Source of the DNA: Mitsuokella multacida DSM 20544
GTDB taxonomy: Bacteria > Bacillota > Negativicutes > Selenomonadales > Selenomonadaceae
DNA length: 64,000 nt
Direction of reading: 5' to 3'
Assembly: GCF_000155955.1 (NCBI RefSeq)
Contig: NZ_GG697141.2
Coordinates: 630,855 to 694,854, forward strand
Translations under genes and position numbers: made by a program
Shown: positions 1 through 64,000 of the stretch, piece after piece
Position numbering within the stretch: the first letter of the stretch is position 1
Layout: each line of letters starts with the position of its first letter
The notes under the pieces: model-generated
Database searches by the model: none
Seen by the model: only the letters and a program-made list of their open reading frames with translations
Told to the model about the DNA's origin: nothing

Positions 1-3000
1 AATGTTGGTGTTGTCACCTCGACCGATACGAATGGCAATGCTACGCTGACGGTGAAACTCAATAAGGATATCAACCTTGGCGAAAACGGCAGTGTCACGA
101 CTGGCAGTACGCTCATGAACAAGACAGGCATCACCAACGGCAATATGAGTCTTGGTGCTGATGGCCTTACAATTCAGAATGGGCCGAAGTTCACCAATAA
201 TGGTATCAATGCAGCCAACCAGAAGGTTACAGGTGTAGCGAATGGTACCAATCCGAACGATGCGGTCAATGTATCTCAGTTGGAGGCAGTAAAGTCTGAC
301 GTCACTACAGGATGGACGATTGCTGGCAAGAATGCCTCGGGGACAGACCTGACAGCGAATATCGGCAAGGGCAAGACTGTCTCGTATGCAGGTGGCAAGT
401 ATGCAACGGCAACACTTTCGGTTGACAGTACGACTGGCAATGCAACGGTTGCGGTGGATGCAGTGACGAATACACTGTCGGTTGGAGCGGATGGCAAGAT
501 TACATCCAATGGTGATGGCCTGACGACAACAGGTGCAGTCAAAGATGCCATCAACGGTGCTTATTGGACCATCCAAGCAGGAAATGCGACTGGGAGTGCG
601 CAAAAAGTAAGCGCTGGTTCTACAATCACGTTCAATGCAGGTAGCAATCTGAGCTTATCGCAGGATGGTACAAACTTCACCTATGCGTTGAATACAGATC
701 TTCAGAATATGACGAGTGTCACAGCAAAGGATCAGAAGGATAATACAGCAGTTTTAACCGGTGAGGGCCTGAAGGTATCCGATAAGGATGGCAACAGCCT
801 GACCCAGCATGCGACGGAAATCCGTCTCCACGATGCGACGAAAACGGCAACAGGTACGACCACTGATGTGGTGCTCAATAAGCAGGGCTTGCAGAACGGC
901 GGTCATACGATTACAGGTGTAGCTAACGGCACGGTTGATGCCGGTTCGCAGGATGCTATCAATGGCAGCCTGCTCTATGAATTGCAGCAGAAGGTCACGA
1001 ATGCGACCAATACGGGTGCTACGGTATCCTATACGGCACAGACGGCTAGTCTGACCACTACAGATGGAAAGGCCGCGCTGACTGGCACGACGGATGGGCT
1101 TGTCACGGGAACAAATCTGACGAGTGTCTTGAATAGTCTTTCGTGGACGGCACAGTCTTCGCAGGTTGGCAGTGGCCAGAATAACGGTAGCACTTTACAG
1201 TCCATTACGGCTGGTTCGAAAGTCGGCTTCATTGCGGGGAATAATATGATCCTGACGCAGGATGGCACGAATTTCACCTATGCGTTGAATTCAAGTCTCA
1301 CCGGCATGAATACGATTGCATTCACCGGCCTCGGCAGTGGTGCCAGCAATCTGACCATTGGCCTCCAGAACGGCGGCGGTGCTAATCCGGATAAGGGATA
1401 CTACATCACGGGCCTCTCGAATACGAAATGGGATCAGTCCAACTATGAAGGCACGCGGGCGGCTACGGAAGCCCAGTTGCGAGAAGCCATTGATAAGGTT
1501 TCGGCAGCTACGGGAACGGGCGGCTTCGGCCTGACGGCTGATGAAGGTGCCAATAATGGTGGTGAGAAGAAAGTTTCCCAGACATTGGGACGTACGATTG
1601 CTATCCAGGGTGATGGCACCTATGGTGCAGACGGTACGGTTGTCAAGCAGGGCAACATCTCGACGGTGGCTTACACCGATAATGCCGGCCCGACGGGTGC
1701 CATCAAGGTCAAGCTCAACAAGGACATCGACCTCAGTGAGGCAGGTTCGTTGACGATTGGCGCCAGCAAAGTGTCGGCTGGCAGCATCGTACTGGACAAT
1801 ACGGGCGATGCTGCCAAGAAGATTGCCTTGAACAGCACCGCTGGCACGGCTTCCATCGGCGGTGTCACGGTAAATGGCACAGCGAAGACCATCATGGGAC
1901 TTGCCAATACGACTTGGGATGGTACGGCGGTCAGCGGCCGCGCTGCGACGGAGGATCAGCTGGCTAAGGCCATCTCGGATGCTTCGACGCAGGCTTCTAA
2001 CAGTGAACTCCATATCCGGAAGGGCACCTATGGTGTCGGCAAGGATAAGGATGGACAGTATCTCGCGGACCCGAAGGGCAAGAACAGTGTCTCCATCGAC
2101 GTGGTCAATGCCAAAGGTGCAGTCGACGGTCAGGTCGTCATCAATGATGTGGCCAAGGCATCGGAACTCGGTACGGTCGGTGAGCTGGCGGATAACCTGA
2201 AGAATCCTAACGGCGGTCCGACTACCGTGGTGCAGGCCGTCAACAAGGTCAACCAGAAGGTCGACGATAGCCTGAAGCAGGTCAACGGCGATGTCACGAA
2301 TGCCGTGACGGAAGCCAAGAAGCATACGAAAGTACAGTCCGTCGATAGTGACAACAACGTGACCATCGACGGCACGACAACGAATGCAGATGGTGGGACG
2401 GTCTATAAGCTCGGCCTCAATAAGCAGCACATGAACCTTGACAAGGTTCATATCTATGGTACTGAGGGCAAAGTGACGGCTAAAGATGTCGAGGCAGAGA
2501 CGGTCAAGACGGGCAATACGACGGTGGCAGATGGCCGCGTTGTCGTCGGTGGCGACAACGGTATCAAGATTGAGGCTAACGATGGCCAGCAGACGATTTT
2601 GGGGCTGTCTAATAGGACTTGGAATGGCAGAGCTGTCAGCGGCCGTGCCGCTACCGAGGACCAGCTGCAGCAGGCGGTCGAGAATGCGACGGCGACGGCG
2701 GCTCAGAATGAGCAGCACATCCAGGCTGGCAATTATAATGTCGGCCTGGGCAAGGGCCTTGATGGCAAGGCCATCGACAAGAACAGCGTCGCAATCAATG
2801 TCGTCTCTGGCGACGGGACGAAGCCGGGGGATGTCAAGGGTCAGGTTGTCATCAACAACGTGGCCAAGGCTGACGAGCTCGGCGATGTCGCGAAGCTCAA
2901 CGATACGGTCAAGAATGCAGACGGTCGTCCGACTTCGACGGTCGATGCCATCAACAACCTTGACAAGCGCGTGGAGACGACAGTCGGCGACAATGTGTAT

Positions 3001-4356
3001 AGTGGGGTCAAGGGCAAGGAAATCGCCGACGGCGACAGTGCGACGACGGCCATCGGCAAGCTCAACAATCGCATGAACGACATCTACACGACGGCTGGAC
3101 AGCATTCGTCGGTGTCGACGGCGGATACGAACTTGACGCTGAGCGAGAGCAAGAATACCTCGGGCGGCACGGATTACAAGATTGGCCTGAATAAAGACCA
3201 GATCAATCTCGGCAACCTGACGATCAAGGGCAATGAAGGCTCGATTGAGGCGAATTCCATCAAGTCCGACTCCTTCACGGCTGGCGATACGGTCGTCAAC
3301 AAGGACGGCATCAAAGTCGGCGATCAGTCGGCTCTGACGGGCGACTCGCTCAAGGTCAACGGCAAGACGTATGTCGACGACAAGGGCGTCAATGCCAATG
3401 GTCAGGTCATCCGCAATGTCGGTGACGGCAAGGATGACGGTGATGCGGTCAATGTCAAGCAGGTCAATGATTTGGCGGCAAGACAAGGCGAGGTCATCGG
3501 CCAGAATGCGGCGCACATCAATCAGCTCGACCGGGCGGTCAACCGTCTCGACTCGCGCATCAATCGCGTCGGCGCGGGGGCGGCTGCTCTGGCGGCCCTG
3601 CATCCGGGCAATTATGATCCGGACGACAAGGTCGACTTCGTGGCGGGCTTCGGCAATTACCGCGGCGCGAGTGCGGCGGCTGTCGGCATGTACTACCATC
3701 CGGATGAGACGACGACGATGTCGGTCGGCGCAAGCTTTGGCGGCGGCGAGAACATGGTCAACGCCGGCATCACGTGGAAGATGGGCAAGGACTCCGGCCA
3801 CATGCGCACGCAGGCAGCAACGAAGGCAGTTCCGGTACAGTTTGTAGCAGCTCCGACGCAGACGACGCAGCCGACTGGCCAGACAGAGGGCACGAAGACG
3901 CCGCAGCCGGTCACGGCTGTGACGACGACGGCCAGCGGCCAGCAGGTGCCGATCGTGGCGGCGTATCTGCCATCGGTCGACAATTCGACGCGGGCGGAGA
4001 ATGACGAGCTCAAGGAACTCTTGGCACGCCAGACGGCCATCCTCGAGAAGCTCGCGGAGCAGAAGACGGCGGCCGCTCCAGCTGCTGCGGCTGCGCCGGT
4101 CAGCGGTGAGGACCTCTTCCCCGATGTGCCGGAGAACCACTGGGCTTACGACTTTGTCGCGAAGGCGGGTGCGCTCAAGGACTGCCGCGTCGAAGCCCCG
4201 GCGAACAATCCGATGCTCACGCGCAACGACTTCGCCCAGATCCTCTACACGGCGCTCAAGAATGGTGCGACGAAGAACCCTGCACTCAACAAGGACAACG
4301 GACTCAACCGTCTTGCAAGTGAGTTCCGAGTTGAGCTCAAGAATGTCAAACGCTAA
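1..4356 (+). CDS. Trimeric autotransporter adhesin (YadA-like), 5' partial, with C-terminal SLH-like domain
   Basis: The frame is open from base 1, so the N-terminus (signal peptide and head) lies outside; 1451 residues are visible. The passenger is a Gly/Thr/Asn/Asp-rich stalk with repeated YadA head/neck motifs, including three copies of a GLxNxxW...RAATExQL block (near nt 1410-1490, 1895-1970 and 2600-2670) and a DAVNVxQL neck near nt 260 and 3440. A coiled coil (nt 3475-3575) leads into a YadA anchor domain (about nt 3580-3785). Unlike classical YadA proteins the chain does not end there: a Thr/Pro/Gln-rich linker, a short coiled coil (nt 3995-4060) and an SLH-like domain (FPDVPxxHWAYDFV, about nt 4108-4300) follow. 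Inferred role: surface adhesion, with the SLH tail in the periplasm binding peptidoglycan. Confidence 0.9.
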   Translation, partial: NVGVVTSTDTNGNATLTVKLNKDINLGENGSVTTGSTLMNKTGITNGNMSLGADGLTIQNGPKFTNNGINAANQKVTGVANGTNPNDAVNVSQLEAVKSDVTTGWTIAGKNASGTDLTANIGKGKTVSYAGGKYATATLSVDSTTGNATVAVDAVTNTLSVGADGKITSNGDGLTTTGAVKDAINGAYWTIQAGNATGSAQKVSAGSTITFNAGSNLSLSQDGTNFTYALNTDLQNMTSVTAKDQKDNTAVLTGEGLKVSDKDGNSLTQHATEIRLHDATKTATGTTTDVVLNKQGLQNGGHTITGVANGTVDAGSQDAINGSLLYELQQKVTNATNTGATVSYTAQTASLTTTDGKAALTGTTDGLVTGTNLTSVLNSLSWTAQSSQVGSGQNNGSTLQSITAGSKVGFIAGNNMILTQDGTNFTYALNSSLTGMNTIAFTGLGSGASNLTIGLQNGGGANPDKGYYITGLSNTKWDQSNYEGTRAATEAQLREAIDKVSAATGTGGFGLTADEGANNGGEKKVSQTLGRTIAIQGDGTYGADGTVVKQGNISTVAYTDNAGPTGAIKVKLNKDIDLSEAGSLTIGASKVSAGSIVLDNTGDAAKKIALNSTAGTASIGGVTVNGTAKTIMGLANTTWDGTAVSGRAATEDQLAKAISDASTQASNSELHIRKGTYGVGKDKDGQYLADPKGKNSVSIDVVNAKGAVDGQVVINDVAKASELGTVGELADNLKNPNGGPTTVVQAVNKVNQKVDDSLKQVNGDVTNAVTEAKKHTKVQSVDSDNNVTIDGTTTNADGGTVYKLGLNKQHMNLDKVHIYGTEGKVTAKDVEAETVKTGNTTVADGRVVVGGDNGIKIEANDGQQTILGLSNRTWNGRAVSGRAATEDQLQQAVENATATAAQNEQHIQAGNYNVGLGKGLDGKAIDKNSVAINVVSGDGTKPGDVKGQVVINNVAKADELGDVAKLNDTVKNADGRPTSTVDAINNLDKRVETTVGDNVYSGVKGKEIADGDSATTAIGKLNNRMNDIYTTAGQHSSVSTADTNLTLSESKNTSGGTDYKIGLNKDQINLGNLTIKGNEGSIEANSIKSDSFTAGDTVVNKDGIKVGDQSALTGDSLKVNGKTYVDDKGVNANGQVIRNVGDGKDDGDAVNVKQVNDLAARQGEVIGQNAAHINQLDRAVNRLDSRINRVGAGAAALAALHPGNYDPDDKVDFVAGFGNYRGASAAAVGMYYHPDETTTMSVGASFGGGENMVNAGITWKMGKDSGHMRTQAATKAVPVQFVAAPTQTTQPTGQTEGTKTPQPVTAVTTTASGQQVPIVAAYLPSVDNSTRAENDELKELLARQTAILEKLAEQKTAAAPAAAAAPVSGEDLFPDVPENHWAYDFVAKAGALKDCRVEAPANNPMLTRNDFAQILYTALKNGATKNPALNKDNGLNRLASEFRVELKNVKR

Positions 4357-4375
4357 GCAGATTGCATAAAGACTG

Positions 4376-4417
4376 GCCCTCGTATGGATTCCTTTGGGGA
4401 TCCGTACGAGGGCTTTT
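4376..4417 (+). terminator. Intrinsic terminator of the adhesin gene
   Basis: A 9-bp perfect stem (GCCCTCGTA at 4376-4384 with TACGAGGGC at 4405-4413), extended inwards by GGAT/ATCC, is followed by TTTT. It lies 20 bases after the stop codon. Confidence 0.85.
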
Positions 4418-4578
4418 GCTGTTGCAGGACTTTGGGAGAATAAAAAATCTTTCTGTTCAAAAGAGGATTCCGAACGTATGAGTGCGAATACTACAGGTAA
4501 GAGACAATAAGAGCAATGTGTATCTAATAGGAAGACAACCAATACAAATGTATCACAACTGTATAAGGGGGCATTTCT

Positions 4579-6192
4579 ATGCGACTCGAATTCTTAGGTG
4601 CGGCTCATACGGTCACGGGTTCCTGCTATCTGCTCGAGACGGGCGAGGACCGCTATCTGATCGACTGCGGCATGTTCCAGGGCTCAAAGCGCATCCGTGA
4701 GTACAACTACGAGGAGTTCTCGTTCAATCCGGCGGACATCGATGGCGTGCTCTTGACGCATGCGCATGTCGATCACTGCGGCCTTGTGCCGAAGCTCGTG
4801 CGCGAGGGATTCAAGGGGACGGTCTACGCGACGCAGGCGACCTGCGACCTCGCCAAGATCATGCTGCCCGACTCGGCACATATCCAGGAGTCGGACGCTG
4901 AGATGCTCAACCGCAAGGGACAGCGCCGCGGCGATGCGCCGGTCGAGCCGCTCTACGGCATCAACGACGCGCTCGACGCGCTCAAGCAGTTCTCTCCGGT
5001 CCCATACGACCAGGAACTGCACCTGTCCGACAACCTGCGCGTTTTCTTCCGCGATGCGGGCCACATCCTCGGCTCGGCCATCCTCGAAGTCTACGTGAAG
5101 GAGAACGGCAAGGAGACGAAGCTCGTCTTCTCGGGCGACCTCGGTCAGCCCGACCAGCCGATCCTGCGCGACCCGACAATCATCCACGGCGCCGACTTTG
5201 TCATCACGGAGTCGACGTACGGCGACCGCCTGCACCAGCTCTACGACAAGGAGACGGCGCTCATTGAGATCGTCAATGAGACGATGGACCGCGGCGGCAA
5301 CCTCATCATCCCGTCGTTTGCTGTCGGCCGCACGCAGACGCTTCTCTACTATTTCTTCCGGCTGCACCGTGAGGGACGCCTCGACCCGGACATCCCAATC
5401 ATCATCGATAGTCCGCTGGCCATCAATGCGACGCGCGTCTTCCTCAAGAACTTCCGCGATTTCGACGAGGATGCGCTCAAGGTCTTCGGCAAGAATGGCA
5501 AGGTGCCGGATTTCCCGCAGGTCCGTCTCTGTGAGACGGCGGCGGAGTCGCGCGCACTCAACTCGTCGGAAGGCTCGGCCATCATCATCTCAGCGTCGGG
5601 CATGGCCGATGCGGGCCGCGTGCTGCATCATCTCAAACACAACCTCTGGCGTCCGGAGTCGACAATCCTGTTCGTCGGCTACCAGGCGGAGGGGTGCCTT
5701 GGCCGCCGGCTCATCGACGGCATCACGCGCGTGCGCGTGCTCGGCGAGGAAATCGCGGTCAAGGCGCAGATCAAGAGCCTCGACGGCTTCTCGGCTCATG
5801 CCGACGCCAACCAGATCATGAGCTGGCTCGGCGAGATCACGAGCCCGAAGCCCGCGAAGATCTTCATCGTCCACGGCGAAGCGACGGCGCAGGGCGCGCT
5901 CAAGAGCCGCATCCAGAAGGAGCTCGGCATCGAGTGCTACGTGCCGTTCCGCGGCGATCTCGCGAAGATCACGGGCCGCACGGCGGAGATCATTCCGTCG
6001 AACATCCCGGCGGTCTCGGTCGAGAAGGAGATGGAGGACGTGCTGCGCGACTTCGACTCCGACTACCGTCAGCTGCGCCGCCGCGTCATGCACTATGTCG
6101 TGCGCCAGCCGAAGATGATGGAGCCGGTCATCAAGGTCATGAACAAGGCGCGCAACTACATCCGCAAACTCTTCACGCCGTTCAACATCTGA
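4579..6192 (+). CDS. Beta-CASP metallo-beta-lactamase fold hydrolase (Ysh1/CPSF-like ribonuclease family)
   Basis: 537 residues. The metallo-beta-lactamase signature THAHVDHCG lies near residues 60-68. It is followed by FSGDLG, an ESTYGDR segment, the beta-CASP region (SFAVGRTQTLLYY; IISASGMADAGRVLHHL) and a C-terminal DGFSAHAD...VHGE pair, the usual RNA-specificity motifs of this family. The likely role is an RNA exo- or endonuclease in the cytoplasm; substrate specificity cannot be read from sequence. The last 50 residues are basic. ATG at 4579 follows a strong AAGGGGG ribosome site. It stands alone between terminators, with no obvious operon partner. It is not a canonical RNase J, lacking that family's layout. 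Confidence 0.85.
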   Translation: MRLEFLGAAHTVTGSCYLLETGEDRYLIDCGMFQGSKRIREYNYEEFSFNPADIDGVLLTHAHVDHCGLVPKLVREGFKGTVYATQATCDLAKIMLPDSAHIQESDAEMLNRKGQRRGDAPVEPLYGINDALDALKQFSPVPYDQELHLSDNLRVFFRDAGHILGSAILEVYVKENGKETKLVFSGDLGQPDQPILRDPTIIHGADFVITESTYGDRLHQLYDKETALIEIVNETMDRGGNLIIPSFAVGRTQTLLYYFFRLHREGRLDPDIPIIIDSPLAINATRVFLKNFRDFDEDALKVFGKNGKVPDFPQVRLCETAAESRALNSSEGSAIIISASGMADAGRVLHHLKHNLWRPESTILFVGYQAEGCLGRRLIDGITRVRVLGEEIAVKAQIKSLDGFSAHADANQIMSWLGEITSPKPAKIFIVHGEATAQGALKSRIQKELGIECYVPFRGDLAKITGRTAEIIPSNIPAVSVEKEMEDVLRDFDSDYRQLRRRVMHYVVRQPKMMEPVIKVMNKARNYIRKLFTPFNI

Positions 6193-6226
6193 GCGCGAGC
6201 AGATCGTATCGAACATATACCGCAGG

Positions 6227-6273
6227 AAACGCAAAATGGCAGAGGGAAATCTTCTCATCTGCCTTGCGTTTCA
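6227..6273 (+). terminator. Hairpin after the beta-CASP gene, weak terminator
   Basis: AACGCA...TGGCAGA (6228-6243) pairs with TCTGCC...TTGCGTT (6257-6270), leaving an AAA bulge on the 5' side. The T-run is short. The descending arm overlaps the -35 box of the pyr promoter, so upstream termination and pyr initiation share bases. Confidence 0.5.
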
Positions 6274-6292
6274 GTTCAAGATACGATATAAT
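6264..6292 (+). promoter_or_regulatory. pyr operon promoter
   Basis: TTGCGT (6264-6269), 17-bp spacer, perfect TATAAT (6287-6292). Transcription is expected from about 6299, giving a leader of roughly 200 nt before pyrB. Confidence 0.7.
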
Positions 6293-6298
6293 AGCTAC

Positions 6299-6440
6299 AG
6301 TCAAATGACACAGTTGAAAAAGGAAAATTGCCTTTTTAAGATGCGTACTGCGATGCGCATAAAGGGAGCCACAAAGTAACGTCATAAGCTTACGTAAAGC
6401 CAGGAGCTTTCTTATGCATACGCATAGGGAGCTCCTTTTC
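6299..6440 (+). promoter_or_regulatory. Attenuator-like leader of the pyr operon
   Basis: The 200-nt leader holds an early hairpin, AAAAAGG (6317-6323) with CCTTTTT (6331-6337), and a terminator-like hairpin, AGGAGCT (6402-6408) with AGCTCCT (6430-6436), followed by TTT, about 65 nt before pyrB. Competing pairings are visible: GGAGC (6365-6369) with GCTCC (6431-6435), and ATGCGTA (6341-6347) with TACGCAT in the terminator loop (6419-6425). This looks like transcription attenuation. I see no recognisable PyrR binding loop and no pyrR gene in the window, so the effector is unknown. Confidence 0.5.
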
Positions 6441-6504
6441 TGCATATCAGGGGCTGAAAAAGACAATGGACCATTTCTAGCGGATTCTTTAAGGAGTGAT
6501 CAAC

Positions 6505-7452
6505 TTGGGGAAAACAAATGTATCCTTACGGGGCAAGAACGTCCTCGGACTCGCTGACTTCTCGGCGGAGGAGATCCGTCTCGTGCTCGAGACGGCCAAG
6601 GAAATGAAGAACATCATCCATCGTGACATCAAGAAGGTCCCGACGCTGCGCGGCAAATCCATTGTCACGCTGTTCTACGAGCCGAGCACGCGCACGCGCA
6701 CGTCGTTCGAACTCGCCGGCAAGTACCTCGGCGCGGACGTCGTCAACATCACGGCGGGTTCCTCGAGCATCGTCAAGGGCGAGAGCCTGCGCGATACGCT
6801 CTACACGATCGAGGCGATGGGCGTCGATGCCATCGTCATGCGCCACAAGGCAGAGGGCGCGGCGGAGTACGCCTCGCGCGTCGTGAGCCCGGTCATCATC
6901 AACGCGGGTGACGGCGCCCATGCGCATCCGTCGCAGGGTCTCCTGAACCTCTTCACGATCGAGCAGCACAAGGGTCATCTCGAAGGCCTCAAGGTCGCCA
7001 TCCTCGGCGACGTCCTGCACAGCCGCGTCGCGCGCTCCGATATCTACGGCATGCGCAAGATGGGCATGGAAGTCCACATCGCCGGCCCGAAGACGCTCTT
7101 GCCGCGCTTCCTCTACGAGGAGCCGGGCATCGTCGTGCACGAGCGCATCGAGGATGCGATCAAGGACGCGGATGTCATCGAAGTCCTGCGCATCCAGCTC
7201 GAGCGCATGAAGGGCGGTCTCTTCCCGACGACGCGCGAATACGCCCGCATCTTCGGCCTCAACAATGAGCGCCTCGCCCTCGCGAAGGACGATGTGCTCG
7301 TCCTCCATCCGGGCCCGATGAATAAAGGATGGGAAATCTCACCGTTCGTCGCGTACGGCGACAACTCCGCGATTCAGGAAGAAGTCCAGAATGGCGTAGC
7401 AGTCCGCATGGCACTCTTTACCTTGGTTCTGACGGGAGGCAAACAGGAATGA
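6505..7452 (+). CDS. pyrB: Aspartate carbamoyltransferase catalytic chain
   Basis: 315 residues. Joins carbamoyl phosphate and L-aspartate to carbamoyl-aspartate, the first committed step of pyrimidine synthesis. The carbamoyl-phosphate motif FYEPSTRTRTSFE is near residues 54-66, HPSQGLL near 132-138, and the C-terminal HPGPMNKG is present. The start is taken as TTG at 6505, because AAGGAG (6491-6496) sits 8 bases upstream; the in-frame GTG at 6496 overlaps that ribosome site. No pyrI regulatory chain is present, as is usual outside the enterobacterial type. It overlaps pyrC by 4 bases (ATGA) and is first gene of the operon. Confidence 0.95.
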   Translation: MGKTNVSLRGKNVLGLADFSAEEIRLVLETAKEMKNIIHRDIKKVPTLRGKSIVTLFYEPSTRTRTSFELAGKYLGADVVNITAGSSSIVKGESLRDTLYTIEAMGVDAIVMRHKAEGAAEYASRVVSPVIINAGDGAHAHPSQGLLNLFTIEQHKGHLEGLKVAILGDVLHSRVARSDIYGMRKMGMEVHIAGPKTLLPRFLYEEPGIVVHERIEDAIKDADVIEVLRIQLERMKGGLFPTTREYARIFGLNNERLALAKDDVLVLHPGPMNKGWEISPFVAYGDNSAIQEEVQNGVAVRMALFTLVLTGGKQE

Positions 7453-8735
7453 AACTGATACTCAAAGGTGGCCGGGTCATCAATCCGGCAGAGCATTTTG
7501 ACGAAGTCGCTGATGTGCTGATCGAGGATGGCAAGATTGCAGCCGTCGGCAAGGATCTTTCTGCAGAAGGTGCAGAAGTCTACGATGCAGCCGGCAAGAT
7601 CGTCACGCCGGGCCTCATCGACATGCACACGCATTTCCGCGAGCCAGGCCAGGAGGCCAAAGAGGACTTCGAGTCCGGCTCGAAGGCAGCGGCAGCCGGC
7701 GGCTACACGACGGTCGCGACGATGCCGAACACGAAGCCGGTCGTCGACACGGCCGCTCTGGTGCGCAGCCTCGAGAAGCGCGCGGAGGACGTCGCGAAGG
7801 TCCACATCCGCATCATCGGTGCGGTCACGAAGGGGCAGAAGGGCCAGGAGCTCGCAGAGCTCGGCGACATGGTCGCAGCAGGTGCTGTCGCGTTCTCCGA
7901 TGACGGCCATTTCGATCCGACGGCCAAGGTCCTCTTGAATGCTTACGATTACCTGCACACGTTCGACAAGGTCATCATCAACCACGAGGAAGAGCCGTCG
8001 CTCGTCGAGGACGGCGTCATGAATGAAGGCCATTGCAGTGCGATGCTCGGCATGAAGGGCCGCCCGACGGTCGCCGAGGATATCGCCGTCGCGCGCGACA
8101 TCCTGCTCGCGGAGTATGCCGGTGCGCGCGTCCACGTCGCCCACATCAGCTCGGGCCGCTCGGTTGAGCTCGTGCGCGAGGCCAAGAAGCACGGCATCCG
8201 CGTCACGACGGAGGTCACGCCGCATCACCTGACGATGACGGACGAGTGCGTCAACCTCTACGACAGCTCGACGAAGACAAACCCGCCTCTGCGCTCGCAG
8301 AGCGATGTCGACGCGATGGTCGAGGGCCTCAAGGACGGCACGATCGACGCCATCGTCACGGACCATTCCCCGCACGCACAGGAGGAGAAGGACCGCGAGT
8401 ACATCTACGCTCCAAGCGGCTTCCCGGGCCTCGAGACGGCCATCGGCGTGCTCTTCACGGACCTCTGCAAGACGGGCAAGGTCGACATCCCGACGATCAT
8501 CGAGAAGATGACGTGGGGTCCGGCTAAGGCGTTCAAGCTCGATGCCGGCACGCTCTCCGTCGGCGCGAACGCCGACGTCACGGTCATCGACCCGGACCTT
8601 GTCTGGACGGTCGACCCGAAGAAGTTCTACACGAGAGGCAGCCATTCGCCGTTTGTCGGCCGCGAGCTCACGGGCAAGCCGGTCCTGACGATCGTCGATG
8701 GCAAGGTCGTCATGAAAGACGGCGTGGTTCTCTGA
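7449..8735 (+). CDS. pyrC: Dihydroorotase
   Basis: 428 residues, the length of a class I bacterial dihydroorotase. Cyclises carbamoyl-aspartate to dihydroorotate with zinc. The metal motif DMHTHFREPG is near residues 58-67, TMPNTKP follows, and ITTEVTPHH/VTDHSPH-type metal ligands lie further on. The frame is open for 40 codons upstream of ATG 7449, but those bases encode the end of pyrB. ATG 7449 overlaps the pyrB stop (ATGA), giving translational coupling. Confidence 0.95.
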   Translation: MKLILKGGRVINPAEHFDEVADVLIEDGKIAAVGKDLSAEGAEVYDAAGKIVTPGLIDMHTHFREPGQEAKEDFESGSKAAAAGGYTTVATMPNTKPVVDTAALVRSLEKRAEDVAKVHIRIIGAVTKGQKGQELAELGDMVAAGAVAFSDDGHFDPTAKVLLNAYDYLHTFDKVIINHEEEPSLVEDGVMNEGHCSAMLGMKGRPTVAEDIAVARDILLAEYAGARVHVAHISSGRSVELVREAKKHGIRVTTEVTPHHLTMTDECVNLYDSSTKTNPPLRSQSDVDAMVEGLKDGTIDAIVTDHSPHAQEEKDREYIYAPSGFPGLETAIGVLFTDLCKTGKVDIPTIIEKMTWGPAKAFKLDAGTLSVGANADVTVIDPDLVWTVDPKKFYTRGSHSPFVGRELTGKPVLTIVDGKVVMKDGVVL

Positions 8736-8752
8736 TTAGCGAGGTGTTTTGA

Positions 8753-9826
8753 GTGAAAGGAAAATTGATCCTGGAAGACGGCAGCGTATTCCACGGGGAA
8801 CTCTTGAACAATATCAAGGCAACGGGTGAGGTTGTCTTCAATACCGGCATGGTCGGCTATCAGGAAAGCCTGACGGACCCGTCCTACTGCCGCCAGATCC
8901 TGACGCTGACCTACCCGATGGTCGGCAACTACGGCATCGCCGACATCTTCATGCAGTCGCGCAAGTCGTTCGTCAATGGCTTCGTCATCGGCGAGCTCTG
9001 CGAGCACGGCAGCAACTGGCACTATGAGACGAGCCTCGCGGACTTTTTGACGAAGCAGGGCGTTCCGTGCCTCTACAATGTCGACACGCGCGCCGTCACG
9101 CGCAAGATCCGCAACGCCGGCACGATGAAGGGCATCATTGTCCCGGAAGACGCCGCGCAGACGGAGATTGACGAGCTCTTCGCCGTGCCCATCAAGAAGG
9201 ACGTCGTCATGGAAGTCACGACGCCTGAGGCCTACACGCTCGAGAGCGAGAAGGAAGATGCGCCGTTTGTCGTCGCGATGGACTTCGGCGTCAAGCAGAA
9301 CATCATCAAGTCGATGCACGACCTCGGCTTCAAGATCACGGTCGTGCCGGCGCACACGACGGCAGAGGAAGTGCTCGCCATGAATCCGGACGGCATCTTC
9401 CTCTCGAACGGCCCTGGCGACCCGGCGGACGTGCCGGAGATCGTCGAGGAGGTCAAGAAGCTCATCGGCAAGAAGCCAATCTTCGGCATCTGCCTCGGCC
9501 ATCAGCTGCTGGCACTCGCGATGGGCGCGAAGACCTACAAGCTCAAGTTCGGCCATCGCGGCACGAACCAGCCGGTCAAGGACCTGCGCACGGGCAATGT
9601 CTACATCTCCTCGCAGAACCACGGCTACGCCGTCGACGAGGCATCCCTCAAGGACCTGCCGCTGACGGTCACGCACATCAATGTCAACGATGGTACGGTT
9701 GAAGGCATGCGCCACGAGACGCTGCCGATCTTCTCCGTGCAGTATCATCCGGAAGCAGCACCGGGACCGGACGACAATATGTACCTGTTCGACGAGTTCT
9801 GGGCAATGCTGAAGAAAGGGGAATGA
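8753..9826 (+). CDS. carA: Carbamoyl-phosphate synthase small (glutaminase) subunit
   Basis: 357 residues. Hydrolyses glutamine and passes ammonia to CarB. The C-terminal class I glutamine amidotransferase domain has the catalytic Cys in [12 protein letters not shown] (about residue 245) and the His/Glu pair in YHPEAAPGP. Starts with GTG after GAGGTG (8741-8746). Placed inside the pyr operon, so here it supplies mainly pyrimidine synthesis. Confidence 0.95.
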
Positions 9827-9829
9827 CTC

Positions 9830-12800
9830 GTGCCAAAGAAAGCGAATCTCAATAAAGTAATGGTCATCGGCTCTGGCCCAATCATCATCGGCCAGGCCGC
9901 TGAATTCGACTACGCCGGCTCGCAGGCCTGCCGCGCGCTCAAAGAAGAGGGCCTCGAAGTCGTGCTCGTCAACTCGAACCCGGCGACGATCATGACGGAT
10001 ACGCACATCGCCGACCGCGTCTACATCGAGCCGCTGACGGTCGAGTTCCTCGAGGAGATCATCTCGAAGGAGCGCCCGGACGGCCTGCTCGCGACGCTCG
10101 GCGGTCAGGCTGGCCTGAACCTTGCGGTACAGCTCTCGGAGAAGGGCGTACTCGAGAAGTACCATGTCGAGCTGCTCGGCACGCCGCTCAAGGCCATTGA
10201 GCGCGCCGAGGACCGCGAGCTCTTCAAGGAGACGATGCAGAAGCTCGGCGAGCCGATCCCCGAGAGCACAATCGTCGAGGATGTGCCGTCGGCTGTGGAG
10301 TTTGCCAATGAGATCGGCTACCCGGTCATCGTCCGCCCGGCCTACACGATGGGCGGTACTGGCGGCGGCATTGCCGAGAACGAGGAAGAGCTCGTCGAGA
10401 TCGTCATCAAGGGCCTGACGTACTCCATGATCGGCCAAGTGCTCATCGAGCGCAGCGTCGCCGGCTGGAAAGAGATCGAGTATGAGGTCATGCGCGACGG
10501 CCACGACAACTGCATCACCGTCTGCAACATGGAGAACTTCGACCCGGTCGGCGTCCACACGGGCGACTCCATCGTCGTCGCTCCGTCGCAGACGCTGACG
10601 GATCACGAGTACCAGATGCTCCGCAGTGCATCGCTGCGCATCATCCGCGAGCTCGGCATCGAAGGCGGCTGCAACGCGCAGTACGCACTCGACCCGAACA
10701 GCAACCGCTACTACGTCATCGAGGTCAACCCGCGCGTCAGCCGCTCCTCGGCACTCGCTTCGAAGGCGACGGGCTATCCGATCGCCAAGGTCTCAGCCAA
10801 GATTGCCATCGGCTACACGCTCGATGAGATCACGAACGCCGTCACGCAGAAGACGAAGGCCTGCTTCGAGCCGGCGCTCGACTACTGCGTCGTCAAGTTC
10901 CCGCGCTGGCCGTTCGACAAATTCGTCTACGCGGACCGCACGCTCGGCACGCAGATGAAGGCGACGGGCGAGGTCATGAGCATCGACCGCCACTTCGAAG
11001 GCGCCATCCTCAAGGCCGTGCGCTCGCTCGAGATCGGCGTGCACCGCCTGCACATGGACAAGATGGACGAGTGGGACGATGCCCGCGTCAAGAAGAACCT
11101 CGCGCGCATCAACGACGAGCGCATCTTCGTCATTGCCGAGGCGCTGCGCCGCGGCATCGCGACGATCGACGAGATCCATGCGATCACGAAGATTGACAAG
11201 TGGTTCCTCTACAAGATCCAGAACATCACGGCCGTCGAGAACAAGCTCAAGGAAGAAGCCCTGACGCCGAGCCTCATGCTCGAGGCGAAGAACATCGGCC
11301 TCGCCGACCGCTCCATCGCCGAGATCACGGGCAAGACGCAGGACGAGATCCGCACGGTCCGCAAGACGATGCACATCCTGCCGCGCTACAAGATGGTCGA
11401 TACGTGCGCAGCCGAGTTCGAGGCCGCTACGCCGTACTACTACTCGACCTTCCAGGCAGAGGAGGACGAAGTCAAGGTATCTGATGCCCGCAAGGTCATC
11501 GTGCTCGGCTCCGGCCCAATCCGCATCGGCCAGGGCGTCGAGTTCGACTACTGCTCGGTCCACTCCGTCTGGGCACTGCGCGAGATGGGCATCGAGGCCA
11601 TCATCATCAACAACAACCCGGAGACCGTCTCAACGGACTTCGACATCTCCGACCGACTCTACTTCGAGCCGCTGACGACGGAAGATGTGCTCAACATCAT
11701 CGATAAAGAGAATCCAGAGGGCGTCATCGTCCAGTTCGGCGGCCAGACGGCCATCAACCTCGCCGCATCCCTGCAGAAGGCCGGCGTCAAGGTTTTCGGC
11801 ACGTCGGTCGACGACATCGATCGCGCCGAGGACCGCGAGCGCTTCGACGAAGTCCTCACGCAGACGCAGATCCCGCGTCCGCAGGGCATCAGCGTCACGA
11901 ACCTCGACGAGGCTGTCACGGGCGCCGCGAAGATCGGTTATCCGGTCATGGTCCGCCCGTCGTACGTTCTCGGCGGCCGCGCGATGGAAATCGTCTACAA
12001 TGAGGCCGAGCTGCGCGACTACATGAGCCGCGCTGTCAAGGTCACGCCGGACCATCCGGTCCTCGTCGACCGCTACATGCAGGGCACGGAAGTCGAGGTC
12101 GACGGCATCTCCGACGGTGTCGACGTCGTCATCCCGGGCATCATGGAGCACGTCGAGCGCGCCGGTGTCCACTCGGGTGACTCCATCGCCGTCTACCCGC
12201 CGCAGACGCTCTCCTCGAAGGTCATCTACACGATCATCGACTACACGAAGCGCCTCGCGCTCTCGCTGCACGTCAAGGGCCTCCTGAACATCCAGTTCGT
12301 CGTCGTCGACGGCGAGGTCTACATCATCGAGGTCAACCCGCGCTCCTCGCGCACGGTGCCGTTCCTCTCGAAGGTCACGAACGTCGACATGGTCGGCCTC
12401 GCGACGCGCATCGCCATGGGCCATACGCTCAAGGAACTCGGCTACAAGTCGGGCCTCGTGCCGCCGAAGCCGTATGTCGCCGTCAAGGCGCCGGTCTTCT
12501 CGTTCGCGAAGATGACGGACGTCGATATCGCGCTCGGACCTGAGATGAAGTCGACGGGCGAGGTCATGGGCATCGACTACCACTACGCGCGCGCCCTCTA
12601 CAAGGCCATCATCGGCTCGGGCATCCACGTCCCGACGAAGGGCTGCATCCTCTTCACGGTTGCCGACAAGGACAAGGAAGAGATGAAGCAGCTCGCCAAG
12701 GCTTTCTCGGAGCTCGGCTTCGAGATCTGCGCGACGGAAGGCACGGCCAAGGCCATCCAGTCGATGGGCATCGACGCAGAGGTCGTCGGCAAGGTCCACG

Positions 12801-13057
12801 AGCGCAGTTCCGACATCATCCAGATGATCAAGAACGGCAAGATCAACATGGTCATCAACACGCTGACGCAGGGCAAGCACTCGGCCAAGGACGGCTTCAA
12901 GATCCGCCGCGCGACGGTCGAGCACGGCATCGCCTGCCTGACGTCTCTCGACACGGCTTGGGAAGTCCTGCGCGTGCTCTCCTTCATGCGGGAGCGCCGC
13001 CTCGTCTACTCGCTGGCCATCCAGGACTATGTAGGTGGTGGTGATGACCTTGCCTAA
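9830..13057 (+). CDS. carB: Carbamoyl-phosphate synthase large subunit
   Basis: 1075 residues, full length. Two homologous ATP-grasp halves are visible, each opening with a nucleotide-binding loop ([15 protein letters not shown] and [15 protein letters not shown]) and containing the EVNPRxSRSS/EVNPRSSRT signature. The last 140 residues form the MGS-like allosteric domain, where UMP or ornithine binds in characterised homologues. GTG start at 9830, three bases after the carA stop. It overlaps pyrK by 14 bases. Confidence 0.95.
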
Positions 13058-13823
13058 TCAGCCGAAAAAAATCGTGCGCGATGCGAAGGTCCTCGCTCAG
13101 CAGGAGCTCGCGACGGACGTCTTCTTTCTCGTCGTCGAGGCGCCGGAGATTGCGCGCCTCGCGCGGGCCGGCCAGTTCGTGCAGCTGCGCATCCTCTCGG
13201 GGGACTTCACGCTGCGCCGCCCCGTCGGCGTGGCCGCGGTCGACGAGAAGAAGGGGAGCATTGCTTTCATCTACCGCGTCGTCGGCAGGGGGACAAAGGC
13301 GCTCTCCGAGCTGATGCCCGGAGAAATCGTCAACGTCCTCGGTCCGCTTGGCCACGGCTTCGCGATGCAGTACGAACATCCGCTGATCGTCGGCGGCGGC
13401 ATGGGCCTCTCGCCCCTGCTTTATTACGCAGCGGCGATGCAGGGCAAGGCCGACGTCCTCATGGGAGGCAAGACGGCCGAAGAGCTCTTCTGGAAGAACC
13501 TCTTCGACGATCTCTGCGGCCAGTGCTTCCTGACGACGGATGACGGCTCGCTCGGCACGAAGGGTTTCACGACGACCGTCCTTCCCGAGATTCTCGAGAA
13601 GGGCGACTACGATGTCGTCGTGACCTGCGGCCCTGAGATCATGATGCGCGGCGTCGCCAAGATCGCCAAAGAGCACGGCATCCCGTGCGAAGTCTCGCTC
13701 GAGAAGCGCATGGCCTGCGGCCTCGGCGCCTGCCTCTCGTGCTCCATTGACACGACGGACGGCCAGCGCAAGAAGGTCTGCAAAGACGGCCCCGTCTTCC
13801 CGGCAGAGGAGGTGTTTGCATGA
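13044..13823 (+). CDS. pyrK: Dihydroorotate dehydrogenase electron-transfer subunit
   Basis: 259 residues. FAD and 2Fe-2S protein that passes electrons from the type 1B dihydroorotate dehydrogenase to NAD. A flavin motif (RRPVGVA), an NAD-binding [13 protein letters not shown] and a C-terminal iron-sulfur motif C-x4-C-x2-C...C (CGLGACLSC near residue 222) are visible. Three in-frame GTG codons precede ATG 13044; the ATG is preferred because AGGTGG lies just upstream. It overlaps carB at the front and pyrD at the back (ATGA). Confidence 0.93.
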
Positions 13824-14770
13824 GTGACGAACGACTCCACACGAATCTGCTCGGCATCGCCATGCAGACGCCGGTACTGACGGCCTCGGGCACGTTCGGC
13901 TTCGGCGAGGAATTCGCCGACTTCGTCGACCTCTCGCGCCTCGGCGGCGTCATGGTCAAGGGCACGACGCTCCTGCCGCGCCGCGGCAACGACGGCGTGC
14001 GCATCACGGAGACACCGAAGGGCATGCTCAACTGCATCGGCCTCGAAAATCCGGGCGTCGAGCATTTCCTCAAGGAGACCCTGCCGCGCATCCAGCAGTA
14101 CGGCATGAACGTCATCGTCAACATCTCAGGCAGCACGGCCGAGGACTACGGCAAGCTCGCCGGCCTCCTCGATGTGCCGGGCGTCGCCGCCATCGAGCTC
14201 AACGTCTCGTGCCCAAATGTCAAGGAAGGAGGCATCGTCTTCGGCACCGACCCGGAGGCGGCTTCGGCCGTCGTCCGCGCGGCCAAGGCGCATACCAAGA
14301 AGCCCGTCATCCTCAAGCTCTCGCCGAATGTCACGGACATCGTCGCGATGGCCAAGGCTGTCGAGGCGGCCGGCGCTGACGCGGTCTCGCTGATCAACAC
14401 CCTGCTCGGCATGGAGATCGACATCCATCGCTTCCGCCCGGTGCTTGGCAACATCACCGGTGGTCTCTCGGGCCCATGCGTCAAGCCAGTCGCCGTGCGC
14501 ATGGTCTGGCAGGTCGCGCAGGCCGTCCACATCCCGATCATCGGCATGGGCGGTATCGCGAGCGCCGAGGATGCCGTCGAGTTCTTCCTCGCCGGTGCGA
14601 GCGCCGTCGCCGTCGGCACGGCCAACTTCACCGACCCGGAGATCACGATGAAGATCTGCGATGGCCTCACGGATTACCTCGCCGAGAACGGCTTCTCGAG
14701 CATCGAGGAGATCGTCGGCAAGGCTAACCCGGGCTTTCTCGGTTTCCCAAAAGATGTTCAGAAAGGATAA
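13820..14770 (+). CDS. pyrD: Dihydroorotate dehydrogenase, type 1B catalytic subunit
   Basis: 316 residues. Oxidises dihydroorotate to orotate using FMN. The class 1 active-site cysteine is in [13 protein letters not shown] (about residue 133), with FMN-binding GGIAS and GTANF segments at the C-terminus. Adjacent pyrK makes this the NAD-linked 1B form (PyrDB), suited to anaerobes. The start overlaps the pyrK stop by ATGA. Confidence 0.95.
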
Positions 14771-14778
14771 GGAGAACT

Positions 14779-15504
14779 ATGGCTATCAAAGCAGATGACC
14801 GCCTGATCGTGGCACTCGACTTCCACACGATGGAGGACGTCAAAGCCCTCGTCGAGAAGCTCGGAGATAGCGTCTCTTACTATAAAGTCGGCATGGAGCT
14901 CTTCTACAGCGTCGGCGGCGAAGTCGTCCGCTGGCTGCGTGGCCAGGGAAAGCACGTCTTCCTCGACCTCAAGCTCCACGACATCCCGAACACGGTGGCC
15001 GGCGGGCTCTGCTCGCTGATGGACCTCGGCGCCGACATCCTCAACGTCCATGCGAGTGGCGGCTATACGATGATGAAGACGGCGGCCGACCGGCTGCACG
15101 CCGCAGCAGAGGAGAGGGGCATCCCGTGCCCGAAGCTCATCGCCATCACGGTGCTCACGAGCATCAATCAGGAGGACTGGGATGGCGTCGGCCAGACGCT
15201 GCCCATCCAGGATGCCGTCGTGCGCCTCGCCAAGCTCGCGAAGTCGGCTGGCCTCGACGGTGTCGTCGCGTCGCCGCAGGAAGCGGCCCTGATTCGCGAG
15301 GCATGCGGCGCGGATTTCCTGATCGTGACGCCGGGCGTGCGCCCCGCTGGCTCGGCCATCAACGACCAGAGCCGCATCGCGACGCCTGCTAAGGCCCTCA
15401 CAAATGGCGCGAGCCACCTCGTCATCGGCCGCCCAATCCGCGCTGCCGAAGACCCGAAAGCAGCCGCCGAGGCTATCTTGAAAGAAATGGAGACGGTAAA
15501 ATGA
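14779..15504 (+). CDS. pyrF: Orotidine 5'-phosphate decarboxylase
   Basis: 241 residues. Decarboxylates OMP to UMP. The signature DLKLHDIPNTV, carrying the catalytic Asp-Lys-Asp set, is near residues 61-71; a phosphate-binding TPGVRP and GRPI close the barrel. ATG follows AAGGAG at 14767-14772. It overlaps pyrE by four bases. Confidence 0.95.
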   Translation: MAIKADDRLIVALDFHTMEDVKALVEKLGDSVSYYKVGMELFYSVGGEVVRWLRGQGKHVFLDLKLHDIPNTVAGGLCSLMDLGADILNVHASGGYTMMKTAADRLHAAAEERGIPCPKLIAITVLTSINQEDWDGVGQTLPIQDAVVRLAKLAKSAGLDGVVASPQEAALIREACGADFLIVTPGVRPAGSAINDQSRIATPAKALTNGASHLVIGRPIRAAEDPKAAAEAILKEMETVK

Positions 15505-16091
15505 CAATGACCGAAGAAGAAGTAAAAGACCTGCTGGTCAAGACGAACGCCATCATGAATGGCCATTTCCTGCTGACGTCCGGCCTGCACAGCCCGCACT
15601 ACGTCGAGAAATTCAACGTGCTGCAGCATCCGAAGTACACGCAGCAGCTCTGCGAGGCGATGGCCGAGAAGTTCAAGGACGCCAACATCGAGACCGTCGT
15701 CGGCCCGATGACCGGCGGCATCCTGCTCGCCCATGAGACGGGCAAGGCCCTCGGCACGCGCGCCATCTTCACCGAGCGCGTCGATGGCAAGATGACCTTC
15801 CGCCGCGGCTTCCACCTGCATCCGGGTGAGCGCTGCCTGATCGTCGAAGACATCGTCACGACCGGCGGCTCCATCAAGGAAGTCATCGACGTCGTCAAGG
15901 CCAACGGCGGCATCCCCGTCGCCGTCAGCATGCTCGTCGACCGCAGTGGCGGCAAAGTCAACTTCGGTGACGTCCCGTGCACCGCACTGCTGCACCTCAA
16001 CGTTGAGACCTACAAGCCGGAGGACTGCCCGCTTTGCAAACAGGGCATCCCGATGACTAAGAGAGGCAGCACCGGAAAGGTGAATAAATAA
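15501..16091 (+). CDS. pyrE: Orotate phosphoribosyltransferase
   Basis: 196 residues. Makes OMP from orotate and PRPP. The PRPP motif LIVEDIVTTGGS is near residues 113-124. The C-terminus has a CxxC pair (CPLCKQG) seen in the clostridial/Negativicute form of the enzyme. Last gene of the operon, followed by a strong terminator. Confidence 0.93.
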   Translation: MTMTEEEVKDLLVKTNAIMNGHFLLTSGLHSPHYVEKFNVLQHPKYTQQLCEAMAEKFKDANIETVVGPMTGGILLAHETGKALGTRAIFTERVDGKMTFRRGFHLHPGERCLIVEDIVTTGGSIKEVIDVVKANGGIPVAVSMLVDRSGGKVNFGDVPCTALLHLNVETYKPEDCPLCKQGIPMTKRGSTGKVNK

Positions 16092-16110
16092 TAAATTTAT
16101 TCATAAATTA

Positions 16111-16153
16111 AAATCGGCATCGTTCAGAATTACTGAATGATGCCGATTTTTTC
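16111..16153 (+). terminator. Terminator of the pyr operon
   Basis: AAAATCGGCATC at 16111-16122 pairs with GATGCCGATTTT, an inner TTCAG/CTGAA extends the stem, and the descending arm runs into six Ts ending at 16152. Confidence 0.9.
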
Positions 16154-16254
16154 TCCCCAATCGTATTCATATTCATCAGGCAGGAAACCGAAGGATATCA
16201 TCGAATTAGTAAAAACAGAACACAAATAAAAAGAAAGAGAAAAGAGGAGATTGC

Positions 16255-16290
16255 ATGAGTACACCATATGAGCAGATGAAGAGCAGATGA
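16255..16290 (+). other. Displaced original start of the acetyltransferase gene, now an 11-codon reading frame
   Basis: ATG at 16255 has an excellent ribosome site (AGAGGAGA, 16243-16250) but reaches TGA at 16288-16290 after 11 codons. The peptide MSTPYEQMKS is the expected N-terminus of a maltose/galactoside-type acetyltransferase. If one of the two AGATGAAGAGC copies (16274-16284, 16285-16295) is removed, it runs directly into SGEIYWPSD of the downstream gene. The stop overlaps the downstream ATG as ATGA, so reinitiation is possible. Confidence 0.75.
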
Positions 16291-16295
16291 AGAGC
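16274..16295 (+). repeat. 11-bp perfect tandem duplication inside a gene start
   Basis: AGATGAAGAGC occurs twice back to back. The length is not a multiple of three, so it shifts the frame between the natural start at 16255 and the body of the acetyltransferase. Confidence 0.95.
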
Positions 16296-16913
16296 GGGGA
16301 GATCTACTGGCCGTCGGATACGAGCCTGATGGAGCAGCAGTTCGACTGCTTGGAGAAACTCTACGACTTCAACGCGACGCGTCCGCATGAGCAGGAAAAG
16401 CGGCAGGCGCTGCTCAAGGAGATGCTGGCCGAAGTCGGCAAGGACTGCTACATCGAGCCGCCGCTGCGCGCGAACTGGGGCGGTCATCATCTGCATCTCG
16501 GCAATCAGGTCTACGCGAATTTCAACCTGACGCTCGTCGATGACTGCGACATCTACATCGGCGACCACACGATGATCGGGCCGAATGTCACGATTGCGAC
16601 GGCCAACCATCCGCTGGCGCCAGAGCTCCGCGAGAGGGCCTACCAGTACAACCTGCCGGTCCACATCGGCAAGAACGTCTGGCTCGGCGCGGGCGTCATC
16701 GTCGTGCCCGGCGTCACGATTGGCGACAACACGGTCATCGGCGCAGGCAGTGTCGTGACGCGTGATATCCCCGCCAATGTGCTGGCCTTCGGCGTACCGT
16801 GCCGCGTACAGCGCGAGCTCGGCGACCACGATTGGGAGTTCTACCACAAGAACCGACGCATGCCGCAGGAACTCCTGAAGTACCGTCGGCCTGGCAAAGA
16901 GACAGAAGCCTGA
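16287..16913 (+). CDS. Maltose/galactoside O-acetyltransferase family protein
   Basis: 208 residues from ATG 16287. Left-handed beta-helix (hexapeptide) acyltransferase of the Maa/LacA/NodL group; transfers acetyl from acetyl-CoA to a sugar. An N-terminal maltose-acetyltransferase segment is followed by hexapeptide turns from about residue 90 (GDHTMIGPNVTIATANHPL, with the catalytic His), then GKNVWLGAGVIVVPGVTIGDNTVIGAGSVV and AFGVPCRV. The start is a secondary ATG created by an 11-bp duplication; it lacks its own good ribosome site but overlaps the stop of the displaced reading frame. The enzyme core is intact, so activity may be reduced rather than lost. The sugar substrate is unknown. Convergent with the phosphoesterase downstream. 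Confidence 0.85.
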   Translation: MKSGEIYWPSDTSLMEQQFDCLEKLYDFNATRPHEQEKRQALLKEMLAEVGKDCYIEPPLRANWGGHHLHLGNQVYANFNLTLVDDCDIYIGDHTMIGPNVTIATANHPLAPELRERAYQYNLPVHIGKNVWLGAGVIVVPGVTIGDNTVIGAGSVVTRDIPANVLAFGVPCRVQRELGDHDWEFYHKNRRMPQELLKYRRPGKETEA

Positions 16914-16920
16914 GCCATGG

Positions 16921-16935
16921 CCCAGCTTTGCTGGG
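16921..16935. terminator. Short hairpin between convergent genes
   Basis: CCCAGC, loop TTT, GCTGGG lies in the 28-base gap between the acetyltransferase and the phosphoesterase. There is no clear T-run, so function as a terminator is uncertain. Confidence 0.3.
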
Positions 16936-16941
16936 GCACGG

Positions 16942-17682
16942 TCAGAGGATCTTTACCGGTCGGAAGTCGAGGTAATCGCCCGAGACGAGCCGGTAGGTGA
17001 TGCCGCGCACGGTGCCCTGCAGGCTGTCGTGGAAGCGTTCTTCGCCGTGGCAGTGTGAGTAGATGACCTGCTCGACGCCGTATTCCTCCGCGATATCCGT
17101 GAAGGGGCTTTGCTGCTCGAGGATGTTCGTCGGCGGATAGTGCAGGAACAGGAGGAACTTCTTGTAGCCTGCCTCCACGGCCGCATCGAGCGAACGGCGC
17201 AGCCGCACGCATTCGCGCTCGATGAGTTTCCTGGCATGTGCTTCGCGTTCCTCATCCCAGCCGACGACATGACCTTCGCCGTCAAGATAGAAGGGCCCTT
17301 CAAACGTGAAGCCCTTCGTGCCGACGAGTGCGTAGTCCTCGTAGGCATAGAAATTATTCTGCAGGAAGGACAGCCGCCCCTCGAACCGCCGGTTGAGGGA
17401 GGCTGTCCTCTTTGCATCCCAAAACATGTCGTGGTTGCCGCGCAGCAGGATCTTGCGCCCCGGCAGCGCCGCAATGAACGCGAGGTCCTGCTCGCACTCC
17501 GGCAGCTTGCGACCCCACGAATGGTCACCCGTGATGACGAGCGTGTCGTGCGGCCCGACGAGCGCCTCGCAGTTCCGCTTGATTTTTTCTTCATGGTGCT
17601 GCCACGCCTTGCCAAAGACGTCCATCGACTTCTCCGGCGTCTGGAACGAGAGGTGGAAGTCACCGATTGCAAAGAGAGCCAT
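16942..17682 (-). CDS. Calcineurin-like metallophosphoesterase
   Basis: 246 residues. Metal-dependent phosphohydrolase signatures appear in order: GDFHLSF (residues 6-12), GDHSWG (about 52), GNHDMFW (about 80), LFLHYPP (about 168), and HCHGEE near the C-terminus. Together these give the dinuclear-metal ligand set of the family. Start chosen at 17682 because AAAGGAG (17691-17697 on the opposite strand) lies 8 bases upstream; a longer frame to 17727 has no support. Substrate is unknown (nucleotide, phosphoprotein or sugar phosphate are all possible). Confidence 0.8.
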   Translation of the reverse strand: MALFAIGDFHLSFQTPEKSMDVFGKAWQHHEEKIKRNCEALVGPHDTLVITGDHSWGRKLPECEQDLAFIAALPGRKILLRGNHDMFWDAKRTASLNRRFEGRLSFLQNNFYAYEDYALVGTKGFTFEGPFYLDGEGHVVGWDEEREAHARKLIERECVRLRRSLDAAVEAGYKKFLLFLHYPPTNILEQQSPFTDIAEEYGVEQVIYSHCHGEERFHDSLQGTVRGITYRLVSGDYLDFRPVKIL

Positions 17683-17739
17683 ACTTACTGCTCCTTTCTT
17701 ATATACTGTCGCACTGTGCTCAGGCAATGTACGGTTCGA

Positions 17740-17768
17740 TTGACTTTTCTATATTTTTGTGGTATGCT
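17740..17768 (+). promoter_or_regulatory. Promoter of small RNA copy 1
   Basis: TTGACT (17740-17745), 17-bp spacer, TATGCT (17763-17768). The -10 box is one base from that of copy 2. Confidence 0.75.
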
Positions 17769-17774
17769 TTGCAT

Positions 17775-17910
17775 AGATAAAAAGAGCGAACCTAAGATGG
17801 TCGGCTCGGCATATCTGTAGGCTAAAATTTCGGCCATACAAACAGCGGTTGCTGACGCTGATGGCCATCGTACATCCCGAAAAGTCGTCCCTGGCAGGAC
17901 GGCTTTTTTC
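17775..17910 (+). ncRNA. Structured small RNA, copy 1 (possible solitary antitoxin or leader RNA)
   Basis: About 136 nt between a sigma70-type promoter and a terminator hairpin (GTCGTCC 17885-17891 with GGACGGC 17898-17904, then six Ts). An internal hairpin is formed by GGCCAT (17832-17837) with ATGGCC (17861-17866), and CAGCG with CGCTG above a 5-base bulge. The same hairpin is kept in copy 2 although the loop differs, which supports a functional RNA. It is upstream of the esterase, so it could instead be a regulated 5' leader. I do not recognise the family. Confidence 0.6.
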
Positions 17911-17923
17911 ATGCCTGCACATA

Positions 17924-17951
17924 GTATAGCAGGAATGGCAGGTACCAGCAA
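17924..17951 (-). promoter_or_regulatory. Reverse-strand promoter in repeat copy 1
   Basis: Read on the minus strand: TTGCTG (17946-17951), 16-bp spacer, TATACT (17924-17929). Its counterpart in copy 2 drives the small membrane-peptide gene. Here nothing but the antisense of the small RNA lies downstream, suggesting a deleted gene. Confidence 0.5.
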
Positions 17952-17994
17952 GGAGTCTTATTTAGATGAAAATGGAAATGGAGATGAAATAGAT

Positions 17995-18744
17995 ATGGGA
18001 CAGTCCATCAAGAGAAACAGTAGGAAATGGCAGTGCGACGAGTTGCCCGTCGATTTTCCTTTGAGCGAGGAGGCAATGCGCGGCCTTGTCCTGCATGAAC
18101 CAAGGCCACACGCCCTGCTCGTGCAACCCGTCGAGCAGGAAGAGATTGTTGCGCGCAAAGGGCTCTTTGATGAAGTCAGCGCCATTGCCGCCGCTATAAG
18201 CGTGCCGTTGGCTGTCGCGTTCATTGCTGTCAAGGACTGGAATCAGGAGCTATCCCCATGGCAGGCACCAGCCGTCTTCGGTAAGCAGGACTTCGGTGCA
18301 GGGGCAGGAGAGACACTGAAATCCATTGAGAAAATCCTGCCTGCACTTAAGAGGCATTATAATCTGCCAGAGAATGCCCCTGTTGTGCTTGGTGGTTACT
18401 CACTCGCCGCGCTCTTCTCGCTTTGGAGCGCCTACGAGAGCCACTCCTTCGCTGCCATTGCCGCCGCCTCGCCGTCCGTCTGGTTCCCCAGCTGGCTCGA
18501 CTATGCCAAAGCCCATGATCCACACGCAGGCGCCATCTACCTGAGCCTCGGTGACCGCGAAGACAAGGGCCGCAACCCCGTCATGCGCACCGTCAGCACC
18601 TGCATCAAAGAGCAGCACGCCCTGCTGCAGGAAGCCGGCATCAAGACCACCCTCGCATGGAACCCCGGCAACCACTTCCAGCAGCCAGAACAGCGCTGCG
18701 CCAAGGGCTTCATCTGGTGCTTGGAGCAACTGTTCTCGGAATAA
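17995..18744 (+). CDS. Alpha/beta-hydrolase (esterase) family protein
   Basis: 249 residues. Serine-hydrolase nucleophile elbow GGYSLAALFSL near residue 137, followed by AAASPSVWFP and a catalytic-type GNHF near residue 228; overall resembles esterase D / enterochelin-esterase-like hydrolases. No signal peptide, so cytoplasmic. Start ATG 17995 is preceded by GGAG; an 8-codon frame (17966-17992, MKMEMEMK) with the better AAGGAG site ends two bases before it and may couple translation. The first third is A+T-richer than the rest. Substrate unknown. It lies between small-RNA copy 1 and the three-gene GHKL operon, without an obvious functional link to either. Confidence 0.7.
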   Translation: MGQSIKRNSRKWQCDELPVDFPLSEEAMRGLVLHEPRPHALLVQPVEQEEIVARKGLFDEVSAIAAAISVPLAVAFIAVKDWNQELSPWQAPAVFGKQDFGAGAGETLKSIEKILPALKRHYNLPENAPVVLGGYSLAALFSLWSAYESHSFAAIAAASPSVWFPSWLDYAKAHDPHAGAIYLSLGDREDKGRNPVMRTVSTCIKEQHALLQEAGIKTTLAWNPGNHFQQPEQRCAKGFIWCLEQLFSE

Positions 18745-18834
18745 GTGCAGGCTGCCTTTCTTGATAAGATCTGTCAATCATGAAAGAAAGATTTTATATT
18801 TTGCATGTTTTCTTCATCAAAGATTATCGCTACC

Positions 18835-18863
18835 TTGACTTTTTATTAAGAACAGTGTATTCT
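18835..18863 (+). promoter_or_regulatory. Promoter upstream of the GHKL operon
   Basis: TTGACT (18835-18840), 17-bp spacer, TATTCT (18858-18863). It precedes the leader hairpin at 18924 and the GHKL gene at 19019. Confidence 0.6.
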
Positions 18864-18923
18864 GAATATGTTGGTTAATTGAATAGTTAAAGCATGATCT
18901 GATGAATGTTCAAGCTGCTTTTG

Positions 18924-18948
18924 GGGCTGACGATATGTCAGCCCTTTT
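18924..18948 (+). terminator. Terminator-like hairpin in the leader of the GHKL operon
   Basis: GGGCTGAC (18924-18931), loop GATAT, GTCAGCCC (18937-18944), then TTTT. It lies about 55-80 nt after the promoter and 70 nt before the first gene, so it either attenuates the operon or ends a roughly 78-nt RNA. Part of it could also be translated as an in-frame extension from ATG 18902, which lacks a ribosome site. Confidence 0.65.
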
Positions 18949-19018
18949 GCTTATATGGCATGTCGGGATTTCTTATGATGAGTTAATGTTCGTCCATGCA
19001 TGGAAAGAGGGGATTTGC

Positions 19019-20890
19019 ATGCGAGAGATTGGCAAATGGAGATTTGCTTCGAATAACAAGGGAATTGTCGATGGCTTCAATGATCCGGGTATTGAAACGT
19101 TCAGCGCAGATTCGATTTCGTCGATGGTTCGCGAGGTCATCCAGAATTCCGTCGATCAGCAGGTAGATGAGAGTCGCCCTGTAGTCGTCGATTTTGATTT
19201 CTTTCAAGTCACGCAGGATGAGATTCCTGGCGGCAGGCAGCTGGGGGATATCTTTGATTGCTGCATCGAAGCCTCGCAAGGAGATCGGGTGGCAACAGAC
19301 TTCTTTGAGCAGGCGAAGAAGCTTATGAAGGGCAAGATTGATGTCCTGCGCATCAGTGACCACAATACGACAGGGCTTGCTGGTGCTGAGACGAATAACA
19401 GCAAGACGCCTTGGCATCAGCTGGTCAAGGGACGTGGTTCCTCCAACAAGAATATCAATTCCGGCGGCAGCTTCGGCATTGGCAAGGCGGCGCCATTGGC
19501 TTGTTCTTATTTCCATACTATCTTCTATGCATCGAAGGCAGATACGGTGGATTCATACGTCGGCGTATCACGCCTGCTCTCATTCAAGCAGAAGGAATCT
19601 GGATTCTTTGGCAAGGAATTCACGACAACTGGTACGGGGTTCTATTCAGCTTCTGATGATATGAATGCAATCCTCAAGCCGTTCTCGATGGGTGATTTCA
19701 GACGAACGGACAATGGTACAGATATATACATCCTTGCACTTGAGAAAGACAAAGACTTGTATGGGACAATCCGCTTGGCTGTACTCAAGAATTTCTTTGT
19801 CTCAATCGAGTTCCAGAAACTCGTTGTCCACGTTGGTCAGGAAACGATTGACCGCAATACCTTAGCACAGTACATCGCACAGCTTGATGACAAAAAGTAT
19901 GCGGAACTGAAAGACTACTACAATCTCCTGATTCATCGTGATGATGATCCAGAAGATAATCGCGTTATCCCGCTGGATGCAGCAGAATACGGCGAGAAGT
20001 ATGGCATCAAAGACGGAGAATGCACCTTGCTGCTTCACCAGGGAGAGGACTTGAATCAGCGCGTTCTGATGACGAGAAAGACAGGCATGACACTGTTTCC
20101 ACAGAGTCGGCTCGGAAACAGCATCTCGTATACGGGTATTCTTCTGATTCAAGGTGATACCATGAACCAGATCTTCAAAATGATGGAGATGCCGGCACAT
20201 GACAAGTGGGAGCCAGGCCGATGCAAGGTCAAAAAGACTTTCTACGAGAACGCTTATACGGACCTGAAGAAGTATTTGCGCAAGAAAATCATCGAGAATT
20301 TCGGCGCACCGCAGCAAGATGTTGAGGTTGCCTATGGGATGGATGAATTCTTCGCCGATGCTGCAGGCGATGGGGCTCTGGATGTCGAGCTCAAGGAGCG
20401 AAAGCCAAAGGCAAAGATGATAAAGAGGAAAGCGAGCCGTCGTCGCACGGACAGAGAGGTCAAAGTGAAGGACCCGCTAGAGGAAGGCGGCCTTGGCGAT
20501 GAGCCCCGTGCAGGTGACAAGAAAGATGATACGAAAAAGAAGAGGACGACTACAAAGGATCCTGCCAAGAATACATACAATTTCAAATTCAGAGCGGTCA
20601 AGAAACGTCTAATTGCCAACAACATGGTGAATGGAGAGTATACGCTTGCGTTCACGATTCCCATCAGCAAGTCGCGCATCCGCTTGGAAGTCGTCGGGAT
20701 TGCTGAACGCGGCAATTACAAGATCCCCGTCAAAGACGTACAGATTGAGGGAAATGATTCAGCTGTAGAGGTGGAGAAGAACAGCATTACATTCGGCCCT
20801 GCCAAAAAGGGGCAGACGATTGCTGCGCATTTCTCAACGGGATTCCAAGGTCCGATGATGATGGAGGTGAACTACTATGAGGCTAAATAA
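19019..20890 (+). CDS. MORC/MutL-like GHKL ATPase, candidate defence protein
   Basis: 623 residues. All GHKL nucleotide-binding motifs are present: N-box E39...N43 in REVIQNSVD; G1 D114-x3-TGL in ISDHNTTGLAG; G2 GGSFGIGK at 149-156. The opening RFASNNKGIVDGFNDPGIETF and the later RKTGM...MPAHDKWEPGR segment match prokaryotic MORC-like ATPases, which in other bacteria accompany restriction-like or phage-defence genes. After the ATPase and S5-like region, a Lys/Arg/Asp-rich linker (about residues 460-525) leads to a beta-rich C-terminal domain. The start at 19019 follows AGAGGGGA; a 39-codon longer frame is not favoured. Codon use is more A/T-ending than the core genes. The role (ATP-driven clamp on DNA or sensor) is inference. 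Confidence 0.75.
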   Translation: MREIGKWRFASNNKGIVDGFNDPGIETFSADSISSMVREVIQNSVDQQVDESRPVVVDFDFFQVTQDEIPGGRQLGDIFDCCIEASQGDRVATDFFEQAKKLMKGKIDVLRISDHNTTGLAGAETNNSKTPWHQLVKGRGSSNKNINSGGSFGIGKAAPLACSYFHTIFYASKADTVDSYVGVSRLLSFKQKESGFFGKEFTTTGTGFYSASDDMNAILKPFSMGDFRRTDNGTDIYILALEKDKDLYGTIRLAVLKNFFVSIEFQKLVVHVGQETIDRNTLAQYIAQLDDKKYAELKDYYNLLIHRDDDPEDNRVIPLDAAEYGEKYGIKDGECTLLLHQGEDLNQRVLMTRKTGMTLFPQSRLGNSISYTGILLIQGDTMNQIFKMMEMPAHDKWEPGRCKVKKTFYENAYTDLKKYLRKKIIENFGAPQQDVEVAYGMDEFFADAAGDGALDVELKERKPKAKMIKRKASRRRTDREVKVKDPLEEGGLGDEPRAGDKKDDTKKKRTTTKDPAKNTYNFKFRAVKKRLIANNMVNGEYTLAFTIPISKSRIRLEVVGIAERGNYKIPVKDVQIEGNDSAVEVEKNSITFGPAKKGQTIAAHFSTGFQGPMMMEVNYYEAK

Positions 20891-21761
20891 GGGGCTCACT
20901 CCATATCCGGTACTCAGCAGTATGGATGACGATTATGTACGCGGCAGTTTCCGCGCGGAAGTGCAGGAAGATATCACGTTTGGGCAGTTGAAGCTCAGCA
21001 TCGACTATATGCTTGATGACCCCGGTCTTCAAAGATTGTTGACACAGGGAAAGGTCAGTTATGTGACGCATGTGGAATGTTCTCTTGTCGGCTATCGTCA
21101 GATTTTCTCATCCAAGAATGCCCATGAAGATGTAACGATTGACGCGGGAAATCTTACGAATGAAGTCGAGATCAGTACTTATATTGTTGCGACAGAGAAT
21201 ATACAAGGATATCATAATGAGCAGTTCAATGTGGGTTTTGGCAAAGATGCGTCCTTTGATATCTGGAAAGGAGGCATCCTGGCCATTGGCCCGGAGTATA
21301 CTATCGATATCAACCGTGATGGCAAGAACTACGACAAGATGGCCGATATCCTTGCCATCGCTGTCGACGAAGGAAATCCCGGCGATGTCTGGGTCGATAG
21401 CGAGGGCGATTGCCTGCGACTTTTTGTGAGCCGTGACCTCTTCAATGTCTATCACCGCCACAAGGCCAGTGATCGGTACATGATGATCCAGACATTCTTT
21501 GTCCCCGCCATCATGGAGGTCCTGATGGATATGAAAGAAGTCGATAAGGACAGCGACGAAGGGATGGATTCCTATCGCTGGTACGGTGTATTCAAGAAAC
21601 TGTTGGAACAGAACGGTATTGACATCGAGGACATCCAGCTGGGCACGGGCAGCAGCAAGAAGAATGTCGGGCGTCTTGCACAGCAGATTTTCAAATATCC
21701 TTTGCTGCATGCGATGGACGAACTAGAACGAGCAGAACGGGACGGAGGTGACGACGAATGA
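20877..21761 (+). CDS. Unknown beta-rich protein of the GHKL operon
   Basis: 294 residues; not recognised. ATG 20877 lies inside the end of the ATPase gene (14-base overlap) after GGAGGTGA, so the two are translationally coupled. The first 150 residues look mostly beta, and a central segment has alternating charged and hydrophobic residues (GPEYTIDINRDGKNYDKMADILAIAVDEGNPGDVW noted in part at nt 21292-21392). The C-terminal half is more helical and ends in an acidic/basic tail (ELERAERDGGDDE). No membrane segment, signal peptide or nuclease motif is evident. By context it is a partner or substrate adaptor of the ATPase. Confidence 0.7.
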   Translation: MRLNKGLTPYPVLSSMDDDYVRGSFRAEVQEDITFGQLKLSIDYMLDDPGLQRLLTQGKVSYVTHVECSLVGYRQIFSSKNAHEDVTIDAGNLTNEVEISTYIVATENIQGYHNEQFNVGFGKDASFDIWKGGILAIGPEYTIDINRDGKNYDKMADILAIAVDEGNPGDVWVDSEGDCLRLFVSRDLFNVYHRHKASDRYMMIQTFFVPAIMEVLMDMKEVDKDSDEGMDSYRWYGVFKKLLEQNGIDIEDIQLGTGSSKKNVGRLAQQIFKYPLLHAMDELERAERDGGDDE

Positions 21762-22546
21762 GACTGCAGTACTTGACCGATGAAGGCATCCAATATCTGA
21801 AAGGCAATTTTGAAGCAAATCTGCCGCGTTACATCCAGCGAGATTCGGCCTACTTCGCTGACCTGTTGAAAAAACAGGATTTCCTGCAGGATACTGGATA
21901 CGATTTTAATTCCTTTGCATCCAATCTGCAGGTGACAGACGATGCTTCCACCGATGACGTCCATAATGCCGAGGTCATCCATCGTGCCCTCAGTGATCTC
22001 CCGTATTATATGGCAATCGACGAGAAGATATGGGCTGCGCTGTTGCACACCTATCTATTTGATTTCGTCTGCGAGAAGAAAAAAGACCTCTTGGATGAGA
22101 ATGTCCGGGATTACCAGAATAAGATTTACAATTCTTTCTTCACCTATACGAGACACGGCAAGCGCAGGGGAACCTTCGTCAACTGTGTTGCCAGTCTTTA
22201 CTGGGGCGCTGAGATGGTCTACGACCCAAGCAACCACGATGATCCCTATGGTTTGCTTAAAGAGATTGCGGCTACAGGATATCCGAGCACGATTGTCATC
22301 TTCTCGTCCAGCCGCATCCTTGGTCGGCGGGAGACATGCATCGGCTTCCTCAAGGCAATCCGCAAATTGCGTATGGCGCAAAAGTGGAATGTCGACCGCC
22401 CAGCAGTCGTCTCAGGCATCAAATACCTCAATCTCATCGCAGGACTGAGCATGCTCGACATGCGGTCCGAAGAAGAGATAGAGCATATAACCGAAATGTT
22501 CTACCAAGGATATTTCCAGAACCAAGAGCACAAGGACGAGCAGTAG
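21758..22546 (+). CDS. DUF6339-like protein of the GHKL operon
   Basis: 262 residues. The start overlaps the previous stop (ATGA). The opening LQYLTDEGIQYLKGNFEANL, a middle IWAALLHTYLFDFV, and a later RRGTFVNCVASLYWGAEMV resemble, from memory, proteins catalogued as DUF6339; this needs a profile search. Mostly alpha-helical, soluble, with no known catalytic motif. No terminator follows, so the operon transcript probably ends at the hairpin of small-RNA copy 2 (22727-22751). Confidence 0.65.
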   Translation: MRLQYLTDEGIQYLKGNFEANLPRYIQRDSAYFADLLKKQDFLQDTGYDFNSFASNLQVTDDASTDDVHNAEVIHRALSDLPYYMAIDEKIWAALLHTYLFDFVCEKKKDLLDENVRDYQNKIYNSFFTYTRHGKRRGTFVNCVASLYWGAEMVYDPSNHDDPYGLLKEIAATGYPSTIVIFSSSRILGRRETCIGFLKAIRKLRMAQKWNVDRPAVVSGIKYLNLIAGLSMLDMRSEEEIEHITEMFYQGYFQNQEHKDEQ

Positions 22547-22575
22547 TGATAGTATAACTGCGTTGCATGACTCGA

Positions 22576-22605
22576 TTGACTTTTCCTCTATCTTTGTGGT
22601 ATACT
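22576..22605 (+). promoter_or_regulatory. Promoter of small RNA copy 2
   Basis: TTGACT (22576-22581), 18-bp spacer, TATACT (22600-22605). Confidence 0.75.
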
Positions 22606-22611
22606 TTGCAT

Positions 22612-22751
22612 AGATAAAAAGAGCGAACCTAAGATGGTCGGCTCGGCATATCTGGTGACTAAAAAGTTTTTTCAGCCATACAAACAGCGTTGGCAGACGC
22701 TGATGGCCACCGTACATCCTGAGAAAGTCGTCCGTAGTGGGACGGCTTTTT
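22612..22751 (+). ncRNA. Structured small RNA, copy 2 (candidate type I antitoxin)
   Basis: About 140 nt. The hairpin GCCAT (22675-22679)/ATGGC (22703-22707) with CAGCGT/ACGCTG is conserved with copy 1 despite a changed loop. It ends in a terminator (GTCGTCC 22727-22733, GGACGGC 22740-22746, T-run). The same hairpin can stop transcription arriving from the opposite strand, where the small membrane-peptide gene ends at 22776. The RNA and the peptide mRNA therefore overlap at their 3' ends, the arrangement of TxpA/RatA-type toxin-antitoxin pairs. Confidence 0.55.
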
Positions 22752-22775
22752 CATTTGTGGACGTACGCCGAAGGG

Positions 22776-22943
22776 TTACTTGCGAATGATGCGGAGCAGT
22801 TCCAGCAGGAACTTTCCGTCAATGACCCCGAAGGAAGCCAATACGATCAAGGCGAGGAAGACCAGCACCGAGAGTGCAGCCAGTCCGCAGACCGTGAGGA
22901 TTGCGACCTCCGAGGAGAGAAATGCTTCCATGGAAGCAGGCAT
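22776..22943 (-). CDS. Small hydrophobic membrane peptide, candidate type I toxin
   Basis: 55 residues, read on the minus strand from ATG (22943) to TAA (22776). Residues 12-40 form one strongly hydrophobic helix (SEVAILTVCGLAALSVLVFL and on), followed by a basic end (RIIRK). Its own promoter is at 23074-23102, leaving a 5' leader of about 120 nt with hairpins, including ACGTGA/TCACGT just before the start. The ribosome site is weak, and a second ATG (22931) is possible. It is convergent with small-RNA copy 2. Hydrophobic pattern and context support a real gene; the toxin role is inferred. Other options are a membrane regulatory peptide or a chance frame. Confidence 0.5.
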   Translation of the reverse strand: MPASMEAFLSSEVAILTVCGLAALSVLVFLALIVLASFGVIDGKFLLELLRIIRK

Positions 22944-23073
22944 TCGTCACGTGACACCAGAGGCATCACGTCCCTTTCTTGTTTGGATTTATGCCAGAGC
23001 CAGACGGCTCGATTACCGATGACCATCAATTGCATCGTAGATGACAGCAATTGCTGTGTTCGCTCTAAAACAT

Positions 23074-23102
23074 AGTATAGCAGGAATACAAGATGTCAGC
23101 AA
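23074..23102 (-). promoter_or_regulatory. Promoter of the small membrane-peptide gene
   Basis: Minus strand: TTGCTG (23097-23102), 17-bp spacer, TATACT (23074-23079). The transcript starts near 23067 with AGAGCGAAC (23058-23066), the same 9-mer found near the 5' end of both small RNAs. Confidence 0.6.
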
Positions 23103-23154
23103 GGAATCTTGAAGGGGATTCTATGGAGTAGGGTGTGTTATACCCTACTGCTCG

Positions 23155-23703
23155 TTAGGCTCCCGTAGAGGGCGCTGGCCTGCTGGCTTCTGGCTGTGGG
23201 AACTGCTCGGGCAGGAAACGTAGCAGTGGCCGGTAGACCGCGAGGAAGAGGCCGACTTCCATCGGATAGCAGAGAAGGTTCTTGATGAGGCGGCTCAGGA
23301 AGATGGCCGAAGCGGCCTTGTGGTAGAAGATGGTCAGCCAGAGCGTGTTGAGGCCCAGGTGGATGAAGACCATGACGAGGAAGAACGGGATGCAGGCGCG
23401 CCGCAGCGTGACGCGCTTGCGATAGAAGAACCAGCCGTAGATATAGCCTGTGAGAAAGCCGGAGACGAGAAAGCCCGGGAAGAAGATACTCGTGCCGAGC
23501 AGGGTCGTGCCGATGAAGTCGGCGGCTGCTGCAACGAGACCAGCCTTCATGGGCCCGTACATTGCACCATAGATGGCAATCGGCAAAAAGCCGAACGTGA
23601 TGCGCACGAAGATCGTCTGGATGGCAAAGACATAGGAGAAGAGCACAGCCAGGGCTACGGAGACACCGGCATAAACGAGGGGTTTGACGGAGAATCTGGA
23701 CAT
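23155..23703 (-). CDS. folT: Folate ECF transporter, S component
   Basis: 182 residues, six predicted membrane segments. A substrate-specific S component of an energy-coupling factor transporter (the shared EcfA/T module is not in the window). The segment RITFGFLPIAIYGAMYGPMKAGLVAAAADFIG is typical of the family (part of residues 32-65). Start chosen at MSRFSVKP, after AGGAAGG. The frame extends further upstream only through the riboswitch. The preceding tetrahydrofolate riboswitch supports folate as the ligand. Confidence 0.85.
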   Translation of the reverse strand: MSRFSVKPLVYAGVSVALAVLFSYVFAIQTIFVRITFGFLPIAIYGAMYGPMKAGLVAAAADFIGTTLLGTSIFFPGFLVSGFLTGYIYGWFFYRKRVTLRRACIPFFLVMVFIHLGLNTLWLTIFYHKAASAIFLSRLIKNLLCYPMEVGLFLAVYRPLLRFLPEQFPQPEASRPAPSTGA

Positions 23704-23807
23704 GAAAAAAAGACCTTCCTTTCCATTGTGGTACGCGTACCATCGCGTACCAATGTGTCGCAGCGTTGCTGCAACAAGGAATGTCTTTAACTGCCTTCCA
23801 TGCCTGC

Positions 23808-23906
23808 AGCAGCGGGATGCAATGCTTACACCGCAGCCTGATGGCTTTCGTCCGGCTATCAACTCCCCGTATACCCGGCACTTAACGCATAAACACCTAC
23901 TCTGCT
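23808..23906 (-). promoter_or_regulatory. Tetrahydrofolate (THF) riboswitch
   Basis: Read on the minus strand, the conserved blocks occur in order: GCGTTAAGTG, GGGGAGTT, CGAAAG, GCGGTG and CATTGCATCCC, matching the THF-I aptamer pattern. P1 is AGCAG (23902-23906) with CTGCT (23808-23812); P2 is TGTTTA with TAAGCA. Between aptamer and folT a strong hairpin (CATTGGTACGCG with CGCGTACCACAATG, about 23724-23757) sits just before the ribosome site and is the likely expression platform. Confidence 0.85.
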
Positions 23907-23929
23907 TATTCTTTTGCATCGATGTCTGT

Positions 23930-23958
23930 AGTATAGCGCAGATTTTCTCGCTTGGCAA
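23930..23958 (-). promoter_or_regulatory. Promoter of the THF riboswitch-folT transcript
   Basis: Minus strand: TTGCCA (23953-23958), 17-bp spacer, TATACT (23930-23935). Transcription would begin about 20 nt before the aptamer. Confidence 0.7.
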
Positions 23959-24008
23959 CAGCAGTTCTTTTTCTGTATAAATCTGCAACGAGAGCAATGC
24001 ATCTTATC

Positions 24009-24037
24009 TTGTCGCCTGCCAGTCTCTGTAGTACAAT
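24009..24037 (+). promoter_or_regulatory. Promoter of the nucleoside phosphorylase gene
   Basis: TTGTCG (24009-24014), 17-bp spacer, TACAAT (24032-24037). Confidence 0.55.
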
Positions 24038-24099
24038 GATGCTGATGGAGCGTTTGTTCTGTCATGCAGATGATAGGTTTTGTATAAGGGGGCGTTCTT

Positions 24100-24849
24100 A
24101 TGGACAAGGAACGGAAAGTAGAGGCTCCGCAGCCGCATACGCAGCTGACACATGCGATCGGGACGGACCGGGCGATCATCATGGGGGACCCGGCGCGGGT
24201 GGATACGATTGCGAAGCTTATGGATGACCCGCAGCCTTGGGCGTTTAACCGCGAATACAAGTCGGTCGTCGGCACATACCGCGGTCAGCGGATCTTGGCG
24301 ATGTCGACGGGCATCGGGGCGCCGTCGGCTGGCATCGGTGTCGAGGAACTCCACAATGTCGGCGTGAAGTACGTCATCCGCGTGGGCTCGGCTGGCGCGA
24401 TGCAGAAGGACATCCCGCTCGGCAGGCTCGTGATTGCGGAGGGGGTCGTGCGCGATGACGGTCTCTCGCGCAAGTACGTGCCGGAGATCTATCCGGCTGT
24501 GCCGTCGTACCGGCTCCTGCACCTCGCACACCGCTATGCACCGCAGGCGGTCTACGGCATCGTGCGCTCGCATGACGGCTTCTATGTCGACGACAATGCC
24601 GAGGTCGAGTCGTTCTGGTCGAAGAAGGGCATCAAGGCGGACGACATGGAGTCGGGCATTCTCATGGTCATCGGCAGGCTGCGCGGCATAGAGACGCTGT
24701 CCATCCTCAACAACGTCGTGCTCTATCAGGGTGACCTTGCGGAAGGCGTCAACAGTCTCGTCAACAGTGCGGACCTTGTGGCGCAGGGGGAGCGCGACTC
24801 GCTGCTGACGGCGCTGAATATCCTGTCGGACAAGGAAATGGAGAAATGA
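24100..24849 (+). CDS. Uridine/nucleoside phosphorylase
   Basis: 249 residues. Phosphorolytic cleavage of a nucleoside to base and ribose 1-phosphate. Signatures: GDPARV (phosphate site), STGIGAPSAGIGVEEL, RVGSAGAM, VVRDDGLSRKYVPEIYPAVP and DDMESGILM (ribose-binding Met-Glu). The VRDDG...YVPEIYPAVP block points to the uridine phosphorylase (Udp) branch rather than DeoD. ATG 24100 follows TAAGGGGG, the same ribosome site style as the gene at 4579. It is followed one base later by pnuC, so the pair may salvage ribosides. Confidence 0.8.
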   Translation: MDKERKVEAPQPHTQLTHAIGTDRAIIMGDPARVDTIAKLMDDPQPWAFNREYKSVVGTYRGQRILAMSTGIGAPSAGIGVEELHNVGVKYVIRVGSAGAMQKDIPLGRLVIAEGVVRDDGLSRKYVPEIYPAVPSYRLLHLAHRYAPQAVYGIVRSHDGFYVDDNAEVESFWSKKGIKADDMESGILMVIGRLRGIETLSILNNVVLYQGDLAEGVNSLVNSADLVAQGERDSLLTALNILSDKEMEK

Positions 24850-24850
24850 C

Positions 24851-25563
24851 ATGACGAAACACAATTGGTTCTACAGCCAGCTCTTCACGAACTGGAAGCG
24901 CTTTGAGGTCATCTACGTGACCATCCTGATTCTCTTGCAGCTCACGGTCTTTGCCATTGTGCCAGACAGTCCAATCGGCATGATCTCGGGCTCGCGGGTG
25001 TCATTTGCCTCGTCTACGGCATGAAGGGGCGCAAGATTTCCTTTATCTTTGGCTTTATCCAGTGCGTGGCGATGACGTACGTTGCGTGGATCAGCCATGC
25101 GTACGGCTCGTTTGCAATGGACATCGTCTACGTCATCTCGCAGCCGATTGGCTGGTACCTCTGGGGACGCCAGCAGCAGACGCATTCGTTCCAGCCGGGC
25201 ACGCGCAAGAAGGTGTTCTTCGGCGCGTTTCTCGCCTGGGCCATCGGCTGGTGGGTGCTCGCGGGTGTCGGCGGTCAGCTGCCGTACTTCGACTCGATCA
25301 ACTTTGTCATCAGCTTTATCGCGCAGGTCCTCTACGTGCTCAAGTACAACGAGAACTGGTCGCTCTGGATCTTCGTCAACATCGCGAACTTTGTCTACTG
25401 GTCGATCCTGTCGGTCCAGATGATGATGGGCGACAACACGATCGGCACGCTCGGTGCAAACCTCTCGCAGGTCGCTCTGCAGGCGGCTCTGCTCTTCAAT
25501 GCAATCTATGCACAGAAAGTCTGGAGCAGCGGCGAGGCCAACAACGAAGGCGGCGCAGCCTGA
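24851..25563 (+). pseudogene. pnuC: PnuC-family nicotinamide riboside transporter, frameshifted
   Basis: ATG 24851 begins a membrane protein (MTKHNWFYSQLF...) that stops at about 25023 after a one-base loss near 24990, in GGGCTCGCGGG. Adding one C there restores GMISGLAGVICLVYGMKGRK and joins the second frame, which continues to 25563. The downstream part carries the PnuC features: GWYLWGRQQQ, several membrane helices and the ENWSLWIFVNI motif. Total intact length would be 237 residues, normal for PnuC. It follows the nucleoside phosphorylase by one base. It is either a true recent mutation or a sequencing or assembly error; no slippery sequence suggests programmed shifting. Confidence 0.8.
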
Positions 25564-25580
25564 CGATAAGTATAGAAGGC

Positions 25581-25606
25581 ATCCCTTCTCTGGGGATATC
25601 TTTTTT
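25581..25606 (+). terminator. Probable terminator after pnuC
   Basis: Short stem ATCCC (25581-25585) with GGGAT (25593-25597), then a T-run (25601-25606). The stem is weak. Confidence 0.4.
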
Positions 25607-25733
25607 GTTCTGCTGTAACTCTGTAACATCTTTTTGCTTTTTGGAAAAGGCTTCTGGAGAGTTTTGGCGAATTCAAGAAATGTAACATAGATACCGGTAA
25701 CTTAAAGCTTGACGACAGAAAGGGGCTTTTTTC

Positions 25734-26702
25734 ATGAAGATCGCTGTTGTGAATTCCTTTATGAACGATGCGCATCGTGAGAAGATATCGGCTGCGGCTG
25801 CACAGCACAGCATGGAGGTCGCATATTATAAGACGAATGACGAGGCGCTGCCGCACCTCGCGGATGTCGACATCATCTATGCGGCGGCGACGGGTGGCGG
25901 CTCGAAGCTCGCGGAGGCGGCGCCGCACCTTAAGTGGTTCTGCAGTGTGTCGGCCGGCGTTGATCCGGTGCTGAAGCCGGGCGTGCTGCCGGACGGCTGC
26001 CTGCTGTCGAATTCGTCGGGCGCGTACGGCGTGACGATTGCGGAGCACCTCGTCATGGTGACGCTGATGCTCGTGCGCCGCTATCCGGAGTACGCGGAAA
26101 TCATCCGTCGCCACGAGTGGAAGAACAACCTGCCGCTGCGCTCCATTAAGGGCAGCCGCGTGACGATTGTCGGCACGGGCGATATCGGCACGCGCTATGC
26201 GGAGCGCATCCAGTCGTTCCAGCCGGCGGCCATCATCGGCGTCAGCCGCACGGGCCGCAAGCGCAGTCCGGTCTACGACACGGTCGTCAAGCAGGAGGAG
26301 CTCGAGTCGTACCTGCCAAAGACGGACATCCTCGTTCTCTGCTTGCCGGGCACGAAGGAGACGACGAACATGATCTCACGCGAGCGCCTGGCTATGCTGC
26401 CGGAAGATGCATTCGTCATCAATGTCGGCCGCGGCAATTCGATCGACCAGGCGGCGCTCGTCGAGGCGCTCAATGCGGGGCATCTTGCTGGCGCGGCGCT
26501 CGACGTCATGGCCAAGGAGCCAATACCGGAGGGCGACCCGCTCTGGACGGCGAAGAACGTCATCCTGACGCCGCACTGCTCGGGCAAGATGACGCTCGCC
26601 TACACGCGCGACAAGACGGTCGAGATGTTCTGCGAGGACCTCGAGCACTTCGTCAAGCAGGAGCCGCTCGAGCACGAGGTCAAGCGCGACCTCGGCTACT
26701 GA
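25734..26702 (+). CDS. D-isomer-specific 2-hydroxyacid dehydrogenase family protein
   Basis: 322 residues. NAD(P)-dependent reduction or oxidation of a 2-hydroxy acid. Rossmann motif VGTGDIGTR near residue 145; catalytic Arg in NVGRGNSID (about 227), Glu in AKEPIPEGDPLW (about 256) and His in TPHCSG (about 281). ATG follows AAAGGGGC. Substrate is not evident (glyoxylate/hydroxypyruvate or phosphoglycerate-like are possible). Transcribed alone, with its own terminator. Confidence 0.8.
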   Translation: MKIAVVNSFMNDAHREKISAAAAQHSMEVAYYKTNDEALPHLADVDIIYAAATGGGSKLAEAAPHLKWFCSVSAGVDPVLKPGVLPDGCLLSNSSGAYGVTIAEHLVMVTLMLVRRYPEYAEIIRRHEWKNNLPLRSIKGSRVTIVGTGDIGTRYAERIQSFQPAAIIGVSRTGRKRSPVYDTVVKQEELESYLPKTDILVLCLPGTKETTNMISRERLAMLPEDAFVINVGRGNSIDQAALVEALNAGHLAGAALDVMAKEPIPEGDPLWTAKNVILTPHCSGKMTLAYTRDKTVEMFCEDLEHFVKQEPLEHEVKRDLGY

Positions 26703-26749
26703 CTGTATTCTGCTCCTGCAGAGCGTGTGTCTGTGTTCAAATGAAGGAA

Positions 26750-26784
26750 GAGAGCTGTTGCGCGATGCGCGGCGGCTCTTTTTT
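26750..26784 (+). terminator. Terminator of the hydroxyacid dehydrogenase gene
   Basis: AGAGC (26751-26755) with GCTCT (26775-26779), inner GCGC/GCGC, then six Ts. Confidence 0.75.
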
Positions 26785-26827
26785 CTTGTATTTCCGCTCT
26801 TTTTCAGGCTTTTTCGCGGGATACGTT

Positions 26828-26856
26828 TTGCATACCACTGGCTAAGATGATATAAT
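26828..26856 (+). promoter_or_regulatory. Promoter of pncB-aroE
   Basis: TTGCAT (26828-26833), 17-bp spacer, TATAAT (26851-26856). Confidence 0.75.
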
Positions 26857-26944
26857 TGTTACCGTATATCCATATCCGAATGTCCAAGATACTTCTATAC
26901 TAGTACGGCTGCGCTCCGGTGCGGCATCAAAGGGGTTGGCTTCA

Positions 26945-28411
26945 TTGACGCAAACACAGTTTGATAAACGCAATATCACGATGATGATGGACTTCTACGA
27001 ACTGACCATGGCCAATGGTTACTTCAAGGACCACGACAAGGACGTCCAGGTGGCGTTCGATGTCTTCTATCGCCAGAATCCGGACGAAGGCGGCTTCGCC
27101 ATCTTCGCGGGTCTCGAGCAGGTCATCGAGTATGTGGAGAACATGACCTTCACGGATGAGGATGTCGAGTACTTCCGCCAGCAGCACATGTTCTCGGAGG
27201 AATTCCTGACGTACCTCAAGAACTTCCATTTCAAGGGCGACATCTACGCGCTGCCGGAAGGCACGGTCATGTATCCGAATGAACCAATCCTGACGGTCGT
27301 CGCGCCGCTCATCGACGCGCAGCTCGTGGAGACGGCCATTCTCGCGCAGATCAACCATCAGTCGCTGATTGCGACGAAGGCGCGCCGCATCTGCAAGGCG
27401 GCTGCCGGCCGTGCGGTATCGGACTTCGGCGCCCGCCGCGCCCATAACATGGATGCGGCGACGTACGGCGCACGCGCTGCCTACATTGGCGGTGTCGTTG
27501 GCACGGCGACGTGCTCGGCTGGCGAGATGTTCGGCATCCCGATCTCGGGCACGATGGCGCACAGCTGGGTCATGTTCTACGGTGATGAGTACGAAGCGTT
27601 CAAGAAGTATGCAGAGACGTATCCGGATGCGACCATCCTGCTCGTCGATACCTACGATGTCATCCATTCGGGCATCCCGAATGCCATCCGCATTGCGCAT
27701 GAGGTTCTCGAGCCGATGGGCAAGCGCCTCCTCGGCATCCGCATCGACTCGGGCGACCTCGCGTACCTTTCCAAGCGCGTGCGCAAGATGCTCGACGAGG
27801 CGGGCCTGTCGGACTGCAAGATCGTCGTCTCGAACAGCCTCGATGAGTTCACGGTCTCGTCGCTCTTGACGCAGCAGGGCGCTTGCATCGATTCGTTTGG
27901 CATCGGCGAGCGTCTGATCACGGCGAAGTCGGAGCCAGTCTTCGGTGCCGTCTACAAGCTCGCGGCCGTCGGCGAGAACGACCACTTCGCGCCGCGCATC
28001 AAGGTCTCGGAAAATGTCGAGAAAATCACGAATCCCGGTCTCAAGGACCTCTACCGCGTCTACAATGAGAACGGCCATGCGGTCGCGGATCTCATCGCAA
28101 AGTGCGGCGAGCAGCTGGACGATTCGCGGCCACTGCGCTATGTTGACCCGCAGAAACCGTGGAAGAACCGCTCGTTCGAGAACTGCACGTTCAAGAACCT
28201 GCGCAAGTGCTATGTCCGCCAGGGCAAGCGCACGGAAGAGCTGCCGAAACTCGATGCGATCCGTAACTATGTCAAGAACCAGCTCGACCACGAGATCTGG
28301 GAAGAGGAGCAGCGCTTTGAGAATCCGCACCGCCATTACCTCGATATGACACCGGACTACTACGAGCTCAAGATGGACCTCTTGACGAAGACGCGTCGCG
28401 CACACGGCTGA
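26945..28411 (+). CDS. pncB: Nicotinate phosphoribosyltransferase
   Basis: 488 residues. Makes nicotinate mononucleotide from nicotinate and PRPP in NAD salvage. Signatures: MDFYELTMANGYF at the N-terminus, FGARRAHNMDAATYGARAAY (about residues 161-180), ISGTMAHSW with the active-site His, and RIDSGDLAYLSKRVR (about 267). TTG 26945 is used because GGGG (26932-26935) then has a 9-base spacing; the TTG at 26936 abuts the ribosome site. It overlaps no gene; aroE follows within 20 bases. Confidence 0.9.
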   Translation: MTQTQFDKRNITMMMDFYELTMANGYFKDHDKDVQVAFDVFYRQNPDEGGFAIFAGLEQVIEYVENMTFTDEDVEYFRQQHMFSEEFLTYLKNFHFKGDIYALPEGTVMYPNEPILTVVAPLIDAQLVETAILAQINHQSLIATKARRICKAAAGRAVSDFGARRAHNMDAATYGARAAYIGGVVGTATCSAGEMFGIPISGTMAHSWVMFYGDEYEAFKKYAETYPDATILLVDTYDVIHSGIPNAIRIAHEVLEPMGKRLLGIRIDSGDLAYLSKRVRKMLDEAGLSDCKIVVSNSLDEFTVSSLLTQQGACIDSFGIGERLITAKSEPVFGAVYKLAAVGENDHFAPRIKVSENVEKITNPGLKDLYRVYNENGHAVADLIAKCGEQLDDSRPLRYVDPQKPWKNRSFENCTFKNLRKCYVRQGKRTEELPKLDAIRNYVKNQLDHEIWEEEQRFENPHRHYLDMTPDYYELKMDLLTKTRRAHG

Positions 28412-28428
28412 TGGGCAGGGGAGAGGCA

Positions 28429-29292
28429 ATGATCAAAGGAACGACAAAGAATCTCGGCGTCATGGGCTGGCCCATCGCGCACTCGCTCTCGCCGGTGCTG
28501 CAGAATGCGGCCATCGAGGAGGCGGGGCTTGACTACGTCTATATCTCGCTGCCCGTGCCACCGGAGAAACTCAAGGAAGCGGTGGCGGGCCTCAGAGCCA
28601 TGCAGTTTTCGGGCTGGAATGTCACGATTCCGCACAAGCAGGCCATCATGGCGGAACTCGATGTGGTCGATGAGGACGCCCGCATCATCGGGGCGGTCAA
28701 TACGGTTGTCAACCGGGATGGCCACCTGACGGGTTACAACACGGACTGCATTGGCTTCATGCAGCCGCTCGCCCAGCAGGGCTTCTCGCCGAAGGGGAAG
28801 GCAGCGACTCTGCTTGGTGCCGGTGGTGCCGCGCGCGCCGTCATCTGGGGCCTGCTGCGCGCCAAGGTCCGGCGCATCACGCTCGGCGTGCGCAACCCGG
28901 CGAAGGCCGAGCGCCTCGCTGAGGAGTTCGCATCTTACGGCGAGATCCAGGTGCTCCACTGGGAGGACGGCGCCTTCTTGGACCACCTCGCGGTGACGGA
29001 CCTGCTCGTCAACACGACGCCACTCGGCATGTACCCGCATGTCGAGGGCATGCCGCCCGTCGACTGGACGAAGCTCAAGAAAGACGCGCTCGTCTACGAC
29101 ATCATCTACACGCCGGAGCGCACGCGCTTCCTCAGCGAGGCGCAGGCGCACGGCCACGCCATCATCAACGGCGAGGGCATGCTGGCCGGCCAGGGGGCGG
29201 CGGCCTTCACACTCTGGACGGGTGTGACTCCGGACCTTGCGCTGATGAAGCGCGCTCTGCGCGAAGAACTCGCCTCGCGTCAGGGCAAATAA
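28429..29292 (+). CDS. aroE: Shikimate dehydrogenase
   Basis: 287 residues. NADPH-dependent reduction of 3-dehydroshikimate in the chorismate pathway. GWPIAHSLSPVLQN binds shikimate, NVTIPHK carries the catalytic Lys, and GAGGAARAV is the nucleotide-binding turn; NTTPLGM and GEGMLAGQGAAAF are further family motifs. ATG 28429 follows GGGGAGAGG; an earlier ATG overlapping the pncB stop has no ribosome site. Confidence 0.93.
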   Translation: MIKGTTKNLGVMGWPIAHSLSPVLQNAAIEEAGLDYVYISLPVPPEKLKEAVAGLRAMQFSGWNVTIPHKQAIMAELDVVDEDARIIGAVNTVVNRDGHLTGYNTDCIGFMQPLAQQGFSPKGKAATLLGAGGAARAVIWGLLRAKVRRITLGVRNPAKAERLAEEFASYGEIQVLHWEDGAFLDHLAVTDLLVNTTPLGMYPHVEGMPPVDWTKLKKDALVYDIIYTPERTRFLSEAQAHGHAIINGEGMLAGQGAAAFTLWTGVTPDLALMKRALREELASRQGK

Positions 29293-29314
29293 TCAAAAAA
29301 ACAGTGAAAGTTGA

Positions 29315-30451
<1,137 letters not shown>

Positions 30452-30523
30452 GCGCGCTGTGTGTGAAATTAGGAATATACAAATACAAGAGAAACGATGT
30501 CAAAGTAAAAGGAGTTGTTCATT

Positions 30524-30802
30524 ATGAGTCCAGAAACACTTGGGACGCTCGGTCCAATCGTCGTCATGGTCGCGATTTTCTACTTCCTGCTCTATCGTCC
30601 GCAGAAAAAGCAGCAGAGCCGCCGCCGTGCGATGCTCGACAGCCTCAAGAAGGGTGACCAGGTCATCACGATCGGCGGCATCTACGGTACGATCGAGGAG
30701 ATTGGCGACAAGTCGCTGAAGCTCAAGATTGCCGACGGTGTCGTCATCGAAGTCGTGCGCTCGAGCGTCAACGCCAACGTCACGCAGCAGGAGGCCGCCT
30801 GA
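30524..30802 (+). CDS. yajC: Preprotein translocase accessory protein YajC
   Basis: 92 residues with one N-terminal membrane helix (IVVMVAIFYFLLYRPQKKQQ, about residues 10-29) and a small soluble domain with GDQVITIGGIYGTI. Partner of SecDF in the Sec translocon. ATG 30524 lies nine bases after GGAG; the TTG nine bases upstream abuts the ribosome site. The tgt-yajC-...-secD-secF order is common in bacteria. Its stop overlaps the next start. Confidence 0.93.
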   Translation: MSPETLGTLGPIVVMVAIFYFLLYRPQKKQQSRRRAMLDSLKKGDQVITIGGIYGTIEEIGDKSLKLKIADGVVIEVVRSSVNANVTQQEAA

Positions 30803-31398
30803 TGACGACGCTGCACGAGAAAAAGCTCGCCGAGAAGAAGGCGCTTCGTCAGAAGATGCTCACCTTCCGCAAGGGGCTGACGAAGGAGCAGCATGAGGAA
30901 AAGAGCCGGGCCATTCTCGCAAGACTCTACGAGGAGCCGCGCTTTCAGCAGGCGAAGACCATCTTCGCCTACGCCTCGATGCCCGACGAAGTCCAGCTCT
31001 ATGATTTGCTCGCCCATGCACTCAAGGCGGGCAAGCGCGTCGGCCTGCCGCTCATTACGGGTAAGGGGCTCATGGAAGTTGTCAACCTGCCGTCGCTCGA
31101 CTCGCTCGTGCGGGGCAAGTTCGGCATCCTGACCGTCCGCGAGGAGGAACAGTCCATCATCCCTGCCTCTGAAGTCGACTTTGTCGTCGTGCCCGGTGCG
31201 GCGTTCTCGCCAGCGGGGGACCGCCTCGGCCTCGGCGGCGGCTACTACGACCGCTACCTTGCGGAAAAGGCACCACAGGCTTACCGTGCAGCACTGACCT
31301 TTGATGGCCAGGTCGTCCCGAGCGTCCCGATGGAAGCGCATGATGCAAGAGTCAATCTGATCCTGACGGAAACGCGTCGGATTGAACCAAATAAATAG
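30802..31398 (+). CDS. 5-formyltetrahydrofolate cyclo-ligase
   Basis: 198 residues. ATP-dependent conversion of 5-formyl-THF to 5,10-methenyl-THF. Family motifs: basic LRQKMLTFRK near the N-terminus and VVPGAAFSPAGDRLGLGGGYYDRYL near residues 130-153. It starts on the last base of the yajC stop and ends 25 bases before secD, so it sits inside the translocon operon. Confidence 0.9.
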   Translation: MTTLHEKKLAEKKALRQKMLTFRKGLTKEQHEEKSRAILARLYEEPRFQQAKTIFAYASMPDEVQLYDLLAHALKAGKRVGLPLITGKGLMEVVNLPSLDSLVRGKFGILTVREEEQSIIPASEVDFVVVPGAAFSPAGDRLGLGGGYYDRYLAEKAPQAYRAALTFDGQVVPSVPMEAHDARVNLILTETRRIEPNK

Positions 31399-31423
31399 AC
31401 CACGTAGAAAGGGTTGTGAAACG

Positions 31424-32695
31424 TTGAGAAAGAATAGTCTCATCAAACTCATTGTCTGCATCGTGGCCATCGTCGGCATATTCCTTGCCTTCGTCAAGCC
31501 TTTGGCCAACTCCATACGCCAGGGCCTCGACCTGCAGGGCGGCACGCATGTCGTGCTCGAAGCCGAGGACACAGATGTAGCAAAAGTCAACGATGATGCG
31601 ATGAACCGCGTCGTCACCATCATGGAGAAGCGCGTCAACGCGCTGGGCCTCACCGAGCCAATCATCCAGCGTGAGGGCGAGCGCCGCGTCATCATCGAGC
31701 TGCCGGGCGTCAAGGACCCGGATGCCGCTATCAAGACCATCGGCAAGACGGCTATGCTCGAATTCAAGGATGAAGAGGGCAACACGGTGCTCACGGGTAC
31801 CGACCTCAAGGACGCACAGGCCGCGACGAATCAGCAGAACGGCCAGAACGTCGTCAACCTCGAATTCACGGATGAGGGCGCGAAGAAGTTCGCCGACCTC
31901 ACGACGAAGAACGTCGGCCGTACGATCGCCATCCTGCTCGATGGTGAGGTGCTGACGGCACCGAATGTCCGCGAGCCGATCCTCGGCGGCAAGGCCGAGA
32001 TCTCGGGCCAGAAGACGCTCGAAGAGGCGCAGAATCTTGCCGTCGTCCTCCGCAGCGGCGCGCTGCCGGTCAAGGTCAACATCATCGAGACGCGCACGGT
32101 CGGCCCGACGCTCGGACAGGATTCCAAGGATAAGTCGGAATTCGCCTTTGCCGTCGGCCTCGGCGCAGTCCTCTTATTCATGATCCTCTTCTACCGCATG
32201 TCGGGCTTCATCGCCGACATCGCCCTGATGGCCTACACGATCATGCTGCTCGGCCTCTTGTACCTGCTCGATGCGACGCTGACCCTGCCGGGTGTCGCCG
32301 GTATCATCCTGTCCATCGGTATGGCCGTCGACGCGAACGTCCTCATCTTCGAGCACTTCAAGGAAGAGTACCAGATCCAAGGCAAGACGCTGCGCCTCTC
32401 GATGGAGTCGGGCTTTAAGCGCGCCTTCACGACGATCTTCGACTCGAACATCACGACGATCATCGCCGCAGCCGTCCTGTTCTTCCTCGGCACGGGCACG
32501 ATCCGCGGCTTCGCCATCACGCTGGGCCTCGGCACACTGCTCTCGATGTTCACCGCCATCACGCTGACGCATTACATGCTCAAGCTCATGGTCGACTCCA
32601 AGCTCTTTGAGAAGCCGGGTGCCTATGGTGTTACGGGCTTCATGCTCTGGAAAAAAGAGGATCTGAAAAAGGAGGATTTGAAGAAGGATGCTTAA
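31424..32695 (+). CDS. secD: Protein translocase subunit SecD
   Basis: 423 residues. Membrane protein that uses the proton gradient to assist Sec export. N-terminal helix, LDLQGGTHVVLE motif (about residues 27-38), periplasmic P1 domain, then five helices with the DxGVAGIILSIGMAVDANVLIFE-type signature (GIILSIGMAVDANVLIFEHF in part, near residue 292). TTG 31424 lies ten bases after AAAGGG; the upstream in-frame ATG has no ribosome site. It overlaps secF by 8 bases. Confidence 0.94.
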   Translation: MRKNSLIKLIVCIVAIVGIFLAFVKPLANSIRQGLDLQGGTHVVLEAEDTDVAKVNDDAMNRVVTIMEKRVNALGLTEPIIQREGERRVIIELPGVKDPDAAIKTIGKTAMLEFKDEEGNTVLTGTDLKDAQAATNQQNGQNVVNLEFTDEGAKKFADLTTKNVGRTIAILLDGEVLTAPNVREPILGGKAEISGQKTLEEAQNLAVVLRSGALPVKVNIIETRTVGPTLGQDSKDKSEFAFAVGLGAVLLFMILFYRMSGFIADIALMAYTIMLLGLLYLLDATLTLPGVAGIILSIGMAVDANVLIFEHFKEEYQIQGKTLRLSMESGFKRAFTTIFDSNITTIIAAAVLFFLGTGTIRGFAITLGLGTLLSMFTAITLTHYMLKLMVDSKLFEKPGAYGVTGFMLWKKEDLKKEDLKKDA

Positions 32696-33602
32696 ATTCG
32701 ATATAGCAGGTCATCGGAAAATCTGGTTCCTCATTTCCGCTTTGATCATCATCCCGGGCCTCATCTGCATGGCCGTCCGCGGGTTCAACTTCGGTATCGA
32801 CTTCACCGGCGGTACCATCATTGACCTCAAGTTCAGCCAGCCGGTCAGCATCGCAGAAGTCCGCACGAGCCTCGCAAAGTACGACCTCGACGATGCGACC
32901 ATCCAGCTGTCGGGCGCACAGTCCGACGTCAAGGAATCGGAAGACGTCATGATCCGCACGCGCGACCTCGAGGAGGACCAGCGCAAGGAAGTCATGGCGA
33001 CACTCAAGACGGATGTCGGCGACTATCAGGTCCTGCGTGAAGAGAAAGTCGGTGCAACGATCGGCGGCGAGCTCATCACGAACGCCGTCCTCGCCCTCGT
33101 CGTCTCGTGGGCCTTGATTATCCTCTACGTCGCATACCGCTTTGAGCTGCGCTTCGGCATCGCCGCCGTCCTCGCGCTCATCCACGATATCCTCATCGTG
33201 CTCGCGGTCTTCTCGCTGACGCAGCGCCAGATTGATTCCTCGTTCATCGCGGCACTGCTGACCATCGTCGGTTACTCGATCAACGATACGATCGTCATCT
33301 TCGACCGCATCCGCGAAAACCTCAAGCTGCACTTCCGCCGCGGCGGCAACATCGACGAGCTCGTCAACCGCAGTATCTATCAGACGCTGACGCGTTCGCT
33401 CTACACGGTCTTCACCGTCCTCTTCACGACGGCCGCCCTCTACTTCTTCGGTGGCGACACGACGAAAGACTTCGCGTTTGCCCTGCTCGTCGGCTTCACC
33501 GTCGGCTGCTACTCGTCGATCTTCATCGCGAGCCCGCTCTGGATTGTCTTCCGCAACTGGGGCGAGAAGAAGAAGCACCAGCCGAAACCAGAGGCTGCGT
33601 AA
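32688..33602 (+). CDS. secF: Protein translocase subunit SecF
   Basis: 304 residues. Partner of SecD, six membrane helices. GIDFTGGTIIDLKF near residue 40 and VGYSINDTIVIFDRIRENL near residue 195 are the family signatures. It begins inside the secD end after AAGAAGG. Followed by a strong terminator. Confidence 0.95.
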   Translation: MLKFDIAGHRKIWFLISALIIIPGLICMAVRGFNFGIDFTGGTIIDLKFSQPVSIAEVRTSLAKYDLDDATIQLSGAQSDVKESEDVMIRTRDLEEDQRKEVMATLKTDVGDYQVLREEKVGATIGGELITNAVLALVVSWALIILYVAYRFELRFGIAAVLALIHDILIVLAVFSLTQRQIDSSFIAALLTIVGYSINDTIVIFDRIRENLKLHFRRGGNIDELVNRSIYQTLTRSLYTVFTVLFTTAALYFFGGDTTKDFAFALLVGFTVGCYSSIFIASPLWIVFRNWGEKKKHQPKPEAA

Positions 33603-33622
33603 AATCGCATATTGGATTTTTC

Positions 33623-33653
33623 AAGAGACTGCTGCTGAGGCAGTCTCTTTTTT
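33623..33653 (+). terminator. Terminator of the yajC-secDF operon
   Basis: AAGAGACTGC (33623-33632) with GCAGTCTCTT (33640-33649), followed by Ts to 33653. Confidence 0.92.
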
Positions 33654-33687
33654 ATATTGCACCATCCGCTTTCGATTGACATCGGAG

Positions 33688-33876
33688 CAGGGGGCGGGGG
33701 CTGTATTTCAGCTTCGTCGCTCCGTTGAATGGGCCCCATGTCACGCCTTCTATTCTAGCAATTTCGCCGCCTGCCGCGGTGTTCTGACATCGCCGTGTCA
33801 AGAAGACGCTGTATCGGGGCCCAGCCCTGCGGGCAGTCACTGTGCTCCTGCAGGTGAAATACAGCCCCCGCCCCTG
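33688..33876 (+). repeat. Structured repeat element A, about 190 bp
   Basis: Arms at 33688-33710 and 33855-33876 are inverted repeats of one another (G-rich run then CTGTATTTCA), differing by one G. The body shares blocks with element B in the opposite orientation: TTCGTCxCTCxGTTxAATGGxCC, TTCGCCGCCTGCC and CCCTGCGGGCAxTCAC. No convincing gene lies inside. Confidence 0.85.
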
Positions 33877-33980
33877 AGTCCATGCGTGACAGTCGCTTTG
33901 AGCTCCATGCAGTTGCGTTTCTTAGTTCCTATGTGATGCAGGTCTGCGCTTGAGAGCGGCTCGGGGCTCGAAAGTAACTG

Positions 33981-34166
33981 AGCAGGGAGGGTACCATTCC
34001 GCTTGCAGGAACGGCGTGATTGCCCGCAGGGATGGGCCGCTCCGTGTACTTGCTGGGCCACGGATGAAGGAACGCCGTGGCAGGCGGCGAATGGGCTTTG
34101 GGGATGCGAAGGGTACATGCGGTCCATTTAACAGAGTGACGAAACCGGAATGGTACCCTCCCTGCT
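33981..34166 (-). repeat. Structured repeat element B, about 186 bp
   Basis: Arms at 33981-34001 and 34146-34166 are a perfect 21-bp inverted repeat (AGCAGGGAGGGTACC...). Read on the minus strand the body aligns with element A block by block, but the arm sequence differs from A's arms beyond the first bases. Each copy thus keeps self-complementary ends with its own sequence. Confidence 0.85.
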
Positions 34167-34189
34167 ACGATAATCTTTCACGAGTCTGG

Positions 34190-34230
34190 TGCGTCCGCGA
34201 CAAAGCTGAAATACATCCCCCGGCCCATTG
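34190..34230 (-). repeat. Partial third copy of the repeat family
   Basis: Minus strand CCGGGGGATGTATTTCAGC then TTTGTCGC matches one arm and the adjoining body of element A, with a single-base difference in the arm and another in the body. It stops beside element B. The 33654-34386 interval holds only these repeats and the recJ promoter region; short frames through it are not supported. Confidence 0.7.
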
Positions 34231-34335
34231 CCAATAGTTTCTCGATGAGAGAATATCAATGCCGCGAATCCCATATAAATTTTAGTTGTCATGTTTTGGC
34301 TTTTCCTGTATGATAGAGAGAAACATTGTAAACTA

Positions 34336-34344
34336 TGATATAAT
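34336..34344 (+). promoter_or_regulatory. Extended -10 promoter of recJ
   Basis: TGATATAAT (34336-34344), a TGnTATAAT extended -10 element; no good -35 box. The leader to recJ is about 35 nt. Confidence 0.5.
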
Positions 34345-34386
34345 ATAGATAACGTAAATGCACAAGGTAACAAAGAGGGATACGAG

Positions 34387-36393
34387 TTGTATAAGAAGTG
34401 GAAATTGTATGAGCCGGTGCCGGAGCTAGCGGCGTTTGCGCAGGAGATTGGCCGGGATACGACGGTGGCGGCGCTCCTCTGGCATCGCGGCATCCGCACG
34501 CGCGATGCGGCGGAGCTCTTCCTGCATCCGGAGCGGCTGCCCTTTGCTGACCCGTTCGCGATGCGCGATATGGACAAGGCCGTCGCGCGCATCCAGAAGG
34601 CATTGGCGCAGGGTGAGCACATCACGGTCTACGGCGACTACGATGTCGACGGCATGACGGCGACGTCGCTTCTGACGCGGACGCTGCGCAAATTCGGCGC
34701 GAAGGTGGACTTCTACATCCCCGACCGCATGACGGAAGGCTACGGCCTCAACCGCCGGGCGCTCGAGGAGATTGCGGAGCAGTCGGACCTGCTCGTCACG
34801 GTGGACTGTGGCATCGCCTCAGTCGCGGACGTCGCGGCGATACAGGGCGCCGGCAAGCTCGACATCATCATCACAGACCACCATCTGCCGGGCAGTGAGC
34901 TGCCGCCCGCCTGCGCGGTGCTCAACCCGCATCGCGCGGACTGCCCGTATCCCGACAAGGACCTCGCGGGCGTCGGCGTCGCCTTCAAGCTCTGCCAGGC
35001 CCTTGCCGCTGCGCGGTCGGGGAAGCTGTGGGACGGCCAGTCGGCCTTTACGGATGACCTCGAGCTCGTCGCGCTCGGCACGGTCGCAGACATCGTGCCG
35101 CTGCGCGGGGAGAACCGCCGCATCGTCAAGCAGGGCATGGCCCGCATGGAGGCGACTGCACTGCCGGGCGTCGCGGCGCTCGTCGAGGTCGCGGGGCTCA
35201 AGGACAAGAAAATCACGGCGGGTCATCTCGGCTTCTTGCTCGCGCCACGGCTCAATGCGGCGGGGCGCATCGAGTCGGCGCGCACGGGTGTCGCACTCCT
35301 GACGGCGGAGGACCGCGCGCAGGCCGACAAGCTCGCGCTCGAGCTCGACGCGCTCAACACGGAGCGGCGCGAGATTGAGAGTACCATCTGCCAGACGGCG
35401 GAGCAGGAGCTCGAGTCCCTCGACATGGCGGAGACGAAAGCCATCGTTGTCGCGGGCAAGGGCTGGAACCCCGGCGTCATCGGCATCGCAGCATCACGGC
35501 TCGTCGACAAGTTCTACAAGCCGACCATCGTGCTCTCCGTGCAGGAGGACGGCATCTGCCGCGGCTCGTGCCGCAGCATCGAGGGGCTCAACATGTACGA
35601 GGCGCTCTCGGCCTGCAAGGAGCATCTGCTGCAGTTCGGCGGCCACGCGATGGCGGCTGGCCTCTCGCTGCGCGAGGAGGAGCTTCCCGCGTTCCGCGCG
35701 GCGTTTGCCGCCTATGCGGGCGCGCATCTCTCGGAGGAGGACTACGAGCCGAAGGTCTCGGTCGAGTTCGAGATGATGCCGGAGGAACTGACGCTTGACC
35801 TCGTCGAGGAGCTTTCGCTGCTCGAACCGTACGGCATGGGCAACCCCAAGCCGTATTTCGGCTGCCGCAATGTGCGCGGCCGCGAAGCGATGGCCATCGG
35901 GCGCGAGCAGAACCACCTGCGCTTCAAGCTCGGCACGGAGGATGCACCTGTGACGAGCCTGATGTGGAACCGCGCTGACCTCGCCGCCGCGGTCAACCGC
36001 GAAACACTCGACGTCGTCTACGCGCCAGCCATCAATGAGTGGAACGGGCGCCGCAGCCTGCAGTGCATGGTCGAGGACCTGAGCCCTGCACAGAGCGAGC
36101 GCGTCTTCCCCGAGAAGGAACTCTTGCGCGATATCTACCGCTACCTCTACGCCATGCAGAGGGGGCAGGGACTGATTCCCTTTGACACAGCGGCGCTCAC
36201 AGCAGGTTTTTGCCAGTCATTCCATCATATTTCGCAGTATACGATGGGTGCGGCCTTGCGCATTTTCCAAGAATTAGGTATCCTAAGAGAGAATCTCAAT
36301 GAAAATCGCTATTATTTGCCACCCGTTCAGGGCAAGCAGGGAAAGATGGAACTGGACGCTTCGCCGACGTACCGGCGGCACAAGGTCATCTGA
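34387..36393 (+). CDS. recJ: Single-stranded-DNA-specific exonuclease RecJ
   Basis: 668 residues. 5'-3' exonuclease used in recombination and repair. DHH-family motifs in order: YGDYDVDGMTATSLL (about residue 82), VTVDCGIAS (138), ITDHHLPGSELPP (160), LGTVADIVPL (237), then the DHHA1 domain with GHAMAAGLSL (about 419) and an OB-fold. Longer than E. coli RecJ by about 90 residues at the C-terminus, as in Firmicutes. TTG start after AGAGGGA. Confidence 0.93.
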   Translation: MYKKWKLYEPVPELAAFAQEIGRDTTVAALLWHRGIRTRDAAELFLHPERLPFADPFAMRDMDKAVARIQKALAQGEHITVYGDYDVDGMTATSLLTRTLRKFGAKVDFYIPDRMTEGYGLNRRALEEIAEQSDLLVTVDCGIASVADVAAIQGAGKLDIIITDHHLPGSELPPACAVLNPHRADCPYPDKDLAGVGVAFKLCQALAAARSGKLWDGQSAFTDDLELVALGTVADIVPLRGENRRIVKQGMARMEATALPGVAALVEVAGLKDKKITAGHLGFLLAPRLNAAGRIESARTGVALLTAEDRAQADKLALELDALNTERREIESTICQTAEQELESLDMAETKAIVVAGKGWNPGVIGIAASRLVDKFYKPTIVLSVQEDGICRGSCRSIEGLNMYEALSACKEHLLQFGGHAMAAGLSLREEELPAFRAAFAAYAGAHLSEEDYEPKVSVEFEMMPEELTLDLVEELSLLEPYGMGNPKPYFGCRNVRGREAMAIGREQNHLRFKLGTEDAPVTSLMWNRADLAAAVNRETLDVVYAPAINEWNGRRSLQCMVEDLSPAQSERVFPEKELLRDIYRYLYAMQRGQGLIPFDTAALTAGFCQSFHHISQYTMGAALRIFQELGILRENLNENRYYLPPVQGKQGKMELDASPTYRRHKVI

Positions 36394-36419
36394 CAGGGAT
36401 AGAGAAACAGAAAGACCTT

Positions 36420-36447
36420 GCATCACGCGGCAAGTCTATGCGTGATG
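36420..36447 (+). other. Hairpin between recJ and rel
   Basis: CATCACGC with GCGTGATG, 11-base loop, followed by ACAAAAAGG, which holds the rel ribosome site. It could modulate rel translation; it is not a clear terminator. Confidence 0.35.
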
Positions 36448-36466
36448 ACAAAAAGGAGTGGGATGT

Positions 36467-38689
36467 ATGAATGACAAAGAGAAAGAACCGGTGACGATCG
36501 AGAACATCCTCGACGCTGTCAAATCGTATTCGCCGAAGGCCGACCTCGACCTCATCCGGCGCGCCTATGAACTCGCGAGAAAGGCCCATGCCGGGCAGAC
36601 GCGCGTGTCGGGGGAGGCGTACATCATCCACCCGCTGCACGTCGCCCAGATCCTCACGCAGCTGCATCTCGACGACGCGACCATCAGCGCGGCTCTGCTG
36701 CACGATGTCGTCGAAGACACGATCTACACGAACGACCAGATGAAGGAGATGTTCGGCGACGAGGTCGCGATGCTCATCGACGGCGTGACGAAGCTCGGAC
36801 GCCTGCAGTATAAATCGAAGGAAGAGGCTCAGCTCGAGAGCTACCGCAAGATGTTCCTCGCGATGGCCAAGGACATCCGCGTCATCATGATCAAGCTCGC
36901 GGACCGCCTGCACAACATGCGCACGCTCAAGTACATGCGCGAGGACAAGCAGAAGCGCATCGCGCGCGAGACGATTGAGATCTACGCGCCGCTCGCGAAC
37001 CGTCTCGGCATCTCGAGCATCAAGTGGGAGCTCGAGGACCTCTGCCTGCGCTACCTCGAGCCGGAAATCTACTACGACCTCGTCGAGAACGTCAAGCAGA
37101 AGCGCAAGGAGCGCCAGACGTTCATCGATACGTCCATCGAGCAGATCAAGGAGAAGCTTGCCGAGGCGCACATCAAGGCGGACATCAGCGGCCGCGCGAA
37201 GCATTTCTACAGCATCTACAAGAAGATGAAGCGCGACAACAAGGAGCTCAGTGAGATCTACGACCTCTCGGCCGTGCGCGTGCTCGTCGACTCGGTCAAG
37301 GACTGCTACGGTGTGCTCGGCGTCATCCACGCGATGTGGAAGCCAATCCCGGGCCGCTTCAAGGACTACATCGCCATGCCGAAGTCGAACGGCTATCAGT
37401 CCCTGCACACGACGGTCATGACGCGCGGCTATCCGCTCGAGATCCAAATCCGCACGTTTGCGATGCATCAGGTCTCGGAGTACGGCGTCGCCGCGCACTG
37501 GAAATACAAGGAAGCGGGCAAGGGCGCCAAGGCAACGGGTGCCGTCGACCAGAAGATGAGCTGGCTGCGCCAGATGGTCAACCTGCAGCAGGAACTCAGC
37601 GACCCGAAGGAGTACTTCGAGGCGCTCAAGGTCGACGTCTTCTCGGACGAGGTCTTCGTCTTCACGCCGAAGGGTGACGTCGTCGACCTGCCGAAGGGCT
37701 CCATCCCGATTGACTTTGCTTACCGCATCCACACGGAAGTCGGCCACCACTGCGTCGGCGCCAAGGTCAACGGCAAGCTCGTGCCGCTCGAGTACAAGCT
37801 CAAGAACGGCGACATCGTCTCCGTCATCACCAACAAGGCGAACAACGGCCCGAGCCGCGATTGGCTCAACATCGTCGCCTCGTCGGAGACGCGCAGCAAG
37901 ATCCGCTCGTGGTTCAAGAAGGAGAAGCGCGAGGAGAACATCGAGCAGGGCCTCGAGCTCATCAAGGACGAGGCCAAGCGCCTCGGCTATGCGCCCAAAT
38001 CCCTGCTCAAGGAAGGGCGCCTGCAGCAGGTCGCGGACAAGCTCAACATCCTCAGTGAGGAAGACCTTCTCGCCGCACTCGGCTACGGCGGCATCACGGT
38101 GCGCAGCGTCATGACGAAGCTCATCGAGCTCTACAAGAAGGACCTCAAGGAAGCCACGCCGCCCGACGTCTCGAAGATGCTCTCGGAGCTCAAGACGCCG
38201 CAGCACGTCGGCAAGCGCAACCGCTCGAGCCACGGCGTGCTCGTCGAGGGCGAGAGCGGTCTGCTCGTCCGCCTGGCCCGCTGCTGCAACCCGATTCCCG
38301 GCGACCCGATCACGGGCTTCGTCACCAAGGGCCGCGGCGTCTCCGTCCACCGCGCGGACTGCCCGAACGTCCTGCGCGACAACGACCTCTCGCGCATGAT
38401 CGAGGTCAGCTGGGATATCGGCCTCGACAAGGACTACACGGTCGAGATTGAGATCGTCTGCAACGACAAGAGCGGCGTGCTCGCAGAGCTCCTCGCCGTG
38501 CCGTCGGAGATGAAGATCAACATCCACAGCGTCAACGCCAATCCGAACCGCAGCAACAAGACGTCGACCATCATCATGGGCCTCGACGTCAAGAACGCGA
38601 CGCAGGTCTCCCAGATCATGACGAAGATGCGCCGTCTCAAGAACGTCTACAGCGTCTCCCGCGCCCTGAGCAGCCGCACGGGACAGTGA
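36467..38689 (+). CDS. rel: Bifunctional (p)ppGpp synthetase/hydrolase
   Basis: 740 residues. Stringent-response enzyme. HD hydrolase domain intact (HPLHVAQIL; LHDVVEDT near residue 80), synthetase domain with PGRFKDYIAMPKSNGYQSLHTTV (about 295-320), TGS domain (VFTPKGDVVDLPKGS, about 400), then zinc-finger-like and ACT domains. RFKD in the synthetase loop is the Gram-positive Rel form. ATG 36467 has AAAAGGAG eight bases upstream; the in-frame GTG at 36458 overlaps that site. Confidence 0.93.
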   Translation: MNDKEKEPVTIENILDAVKSYSPKADLDLIRRAYELARKAHAGQTRVSGEAYIIHPLHVAQILTQLHLDDATISAALLHDVVEDTIYTNDQMKEMFGDEVAMLIDGVTKLGRLQYKSKEEAQLESYRKMFLAMAKDIRVIMIKLADRLHNMRTLKYMREDKQKRIARETIEIYAPLANRLGISSIKWELEDLCLRYLEPEIYYDLVENVKQKRKERQTFIDTSIEQIKEKLAEAHIKADISGRAKHFYSIYKKMKRDNKELSEIYDLSAVRVLVDSVKDCYGVLGVIHAMWKPIPGRFKDYIAMPKSNGYQSLHTTVMTRGYPLEIQIRTFAMHQVSEYGVAAHWKYKEAGKGAKATGAVDQKMSWLRQMVNLQQELSDPKEYFEALKVDVFSDEVFVFTPKGDVVDLPKGSIPIDFAYRIHTEVGHHCVGAKVNGKLVPLEYKLKNGDIVSVITNKANNGPSRDWLNIVASSETRSKIRSWFKKEKREENIEQGLELIKDEAKRLGYAPKSLLKEGRLQQVADKLNILSEEDLLAALGYGGITVRSVMTKLIELYKKDLKEATPPDVSKMLSELKTPQHVGKRNRSSHGVLVEGESGLLVRLARCCNPIPGDPITGFVTKGRGVSVHRADCPNVLRDNDLSRMIEVSWDIGLDKDYTVEIEIVCNDKSGVLAELLAVPSEMKINIHSVNANPNRSNKTSTIIMGLDVKNATQVSQIMTKMRRLKNVYSVSRALSSRTGQ

Positions 38690-38730
38690 GTACAGAGCGT
38701 CTAGAACAGTTGATTTCAGTTCTCTTTTGA

Positions 38731-38759
38731 TTGTATTTTTTTCACATTTTTGTTATAAT
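38731..38759 (+). promoter_or_regulatory. Promoter of the Fur-family gene
   Basis: TTGTAT (38731-38736), 17-bp spacer, TATAAT (38754-38759). Confidence 0.7.
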
Positions 38760-38864
38760 ATATGCATTTGAAATGTTACGATATCCTGTGAATGAAATGA
38801 AACAATGATACAGAGGGGTAGCAGGGATCAAGAATCAATAGACGATAGAAAAGGGGACTATATT

Positions 38865-39320
38865 ATGTCACAGACTTTCACGATGGACGACCTCAAGCGC
38901 ATGCTGCAGGAGCGCCAGCACAAGATGACGCCGCAGCGCCAGGTCGTCCTCCAGATCTTCCTCGACCATCCGGGCGAGCACTTTTCGGCTGAGGATGTAC
39001 ACGGCATCCTGCGCGACAACAAATCCGAGATTGGCCTCGCCACGGTCTACCGCAGCCTCGAGCTGCTCTCGGAGCTCGGCATCCTGCAGAAGATGGAGTT
39101 CGGCGACGGCTGCAGCCGCTACGAGGTCAACAGGACGGATCCGTCGAAGCACCATCACCACCATCTGATCTGCACGAACTGCGGCAAGGTCATCGAGTTC
39201 CAGGACGACCTCTTAGAGCCGCTCGAGGACGACATCAAGGAAAAGCTCGGCTTCACGGTCAGCGACCATCAGGTCAAGTTCTTCGGCCTCTGCAAGGAGT
39301 GCCAGGAGGCCCAGAAGTGA
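38865..39320 (+). CDS. Fur-family metal-dependent transcriptional regulator
   Basis: 151 residues. Winged-helix N-terminus (TPQRQVVLQIFLDHPGEHFS...GLATVYRSLELLSELGIL) and C-terminal dimerisation/metal domain with a His-rich stretch (KHHHHHLICTNCGKVIEF) and two CxxC zinc motifs (CTNC, CKEC). Whether it senses iron (Fur), peroxide (PerR) or zinc (Zur) cannot be settled by eye; the HHHHH stretch favours Fur. ATG 38865 follows AAAAGGGGA. It overlaps hemZ by four bases, so it may be co-transcribed with porphyrin and translation genes. Confidence 0.88.
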   Translation: MSQTFTMDDLKRMLQERQHKMTPQRQVVLQIFLDHPGEHFSAEDVHGILRDNKSEIGLATVYRSLELLSELGILQKMEFGDGCSRYEVNRTDPSKHHHHHLICTNCGKVIEFQDDLLEPLEDDIKEKLGFTVSDHQVKFFGLCKECQEAQK

Positions 39321-40864
39321 CGGCAGTACATGCAGGGACCCAAGAGGCAAAGCTGACGGTCCGGACATTCACGCTCAACAACCGCAAGGAGATCATCTCG
39401 AAGATTGTGCGCGAGGTGCTCGTGCTCTTCAAGGTGGAAACCGTGGGGCGCCAGGGCGAGGCCGACTACCTGCAGCTCTCCGTCATCAACCACCGCCTGC
39501 CCGACACCGAGGACGGGCGCGTCGTCATCGAGTCGAAGCTCATGCTCTTTGACCTCGCAGGCCACGCCACTTCTTTTGTGCGGCGCGGCACGGGAGCACT
39601 CGACGAGCGCGAGGGCGCGGCGGTCAACCGCCTGATCAAGCTCAATCTCTACCATATCTTCTGCGAAGAACTCGATATGCCCCAGGCACCCTGGGGCATT
39701 CTGCATGGCGTGCGCCCGACGAAGATCGTACACCGCTGGATCCGCGGCGGCATGGGGGAAGAAGATATCATCGAGCGCCTGCAGTCGGACTACGCCTGCA
39801 GCGAGGCAAAGGCGCGCGTCATCGTGCCGATGGCGTTCCGCCAACTGCCATTCCTCGCGCAGTCGGACGAAAAGACGGTCAGCGTCTACGTCGGCATCCC
39901 GTTCTGCCTGACGCGCTGCCTCTACTGCTCGTTCCCGTCGAACATCCTGCCGGGCAAGAAGCGCATCGCGGAGTTCATGACTGTCCTCGAGAAAGACCTG
40001 CTCGCGGCCAAAAAGGCCATCGACCACTACGGCTTCCGCGTGCAGAATATCTACGTCGGCGGCGGCACGCCGACGAGCCTGCCGGATGAAGCCTTTGCCG
40101 AAATGCTCAATATGGTATATAATGCTTTCTATGGGCCCTCTATCGTGGAGTTCACGGTGGAGGCGGGCCGTCCGGACAGCATCACGCCCGCGAAGATCGA
40201 GATGATGAAGCGCCTTTCCGTCTCTCGCGTCAGCGTCAACCCGCAGACGATGCAGGCAAAGACGCTCCACCGCATCGGCCGCCAGCACACGCCGGAAGAC
40301 GTCGTCACGATGTTCCACGCGCTGCGTGAGGCCGGCATCCCGCACATCAACATGGACCTCATCCTCGGCCTGCCAGGCGAGACGGCCGAAGATGTGCGCG
40401 ACACAATGGAGAAGGTCACGGCGCTCGGACCGGACGACATCACGCTGCACGCCCTGGCCCTCAAGCGCGGCTCGCGCCTGCGCCTCCTCATGGAGGACCA
40501 GCACGTCGAGCTGCCGTCCGACGAGGAGACGCGCCGCATGTCGGAAGTTGCGATGGCCTATGTCGAGAAGCTCGGCATGCGCCCGTACTACCTCTACCGC
40601 CAGGGCTACATGAGCGGCGACCTCGAGAACGTCGGCTGCTGCCGCGCCGGTGCGGAAGGCATGTACAACATCCAGATCATGGAGGAGCACCAGACCATCA
40701 TCGGCATCGGCGGTGCGGCGACGACGAAGGGCGTCGATTTTCGCAGGAAGCGCATGAAGTCCTCGTTCAACGCGAAGGACCTCGTGACGTACCTGCGCGA
40801 CATCGATATCTACATCGAAAAGCGCCGCGCGCTTCTCGACGAAGCGTACGGCAATCCATCATAA
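39317..40864 (+). CDS. hemZ: Coproporphyrinogen dehydrogenase HemZ-like radical SAM protein
   Basis: 515 residues. Radical SAM enzyme with CLTRCLYCSF (CxxxCxxC, nt 39904-39933), GGGTPTSLPD and an N-terminal HemZ-type extension of about 190 residues. It belongs to the HemN/HemZ group, and its position before hisS-aspS is the usual Firmicute arrangement. Catalysis of coproporphyrinogen oxidation by HemZ is not firmly proven, so the assignment is by family. GTG 39317 overlaps the preceding stop and lies seven bases after GGAGG. Confidence 0.82.
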   Translation: MTAVHAGTQEAKLTVRTFTLNNRKEIISKIVREVLVLFKVETVGRQGEADYLQLSVINHRLPDTEDGRVVIESKLMLFDLAGHATSFVRRGTGALDEREGAAVNRLIKLNLYHIFCEELDMPQAPWGILHGVRPTKIVHRWIRGGMGEEDIIERLQSDYACSEAKARVIVPMAFRQLPFLAQSDEKTVSVYVGIPFCLTRCLYCSFPSNILPGKKRIAEFMTVLEKDLLAAKKAIDHYGFRVQNIYVGGGTPTSLPDEAFAEMLNMVYNAFYGPSIVEFTVEAGRPDSITPAKIEMMKRLSVSRVSVNPQTMQAKTLHRIGRQHTPEDVVTMFHALREAGIPHINMDLILGLPGETAEDVRDTMEKVTALGPDDITLHALALKRGSRLRLLMEDQHVELPSDEETRRMSEVAMAYVEKLGMRPYYLYRQGYMSGDLENVGCCRAGAEGMYNIQIMEEHQTIIGIGGAATTKGVDFRRKRMKSSFNAKDLVTYLRDIDIYIEKRRALLDEAYGNPS

Positions 40865-40885
40865 TTCATACAGGGGGAACGATTC

Positions 40886-42151
40886 ATGCTCACCAATGCC
40901 CCTCGGGGAACAAAAGACATCCTGCCCGACACCGTCGGCGAATGGAACTACATCGAAGGGAAGATCCGCGAGATCTGCGGCCGTTACGGATTTGAAGAAA
41001 TCCGCACGCCGCTCTTCGAGCACACGGAGCTCTTCCATCGCGGTATCGGCGAAGGCACCGATGTCGTCGACAAGGAGATGTACACGTTCGAGGATCGCGG
41101 CGGACGCAGCATCACGCTGCGCCCGGAGAACACGGCGTCAGTCGTGCGCGCTTACCTGCAGAACAAGCTCTACGGCGACTCCTCGCTCGTCAAGCTCTTC
41201 TACATCGGTTCGATGTTCCGCTACGACCGCCCGCAGGCCGGCCGCATGCGCGAATTCCATCAGTTCGGCGTCGAGTCGCTCGGCGAGGAGAACCCGATGG
41301 CCGATGCTGAGATCATCATGTTGGCCGTCGATTTCCTGCAGTCGCTCGGGCTCAAGGACCTGAAGCTCAGCCTTAACTCGGTCGGCTGCCCGAAGTGCCG
41401 TCCTGTCTACCGCAAGGTCCTGCAGGACTACTTCCGCGACAAGCTCGATGACCTCTGCGAGGACTGCCAGGACCGCTTCGAGCGCAGCCCGCTGCGCATC
41501 CTCGACTGCAAGGTCGATGCCGACAAGCCTTACATGGCCGATGCGCCGAAGATCACGGACTGCCTCTGTGACGAGTGCCGCGAGCACTTCGAGAAGGTCC
41601 AGAGCTACCTGACGAATGCCGGCATTGAGTTTGAGCTCGACCCGCGTCTCGTGCGCGGCCTCGACTACTACACGAAGACGGCCTTCGAGATCAAGTACGC
41701 GCCGCTCGGCGCGCAGAGCGCTGTTGCCGGCGGCGGCCGCTACGACGGCCTCATCGAGGAGATCGGCGGCAAGCCGACGCCGGCCGTCGGCTTTGCGACG
41801 GGCCTCGAGCGCGTGCTCCTGGCCCTCGAGAAGCAGGGCCTGATCCCCGAGCAGCCGAAGAAGACGGATGCCTTTGTCGTCGCGCTCGGCGAGGCGGCCA
41901 AGGCCCCGGCGTTCACGCTCCTGACGAAGCTGCGCCGCGCCGGCCTCAAGGCTTCGATGGACTATGCGGGCCGCAGTATGAAGGCCCAGATGAAACAGGC
42001 AAACAAGGCAAATGCCCGCTTTGCGCTGATCATCGGTGAAGATGAAGTCAAAGAATCCTGTGTCATGCTCAAGGATATGGAAAAGAGTGTGCAGCAGAAG
42101 GTTTCTTTTGATGCAATTATAGAAAAGCTATGTGCTGAGGTGAAAGGTTAA
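40886..42151 (+). CDS. hisS: Histidyl-tRNA synthetase
   Basis: 421 residues, class II synthetase. PRGTKDILP opening, motif 2 ([22 protein letters not shown] in part, about residues 109-130), [14 protein letters not shown] (His-A motif) and GGGRYDGL. A CxxC cluster (CPKC, CEDC, CLCDEC) in the insertion domain is typical of Firmicutes. It overlaps aspS by one base (TAATG). Confidence 0.95.
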
Positions 42152-43956
42152 TGGAAACATTACAAGGTATGAAGCGCACCCATCATTGCGGTGTACTTCG
42201 CAAGACGGACGTCGGCCAGGAAGTCGTACTCTGCGGCTGGGTCTCCCGCCGTCGTGACCACGGCGGACTGATCTTCGTCGACATGCGCGACCGCTCTGGC
42301 TTCGTCCAGGTCGTATTCGACGAGGCTGCCATGAACGAAGGAACGTTCCACAAGGCAGAGTCCCTGCGCAATGAGTTCTGCATCGCCGTCCGCGGCAAGA
42401 TCCGTGCGCGCAGCGAGGAGACGATCAACCCGAACATCGAGACGGGCGAGATTGAGGTCGTCTGCGCCGAGCTGCGCATCCTCAATCCGTCGAAGACGCC
42501 GCCGTTCTACATCCAGGACGGCGTTGATGTGGACGAGATGGTCCGCCTCAAGTACCGTTATCTCGACCTGCGCCGCCCGGAGATGCAGAAGAACATCATC
42601 CTGCGTCACCGCGTGACGAAGATCATGCGCGATTTCTTCGACCGCAACGGCTTCCTCGAGATCGAGACGCCGATGCTCTGCAAGAGCACGCCGGAAGGCG
42701 CTCGCGACTTCCTCGTCCCGAGCCGCGTCAACCCGGGCGAGTTCTACGCGCTGCCGCAGTCCCCGCAGATCTTCAAGCAGATCCTGCAGGTCGCCGGCTT
42801 CGAGAAGTACTTCCAGATCGTCCGCTGCTTCCGCGATGAGGACCTGCGCGCCGACCGCCAGCCGGAGTTCACTCAGCTCGATATCGAGATGAGCTTCATG
42901 GATCAGGATGATATCCTGACGCTGATGGAGGAGATGATCAAGGAGCTCTTCAAGAAGGCCATCGGCGCTGACGTCCCGACGCCGTTCGAGCGCATGGAGT
43001 GGGATACGGCTATGGACAAGTACGGTTCCGACAAGCCGGACCTCCGCTTCGACATGCCGCTCATGGACATCTCCGAGTACGTCAAGGGCTCGAGCTTCAA
43101 GGTCTTCAACTCCGTCATCGAGAATGGCGGCATGGTCAAGTGCATCAAGGTCGACGGCTATGCGGATATCCCGCGCCGCCGCCTCGATGACCTCGTCAAG
43201 TTCGTTCAGGTCTACGGCGCCAAAGGCCTTGCCTGGATCCAGTACACGGAAGAGGGCATCAAGAGCCCGTTCAAGAAGTTCTACGAGGATGAGACGTTCG
43301 CCAAGATTGCCGAGGCAACAGGCGCCAAGACGGGCGACCTGCTGCTCGTCGTCGCCGACAAGCGCCTCGTCGTCGACACGGCGCTCGGCCAGCTCCGCCT
43401 CGAGATGGGCAAGGAGCGCGGCCTCATCGATCCGGACAAGCTCCGCTTCCTCTGGGTCGTCGACTTCCCGATGTACGAGTGGAGCGACGAGGAGCACCGC
43501 TTCAAGGCCATGCACCATCCGTTCACGGCTCCGCGCGACGAGGATATCGACCTCCTCAACACGGACCGCATGGGCGATGTCAAGGCCAAGGCTTACGACA
43601 TGGTCCTCAACGGCGTCGAGATTGGTGGCGGCTCGCTGCGTATCTACAACGCCGACCTGCAGGAGAAGGTCTTCGAGTCCCTCGGCCTCACACCGGAGCA
43701 GGCTCATACGAAGTTCGGCTTCATGATGGATGCCTTCCAGTACGGCACGCCGCCACATGGCGGTCTCGCATTCGGCCTCGACCGCCTCGTCATGCTCATG
43801 GCGAAGCGCCCGTCAATCCGCGACGTCATCGCCTTCCCGAAGACGCAGAGCGCGCGCGACGTCATGTCGAACGCTCCGTCGCCTGTCGATGAGAAGCAGC
43901 TCCGCGAGCTCTCCATCCGCACGGCCGTCAAGAAAAAAGAGAAGAAGGAGAACTGA
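42151..43956 (+). CDS. aspS: Aspartyl-tRNA synthetase
   Basis: 601 residues. N-terminal OB-fold anticodon domain ([22 protein letters not shown] in part), class II motifs 2 ([20 protein letters not shown] in part, near residue 227) and 3 ([12 protein letters not shown], about 537), and the bacterial GAD insertion. Genes of this length may charge tRNA-Asp only or also tRNA-Asn; the sequence alone does not decide. Last gene of the hemZ-hisS-aspS run. Confidence 0.94.
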
Positions 43957-43989
43957 GTCTCCTGCGTATTCAGAGGCATCTGCTCTCTG

Positions 43990-44030
43990 AAAGAATCCCG
44001 AGTACCTTTCGAGGTGCCCGGGATTCTTTG
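43990..44030 (+). terminator. Terminator after aspS
   Basis: AAAGAATCCCG (43990-44000) with CGGGATTCTTT (44019-44029), extended inside by ACCT/AGGT. Confidence 0.8.
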
Positions 44031-44056
44031 CATATTGGCCCAATTTATGATAGAAT
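44027..44056 (+). promoter_or_regulatory. Possible promoter of the WecG/TagA gene
   Basis: TTTGCA (44027-44032), 18-bp spacer, TAGAAT (44051-44056). The -35 box overlaps the end of the aspS terminator. Confidence 0.4.
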
Positions 44057-44113
44057 CTATCTTATATCATGAAGGGCCGCAGCCTGCGGTCTTGTCTATG
44101 GGAGGGTAACAAC

Positions 44114-44839
44114 GTGCCGAAGAAGATCGATATCCTCGGGGTCAAGGTCGACCCTGTCACGATGGATGAAGCCGTCGCCCAGGTGGAGACGTATATGGAT
44201 GAGATGAGCGGCGTGCTCGTCGCCACGGCCAATGCCGAGATGATCATGCGCGCGACGCATGACCACGAGCTCATGAAGATTCTCAATGATGCCGCACTTG
44301 TCGTGCCGGATGGGGCGGGGACGGTCTGGGCTGCGCACCACCTCGGCCACGAGATGCCGGAGCGCGTCGCCGGCTACGACCTCGCGCAGGAACTCATGCG
44401 CCGCGCGCCGGAGAAAAAGCGCCGCATCTTCTTCTTCGGCTCAGCGCCCGGCGTGGCAGAGCTCGCCAAGAAGAAGGCAGAGACGCTCTACCCAGGCATC
44501 GAGATCGTCGGCACGCGCAACGGCTTCTTCTCGAAGAAGGATGAGCCAGTCATCATCGAGGAGATCCGCAAGGCGAAGCCTGACCTCCTGCTCGTGGCGC
44601 TCGGCGTGCCCAAGCAGGAGAAGTGGCTTTACGCCCACAAGGACGAGCTCGGCGTGCCCGTCTCGATCGGCGTCGGCGGCACGCTCGACGTCATGGCCGG
44701 CGTCATGAAGCGCGCGCCGCGCTGGATGCAGAAAGCCAAGCTCGAATGGCTCTTCCGCGGCATGCTGCAGCCGAAGCGCGCCGGCCGCCTCATGGCGCTG
44801 CCGAAGTTCGTGCTTAAGGTCCATCACGCCAAGAAGTGA
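44114..44839 (+). CDS. WecG/TagA/CpsF family glycosyltransferase
   Basis: 241 residues. Transfers an N-acetyl-hexosamine-type sugar onto a lipid-linked acceptor in envelope polymer synthesis. Family motifs: TANAEMIMRA, PDGAGTVWAA (catalytic region), RIFFFGSAPGVAELA, LLLVALGVPKQEKWL and GVGGTLDVMAGVMKRAPRW. GTG start at 44114 seven bases after GGAGGG. No transmembrane segment; the C-terminal amphipathic stretch probably contacts the membrane. The product could be a wall or LPS-like polymer; donor sugar unknown. Confidence 0.85.
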   Translation: MPKKIDILGVKVDPVTMDEAVAQVETYMDEMSGVLVATANAEMIMRATHDHELMKILNDAALVVPDGAGTVWAAHHLGHEMPERVAGYDLAQELMRRAPEKKRRIFFFGSAPGVAELAKKKAETLYPGIEIVGTRNGFFSKKDEPVIIEEIRKAKPDLLLVALGVPKQEKWLYAHKDELGVPVSIGVGGTLDVMAGVMKRAPRWMQKAKLEWLFRGMLQPKRAGRLMALPKFVLKVHHAKK

Positions 44840-44889
44840 GAAGTGATGAGAAAAGTCACGGACGCATGCGCCTTGATGGCCATCTCGTA

Positions 44890-44918
44890 TGGACAAAGGC
44901 AGGGCAATCCGTTATAAT
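44890..44918 (+). promoter_or_regulatory. Promoter of psd-pssA
   Basis: TGGACA (44890-44895), 17-bp spacer, TATAAT (44913-44918). Confidence 0.65.
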
Positions 44919-44931
44919 TGTAAATTAGCAG

Positions 44932-44957
44932 GCAGGCCAGTGGCGAAACTGGCCTGC
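44932..44957 (+). terminator. Leader hairpin before psd
   Basis: GCAGGCCAGT (44932-44941) with ACTGGCCTGC (44948-44957), 6-base loop, then TCCTTAT. It lies just after the promoter at 44890, so it could end a very short RNA or readthrough from the upstream gene. Confidence 0.45.
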
Positions 44958-45018
44958 TCCTTATGCGGGCATCTGCTTGCATGAGGAGCGATAAACAATG
45001 AGATCAGGAGGTGGAGGT

Positions 45019-45657
45019 TTGACTCCGATTATTTCAGAAGGATACCCGTTCATCGGGGGATGCTTTGTGCTGACGCTGCTCTTTGGTTGGTCGTTCCATC
45101 CGCTGGCTGCCGTCATACCATTCGTCCTCATGCTCTATTTCTGCTACTTCTTCCGCAATCCGAACCGCCATATCGAGCAGGACCCGTCCGTCGTGCTCTC
45201 GCCGGCTGATGGTACGGTCACGGACATCGTGCCGCTCGAGACGGATGAGGACGGCTTCCTCCAGGAGCCGTGCAACAAGGTCATCATCTTCATGTCGGTC
45301 TTCAACGTGCACGTCAACCGCAGCCCCATCGACGGGGAAATCAAGCTGCAGAAGTATTACTGCGGCCGCTTCCGTCCGGCCTACAAGGACACGGTGGGCT
45401 TCGAGAATGAGCATCACCTGCTCGGCATCGAGAACAGCCGCATGCGCATCACCGTCAAGCAGATTGCGGGCATCCTGGCCCGCCGCATCGTCTCCTACGT
45501 CACGCTCGACGACAAGCTCAAGCAGGGAGAGCTCTACGGCATGATCAAGTTCGGCTCGTGCCTCGAGGTCGTCATGCCGAAAGACGTCGCGGTGACGGTC
45601 GAGAAGGGCCAGAAGGTCATGGGAGGCAAAACCATTATCGGGAGGATAAAAGACTGA
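45019..45657 (+). CDS. psd: Phosphatidylserine decarboxylase, short proenzyme form
   Basis: 212 residues. Decarboxylates phosphatidylserine to phosphatidylethanolamine. Two N-terminal membrane helices, SPADGTVTDI (about residue 61), FMSVFNVHVNRSP (about 91) and the self-cleavage site in KFGSCLEV (about residue 180; cleavage between Gly and Ser gives the pyruvoyl group). TTG 45019 is used because AGGAGG lies seven bases upstream; an ATG 21 bases earlier precedes that site. The gene is coupled to pssA (ATGA overlap). Confidence 0.92.
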   Translation: MTPIISEGYPFIGGCFVLTLLFGWSFHPLAAVIPFVLMLYFCYFFRNPNRHIEQDPSVVLSPADGTVTDIVPLETDEDGFLQEPCNKVIIFMSVFNVHVNRSPIDGEIKLQKYYCGRFRPAYKDTVGFENEHHLLGIENSRMRITVKQIAGILARRIVSYVTLDDKLKQGELYGMIKFGSCLEVVMPKDVAVTVEKGQKVMGGKTIIGRIKD

Positions 45658-46367
45658 TGGACTATCGCAGGTTAATACCGAATATGTGTACTTCATCGAA
45701 CCTTGTCTTCGGCATGTGTTCGATTCTTTCCACGTACAACCACAACTTTATCTGGGGCTCGATCTTCATCCTGCTCGCACTCGTCGCTGACGGGCTCGAT
45801 GGCCGCACGGCGCGCTTCTTCGGCGTGGCCAGTGAGATGGGCAAGGAGATGGATTCGCTCTGCGACCTCGGCTCATTTGGCATCGCACCGGCATTCCTCG
45901 CCTGGGCCTTCGTGCTGCACAACCACGGCATCCTCGGCATCGTCGTCGCGATCTTCTTCGCGATCTGCGGCATGTGGCGCCTCGCGCGCTTCAACGTCAA
46001 CGCCTCGGTCGTGCACGGCTACTTCATGGGCCTCGCCATTCCGGCCGGCGGCAACATCGTCGCGATGACGACGCTGCTCTTCGTGCAGCTCGGCATCGAC
46101 CCGATGACGTTCGGCATCGCGTACCCGATCGTCATGGCGTTCGTCGGCTGGCTCATGGTCAGCCACGTCCACTACCCGAATTTCAAGGGTGATGGGGCAG
46201 AGCCCATCTACCTGCTCTCGAAGGTCGTCGCACTCGTCATGTTCCTCGCCATCCTCTGGCTCGGCCACGCATCGCTTCTCGCGGCTCTCGCTGTCGCCAT
46301 CTTCTCCACGTATGCGGTCCTTGGCATCGTCAATTCTCTGCTGGCAAGTTTTGCAAAGAAAGGCTGA
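45657..46367 (+). CDS. pssA: CDP-diacylglycerol-serine O-phosphatidyltransferase
   Basis: 236 residues, multi-pass membrane enzyme. The CDP-alcohol phosphotransferase motif is present as ADGLDGRTARFFG...DSLCDLGSFG (about residues 44-75). Supplies phosphatidylserine to Psd. ATG 45657 is the last base of the psd stop; the open frame upstream is the psd sequence in another register. Confidence 0.93.
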   Translation: MDYRRLIPNMCTSSNLVFGMCSILSTYNHNFIWGSIFILLALVADGLDGRTARFFGVASEMGKEMDSLCDLGSFGIAPAFLAWAFVLHNHGILGIVVAIFFAICGMWRLARFNVNASVVHGYFMGLAIPAGGNIVAMTTLLFVQLGIDPMTFGIAYPIVMAFVGWLMVSHVHYPNFKGDGAEPIYLLSKVVALVMFLAILWLGHASLLAALAVAIFSTYAVLGIVNSLLASFAKKG

Positions 46368-47648
46368 TTGTTTTTGTTCACACATCCTTTTGACATCATC
46401 ATGGTGCCAATGCAGATCTTGATCTTCCTCTTCACGCTCTACTTCTTCGTCATCGGCTTCTGCGGCATGTGGCGCAAGAAAGAGGTCAAGATCAAGACGC
46501 CGCGCAAGACCTTTGCGCTCGTCGTCGCGGCGCACAACGAGCATGCCGTCATCGGCCAGCTCGTCGAGAACCTCAAGCAGCTCAACTATCCGAAGGATAT
46601 GTACGACATCTACGTCATCGCCGATAACTGCACGGACAACACGGCGGAGATTGCAGAGAAGGCGGGGGCGCTCGTCCACGTGCGCACGCATCCGACGAAG
46701 AAGAGCAAGGGCTATGCGCTCCAGTGGATGTTCGACCGCCTGTTCAAGATGGACAAGCAGTACGATGCCGTCTGCGTCTTCGATGCCGACAACCTCGTGC
46801 ATCCGCAGTTCCTCATGGAGATGAACAATAGGCTCTGCAAGGGCGATAAGGTCATCCAGGGCTACATGGACGCGAAGAACCCGTACGACACATGGGTCTC
46901 TGGCACGTTTGCCATCGCGTTCTGGGTCATCTGCTACATCTCGCATCTCGCGAAGTCGAACATCGGCCTCTCGGCTTGCCTCGGCGGCACGGGCATGTGC
47001 TTTGCTTCTGAGATCCTCAAGAAGCACGGCTGGCAGGCGACCTGCCTGACGGAGGACATGGAGTTCACGATGAAGTGCATGGCCGAAGGCATCAAGACGA
47101 GCTGGGCGCACGACGCTATCATCTACGACGAGAAGCCGCTGACGTTCAAGCAGTCGTGGAACCAGCGCCGCCGCTGGGCGCAGGGCCAGTTCGATGTCGG
47201 CAACCGCTTCATCCCGAAGATGCTCAAGGCCGGTTGGAAGCACAAGGACATCCGCATGTGGGATGAGTGCATCTACCTCATGCAGCCGCACTTCCTGATG
47301 ATCTCGACGATCTTCATCGTCATCAGCTACATCCAGCTCGCCTTCCCGCCGTTCTACACGAATATCTACAACTTCATGCCGTCGCAGCTCATGACGGCCA
47401 TCATGCTCGGCCAGTACATCCTGCCGATGATCATCCTGATCAAGATCCGCGCGAAGTGGAAGTCCTGGCTCTACATGCTCCTGTATCCGGTCTTCATCTA
47501 CTCGTGGATCCCGATCATCTTCCTCGGCTTCATCCACCGCAACGAGCACGAGTGGAGCCATACGCAGCACACGCGCGCCATGAGCATGAACGACATCGTC
47601 GGCAACGTCAAGAACACAAAGTCGATCGAGAAGTCGATCAAGAAGTAA
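46368..47648 (+). CDS. Membrane glycosyltransferase, GT2 family
   Basis: 426 residues. N-terminal membrane helix (about residues 12-32), a GT2 catalytic domain (VVAAHNEHAVIGQLVENL; ADNCTDNT; FDADN as the DxD site; QRRRWAQGQ as the acceptor-site Q/RxxRW motif), and three to four C-terminal helices. The QxxRW motif suggests a processive or polymer-type transferase such as cellulose synthase-like enzymes. TTG 46368 starts directly on the pssA stop. Substrate unknown; neighbours point to the cell envelope. Confidence 0.8.
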   Translation: MFLFTHPFDIIMVPMQILIFLFTLYFFVIGFCGMWRKKEVKIKTPRKTFALVVAAHNEHAVIGQLVENLKQLNYPKDMYDIYVIADNCTDNTAEIAEKAGALVHVRTHPTKKSKGYALQWMFDRLFKMDKQYDAVCVFDADNLVHPQFLMEMNNRLCKGDKVIQGYMDAKNPYDTWVSGTFAIAFWVICYISHLAKSNIGLSACLGGTGMCFASEILKKHGWQATCLTEDMEFTMKCMAEGIKTSWAHDAIIYDEKPLTFKQSWNQRRRWAQGQFDVGNRFIPKMLKAGWKHKDIRMWDECIYLMQPHFLMISTIFIVISYIQLAFPPFYTNIYNFMPSQLMTAIMLGQYILPMIILIKIRAKWKSWLYMLLYPVFIYSWIPIIFLGFIHRNEHEWSHTQHTRAMSMNDIVGNVKNTKSIEKSIKK

Positions 47649-47654
47649 GAAATC

Positions 47655-47687
47655 ACCTCCCTCTCTATGCAGGGAGGTTTGTTTTTA
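47655..47687 (+). terminator. Terminator after the GT2 gene
   Basis: ACCTCCCT (47655-47662) with AGGGAGGT (47671-47678), then a T-rich stretch. The queD ribosome site AGGAGG follows immediately. Confidence 0.7.
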
Positions 47688-47699
47688 GGAGGAATCACC

Positions 47700-48077
47700 A
47701 TGTACACACTCAAAGTCGAAGGTGCCTTTGAAGCGGCACACCGCGTCGTCAATTACCCGGGCAAGTGCGACCGCCTGCACGGCCACAACTGGAAGGTCGA
47801 GGCAGTCGTGCGCGGCACGGAGCTCGACGAGCTCGGCATGCTCGTCGACTTCAAGGCCATCAAGAACGCGCTGAAGGGCGTGCTCGACCGCTTTGACCAC
47901 CGCTTCCTCAACGAGCTCGAGCCGTTCGCTGCGGGCATCAACCCGACGGCAGAAAATCTCGCGCGCATCATCTTCGAGGAGCTTGCAGGAAATGACGCCT
48001 TCGTGCGCGACAGCGAGCTCTTTGCTATCACGGTCTACGAGACGCCGACGTCGTCGGTCACTTACACGAGGGATTGA
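47700..48077 (+). CDS. queD: 6-carboxytetrahydropterin synthase
   Basis: 125 residues. Converts dihydroneopterin triphosphate to 6-carboxytetrahydropterin in queuosine synthesis. The zinc ligands are in EAAHRV and HGHNW, with the catalytic Cys in [11 protein letters not shown] 47700 follows AGGAGGAATCACC. It overlaps the end of the queE start region, so queD and queE form one unit. Confidence 0.92.
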
Positions 48078-48079
48078 CG

Positions 48080-48835
48080 ATGAACGCAAGCAACGAGAAC
48101 CTCATCGAGATCTTCTCCTCGATACAGGGCGAGGGGAAGTACGTCGGCTGCCGTCAGGTCTTCGTGCGGCTCGAGGGCTGTAACCTCGATTGCAGCTACT
48201 GCGACACGGAAAACAAGCCTGGCTCACATCCCGCCTGCCAGGTCGAGACGGCTGCCGGCTCGCGCACGTTCGCGACCATCAAGAATCCGATGACCGCGTC
48301 GGAGACGGCCGCCGTCATCGCCAACCTGCTGCGGGAAGTCCCGCACGAGGCCGTGAGCTTCACCGGCGGCGAGCCGCTACTGCACGCCGCCTTCATCCGC
48401 GCCGTCGTGCTCCAACTCCGGGCACTCGGCCAGCCCTGCAAGGTGTTCCTCGAGACGAATGGCACGCTCTACCGCGAGCTCGCCTCCATCCTCGACATCA
48501 CGGACATCATCAGCATGGACATCAAGCTGCCGAGCATCGTCTCACGTCCGCAGTGGGAGGCGCATGCGCGCTTCCTTGAGCTCGCGCGCACGAAGGACCT
48601 CTACGTCAAGCTCGTCGTCTCGGCCGAGACGACAAAAGAGGAGTTTGAGAAGAGCGTCGCCCTGCTTGAAGAGCAGGCACCCGACGCGCTCTTCATCATT
48701 CAGCCCGTCACGCCGTACGGTGGCTGCAAAGCGGCGAGCCCCGAGAAAATCCTCGCCTGCCAGTCCCATGCACTCAAGCACCTCAAGGATGTCCGCGTCA
48801 TCCCGCAGACCCACAAGATGATCGGCCAGCTCTGA
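48080..48835 (+). CDS. queE: 7-carboxy-7-deazaguanine synthase
   Basis: 251 residues. Radical SAM enzyme making CDG, next step after Que[10 protein letters not shown] gives the CxxxCxxC cluster (C34, C38, C41), preceded by SSIQGEG, and FTGGEPLL follows near residue 94. ATG 48080 lies two bases after the queD stop, with GAGGGAT upstream. queC and queF are not in the window. Confidence 0.93.
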
Positions 48836-48907
48836 TCTCTCTATTCCGTCTTGAGGATTGAGATAGCCGTGTTACCCGTATCTGTTTTTGCTAAGGGAGA
48901 GTCAATC

Positions 48908-49486
48908 ATGAAACTGTTGGAAGAGAGAATCAAGAAGGACGGCATCGTGCTGCCGGGCAATGTGCTCAAGGTCGATTCATTCCTGAATCACCAGATCGAT
49001 CCGGAGCTCTCGAAGGCGATGGGCGAGGAGTTCGCGCGCCTCTTCGGCGATGCGGGCATTGACCGCGTCCTGACGGTCGAGGCATCGGGCATCGCCATCG
49101 GCGTCATGACGGCGCTTACGCTCCACGTGCCGCTCGTCTTCGCGCGCAAGAAGAAGTCGGCTCTGATCAACGAGCCCATCTACACGCACCGCGTCTTCTC
49201 CTACACGAAGAAGGAGTACTCCGACATCCTCGTGCTGCAGAAGTTCCTGCCAGCCGGCGAGAACGTCTTGATCATCGATGACTTCCTCGCCAACGGCGAG
49301 GCGGCGCTCGGCCTCGCGAAGCTTGTCGAGGAGGCAGGCTCGAAGGTCGCCGGCATCGGCATCGCCATCGAGAAGGCCTTCCAGCCCGGCCACCAGCGCC
49401 TGCTCGACAAAGGCTACCGTCTTGAGTCACTCGCGAGCATCGCATCGCTCGATAATGGCAAGGTCCGCTTCACGGCGGAAGACTGA
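48908..49486 (+). CDS. xpt: Xanthine phosphoribosyltransferase
   Basis: 192 residues. Makes XMP from xanthine and PRPP. The N-terminus [29 protein letters not shown] and the PRPP loop [13 protein letters not shown] (near residue 124) are typical of Xpt. ATG 48908 follows AAGGGAGA; an open frame 19 codons longer has no ribosome site. Followed by pbuX in the classical salvage pair. Confidence 0.92.
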
Positions 49487-49500
49487 AGGAGGCGGTCATC

Positions 49501-50868
49501 GTGACTACTACTGCCGCTGCTTCGGTCCATCCCGTCGACCAGAAGCTGCCCTGGGGCAGGACAATCATCTACGCTTTCCAGCACGTCCTCGCCATGTACG
49601 CAGGTGCCGTAGCCGTGCCGCTCGTGCTCGCGGGCGCCGTCCATCTCAGCACCGAAGAACTCATCTACCTCATCAATGCGGACCTCTTCACCTGCGGCAT
49701 CGCGACGCTCGTGCAGTCATTGAGCATCCGCAACTTCATCGGCTCGAAGCTGCCAATCGTCCAGGGCTGTACCTTCACAGCCGTCACGCCGATGATCATC
49801 ATCGCCAACACGCACGGCGGTGGTGCGGCCGGCTTGCAGGTCGTCTACGGCGCCGCCATCTTCGCCGGCATCGCCTGCTTCGTCATCAGCAACTTCTTCA
49901 GCAAGATGCTGCGCTTCTTCCCGCCGGTCGTCACGGGCTCGGTCATCACAGTCATCGGCCTCTCGCTGATGCCGGTCGCCGTCAACTGGATTGCCGGTGC
50001 GAACCCCGCGGCATCCGACTACTGCGAGCCGACCCACATCCTCATGGCAGCCCTCGTGCTCGCCATCATCCTCGTCATCTACCGCGTCTGCCGCGGCTTC
50101 CTGCGCCAGATCTCGGTCCTCCTTGGCCTCGTCATCGGCACGCTGATTGCCGACGCGCTCGGCATGGCGGACTTCCATGCGGTAGGGGAGGCAGCGGCAC
50201 TCGGCATCACGACGCCGTTCGCCTTCGGCTATCCGGTCTTTGAGCCGGTCTCGTGCCTCGCCATGACGCTCGTCATGCTCGTGACGATGGCGGAGACGAC
50301 GGGCGATATCGTCGCCGTCACTGAGATTGTCGGCAAGCCGATGACGGAGAGCATGCTGACGAAGGCACTGCGCGCCGACGGCTTCTCCACGGCACTCGGC
50401 GGCGTCTTCAACACCTTCCCGTACACGGCATTTGCCCAGAACATCGGCCTGATTGGCATGACGGGCGTGCGCAGCCGCTACATCGTCGCCGTCTGCGGCG
50501 TCATGCTCATGATCCTCGGCCTCTTCCCGAAGATGGCCGCCGTCGTCGCGAGCGTGCCGACGATGGTCCTCGGCGGCGCCGGCCTTGCCATGTTCGGCAT
50601 GGTCGCCGCCAGCGGCTTCCAGGCTCTCTCGAAGGCCGAGCTGCACAAGAAAGGCAACATCATGGTCGTCGCCATCAGCGTCGCCGTCGCCCTGATCCCG
50701 ATCGGTGTGCCGAGCTTCTACAGCAAGTTCCCGACCTGGGTCCAGATCATCTGCAACAGCGGCATCACGATTGGCAGCATCACGGCCATCGTGCTGAACC
50801 TCCTGCTGCGCGATGCGCCGGAGCCAGACGAGGAGAAGCTGCCGTTCTCTCGCTCAAAAGATGCCTGA
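49501..50868 (+). CDS. pbuX: Xanthine/uracil permease, NCS2 family
   Basis: 455 residues, 12-14 membrane segments. QGCTFTAVTPMI, an AETTGDIVAVTEIVGKP helix and NTFPYTAFAQNIGLIGMTGVRSR (partly, about residue 302) are NCS2 signatures, with the NTFPYT form typical of xanthine permeases. GTG 49501 after AAGGAGG. Operon with xpt, so xanthine import and activation are linked. Confidence 0.9.
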   Translation: MTTTAAASVHPVDQKLPWGRTIIYAFQHVLAMYAGAVAVPLVLAGAVHLSTEELIYLINADLFTCGIATLVQSLSIRNFIGSKLPIVQGCTFTAVTPMIIIANTHGGGAAGLQVVYGAAIFAGIACFVISNFFSKMLRFFPPVVTGSVITVIGLSLMPVAVNWIAGANPAASDYCEPTHILMAALVLAIILVIYRVCRGFLRQISVLLGLVIGTLIADALGMADFHAVGEAAALGITTPFAFGYPVFEPVSCLAMTLVMLVTMAETTGDIVAVTEIVGKPMTESMLTKALRADGFSTALGGVFNTFPYTAFAQNIGLIGMTGVRSRYIVAVCGVMLMILGLFPKMAAVVASVPTMVLGGAGLAMFGMVAASGFQALSKAELHKKGNIMVVAISVAVALIPIGVPSFYSKFPTWVQIICNSGITIGSITAIVLNLLLRDAPEPDEEKLPFSRSKDA

Positions 50869-50873
50869 GCCTC

Positions 50874-50902
50874 TGGACTAGCGGGCAAATATTGATTATA
50901 AT
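50874..50902 (+). promoter_or_regulatory. Promoter of the pyrophosphatase gene
   Basis: TGGACT (50874-50879), 17-bp spacer, TATAAT (50897-50902). Confidence 0.65.
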
Positions 50903-50964
50903 AACAAATAGACTATGCAGTAAAAAACGGGCATTCCCGCTTTCATATTTAGGAGGAAATCGAA

Positions 50965-52617
50965 ATGACGAAAAGCACGAAACCAATCTATGTCATTGGT
51001 CATCGCAATCCGGATACGGATTCCATCTGCTCGGCCATCGGCTATGCACACCTGAAGCAGGCGCTCGGCTTCAACGCTGTACCGGCGCGCGCTGGCAAGG
51101 TCAATGCGGAGACGAAGTACGCGCTCGAGCACTTCCATGTCGAGCAGCCGCTGCTGCTCTCGGATCTCTATCCGCGCGTCAAGGATGTCACGCTCGACTG
51201 CAAAATCGTCGTCAAGCAGCACGACACGCTGCGCCACCTCGGCGAAGTCATGCGCGGCCATGACCTCAAGTCGGTGCCGGTCACGGACAGCAAGGGCATC
51301 CTCGTCGGCATCGTCACGGTATCCGACCTCGCGAAGCGCTACTTCCAGGAACTCAGCATGCAGGATCTCTCGGAGATGCGCGTGCGCTATCGCGACATCA
51401 TCGCAGCGACGGACAGCGAAGTCCTCGTCTCGGGCGATGAGAGCGACTTCATCAAGGGCAAAATTCGCATCGCCGCTGGCTCCATCAAGATGATCCAGGA
51501 CACGGTCGAGCCGAACGACATCGTGCTCGTCGGCGACCGCCACGATGAGACGCTCATCGACATCGTCGACCAGGGCATCTCCTGCCTCATCGTCACGGGC
51601 AATGGCCGCGTCTCGGCCGATGTCATCGAGGCCGCTGAGGCGAAGCACATCTTCGTCCTCTCGACGCCGTACGACACCTACACGGTCGCACGCCTGATCA
51701 ACCAGTGCGTGCCGATCCGCCGCATCATGCACCCGGACCCGGTCTGCTTCAAGCCGCTCGACCTGCTCTCCGACATCAAGGGCACGATGGAAGAGACGAA
51801 TTACCGCAACTATCCGGTCCTCGAGAACGGCCGCCTCGTCGGCCTCGTCAGCCGCGACAACCTCATGCTGCCGGAGCGCGACCGCGTCATCCTCGTCGAC
51901 CACAATGAGCGCGGCCAGGCTGTTGAGGGCATCGAGGAAGCCAAGATCCTCGAGATCATCGACCATCACCGCCTCGGCGGCATCCAGACGAGCGAGCCGA
52001 TCTTCACGCATGCTGAGCCGGTCGGCTGCACGGCCACGATCGTCGCGAACATGCACTGGCAGAACGATGTCGACATCCCAGCATCCATCGCGGGCCTCCT
52101 GCTCTCGGCCATCCTCTCGGATACGGTCCTCTTCAAGAGCCCGACCTGCACGCCGTACGACAAGAAGACGGCAGAGCGCCTCGCAGAAATCGCTGGCGTC
52201 GATATCCAGGAGTACGGCATGGCCATGCTCAAGGCTGGCTCTGGCATCGGCGACATGACGCCGGCTGAGATTGCCAAGAACGACCTCAAGGAGTTCCAGA
52301 TTGGCGACTACCGCGTCATCGTCAGCCAGATTTCCGTCATGGACCCGAAGGAAGTCATGGACATCGAGCCGCAGCTCATCGAAGCCATGCAGAACATCTG
52401 CGACAAGGAAGGCTTCGACCTCAGTCTCGTCATGGTCACGGACATCCTGCAGGAAGCGACGTACCTGCTCTTTACGGGTTCGCCGAAGACGCTGATCGGC
52501 GAGGCCTTCAAGAAGGATGCCAGCGGCACGCACATCTACCTGCCGGGCGTCATGAGCCGCAAGAAGCAGGTCATCCCGCCTCTCTCGGAGGCTGTCAAGC
52601 GCCTCGGCAAGAACTGA
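50965..52617 (+). CDS. Manganese-dependent inorganic pyrophosphatase with CBS and DRTGG domains
   Basis: 550 residues. Family II pyrophosphatase: DHH-type metal motifs GHRNPDTDS (residues 12-20) and IIDHHRLGG (about 332), plus a DHHA2-like C-terminal domain ending in RKKQVIPPL. Between the first motif and the rest, a regulatory insertion of about 240 residues holds two CBS domains separated by a DRTGG domain, as in clostridial CBS-PPases controlled by adenine nucleotides and diadenosine polyphosphates. ATG 50965 follows AGGAGG. Confidence 0.9.
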   Translation: MTKSTKPIYVIGHRNPDTDSICSAIGYAHLKQALGFNAVPARAGKVNAETKYALEHFHVEQPLLLSDLYPRVKDVTLDCKIVVKQHDTLRHLGEVMRGHDLKSVPVTDSKGILVGIVTVSDLAKRYFQELSMQDLSEMRVRYRDIIAATDSEVLVSGDESDFIKGKIRIAAGSIKMIQDTVEPNDIVLVGDRHDETLIDIVDQGISCLIVTGNGRVSADVIEAAEAKHIFVLSTPYDTYTVARLINQCVPIRRIMHPDPVCFKPLDLLSDIKGTMEETNYRNYPVLENGRLVGLVSRDNLMLPERDRVILVDHNERGQAVEGIEEAKILEIIDHHRLGGIQTSEPIFTHAEPVGCTATIVANMHWQNDVDIPASIAGLLLSAILSDTVLFKSPTCTPYDKKTAERLAEIAGVDIQEYGMAMLKAGSGIGDMTPAEIAKNDLKEFQIGDYRVIVSQISVMDPKEVMDIEPQLIEAMQNICDKEGFDLSLVMVTDILQEATYLLFTGSPKTLIGEAFKKDASGTHIYLPGVMSRKKQVIPPLSEAVKRLGKN

Positions 52618-52665
52618 TTTACGGACCAGGGTCCTTGCAAAGCGCATAATGCTTGAACAATACAG

Positions 52666-52712
52666 AGCCTTCTCCCCGATACAGCTGCAGCTGCATCGGG
52701 GGGAAGGCTTTG
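52666..52712 (+). terminator. Terminator after the pyrophosphatase gene
   Basis: AGCCTTCTCCCCGAT (52666-52680) pairs with ATCGGGGGGAAGGCTTT (52695-52711), a 15-bp stem with one mismatch. Confidence 0.85.
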
Positions 52713-52773
52713 CTATCGATACGACAATACGACGATATGATGATATGGGAATCGAAACAGATTGGAGGATATT

Positions 52774-55083
<2,310 letters not shown>

Positions 55084-55096
55084 GTCAAGGTATTAA

Positions 55097-57145
<2,049 letters not shown>

Positions 57146-57184
57146 TTGATACGCATTGTTCTTCGCGTTCGCTAGTTTTTGCTC

Positions 57185-57213
57185 TTGCTTTTTCCTGAGT
57201 TATCTGTTATAGT
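57185..57213 (+). promoter_or_regulatory. Promoter of the intergenic structured RNA
   Basis: TTGCTT (57185-57190), 17-bp spacer, TATAGT (57208-57213). It lies in the gap after ligA with no coding frame downstream. Confidence 0.6.
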
Positions 57214-57219
57214 AATAGT

Positions 57220-57421
57220 GTAAGGATATCGCATAGTCCTTGCAACTCCTTTCTTGTTGGGCCAGACGGGTCCTACGGGCGAATGGGCCCGCCTCTGAGA
57301 GAAGCCGTTGGGAACTATCGCATCGGGCAACGGAACAGTGCCGGTTCACCGGCAAGCGACGCGATAGGGCATTCTCTCAAACAAAAAGCTCCGCAGTGAT
57401 ACGCATGCTGCGGAGCTTTTT
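57220..57421 (+). ncRNA. Structured RNA of about 200 nt with a pseudoknot, family unknown
   Basis: Own promoter and strong terminator, no coding frame. Helices: AAGGA (57222-57226)/TCCTT (57237-57241); CGGGTCC (57267-57273)/GGGCCCG (57285-57291); GAGAGAAGCC (57297-57306)/GGCATTCTCTC (57368-57378); CTATCGC (57315-57321)/GCGATAG (57361-57367); TGCCGG-TTCA-CCGGCA (57339-57354). CCGTTG (57305-57310) and CAACGG (57328-57333) cross the CTATCGC helix, giving a pseudoknot. GCGATA can also pair with the early TATCGC (57227-57232), so two folds compete. Size and autonomy fit 6S RNA or another regulatory RNA, but I cannot name the family. Confidence 0.6.
57383..57421. terminator. Bidirectional terminator between the RNA and the nitroreductase gene
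   Basis: AAAAAGCTCCGCA (57383-57395) with TGCGGAGCTTTTT (57409-57421); A-run on one side and T-run on the other serve both strands. Confidence 0.9.
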
Positions 57422-57441
57422 CATGTGCTTATTTATTTGAT

Positions 57442-58014
57442 TCAGTTGAAGACTTTGACGCGGGCCTTGATGTCTTCCTTGTCCTTCGCCTGCGGCTCAG
57501 CGGCAATGCCGCCGAACGGCATCTGGGCGATGAGCTTCCAGGAGTCCGGCACGCCGAACATCTTCTTGACCGTCTCGTCGATGACCGGGTTGTAGTGCTG
57601 GAGGTTGGCGCCGATGTTAAGCTCGCGCAGCGCCGTCCAGATGCTGATCTGCAGCATGCCGTTGGCCTGCTGTGCCCAGATCGGGAAGTTTGGAGCGTAG
57701 AGCGGGAACTGCTCCTGCAGGCCCTTGACGACATCCTCGTCGTAGAAGTAGAGCAGCGTGCCGTAGCCGGCCTTGAAGCTGTCGATCTTCTCGCGCGCGA
57801 CCTTGCCGCCAAACGCATCGTAGATGGCATCCCAGAGCGCATCCTGCTTTTCCTTCGTCGCGACGATCACGCGGGCGCTCTTCATGTTGAAGGCATCCGG
57901 CACGAGTTCCGTCGTGTTCTCGACGAGCGCGATGACGTCCGCCTCGGCGACCGGCAGCTCTTTGTTGATGTTGTAGTAGGTGCGGCGCTTGGCCAGCGAT
58001 TCCTGAATACCCAT
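57442..58014 (-). CDS. Nitroreductase family protein (Frm2-like)
   Basis: 190 residues. FMN-dependent oxidoreductase: KRRTYYNINKELP at the N-terminus (flavin phosphate region), NMKSARVIV, and a C-terminal FGGIAAEP. The spacing resembles the small Frm2/Hbn1-type branch rather than NfsA/B. Start chosen at MGIQESLAKRR, with AAAGGAGA upstream. Preceded by a near-consensus promoter and a leader of about 75 nt. Substrate unknown. Confidence 0.8.
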   Translation of the reverse strand: MGIQESLAKRRTYYNINKELPVAEADVIALVENTTELVPDAFNMKSARVIVATKEKQDALWDAIYDAFGGKVAREKIDSFKAGYGTLLYFYDEDVVKGLQEQFPLYAPNFPIWAQQANGMLQISIWTALRELNIGANLQHYNPVIDETVKKMFGVPDSWKLIAQMPFGGIAAEPQAKDKEDIKARVKVFN

Positions 58015-58097
58015 ATCGATTCTCCTTTGCTTTATCGTATTTTCTCTGGTGATGTGATATCGTAGTAATTGCATCACCAATGCCTTAAATCAAACTT

Positions 58098-58126
58098 AGT
58101 ATAGCCTACTCTTGAACGGATGTCAA
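58098..58126 (-). promoter_or_regulatory. Promoter of the nitroreductase gene
   Basis: Minus strand: consensus TTGACA (58121-58126), 17-bp spacer, TATACT (58098-58103). The strongest -35 match in the window. Confidence 0.85.
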
Positions 58127-58254
58127 CGAAAAAACTACAACCACTACCGTCAGGAATGATGTAGAAAGATTTTCTTGTGGAAAATTTGGGCTGATGGCCT
58201 TATAATAAAGAGTTGTCAACATCATCTCTGGTAGCATGAGGGGGCGGGGAACGG

Positions 58255-59001
58255 ATGAAAGAGGAAACGATCGAGAAGGTACGAGAGGAGCTCGCAGGCT
58301 GGGCATACCTCGAGGAGCTGCCAGGCAGCTGGCATGGCTTCACTCTGCGAAAAATCGGGGAGCCGGCGGGGGACTGCTACGATATCTTCACGTATGAGAG
58401 CGAGACGCTGCACAAGAGCGCGACGGCCTACTTCCACGAGGAGACGCACGAGTACAAGCTGCGCATCAAGATTGGCCTCATCGAGCTCTGCCGCATCGAG
58501 TTCATCACGGCCGACTTTGTGGTCTTTGAAGCGCTGCTCAAAGCGCAGCTCGAGTCCCTGCTCGCGGAGCTCGAGACCTTCGATCCGGCGAGCGTCTCGA
58601 GCATCGTGCGCGAGAAGGAGATCCTCACGTGGAAGGCGGGCAGTGAGCTGCCGGAGACGCTCGAGGGCTTCTCGCTCTTCATCCGGCCGGCCTATCCCGT
58701 CAAGATCAACAACGGCTCTTACATCATCATCGACTATGTCGACTTCTCGCTCGAGAGCAGCGTGACGGTCTACTTCAATATCTACCGAGACGAGTTCTTC
58801 AGCGAGGCGCGCATCTGGAACATCCCGGACGTCAACTACGATTTCGACTCGAATACCCTGCCGGAGCTCGAGGAGCGCCTGCAGACCTGCCTTGTGCCGC
58901 GCCTGCAGGAAGTCCGTGCGCGCGCCGAGAAAGAAGCCGCCCTGCGTCAGGCCAAGCAGGAGCATAGTCAAACAGCGAAAGAAGCGGAGGAACAGAAATG
59001 A
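58255..59001 (+). CDS. Conserved unknown protein with an internal duplication
   Basis: 248 residues; family not recognised. Two similar halves of about 90 residues are visible: ELPGSWHGFTL...DIFTYESETLHKSATAYF (from about residue 21) and ELPETLEGFSL...IIIDYVDFSLESSVTVYF (from about residue 129), each ending in a helical EL/LEERL segment. This suggests two repeats of one alpha/beta domain. The tail is charged and probably coiled. No signal peptide or membrane segment. It overlaps the nucleoid-associated-protein homologue by four bases (ATGA), so the two are likely co-translated. TATAAT at 58201 is a possible -10. Confidence 0.65.
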   Translation: MKEETIEKVREELAGWAYLEELPGSWHGFTLRKIGEPAGDCYDIFTYESETLHKSATAYFHEETHEYKLRIKIGLIELCRIEFITADFVVFEALLKAQLESLLAELETFDPASVSSIVREKEILTWKAGSELPETLEGFSLFIRPAYPVKINNGSYIIIDYVDFSLESSVTVYFNIYRDEFFSEARIWNIPDVNYDFDSNTLPELEERLQTCLVPRLQEVRARAEKEAALRQAKQEHSQTAKEAEEQK

Positions 59002-59999
59002 TCATCATCGAGAAGGCCATCCTTCACATCCTCGATTTCCACTCCGGCGTGACGGTCTATTCCGACACGGAACTGCCCGTCAAGGACAGCATCGAGACCT
59101 GGCTTTTGAAGCACATCGAGCGGGCCTGGGGCAGCCAGGATGCCAAGCCGGGCACGTTTTACGACGACAGCGCCTTCTTGAAGCAGATCGCGTCGTATGA
59201 TGCGGGTGAGCTCAGCTTCATCGACTTCAGCAAGCAGATTGCCAAGACGCTGGAAGATGCCTTCACGCACGCCGAGGAGATGCCGTCATCCGATGTCATC
59301 GTCGCAGCGGTCAGCATCGACGAGGTCCCGTATCTCGTCATCCTGCGCAGCAACAGCCACATCGGGTTCACACATCAGGTCAACCAGACGGAGAACGGCA
59401 TCCAGAACGAGATCATCAACCACTATTCCATCATGCCGAACCTCTCACAGAAGATCGACGAATTCGCCTTCGTGAATCGCAAGACGAAGGAGATCAAGAC
59501 GGCGGCCAAGAAGTACACGCTCGACGGGAACCCCGTCATCGTGCTGCCGGAGGTGCTCTTAGAGTGCAGCCTGACGCCGTCGCCGAAAGAGGCGATGAAG
59601 AACCTCAGCAAGGCCGCTGCTAAGGTCGCCGAATCCTTCGGTCAGGACAAGGTGGCAACGGAAGCCGCCGTCAAGAGCTACGTGGCCGAGACGATGCAGA
59701 AGGGGACGGAACTCGACCTGCAGGAGGCGGGCAAGGAGATCTTCCACGACAATCCCGCCATGCAGCAGGAGCTCGACACGGCCATTCGCGATGCGGGCAT
59801 CACGGAGCCCGTCCAGATGGACCTGGAGGCGACGCTCAAGAGGGTCAGCCGCCACAAGCTCAAGACCGACACGGGCATCGAACTGACCATCCCGACGGAC
59901 TACTTCGACAACACGGAGTTCATCGAGTTCAACAACAACGAGGACGGCACGCTGTCCATCACGCTCAAGCACATCTCGAATATCGTCAACCGCGGTTGA
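58998..59999 (+). CDS. 37-kDa nucleoid-associated protein family (YejK/NdpA-like)
   Basis: 333 residues, the family's usual length. N-terminal IIEKAILHILDFHSGVTVYSDTELP and a middle VPYLVILRSNSHIGFTHQVN (approx.), then a C-terminal KLKTDTGIELTIPTDYFDNTE match the 37-kDa nucleoid-associated protein family. Role in nucleoid or replication-linked functions is known only loosely for E. coli YejK. ATG overlaps the upstream stop. Confidence 0.75.
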   Translation: MIIIEKAILHILDFHSGVTVYSDTELPVKDSIETWLLKHIERAWGSQDAKPGTFYDDSAFLKQIASYDAGELSFIDFSKQIAKTLEDAFTHAEEMPSSDVIVAAVSIDEVPYLVILRSNSHIGFTHQVNQTENGIQNEIINHYSIMPNLSQKIDEFAFVNRKTKEIKTAAKKYTLDGNPVIVLPEVLLECSLTPSPKEAMKNLSKAAAKVAESFGQDKVATEAAVKSYVAETMQKGTELDLQEAGKEIFHDNPAMQQELDTAIRDAGITEPVQMDLEATLKRVSRHKLKTDTGIELTIPTDYFDNTEFIEFNNNEDGTLSITLKHISNIVNRG

Positions 60000-60015
60000 C
60001 GCCATGAGGTATCCT

Positions 60016-61863
60016 ATGCAGATCAATGGAGACATCCAGAATATCAAACAGCACATCGTCAAGCGGCTCGAGGGGCTCTACGAGAAGACCGTGCCGATTG
60101 GCCAGCTCTCGACGCACGAACTCAACAGCGAGATGCTCGAAGTCACACATCTGCTCGGCCGCGAAGTCGCCGTCTACCTGAATCGTCAGGGCAAAGTCCT
60201 GCAGGTGTCCGTCGGCGATACCGACACGGTCGACCTGCCGGAGTTCAAGTCGCGCCGCGCCGAGGGGAAGCTCACGGGCATCCGTTGCATCCACACGCAT
60301 CCGAGCGGCGACACGCGCCTCAGCGAGCCCGACCTGTCCTCGCTGCGCCGCCTGCGCTTCGACTGCATGGCCGCGATCGGCTTTCGCGCGGATAGAGAAG
60401 GGGAGATCGTCGGCTCACTCGGCTTCTTCACGGGCGATGTGGCCGAGGACGGCACCGAGGCGCTCAGCACGGTCGGACCGCTGCCTGAGCGCGCGCTGCA
60501 CATGATCAACCTGACGTATCTCATCACGGTCGTCAACAAGAAGCTCAGCGCCCGTAGCACGAAGACGACGGCGGACGAGACGGAGCGCGCCCTGCTCGCC
60601 GGCCTCGACTGTGGCAAGACGCTCTGGCCCATCGACGAGTCGATGGCCGAGCTCGAGCGGCTCGCCGACACGGCGGGCGCCGTCATCGTCGGCAAGTTCA
60701 TCCAGCGCCGCGAGAAGCCCGACGCCGCCTTCTTCCTCGGGCGCGGCAAAGTCGCCGAGATCGCCATGGAAGTCCAGAACCGCGATGCGACGCTCTTGAT
60801 CCTCGACGACGAGCTTACGCCGTCGCAGCAGCACAATCTCGAGCAGATGCTCGGTATCAAGGTCATCGACCGCACAGCACTGATTCTCGACATCTTCGCA
60901 CAGCGCGCCCGCACGAGGGAGGGCAAGCTGCAGGTCGAGCTCGCGCAGCTCCAGTACAACCTGCCACGCCTCGGCGGACAGGGTCTCGTGCTCTCTCGCC
61001 TCGGCGGCGGCATCGGCACGCGCGGCCCCGGCGAGACGAAACTCGAGGTCGACCGCCGCCGCATCTACGCGCGTATCCACGACCTCGAGGCACAAATTGA
61101 CGCCGTGCAGAAGAACCGCCACCTGCACCGCCGGCGCCGCAAGCTCTCGCGCATCCCGCTCGTCGCCCTCGTCGGCTACACCAATGCGGGCAAGTCGACG
61201 CTGCTCAACAAGCTCACGGGAGCCGAGGTCTTCGCCGAGGACAAGCTCTTCGCGACGCTCGACCCGACGACGCGTCACCTCGTGCTGCCCGAGAAGCAGG
61301 AAATCCTCCTGACCGACACCGTCGGCTTCATCCAGAAGCTGCCGCACACGCTCGTCAAGGCATTCCGCGCAACGCTCGAAGAGGTGCAGGAAGCTGACCT
61401 TTTGCTGCACGTCGTCGACTGCAGCAACGAGAACTACGAGCAGCAGATCGAGTCGGTCGTCGAGGTCCTCAAGGAGCTCGATGCCGTCGACAAGCCGACG
61501 CTCTACGTCTTCAACAAGGCCGACCGCTTTGCAGTCCCCGATGCGGCACCGGGGCAAGCGAGGAAGGGACTGACACCCGCGCAGGAGGCCATGATGCTGC
61601 ACGGCCGCGAGGGCATCTGCGTCTCCGCCCGGACGGGGGCCAATCTCCTTGCGCTCCAGCAGCTCATTGAGCACTTCTTTTCAGAGCAGCAGGTCCAGAT
61701 GGAGCTGCTGATTCCATTTGCACAGGGCCGTCTGCTGACGGAGCTGCACGAGCTCCACGCTGTCCGCGAGACCGACTACTGCGAGACGGGCACGCGCGTC
61801 AAGGTCAGCCTGCCCGCATCGAAGCGAGCGCGCTTCGAGCCGTATGAAATCCACAAAAAATAA
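60016..61863 (+). CDS. hflX: GTPase HflX with an N-terminal JAMM/RadC-like domain
   Basis: 615 residues, about 190 longer than E. coli HflX. The C-terminal part is a standard ribosome-associated HflX GTPase: glycine-rich GPGETKLEVDRRRI, P-loop GYTNAGKST (about residue 397), DTVGFIQKLP, and NKAD. The N-terminal 150 residues resemble RadC/JAB domains: GREVAVYLNRQGKVL with Glu50, then HTHPSGDTRLSEPD with His93, His95, Ser103 and Asp106, a complete JAMM zinc motif. ATG 60016 is preferred, since ATGAGGT lies five bases upstream; ATG 60004 is four codons earlier with no site. Confidence 0.88.
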   Translation: MQINGDIQNIKQHIVKRLEGLYEKTVPIGQLSTHELNSEMLEVTHLLGREVAVYLNRQGKVLQVSVGDTDTVDLPEFKSRRAEGKLTGIRCIHTHPSGDTRLSEPDLSSLRRLRFDCMAAIGFRADREGEIVGSLGFFTGDVAEDGTEALSTVGPLPERALHMINLTYLITVVNKKLSARSTKTTADETERALLAGLDCGKTLWPIDESMAELERLADTAGAVIVGKFIQRREKPDAAFFLGRGKVAEIAMEVQNRDATLLILDDELTPSQQHNLEQMLGIKVIDRTALILDIFAQRARTREGKLQVELAQLQYNLPRLGGQGLVLSRLGGGIGTRGPGETKLEVDRRRIYARIHDLEAQIDAVQKNRHLHRRRRKLSRIPLVALVGYTNAGKSTLLNKLTGAEVFAEDKLFATLDPTTRHLVLPEKQEILLTDTVGFIQKLPHTLVKAFRATLEEVQEADLLLHVVDCSNENYEQQIESVVEVLKELDAVDKPTLYVFNKADRFAVPDAAPGQARKGLTPAQEAMMLHGREGICVSARTGANLLALQQLIEHFFSEQQVQMELLIPFAQGRLLTELHELHAVRETDYCETGTRVKVSLPASKRARFEPYEIHKK

Positions 61864-61900
61864 TTCTAACAATAAAATAGACTGTGAGGTAAATATTTCC

Positions 61901-63151
61901 ATGTCATTCTCCAAGAAAATCACCGATCTCAAACGCGAGGTCCTCAAGGAATCTGAGCCGCTCTTCGCACACATCGAAGATGTGGCGGAGGCCAATACGC
62001 TGAAGGTCCTCGACGCGATGCACGAATGCCGCGTCTCCGACGCACACTTCAACACGACGACGGGCTACGCCTACGACGATATCGGCCGCGGCAAGCTCGA
62101 GGAGCTCTACGCCAAGATTTTCGGCGCGGAGCGCGCGCTCGTGCGCACGCAGTTCGTCTCGGGCACGCACGCCCTGGCAACCGTGCTCTTCGGCATCTTG
62201 CGCCCCGGTGATGAGCTTGTCTCGCTGACGGGCAAGCCGTACGACACGATGCAGACGGTCATCGGCTATGACAACCCGAGCCCGGGCTCCCTCAAGGAAT
62301 TCGGCGTGCTCTACAACGAGCTGCCGATGGTCGCGGGCAAAGTCGACATGGCCCATATCAAGGACGTCATCACCGACAAGACGAAGATGGTCGAGATCCA
62401 GCGCTCGCGCGGCTACAGCATGCGCAGCCCGCTCTCCATCGAGGACATCCGCGCCATCACGGCGGAAGTCCATCGCATCAAGCCCGACTGCATCTGCTTC
62501 GTCGACAACTGCTACGGCGAATTCGTCGACTACGAGGAGCCGACGCAGGCCGGAGCCGACATCATGGCCGGCTCGCTCATCAAGAACCCCGGCGGCGGCA
62601 TCGCACCGACTGGCGGCTACATCGTCGGCCGCGACGATCTCGTCGAGCTCGCCTCGTACCGCCTGACGGCTCCGGGCATGGGCGATGAGCTCGGCGCCAG
62701 CCTCTCGAACAACCGCCTGCTGTTCCAGGGTCTTTTCCTCGCGCCGCACGTCGTCTCGCAGGCCATCAAAGGCGCGATCTTCGCGGCCGGCATGTTCGCC
62801 AAGCTCGGCTACAAGACGCTGCCGCTGCCGACGGAAGTGCGCGGCGACATCATCCAGGCTATCGAGCTCGGCAGTGCCGACAAGCTCATCGCATTCTGCG
62901 GCGGTATCCAGAAGTATTCGCCGGTCGACTCCTTCGCCGCGCCGGAGCCCTGGGACATGCCGGGCTATGCCGACAAGATCATCATGGCAGCAGGTACCTT
63001 CGTCCAGGGCGCATCGATTGAGTTCAGCGCCGACGGCCCGCTGCGCGAGCCCTACAACGTCTACCTGCAGGGTGGCCTGACCTTCGAGCACGCGATCATC
63101 GGCATCATGGGCGCCGCCCAGGCCGTCCTCGACCTCGATACAGACAAGTAA
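61901..63151 (+). CDS. YnbB-like PLP-dependent enzyme (aluminium-resistance/methionine gamma-lyase-like family)
   Basis: 416 residues. Fold-type I PLP enzyme: THALATVLFG, SPGSLKEFGVLY, EIQRSRGYSMRSPLSIEDI (approx.), CFVDNCYGEFVD (PLP Asp) and SLIKNPGGGIAPTGGYI with the Schiff-base lysine. These match the Firmicute YnbB family, often found near hfq/glnR or lexA and miscalled as a methionine gamma-lyase; its true reaction is not established. ATG 61901 follows GAGGT. Followed by a strong bidirectional terminator. Confidence 0.82.
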   Translation: MSFSKKITDLKREVLKESEPLFAHIEDVAEANTLKVLDAMHECRVSDAHFNTTTGYAYDDIGRGKLEELYAKIFGAERALVRTQFVSGTHALATVLFGILRPGDELVSLTGKPYDTMQTVIGYDNPSPGSLKEFGVLYNELPMVAGKVDMAHIKDVITDKTKMVEIQRSRGYSMRSPLSIEDIRAITAEVHRIKPDCICFVDNCYGEFVDYEEPTQAGADIMAGSLIKNPGGGIAPTGGYIVGRDDLVELASYRLTAPGMGDELGASLSNNRLLFQGLFLAPHVVSQAIKGAIFAAGMFAKLGYKTLPLPTEVRGDIIQAIELGSADKLIAFCGGIQKYSPVDSFAAPEPWDMPGYADKIIMAAGTFVQGASIEFSADGPLREPYNVYLQGGLTFEHAIIGIMGAAQAVLDLDTDK

Positions 63152-63175
63152 CTTCATAGAACCATAAGAAATATA

Positions 63176-63223
63176 AAAAGACGCCTGTCCGGAAGAGCAA
63201 TCTTCACGGACAGGCGTCTTTTC
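63176..63223. terminator. Bidirectional terminator between the YnbB-like gene and lexA
   Basis: AAAAGACGCCTGTCCG pairs with CGGACAGGCGTCTTTT (ending at 63222), a 16-bp perfect stem with A- and T-runs on its ends. Confidence 0.92.
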
Positions 63224-63249
63224 ATGACGTCTTGAATTTCTGAAAATCT

Positions 63250-63867
63250 TTAAATCCGATGGTAGACACTGATCACGCGTGCGACAATCGTAACGGCATT
63301 CTTGCACGGCTCCGTGCTGTCGGCCGTCTCAGCTGTACTCTGCAGGTAAGTGCCATCCTCGTCCTGGCGGAAGTAGCGGACGAGCGTGCGGCCCTCTGTC
63401 TCCGCGACGACGAGGTCGAAATCATTGGCAAATTCCTGCGGAGTGATGAAGAGAACATCGCCCTCAGCGATGCCCGCCTGCTGCAGGCCATCATCTGGCA
63501 TGTGCAACAGGTACGTCTTCTTGTGGGTGCCGAGCATGTCCTGCGGGAACGAGTAAACATCTCGGATGTTCCTCTCGCTGAACAGGGCAGCCCCTTTATG
63601 GATGCCCATGAGCATCGGCACCGGCACATTCTGGCGCCAGGGGCGTTCATCGAGAATGTCGATGGCCCGCGGCTTCGTCGGATCGCGCTTGATCATGCCA
63701 TTGGCTTCGAGGCGTGAAAGGTAGCCGTGCACCGTCGAGCTCGACTTGAGTCCGACAGCCTCGCCGATTTCCCGCACCGACGGTGGGTAGCCTTTCTCCA
63801 ACAGGAAAGCCTTGATGAACTGGAAAATCTCCTTCTGGCGATCACTTGATTTTCTCGTCTTGCGCAT
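63250..63867 (-). CDS. lexA: LexA-like transcriptional repressor lacking self-cleavage residues
   Basis: 205 residues, normal LexA length. The N-terminal winged helix is intact (PPSVREIGEAVGLKSSSTVHGYL, residues 28-50, shown in part; RLEANGMIKRDPTKPRAI follows). The C-terminal S24 domain aligns throughout (PVPMLMGIHKG, YLLHMPDDGLQQAGIAEGDV, LVVAETEGRTLVRYF), but the Ala-Gly cleavage site is Lys91-Gly92, the catalytic Ser is Gly127, and the catalytic Lys is Arg164. It should bind DNA and dimerise but not cut itself. It could still be a LexA paralogue with another trigger. Upstream is an extended -10 promoter with one CGAAC half-site. Confidence 0.85.
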   Translation of the reverse strand: MRKTRKSSDRQKEIFQFIKAFLLEKGYPPSVREIGEAVGLKSSSTVHGYLSRLEANGMIKRDPTKPRAIDILDERPWRQNVPVPMLMGIHKGAALFSERNIRDVYSFPQDMLGTHKKTYLLHMPDDGLQQAGIAEGDVLFITPQEFANDFDLVVAETEGRTLVRYFRQDEDGTYLQSTAETADSTEPCKNAVTIVARVISVYHRI

Positions 63868-63951
63868 AATGAATCCCCCTCATCTATATATCTATATCTA
63901 ATGCAAACAAGCTCGATACAATCAATATCGTTTTGTCTTTTATCCTTTTTT

Positions 63952-63975
63952 ATTATATCATATGTATGTTCGAAA
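63952..63975 (-). promoter_or_regulatory. lexA promoter region with a possible LexA half-site
   Basis: Minus strand: extended -10 TGATATAAT (63952-63960), preceded by CGAACATACAT, one half of the Firmicute SOS box pattern CGAAC-N4-GTTCG. No matching second half is visible, so autoregulation is only suggested. Confidence 0.35.
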
Positions 63976-64000
63976 GGGAAAGTATTTGACAAACATTAAA

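Follow-up and report, generated by a model that had tools for sequence, protein, structure and literature searches.

The stretch of DNA analysed here (the window, 64,000 nucleotides of the 2.58-Mb genome of Mitsuokella multacida DSM 20544, G000) carries the genes secF (32688-33602) and recJ (34387-36393), and the gap between them bears repeats. Among the matches listed for the SecF protein, the nearest relatives are from Selenomonas, at up to 83% identity. The gap contains two convergent modules, A and B, and a partial copy, detailed below; the minus strand of A is its putative folding orientation, and the search model R1 reads along the plus strand (R2 being a second model, from another genus).

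33624..33653, plus: terminator-like hairpin and T run after secF, recognized by eye
33676..33684, plus: TTGACATCG, directly upstream of A; variants of ACATCG precede part of the copies
33690..33875, minus (putative folding strand): module A, 186 nt; R1 185.4 bits on plus, R2 77.6 bits on minus, fold z -9.18 on minus
33691..33713: first arm of A's helix P1, 23 nt, 96% complementary to 33852-33874; P1 columns covary
33730..33737: first arm of A's inner helix P2, pairing with 33816-33823; both-side changes in 6 of 8 pairs (helix 4)
33765..33781: helix 5 of A, a conserved hairpin (CGCCGC..GCGGYG); 95.5% of cells paired, no compensated change, 10 unpaired cells
33816..33823: second arm of A's inner helix P2, with the covariation of helix 4
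33824..33834, minus: small hairpin of A, closed by a C(GNA)G triloop when read on minus
33852..33874: second arm of A's helix P1, partner of 33691-33713; covarying P1 columns
33876..33980: spacer of 105 nt between convergent modules A and B, a layout also found in G017 and G050
33981..34166, plus (putative folding strand): module B, 186 nt; R1 158.8 bits on minus, R2 70.0 bits on plus, fold z -5.68 on plus
34197..34226, minus: partial copy, the initial 30 nt of the module in model orientation, 90% complementary to 33691-33720

Modules A and B face one another 105 nt apart. With A as query, the window is matched at 34170-33987 on the other strand (E 9.1e-14), in agreement with an earlier sequence-only reading in which two elements of opposite orientation share body blocks. 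That reading had also described arms that are complementary within each element and differ between the two, which holds: the arms of B (33981-34004 and 34143-34166) are 24 nt long and 96% complementary, those of A 23 nt and 96%. The partial copy, in B's orientation, indeed shows the further arm variant it had been credited with, and it is moreover the inversion partner of A's left end, the breakpoints falling in this repeat pair. In A, the hairpin at 33765-33781 is followed by a conserved stretch with GACATCG, a word that occurs 40 times in the whole window against 19.6 expected, above all 100 shuffles.

Fold z-scores were -9.18 for the minus strand of A, -7.58 for its plus strand, and -5.68 for the plus strand of B, with none of 200 shuffles as stable in each case; these values, together with 38 full-length copies genome-wide, exclude a chance origin of the A/B pattern. 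The repeat matched none of 4227 Rfam families at the gathering score, and a search of 33600-34400 at E up to 10 returned only OrzO-P and MIR839, far below threshold. The sole Rfam match above threshold in the window is a THF riboswitch at 23808-23906 (minus strand, 88.6 bits).

The genome-wide search with a covariance model that the sequence-only reading had proposed was carried out with R1, built from 37 aligned copies of G000 (alignment A1), and yielded 38 full-length copies of 139 to 188 bits, the 38th having been found later with R1 itself. The next best match (72 bits) is a remnant whose middle is deleted (L028:1198-1263), with an intact copy at the same place in G001 (L079), and two further weak matches are reverse-strand matches of true copies; there is no continuum of decayed copies. 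In the window's genus, R1 matched 39 times in G000, 28 in G001, and 3 in G002; among 41 genomes including its own, 6 had any match, with none in the 16 from other families. In another genus, g16, matches occurred in 18 of 21 genomes, with up to 68 in one genome. R1 found nothing at E up to 0.05 in 38 named Negativicutes loci around secF, and blastn gave no match that would indicate a plasmid or phage origin. The only R1 match of G047 (L235, ~4232-4420) lies in DNA resembling the flanks of the G000 copy L021:7565-7750; by eye its arms no longer look complementary, which may reflect decay in the absence of activity of the family.

The genome G022, from a different genus, has at least 16 copies of the same plan with little sequence in common outside the core. 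Built from G022 copies alone, the model R2 detects A at 77.6 bits (E 2.6e-19) and B at 70.0 bits (E 2.6e-17); no other match in the window is significant, the next one (40196-40279, minus, E 0.059) being probably due to chance. On 200 genomes of the class, R2 matched in 5, all of the window's family, which is a lower bound; R2 is weak for g16, with one weak match in G050 and none in G017, G041, G044, G051, and G053. Two G022 copies (L091:1529-1800 and 4781-5052) share a near-identical insert of ~90 to 100 nt in the left part of the module.

The module is under constraint to fold into a long terminal helix (P1) formed by the arms, conserved internal loops, an inner helix (P2), and small hairpins. 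Across 37 copies, both-side changes that preserve pairing occur at 30 of 44 pairs (shuffled mean, 18.0), the both-side-changed paired cells numbered 228 against 58.8 in shuffles, and the covariation score was 0.401 against 0.133, none of 500 shuffles being as high in any of these measures; paired cells made up 94.2% against 79.8% in shuffles, and six slide controls (1 to 3 columns) gave 20 to 39 both-side-changed cells. The covarying pairs lie in helix 1, that is, the arms (20 of 23), and in helices 2 (2 of 2), 3 (1 of 2), 4 (6 of 8), and 6 (1 of 3). No compensated change was seen in G000 for the hairpin at 33765-33781 (helix 5), which has 10 unpaired cells; G022 has in its stead a GCGAC/GTCGC hairpin in which compensation does occur. 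All 37 copies retain the same two mismatches within the helix, at columns 22/180 and 25/177. The same architecture came out of a separate alignment of 13 of the 16 G022 copies, three longer ones being left out.

Since the 37-copy alignment and the structure derive from the same sequences, and since the copies are related so that shuffles overstate significance, the comparison of orthologous copies carries more weight. It covers 15 same-place pairs of G000 and G001 out of 23 orthologous rows; in the 8 omitted rows the one-to-one match is unclear or a copy is cut or rearranged, and several of these lack matching arms. Identity was 97.8% in the core (805/823), which comprises the columns at least 90% conserved among G000 copies, including one partner of each pair, a definition that favors a high figure; it was 92.5% in P2 (222/240), 88.6% in P1 (505/570), and 61.0% in the variable loops (420/688). 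In P1, 20 both-side changes kept Watson-Crick pairing, 22 one-sided and 1 both-side change broke the pair, and 1 led to G.T; P2 had 6 compensated changes and 5 broken pairs. In B, for instance, GGTACCATT in G000 became GGAACCCTT in G001, with both arms altered.

Altogether, the complementarity of the arms is selected, the letters of P1 and P2 being free as long as pairing holds, and most copies keep the conserved core in place. The sequence-only reading had suspected as much for the arms, and the 30 covarying pairs, unmatched in 500 shuffles, and the 20 compensated P1 pairs of the orthologs support it. It had regarded random arm changes in further copies as evidence to the contrary: nearly all copies keep pairing, the exceptions being L003, whose arms pair at 13 of 21 positions, and the inner copies of the L031 tandem and three G001 copies (L067:1621, L069:1458, and L072:1453), in which a matching arm is missing.

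The changes that broke pairing bear on which strand folds. One-sided changes in the orthologous pairs produced 20 A.C, 2 G.T, and 13 other combinations (P = 0.0001 on the assumption of independence, which does not fully hold), and within 58 copies of G000, G001, and G002 the counts were 28 A.C, 12 G.T, and 22 other (P = 0.017), in both cases from related copies with shared ancestry. Folding of the plus strand, as RNA or ssDNA, should tolerate G.T over A.C and the opposite is observed, which favors the minus strand. In G022, the consensus energy is -48.6 for the minus strand and -38.4 for the plus strand, and both-side changes affect 23 of 46 and 18 of 43 pairs, respectively; the difference in energy comes from five additional P1 pairs on the minus strand, of which two are mostly wobble. 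There, G.U pairs are kept on the minus strand at column pairs 15-175 (GU in 8 of 13) and 18-172 (UG in 9 of 13). Read on minus, the small hairpin carries a GNA triloop in 31 of the 36 G000 copies that could be read and in all 17 rows readable among the 19 of the g22 set (of these 17, 16 come from G022 and 1 from G017), and a UNCG tetraloop on the plus strand was rejected, as the stem register misfits while the minus-strand triloop fits. Folding energies in G000 favor neither strand: 20 (RNA parameters) or 21 (DNA parameters) of 37 single copies have the lower energy on plus, which is not significant, and consensus energies are -122.8 plus and -127.2 minus for RNA and -85.5 plus and -85.1 minus for DNA. 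A constraint on one strand, the minus strand in model orientation, is well supported, and it is very probably this strand that folds; in the window it would apparently be the minus strand for A and the plus strand for B, each element being ~186 nt, which amends the sequence-only reading. The folded minus strand is quite probably also the working form and, if so, would act as single-stranded DNA (ssDNA) slightly sooner than as RNA.

Species differ at fixed loci in whether a unit is there and in which direction it lies. At secF-recJ, the entire A-B segment is inverted in G001 with both flanks collinear, a reading as inversion based on an alignment that runs through the spacer. The breakpoints lie in the inverted repeat TATTTCAGCTTCGTCGC, made up of A's left end and the partial copy, and in G001 the 3' arm matches the arm that the inversion brought to face it, down to a change in run length. 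Of 18 G001 loci with a match among the G000 loci, 3 are inverted (secF-recJ, L023/L075, and L031/L076), and deletions or other rearrangements distinguish the two genomes at L070/L030, L078/L032, and L079/L028. One g16 locus, compared in nine genomes, is empty in G058 and G059, filled one way in G050, G051, and G017 (as far as the G017 contig goes, since it ends inside the unit), filled in the opposite orientation in G057, G053, and G044, and occupied by other DNA in G060. At this locus, independent insertions in either direction are possible.

Beside single copies, L023:1640-1879 and L031:1540-1720 contain, by eye, a second kind of long-armed repeat with arms GGGGATG.CCGGGCAA and TTGCCCGG.CATCCCC and inner arms around T and A runs; the one in L023 belongs to the inverted segment, and this kind of repeat may be a partner module of another family. 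At L019:1691-2468 of G000, ~700 bp beside a copy are missing at the G001 locus and read by eye like part of a gene for an ATP-binding protein.

The basic unit is the module of 186 nt, two of which, convergent and with a short spacer between them, frequently make up a mobile unit. Convergent pairs account for 42 of 60 matches in G050 (21 pairs and no divergent pair within 1 kb, counted by hand) and for 12 of 38 copies in G000 (6 pairs), the other 26 being single or tandem. In G017, 15 aligned module pairs measure 433 to 760 nt between outer module ends, and most of these units have near-constant short terminal inverted repeats (TIRs), AAATTGCAGTTT-like, outside the variable arms (L104 lacks them). 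In the window's genus, only ACATCG-like words were noted, and a search for the TIR pattern with at most one mismatch in two genomes, G017 and G050, returned only short units and lone ends. The empty site of G058 and G059 was aligned to the filled sites, and the flanks are too diverged for a target-site duplication to be read. Of the ends typical of miniature inverted-repeat transposable elements (MITEs), which the sequence-only reading had opposed to structure, near-constant TIRs occur in most aligned G017 units and no target-site duplication is established; the contrast it drew between mobile element and structure falls away, as the family is mobile and inverting and most aligned g16 units carry such TIRs. 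The spacer of many G017 units (e.g., L110:1201-1692) contains a near-palindrome, ACAAGNACATCGATGTNCTTGT, seen by eye. Terminator-like sites stand just ahead of some other copies as well, and at one site the empty g16 genomes lack the terminator present at the filled site; this closeness was seen by eye, and we claim no targeting.

The 38 copies of G000 are flanked by 18 convergent, 20 codirectional, and no divergent gene pairs, against 6 convergent, 40 codirectional, and 5 divergent among the 51 neighboring gene pairs of the window under the same gene rule; the G022 copies have 1 convergent, 12 codirectional, 2 divergent, and 1 unclassified flanks, gene calls following a simple composition or length rule, with some weak. 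For 9 of 38 copies, A included, the minus strand is antisense to the gene on either side. The 40 nt preceding the start of the minus strand contain a -10-like signal in 7 of 16 G022 copies against 8.1 when shuffled and in 1 of 37 G000 copies against 3.3, so that a sigma-70-like -10 box beside the module is not above shuffles.

Several known systems resemble these repeats in part. Earlier work describes REPINs as inverted hairpin pairs away from divergent promoters, with compensatory stem changes (PMC3116915), places REP elements mainly between convergent or unidirectional genes (PMC3733652), reports strand-specific recognition of folded ssDNA by TnpA-REP (PMC8266576), and mentions G.T pairs in REP stems (PMC3116915, PMC3733652, PMC8266576). 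The present family shares with REP, BIME, and REPIN elements the intergenic hairpins, inverted pairs, compensated stems, and a similar preference for gene flanks. Unlike the REP palindrome of 20 to 50 nt preceded by GTAG, however, the module is 186 nt long with several helices and conserved internal loops, and the 5' flank of the folding strand, inspected by eye, ends with GTAACT-like words in part of the G000 copies and not with GTAG. REPs are moreover associated with RAYTs, whereas Y1_Tnp (PF01797), which we take to cover RAYTs, had no match at E up to 0.001 in five repeat-rich genomes (G022, G041, G050, G051, and G057), with 5 matches in G000 and 14 in G001. Judged from these sequence features, the family is outside REP/REPIN, since its size, the lack of the GTAG tag, and the absence of the transposase from repeat-rich genomes all set it apart.

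MITEs are likewise short, dispersed, and free of a transposase, and the TIRs of most aligned G017 units and the empty sites at one locus recall them, but the module arms covary instead of being conserved, and no autonomous partner or clear duplication was found. HEARO and omega RNAs are structured, multicopy, and linked to mobile DNA; in contrast to these and to Rfam RNAs, the repeat has no Rfam match, and the TnpB family had no match in G022, G041, and G051. Integron attC sites are imperfect palindromes that conserve structure more than sequence and are used as folded single strands, but the present module is far longer and has a core of its own. Reverse transcriptase (RVT_1, PF00078) had no match in six repeat-carrying genomes (G000, G001, G017, G041, G044, and G057, with 22 to 52 R1 matches each), which speaks against a group II intron or other element borne by a reverse transcriptase. 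As universal mobilizers, RAYT-type Y1 transposases, reverse transcriptases, and TnpB were each rejected, being missing from repeat-rich genomes. Openly licensed literature on Selenomonas and Mitsuokella or on compensated MITE repeats yielded no earlier description, which is weak evidence of absence; the reports that it does contain concern IStrons (Selenomonas) and a guanidine-IV riboswitch variant (Mitsuokella).

We propose, at slightly better than even confidence, that these are apparently nonautonomous mobile intergenic repeats whose folded strand is recognized in trans as ssDNA. The folded single strand would be bound by a trans-acting enzyme, as a transposase recognizes the REP hairpin, and this recognition would allow units to spread and flip; the absence near divergent promoters may reflect target choice together with the loss of harmful insertions. 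Mobilization in trans is suggested by analogy, from the REPIN-like layout and the strand-specific ssDNA recognition by TnpA-REP. The main weakness of this proposal is that the in-place constraint on most copies exceeds the need of a selfish element. It suggests a function for the host or as RNA, and a structured RNA would account for it better. The copies could instead be RNA genes carried by a mobile unit, the minus strand being transcribed, from an unseen promoter or by read-through, into a multicopy structured RNA acting in the cell or in its own spread. The multihelix fold, the invariant mismatches, the purine-rich internal loops and GNA triloop of the minus strand, the G.U pairs kept on that strand in G022, and copies that are mostly constrained in place and intact or deleted rather than decayed all speak for this possibility, which we hold to be real but short of probable: no -10-like signal exceeds shuffles upstream of G022 or G000 copies, modules occur in both orientations at a single locus and are inverted from one species to another, in 9 of 38 copies the minus strand lies antisense to the two neighboring genes, and Rfam has no match. 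Mobile ssDNA and structured RNA stand nearly level as readings.

Two other accounts fare less well. Ordinary MITEs of the TIR type, with arms kept matching by template switching or conversion during replication and with no selection on folding, would fit the near-constant AAATTGCAGTTT repeats outside the modules of most aligned G017 units, and the rematched G001 arm after the secF-recJ inversion is explicable by one copying event. Copying would erase the two mismatches that are nonetheless invariant in 37 of 37 copies, and the covariation of the short inner helices 2 to 4, the 97.8% in-place identity of the core, and the strand bias also make this account improbable; arm copying may add to selection and does not replace it. 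More improbable still is a DNA cruciform, which the sequence-only reading had named beside a structured RNA; both strands would be extruded and act on supercoiling or as a protein site. Its arms would be the long near-perfect ones observed, the module partly matches its own reverse complement, and the spacer of g16 units holds the palindromic ACATCGATGT, but a cruciform would constrain both strands alike and leaves unexplained the 20 A.C against 2 G.T and the better folding of one strand in G022.

Our analysis describes a repeat that differs in scale from REP-type repeats, which are short and linked to a single kind of transposase, the present module being several times longer. A long repeat that has internal loops like those of a structured RNA, is fold-constrained at dozens of loci, and flips between species would represent a folded-ssDNA substrate of a new kind or else a new structured RNA of unusually high copy number. 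Moreover, as arm complementarity changes at one locus in sister species, the order of compensatory steps may be traced. A further, though unlikely, hypothesis is a bacterial counterpart of SINEs: an undescribed structured RNA of ~186 nt with genes that are spread by a mobile and invertible unit, in many cases as a convergent pair. If true, its sequence would diverge freely while the fold is kept in nearly every copy, and one bacterial family would harbor dozens of working copies per genome.
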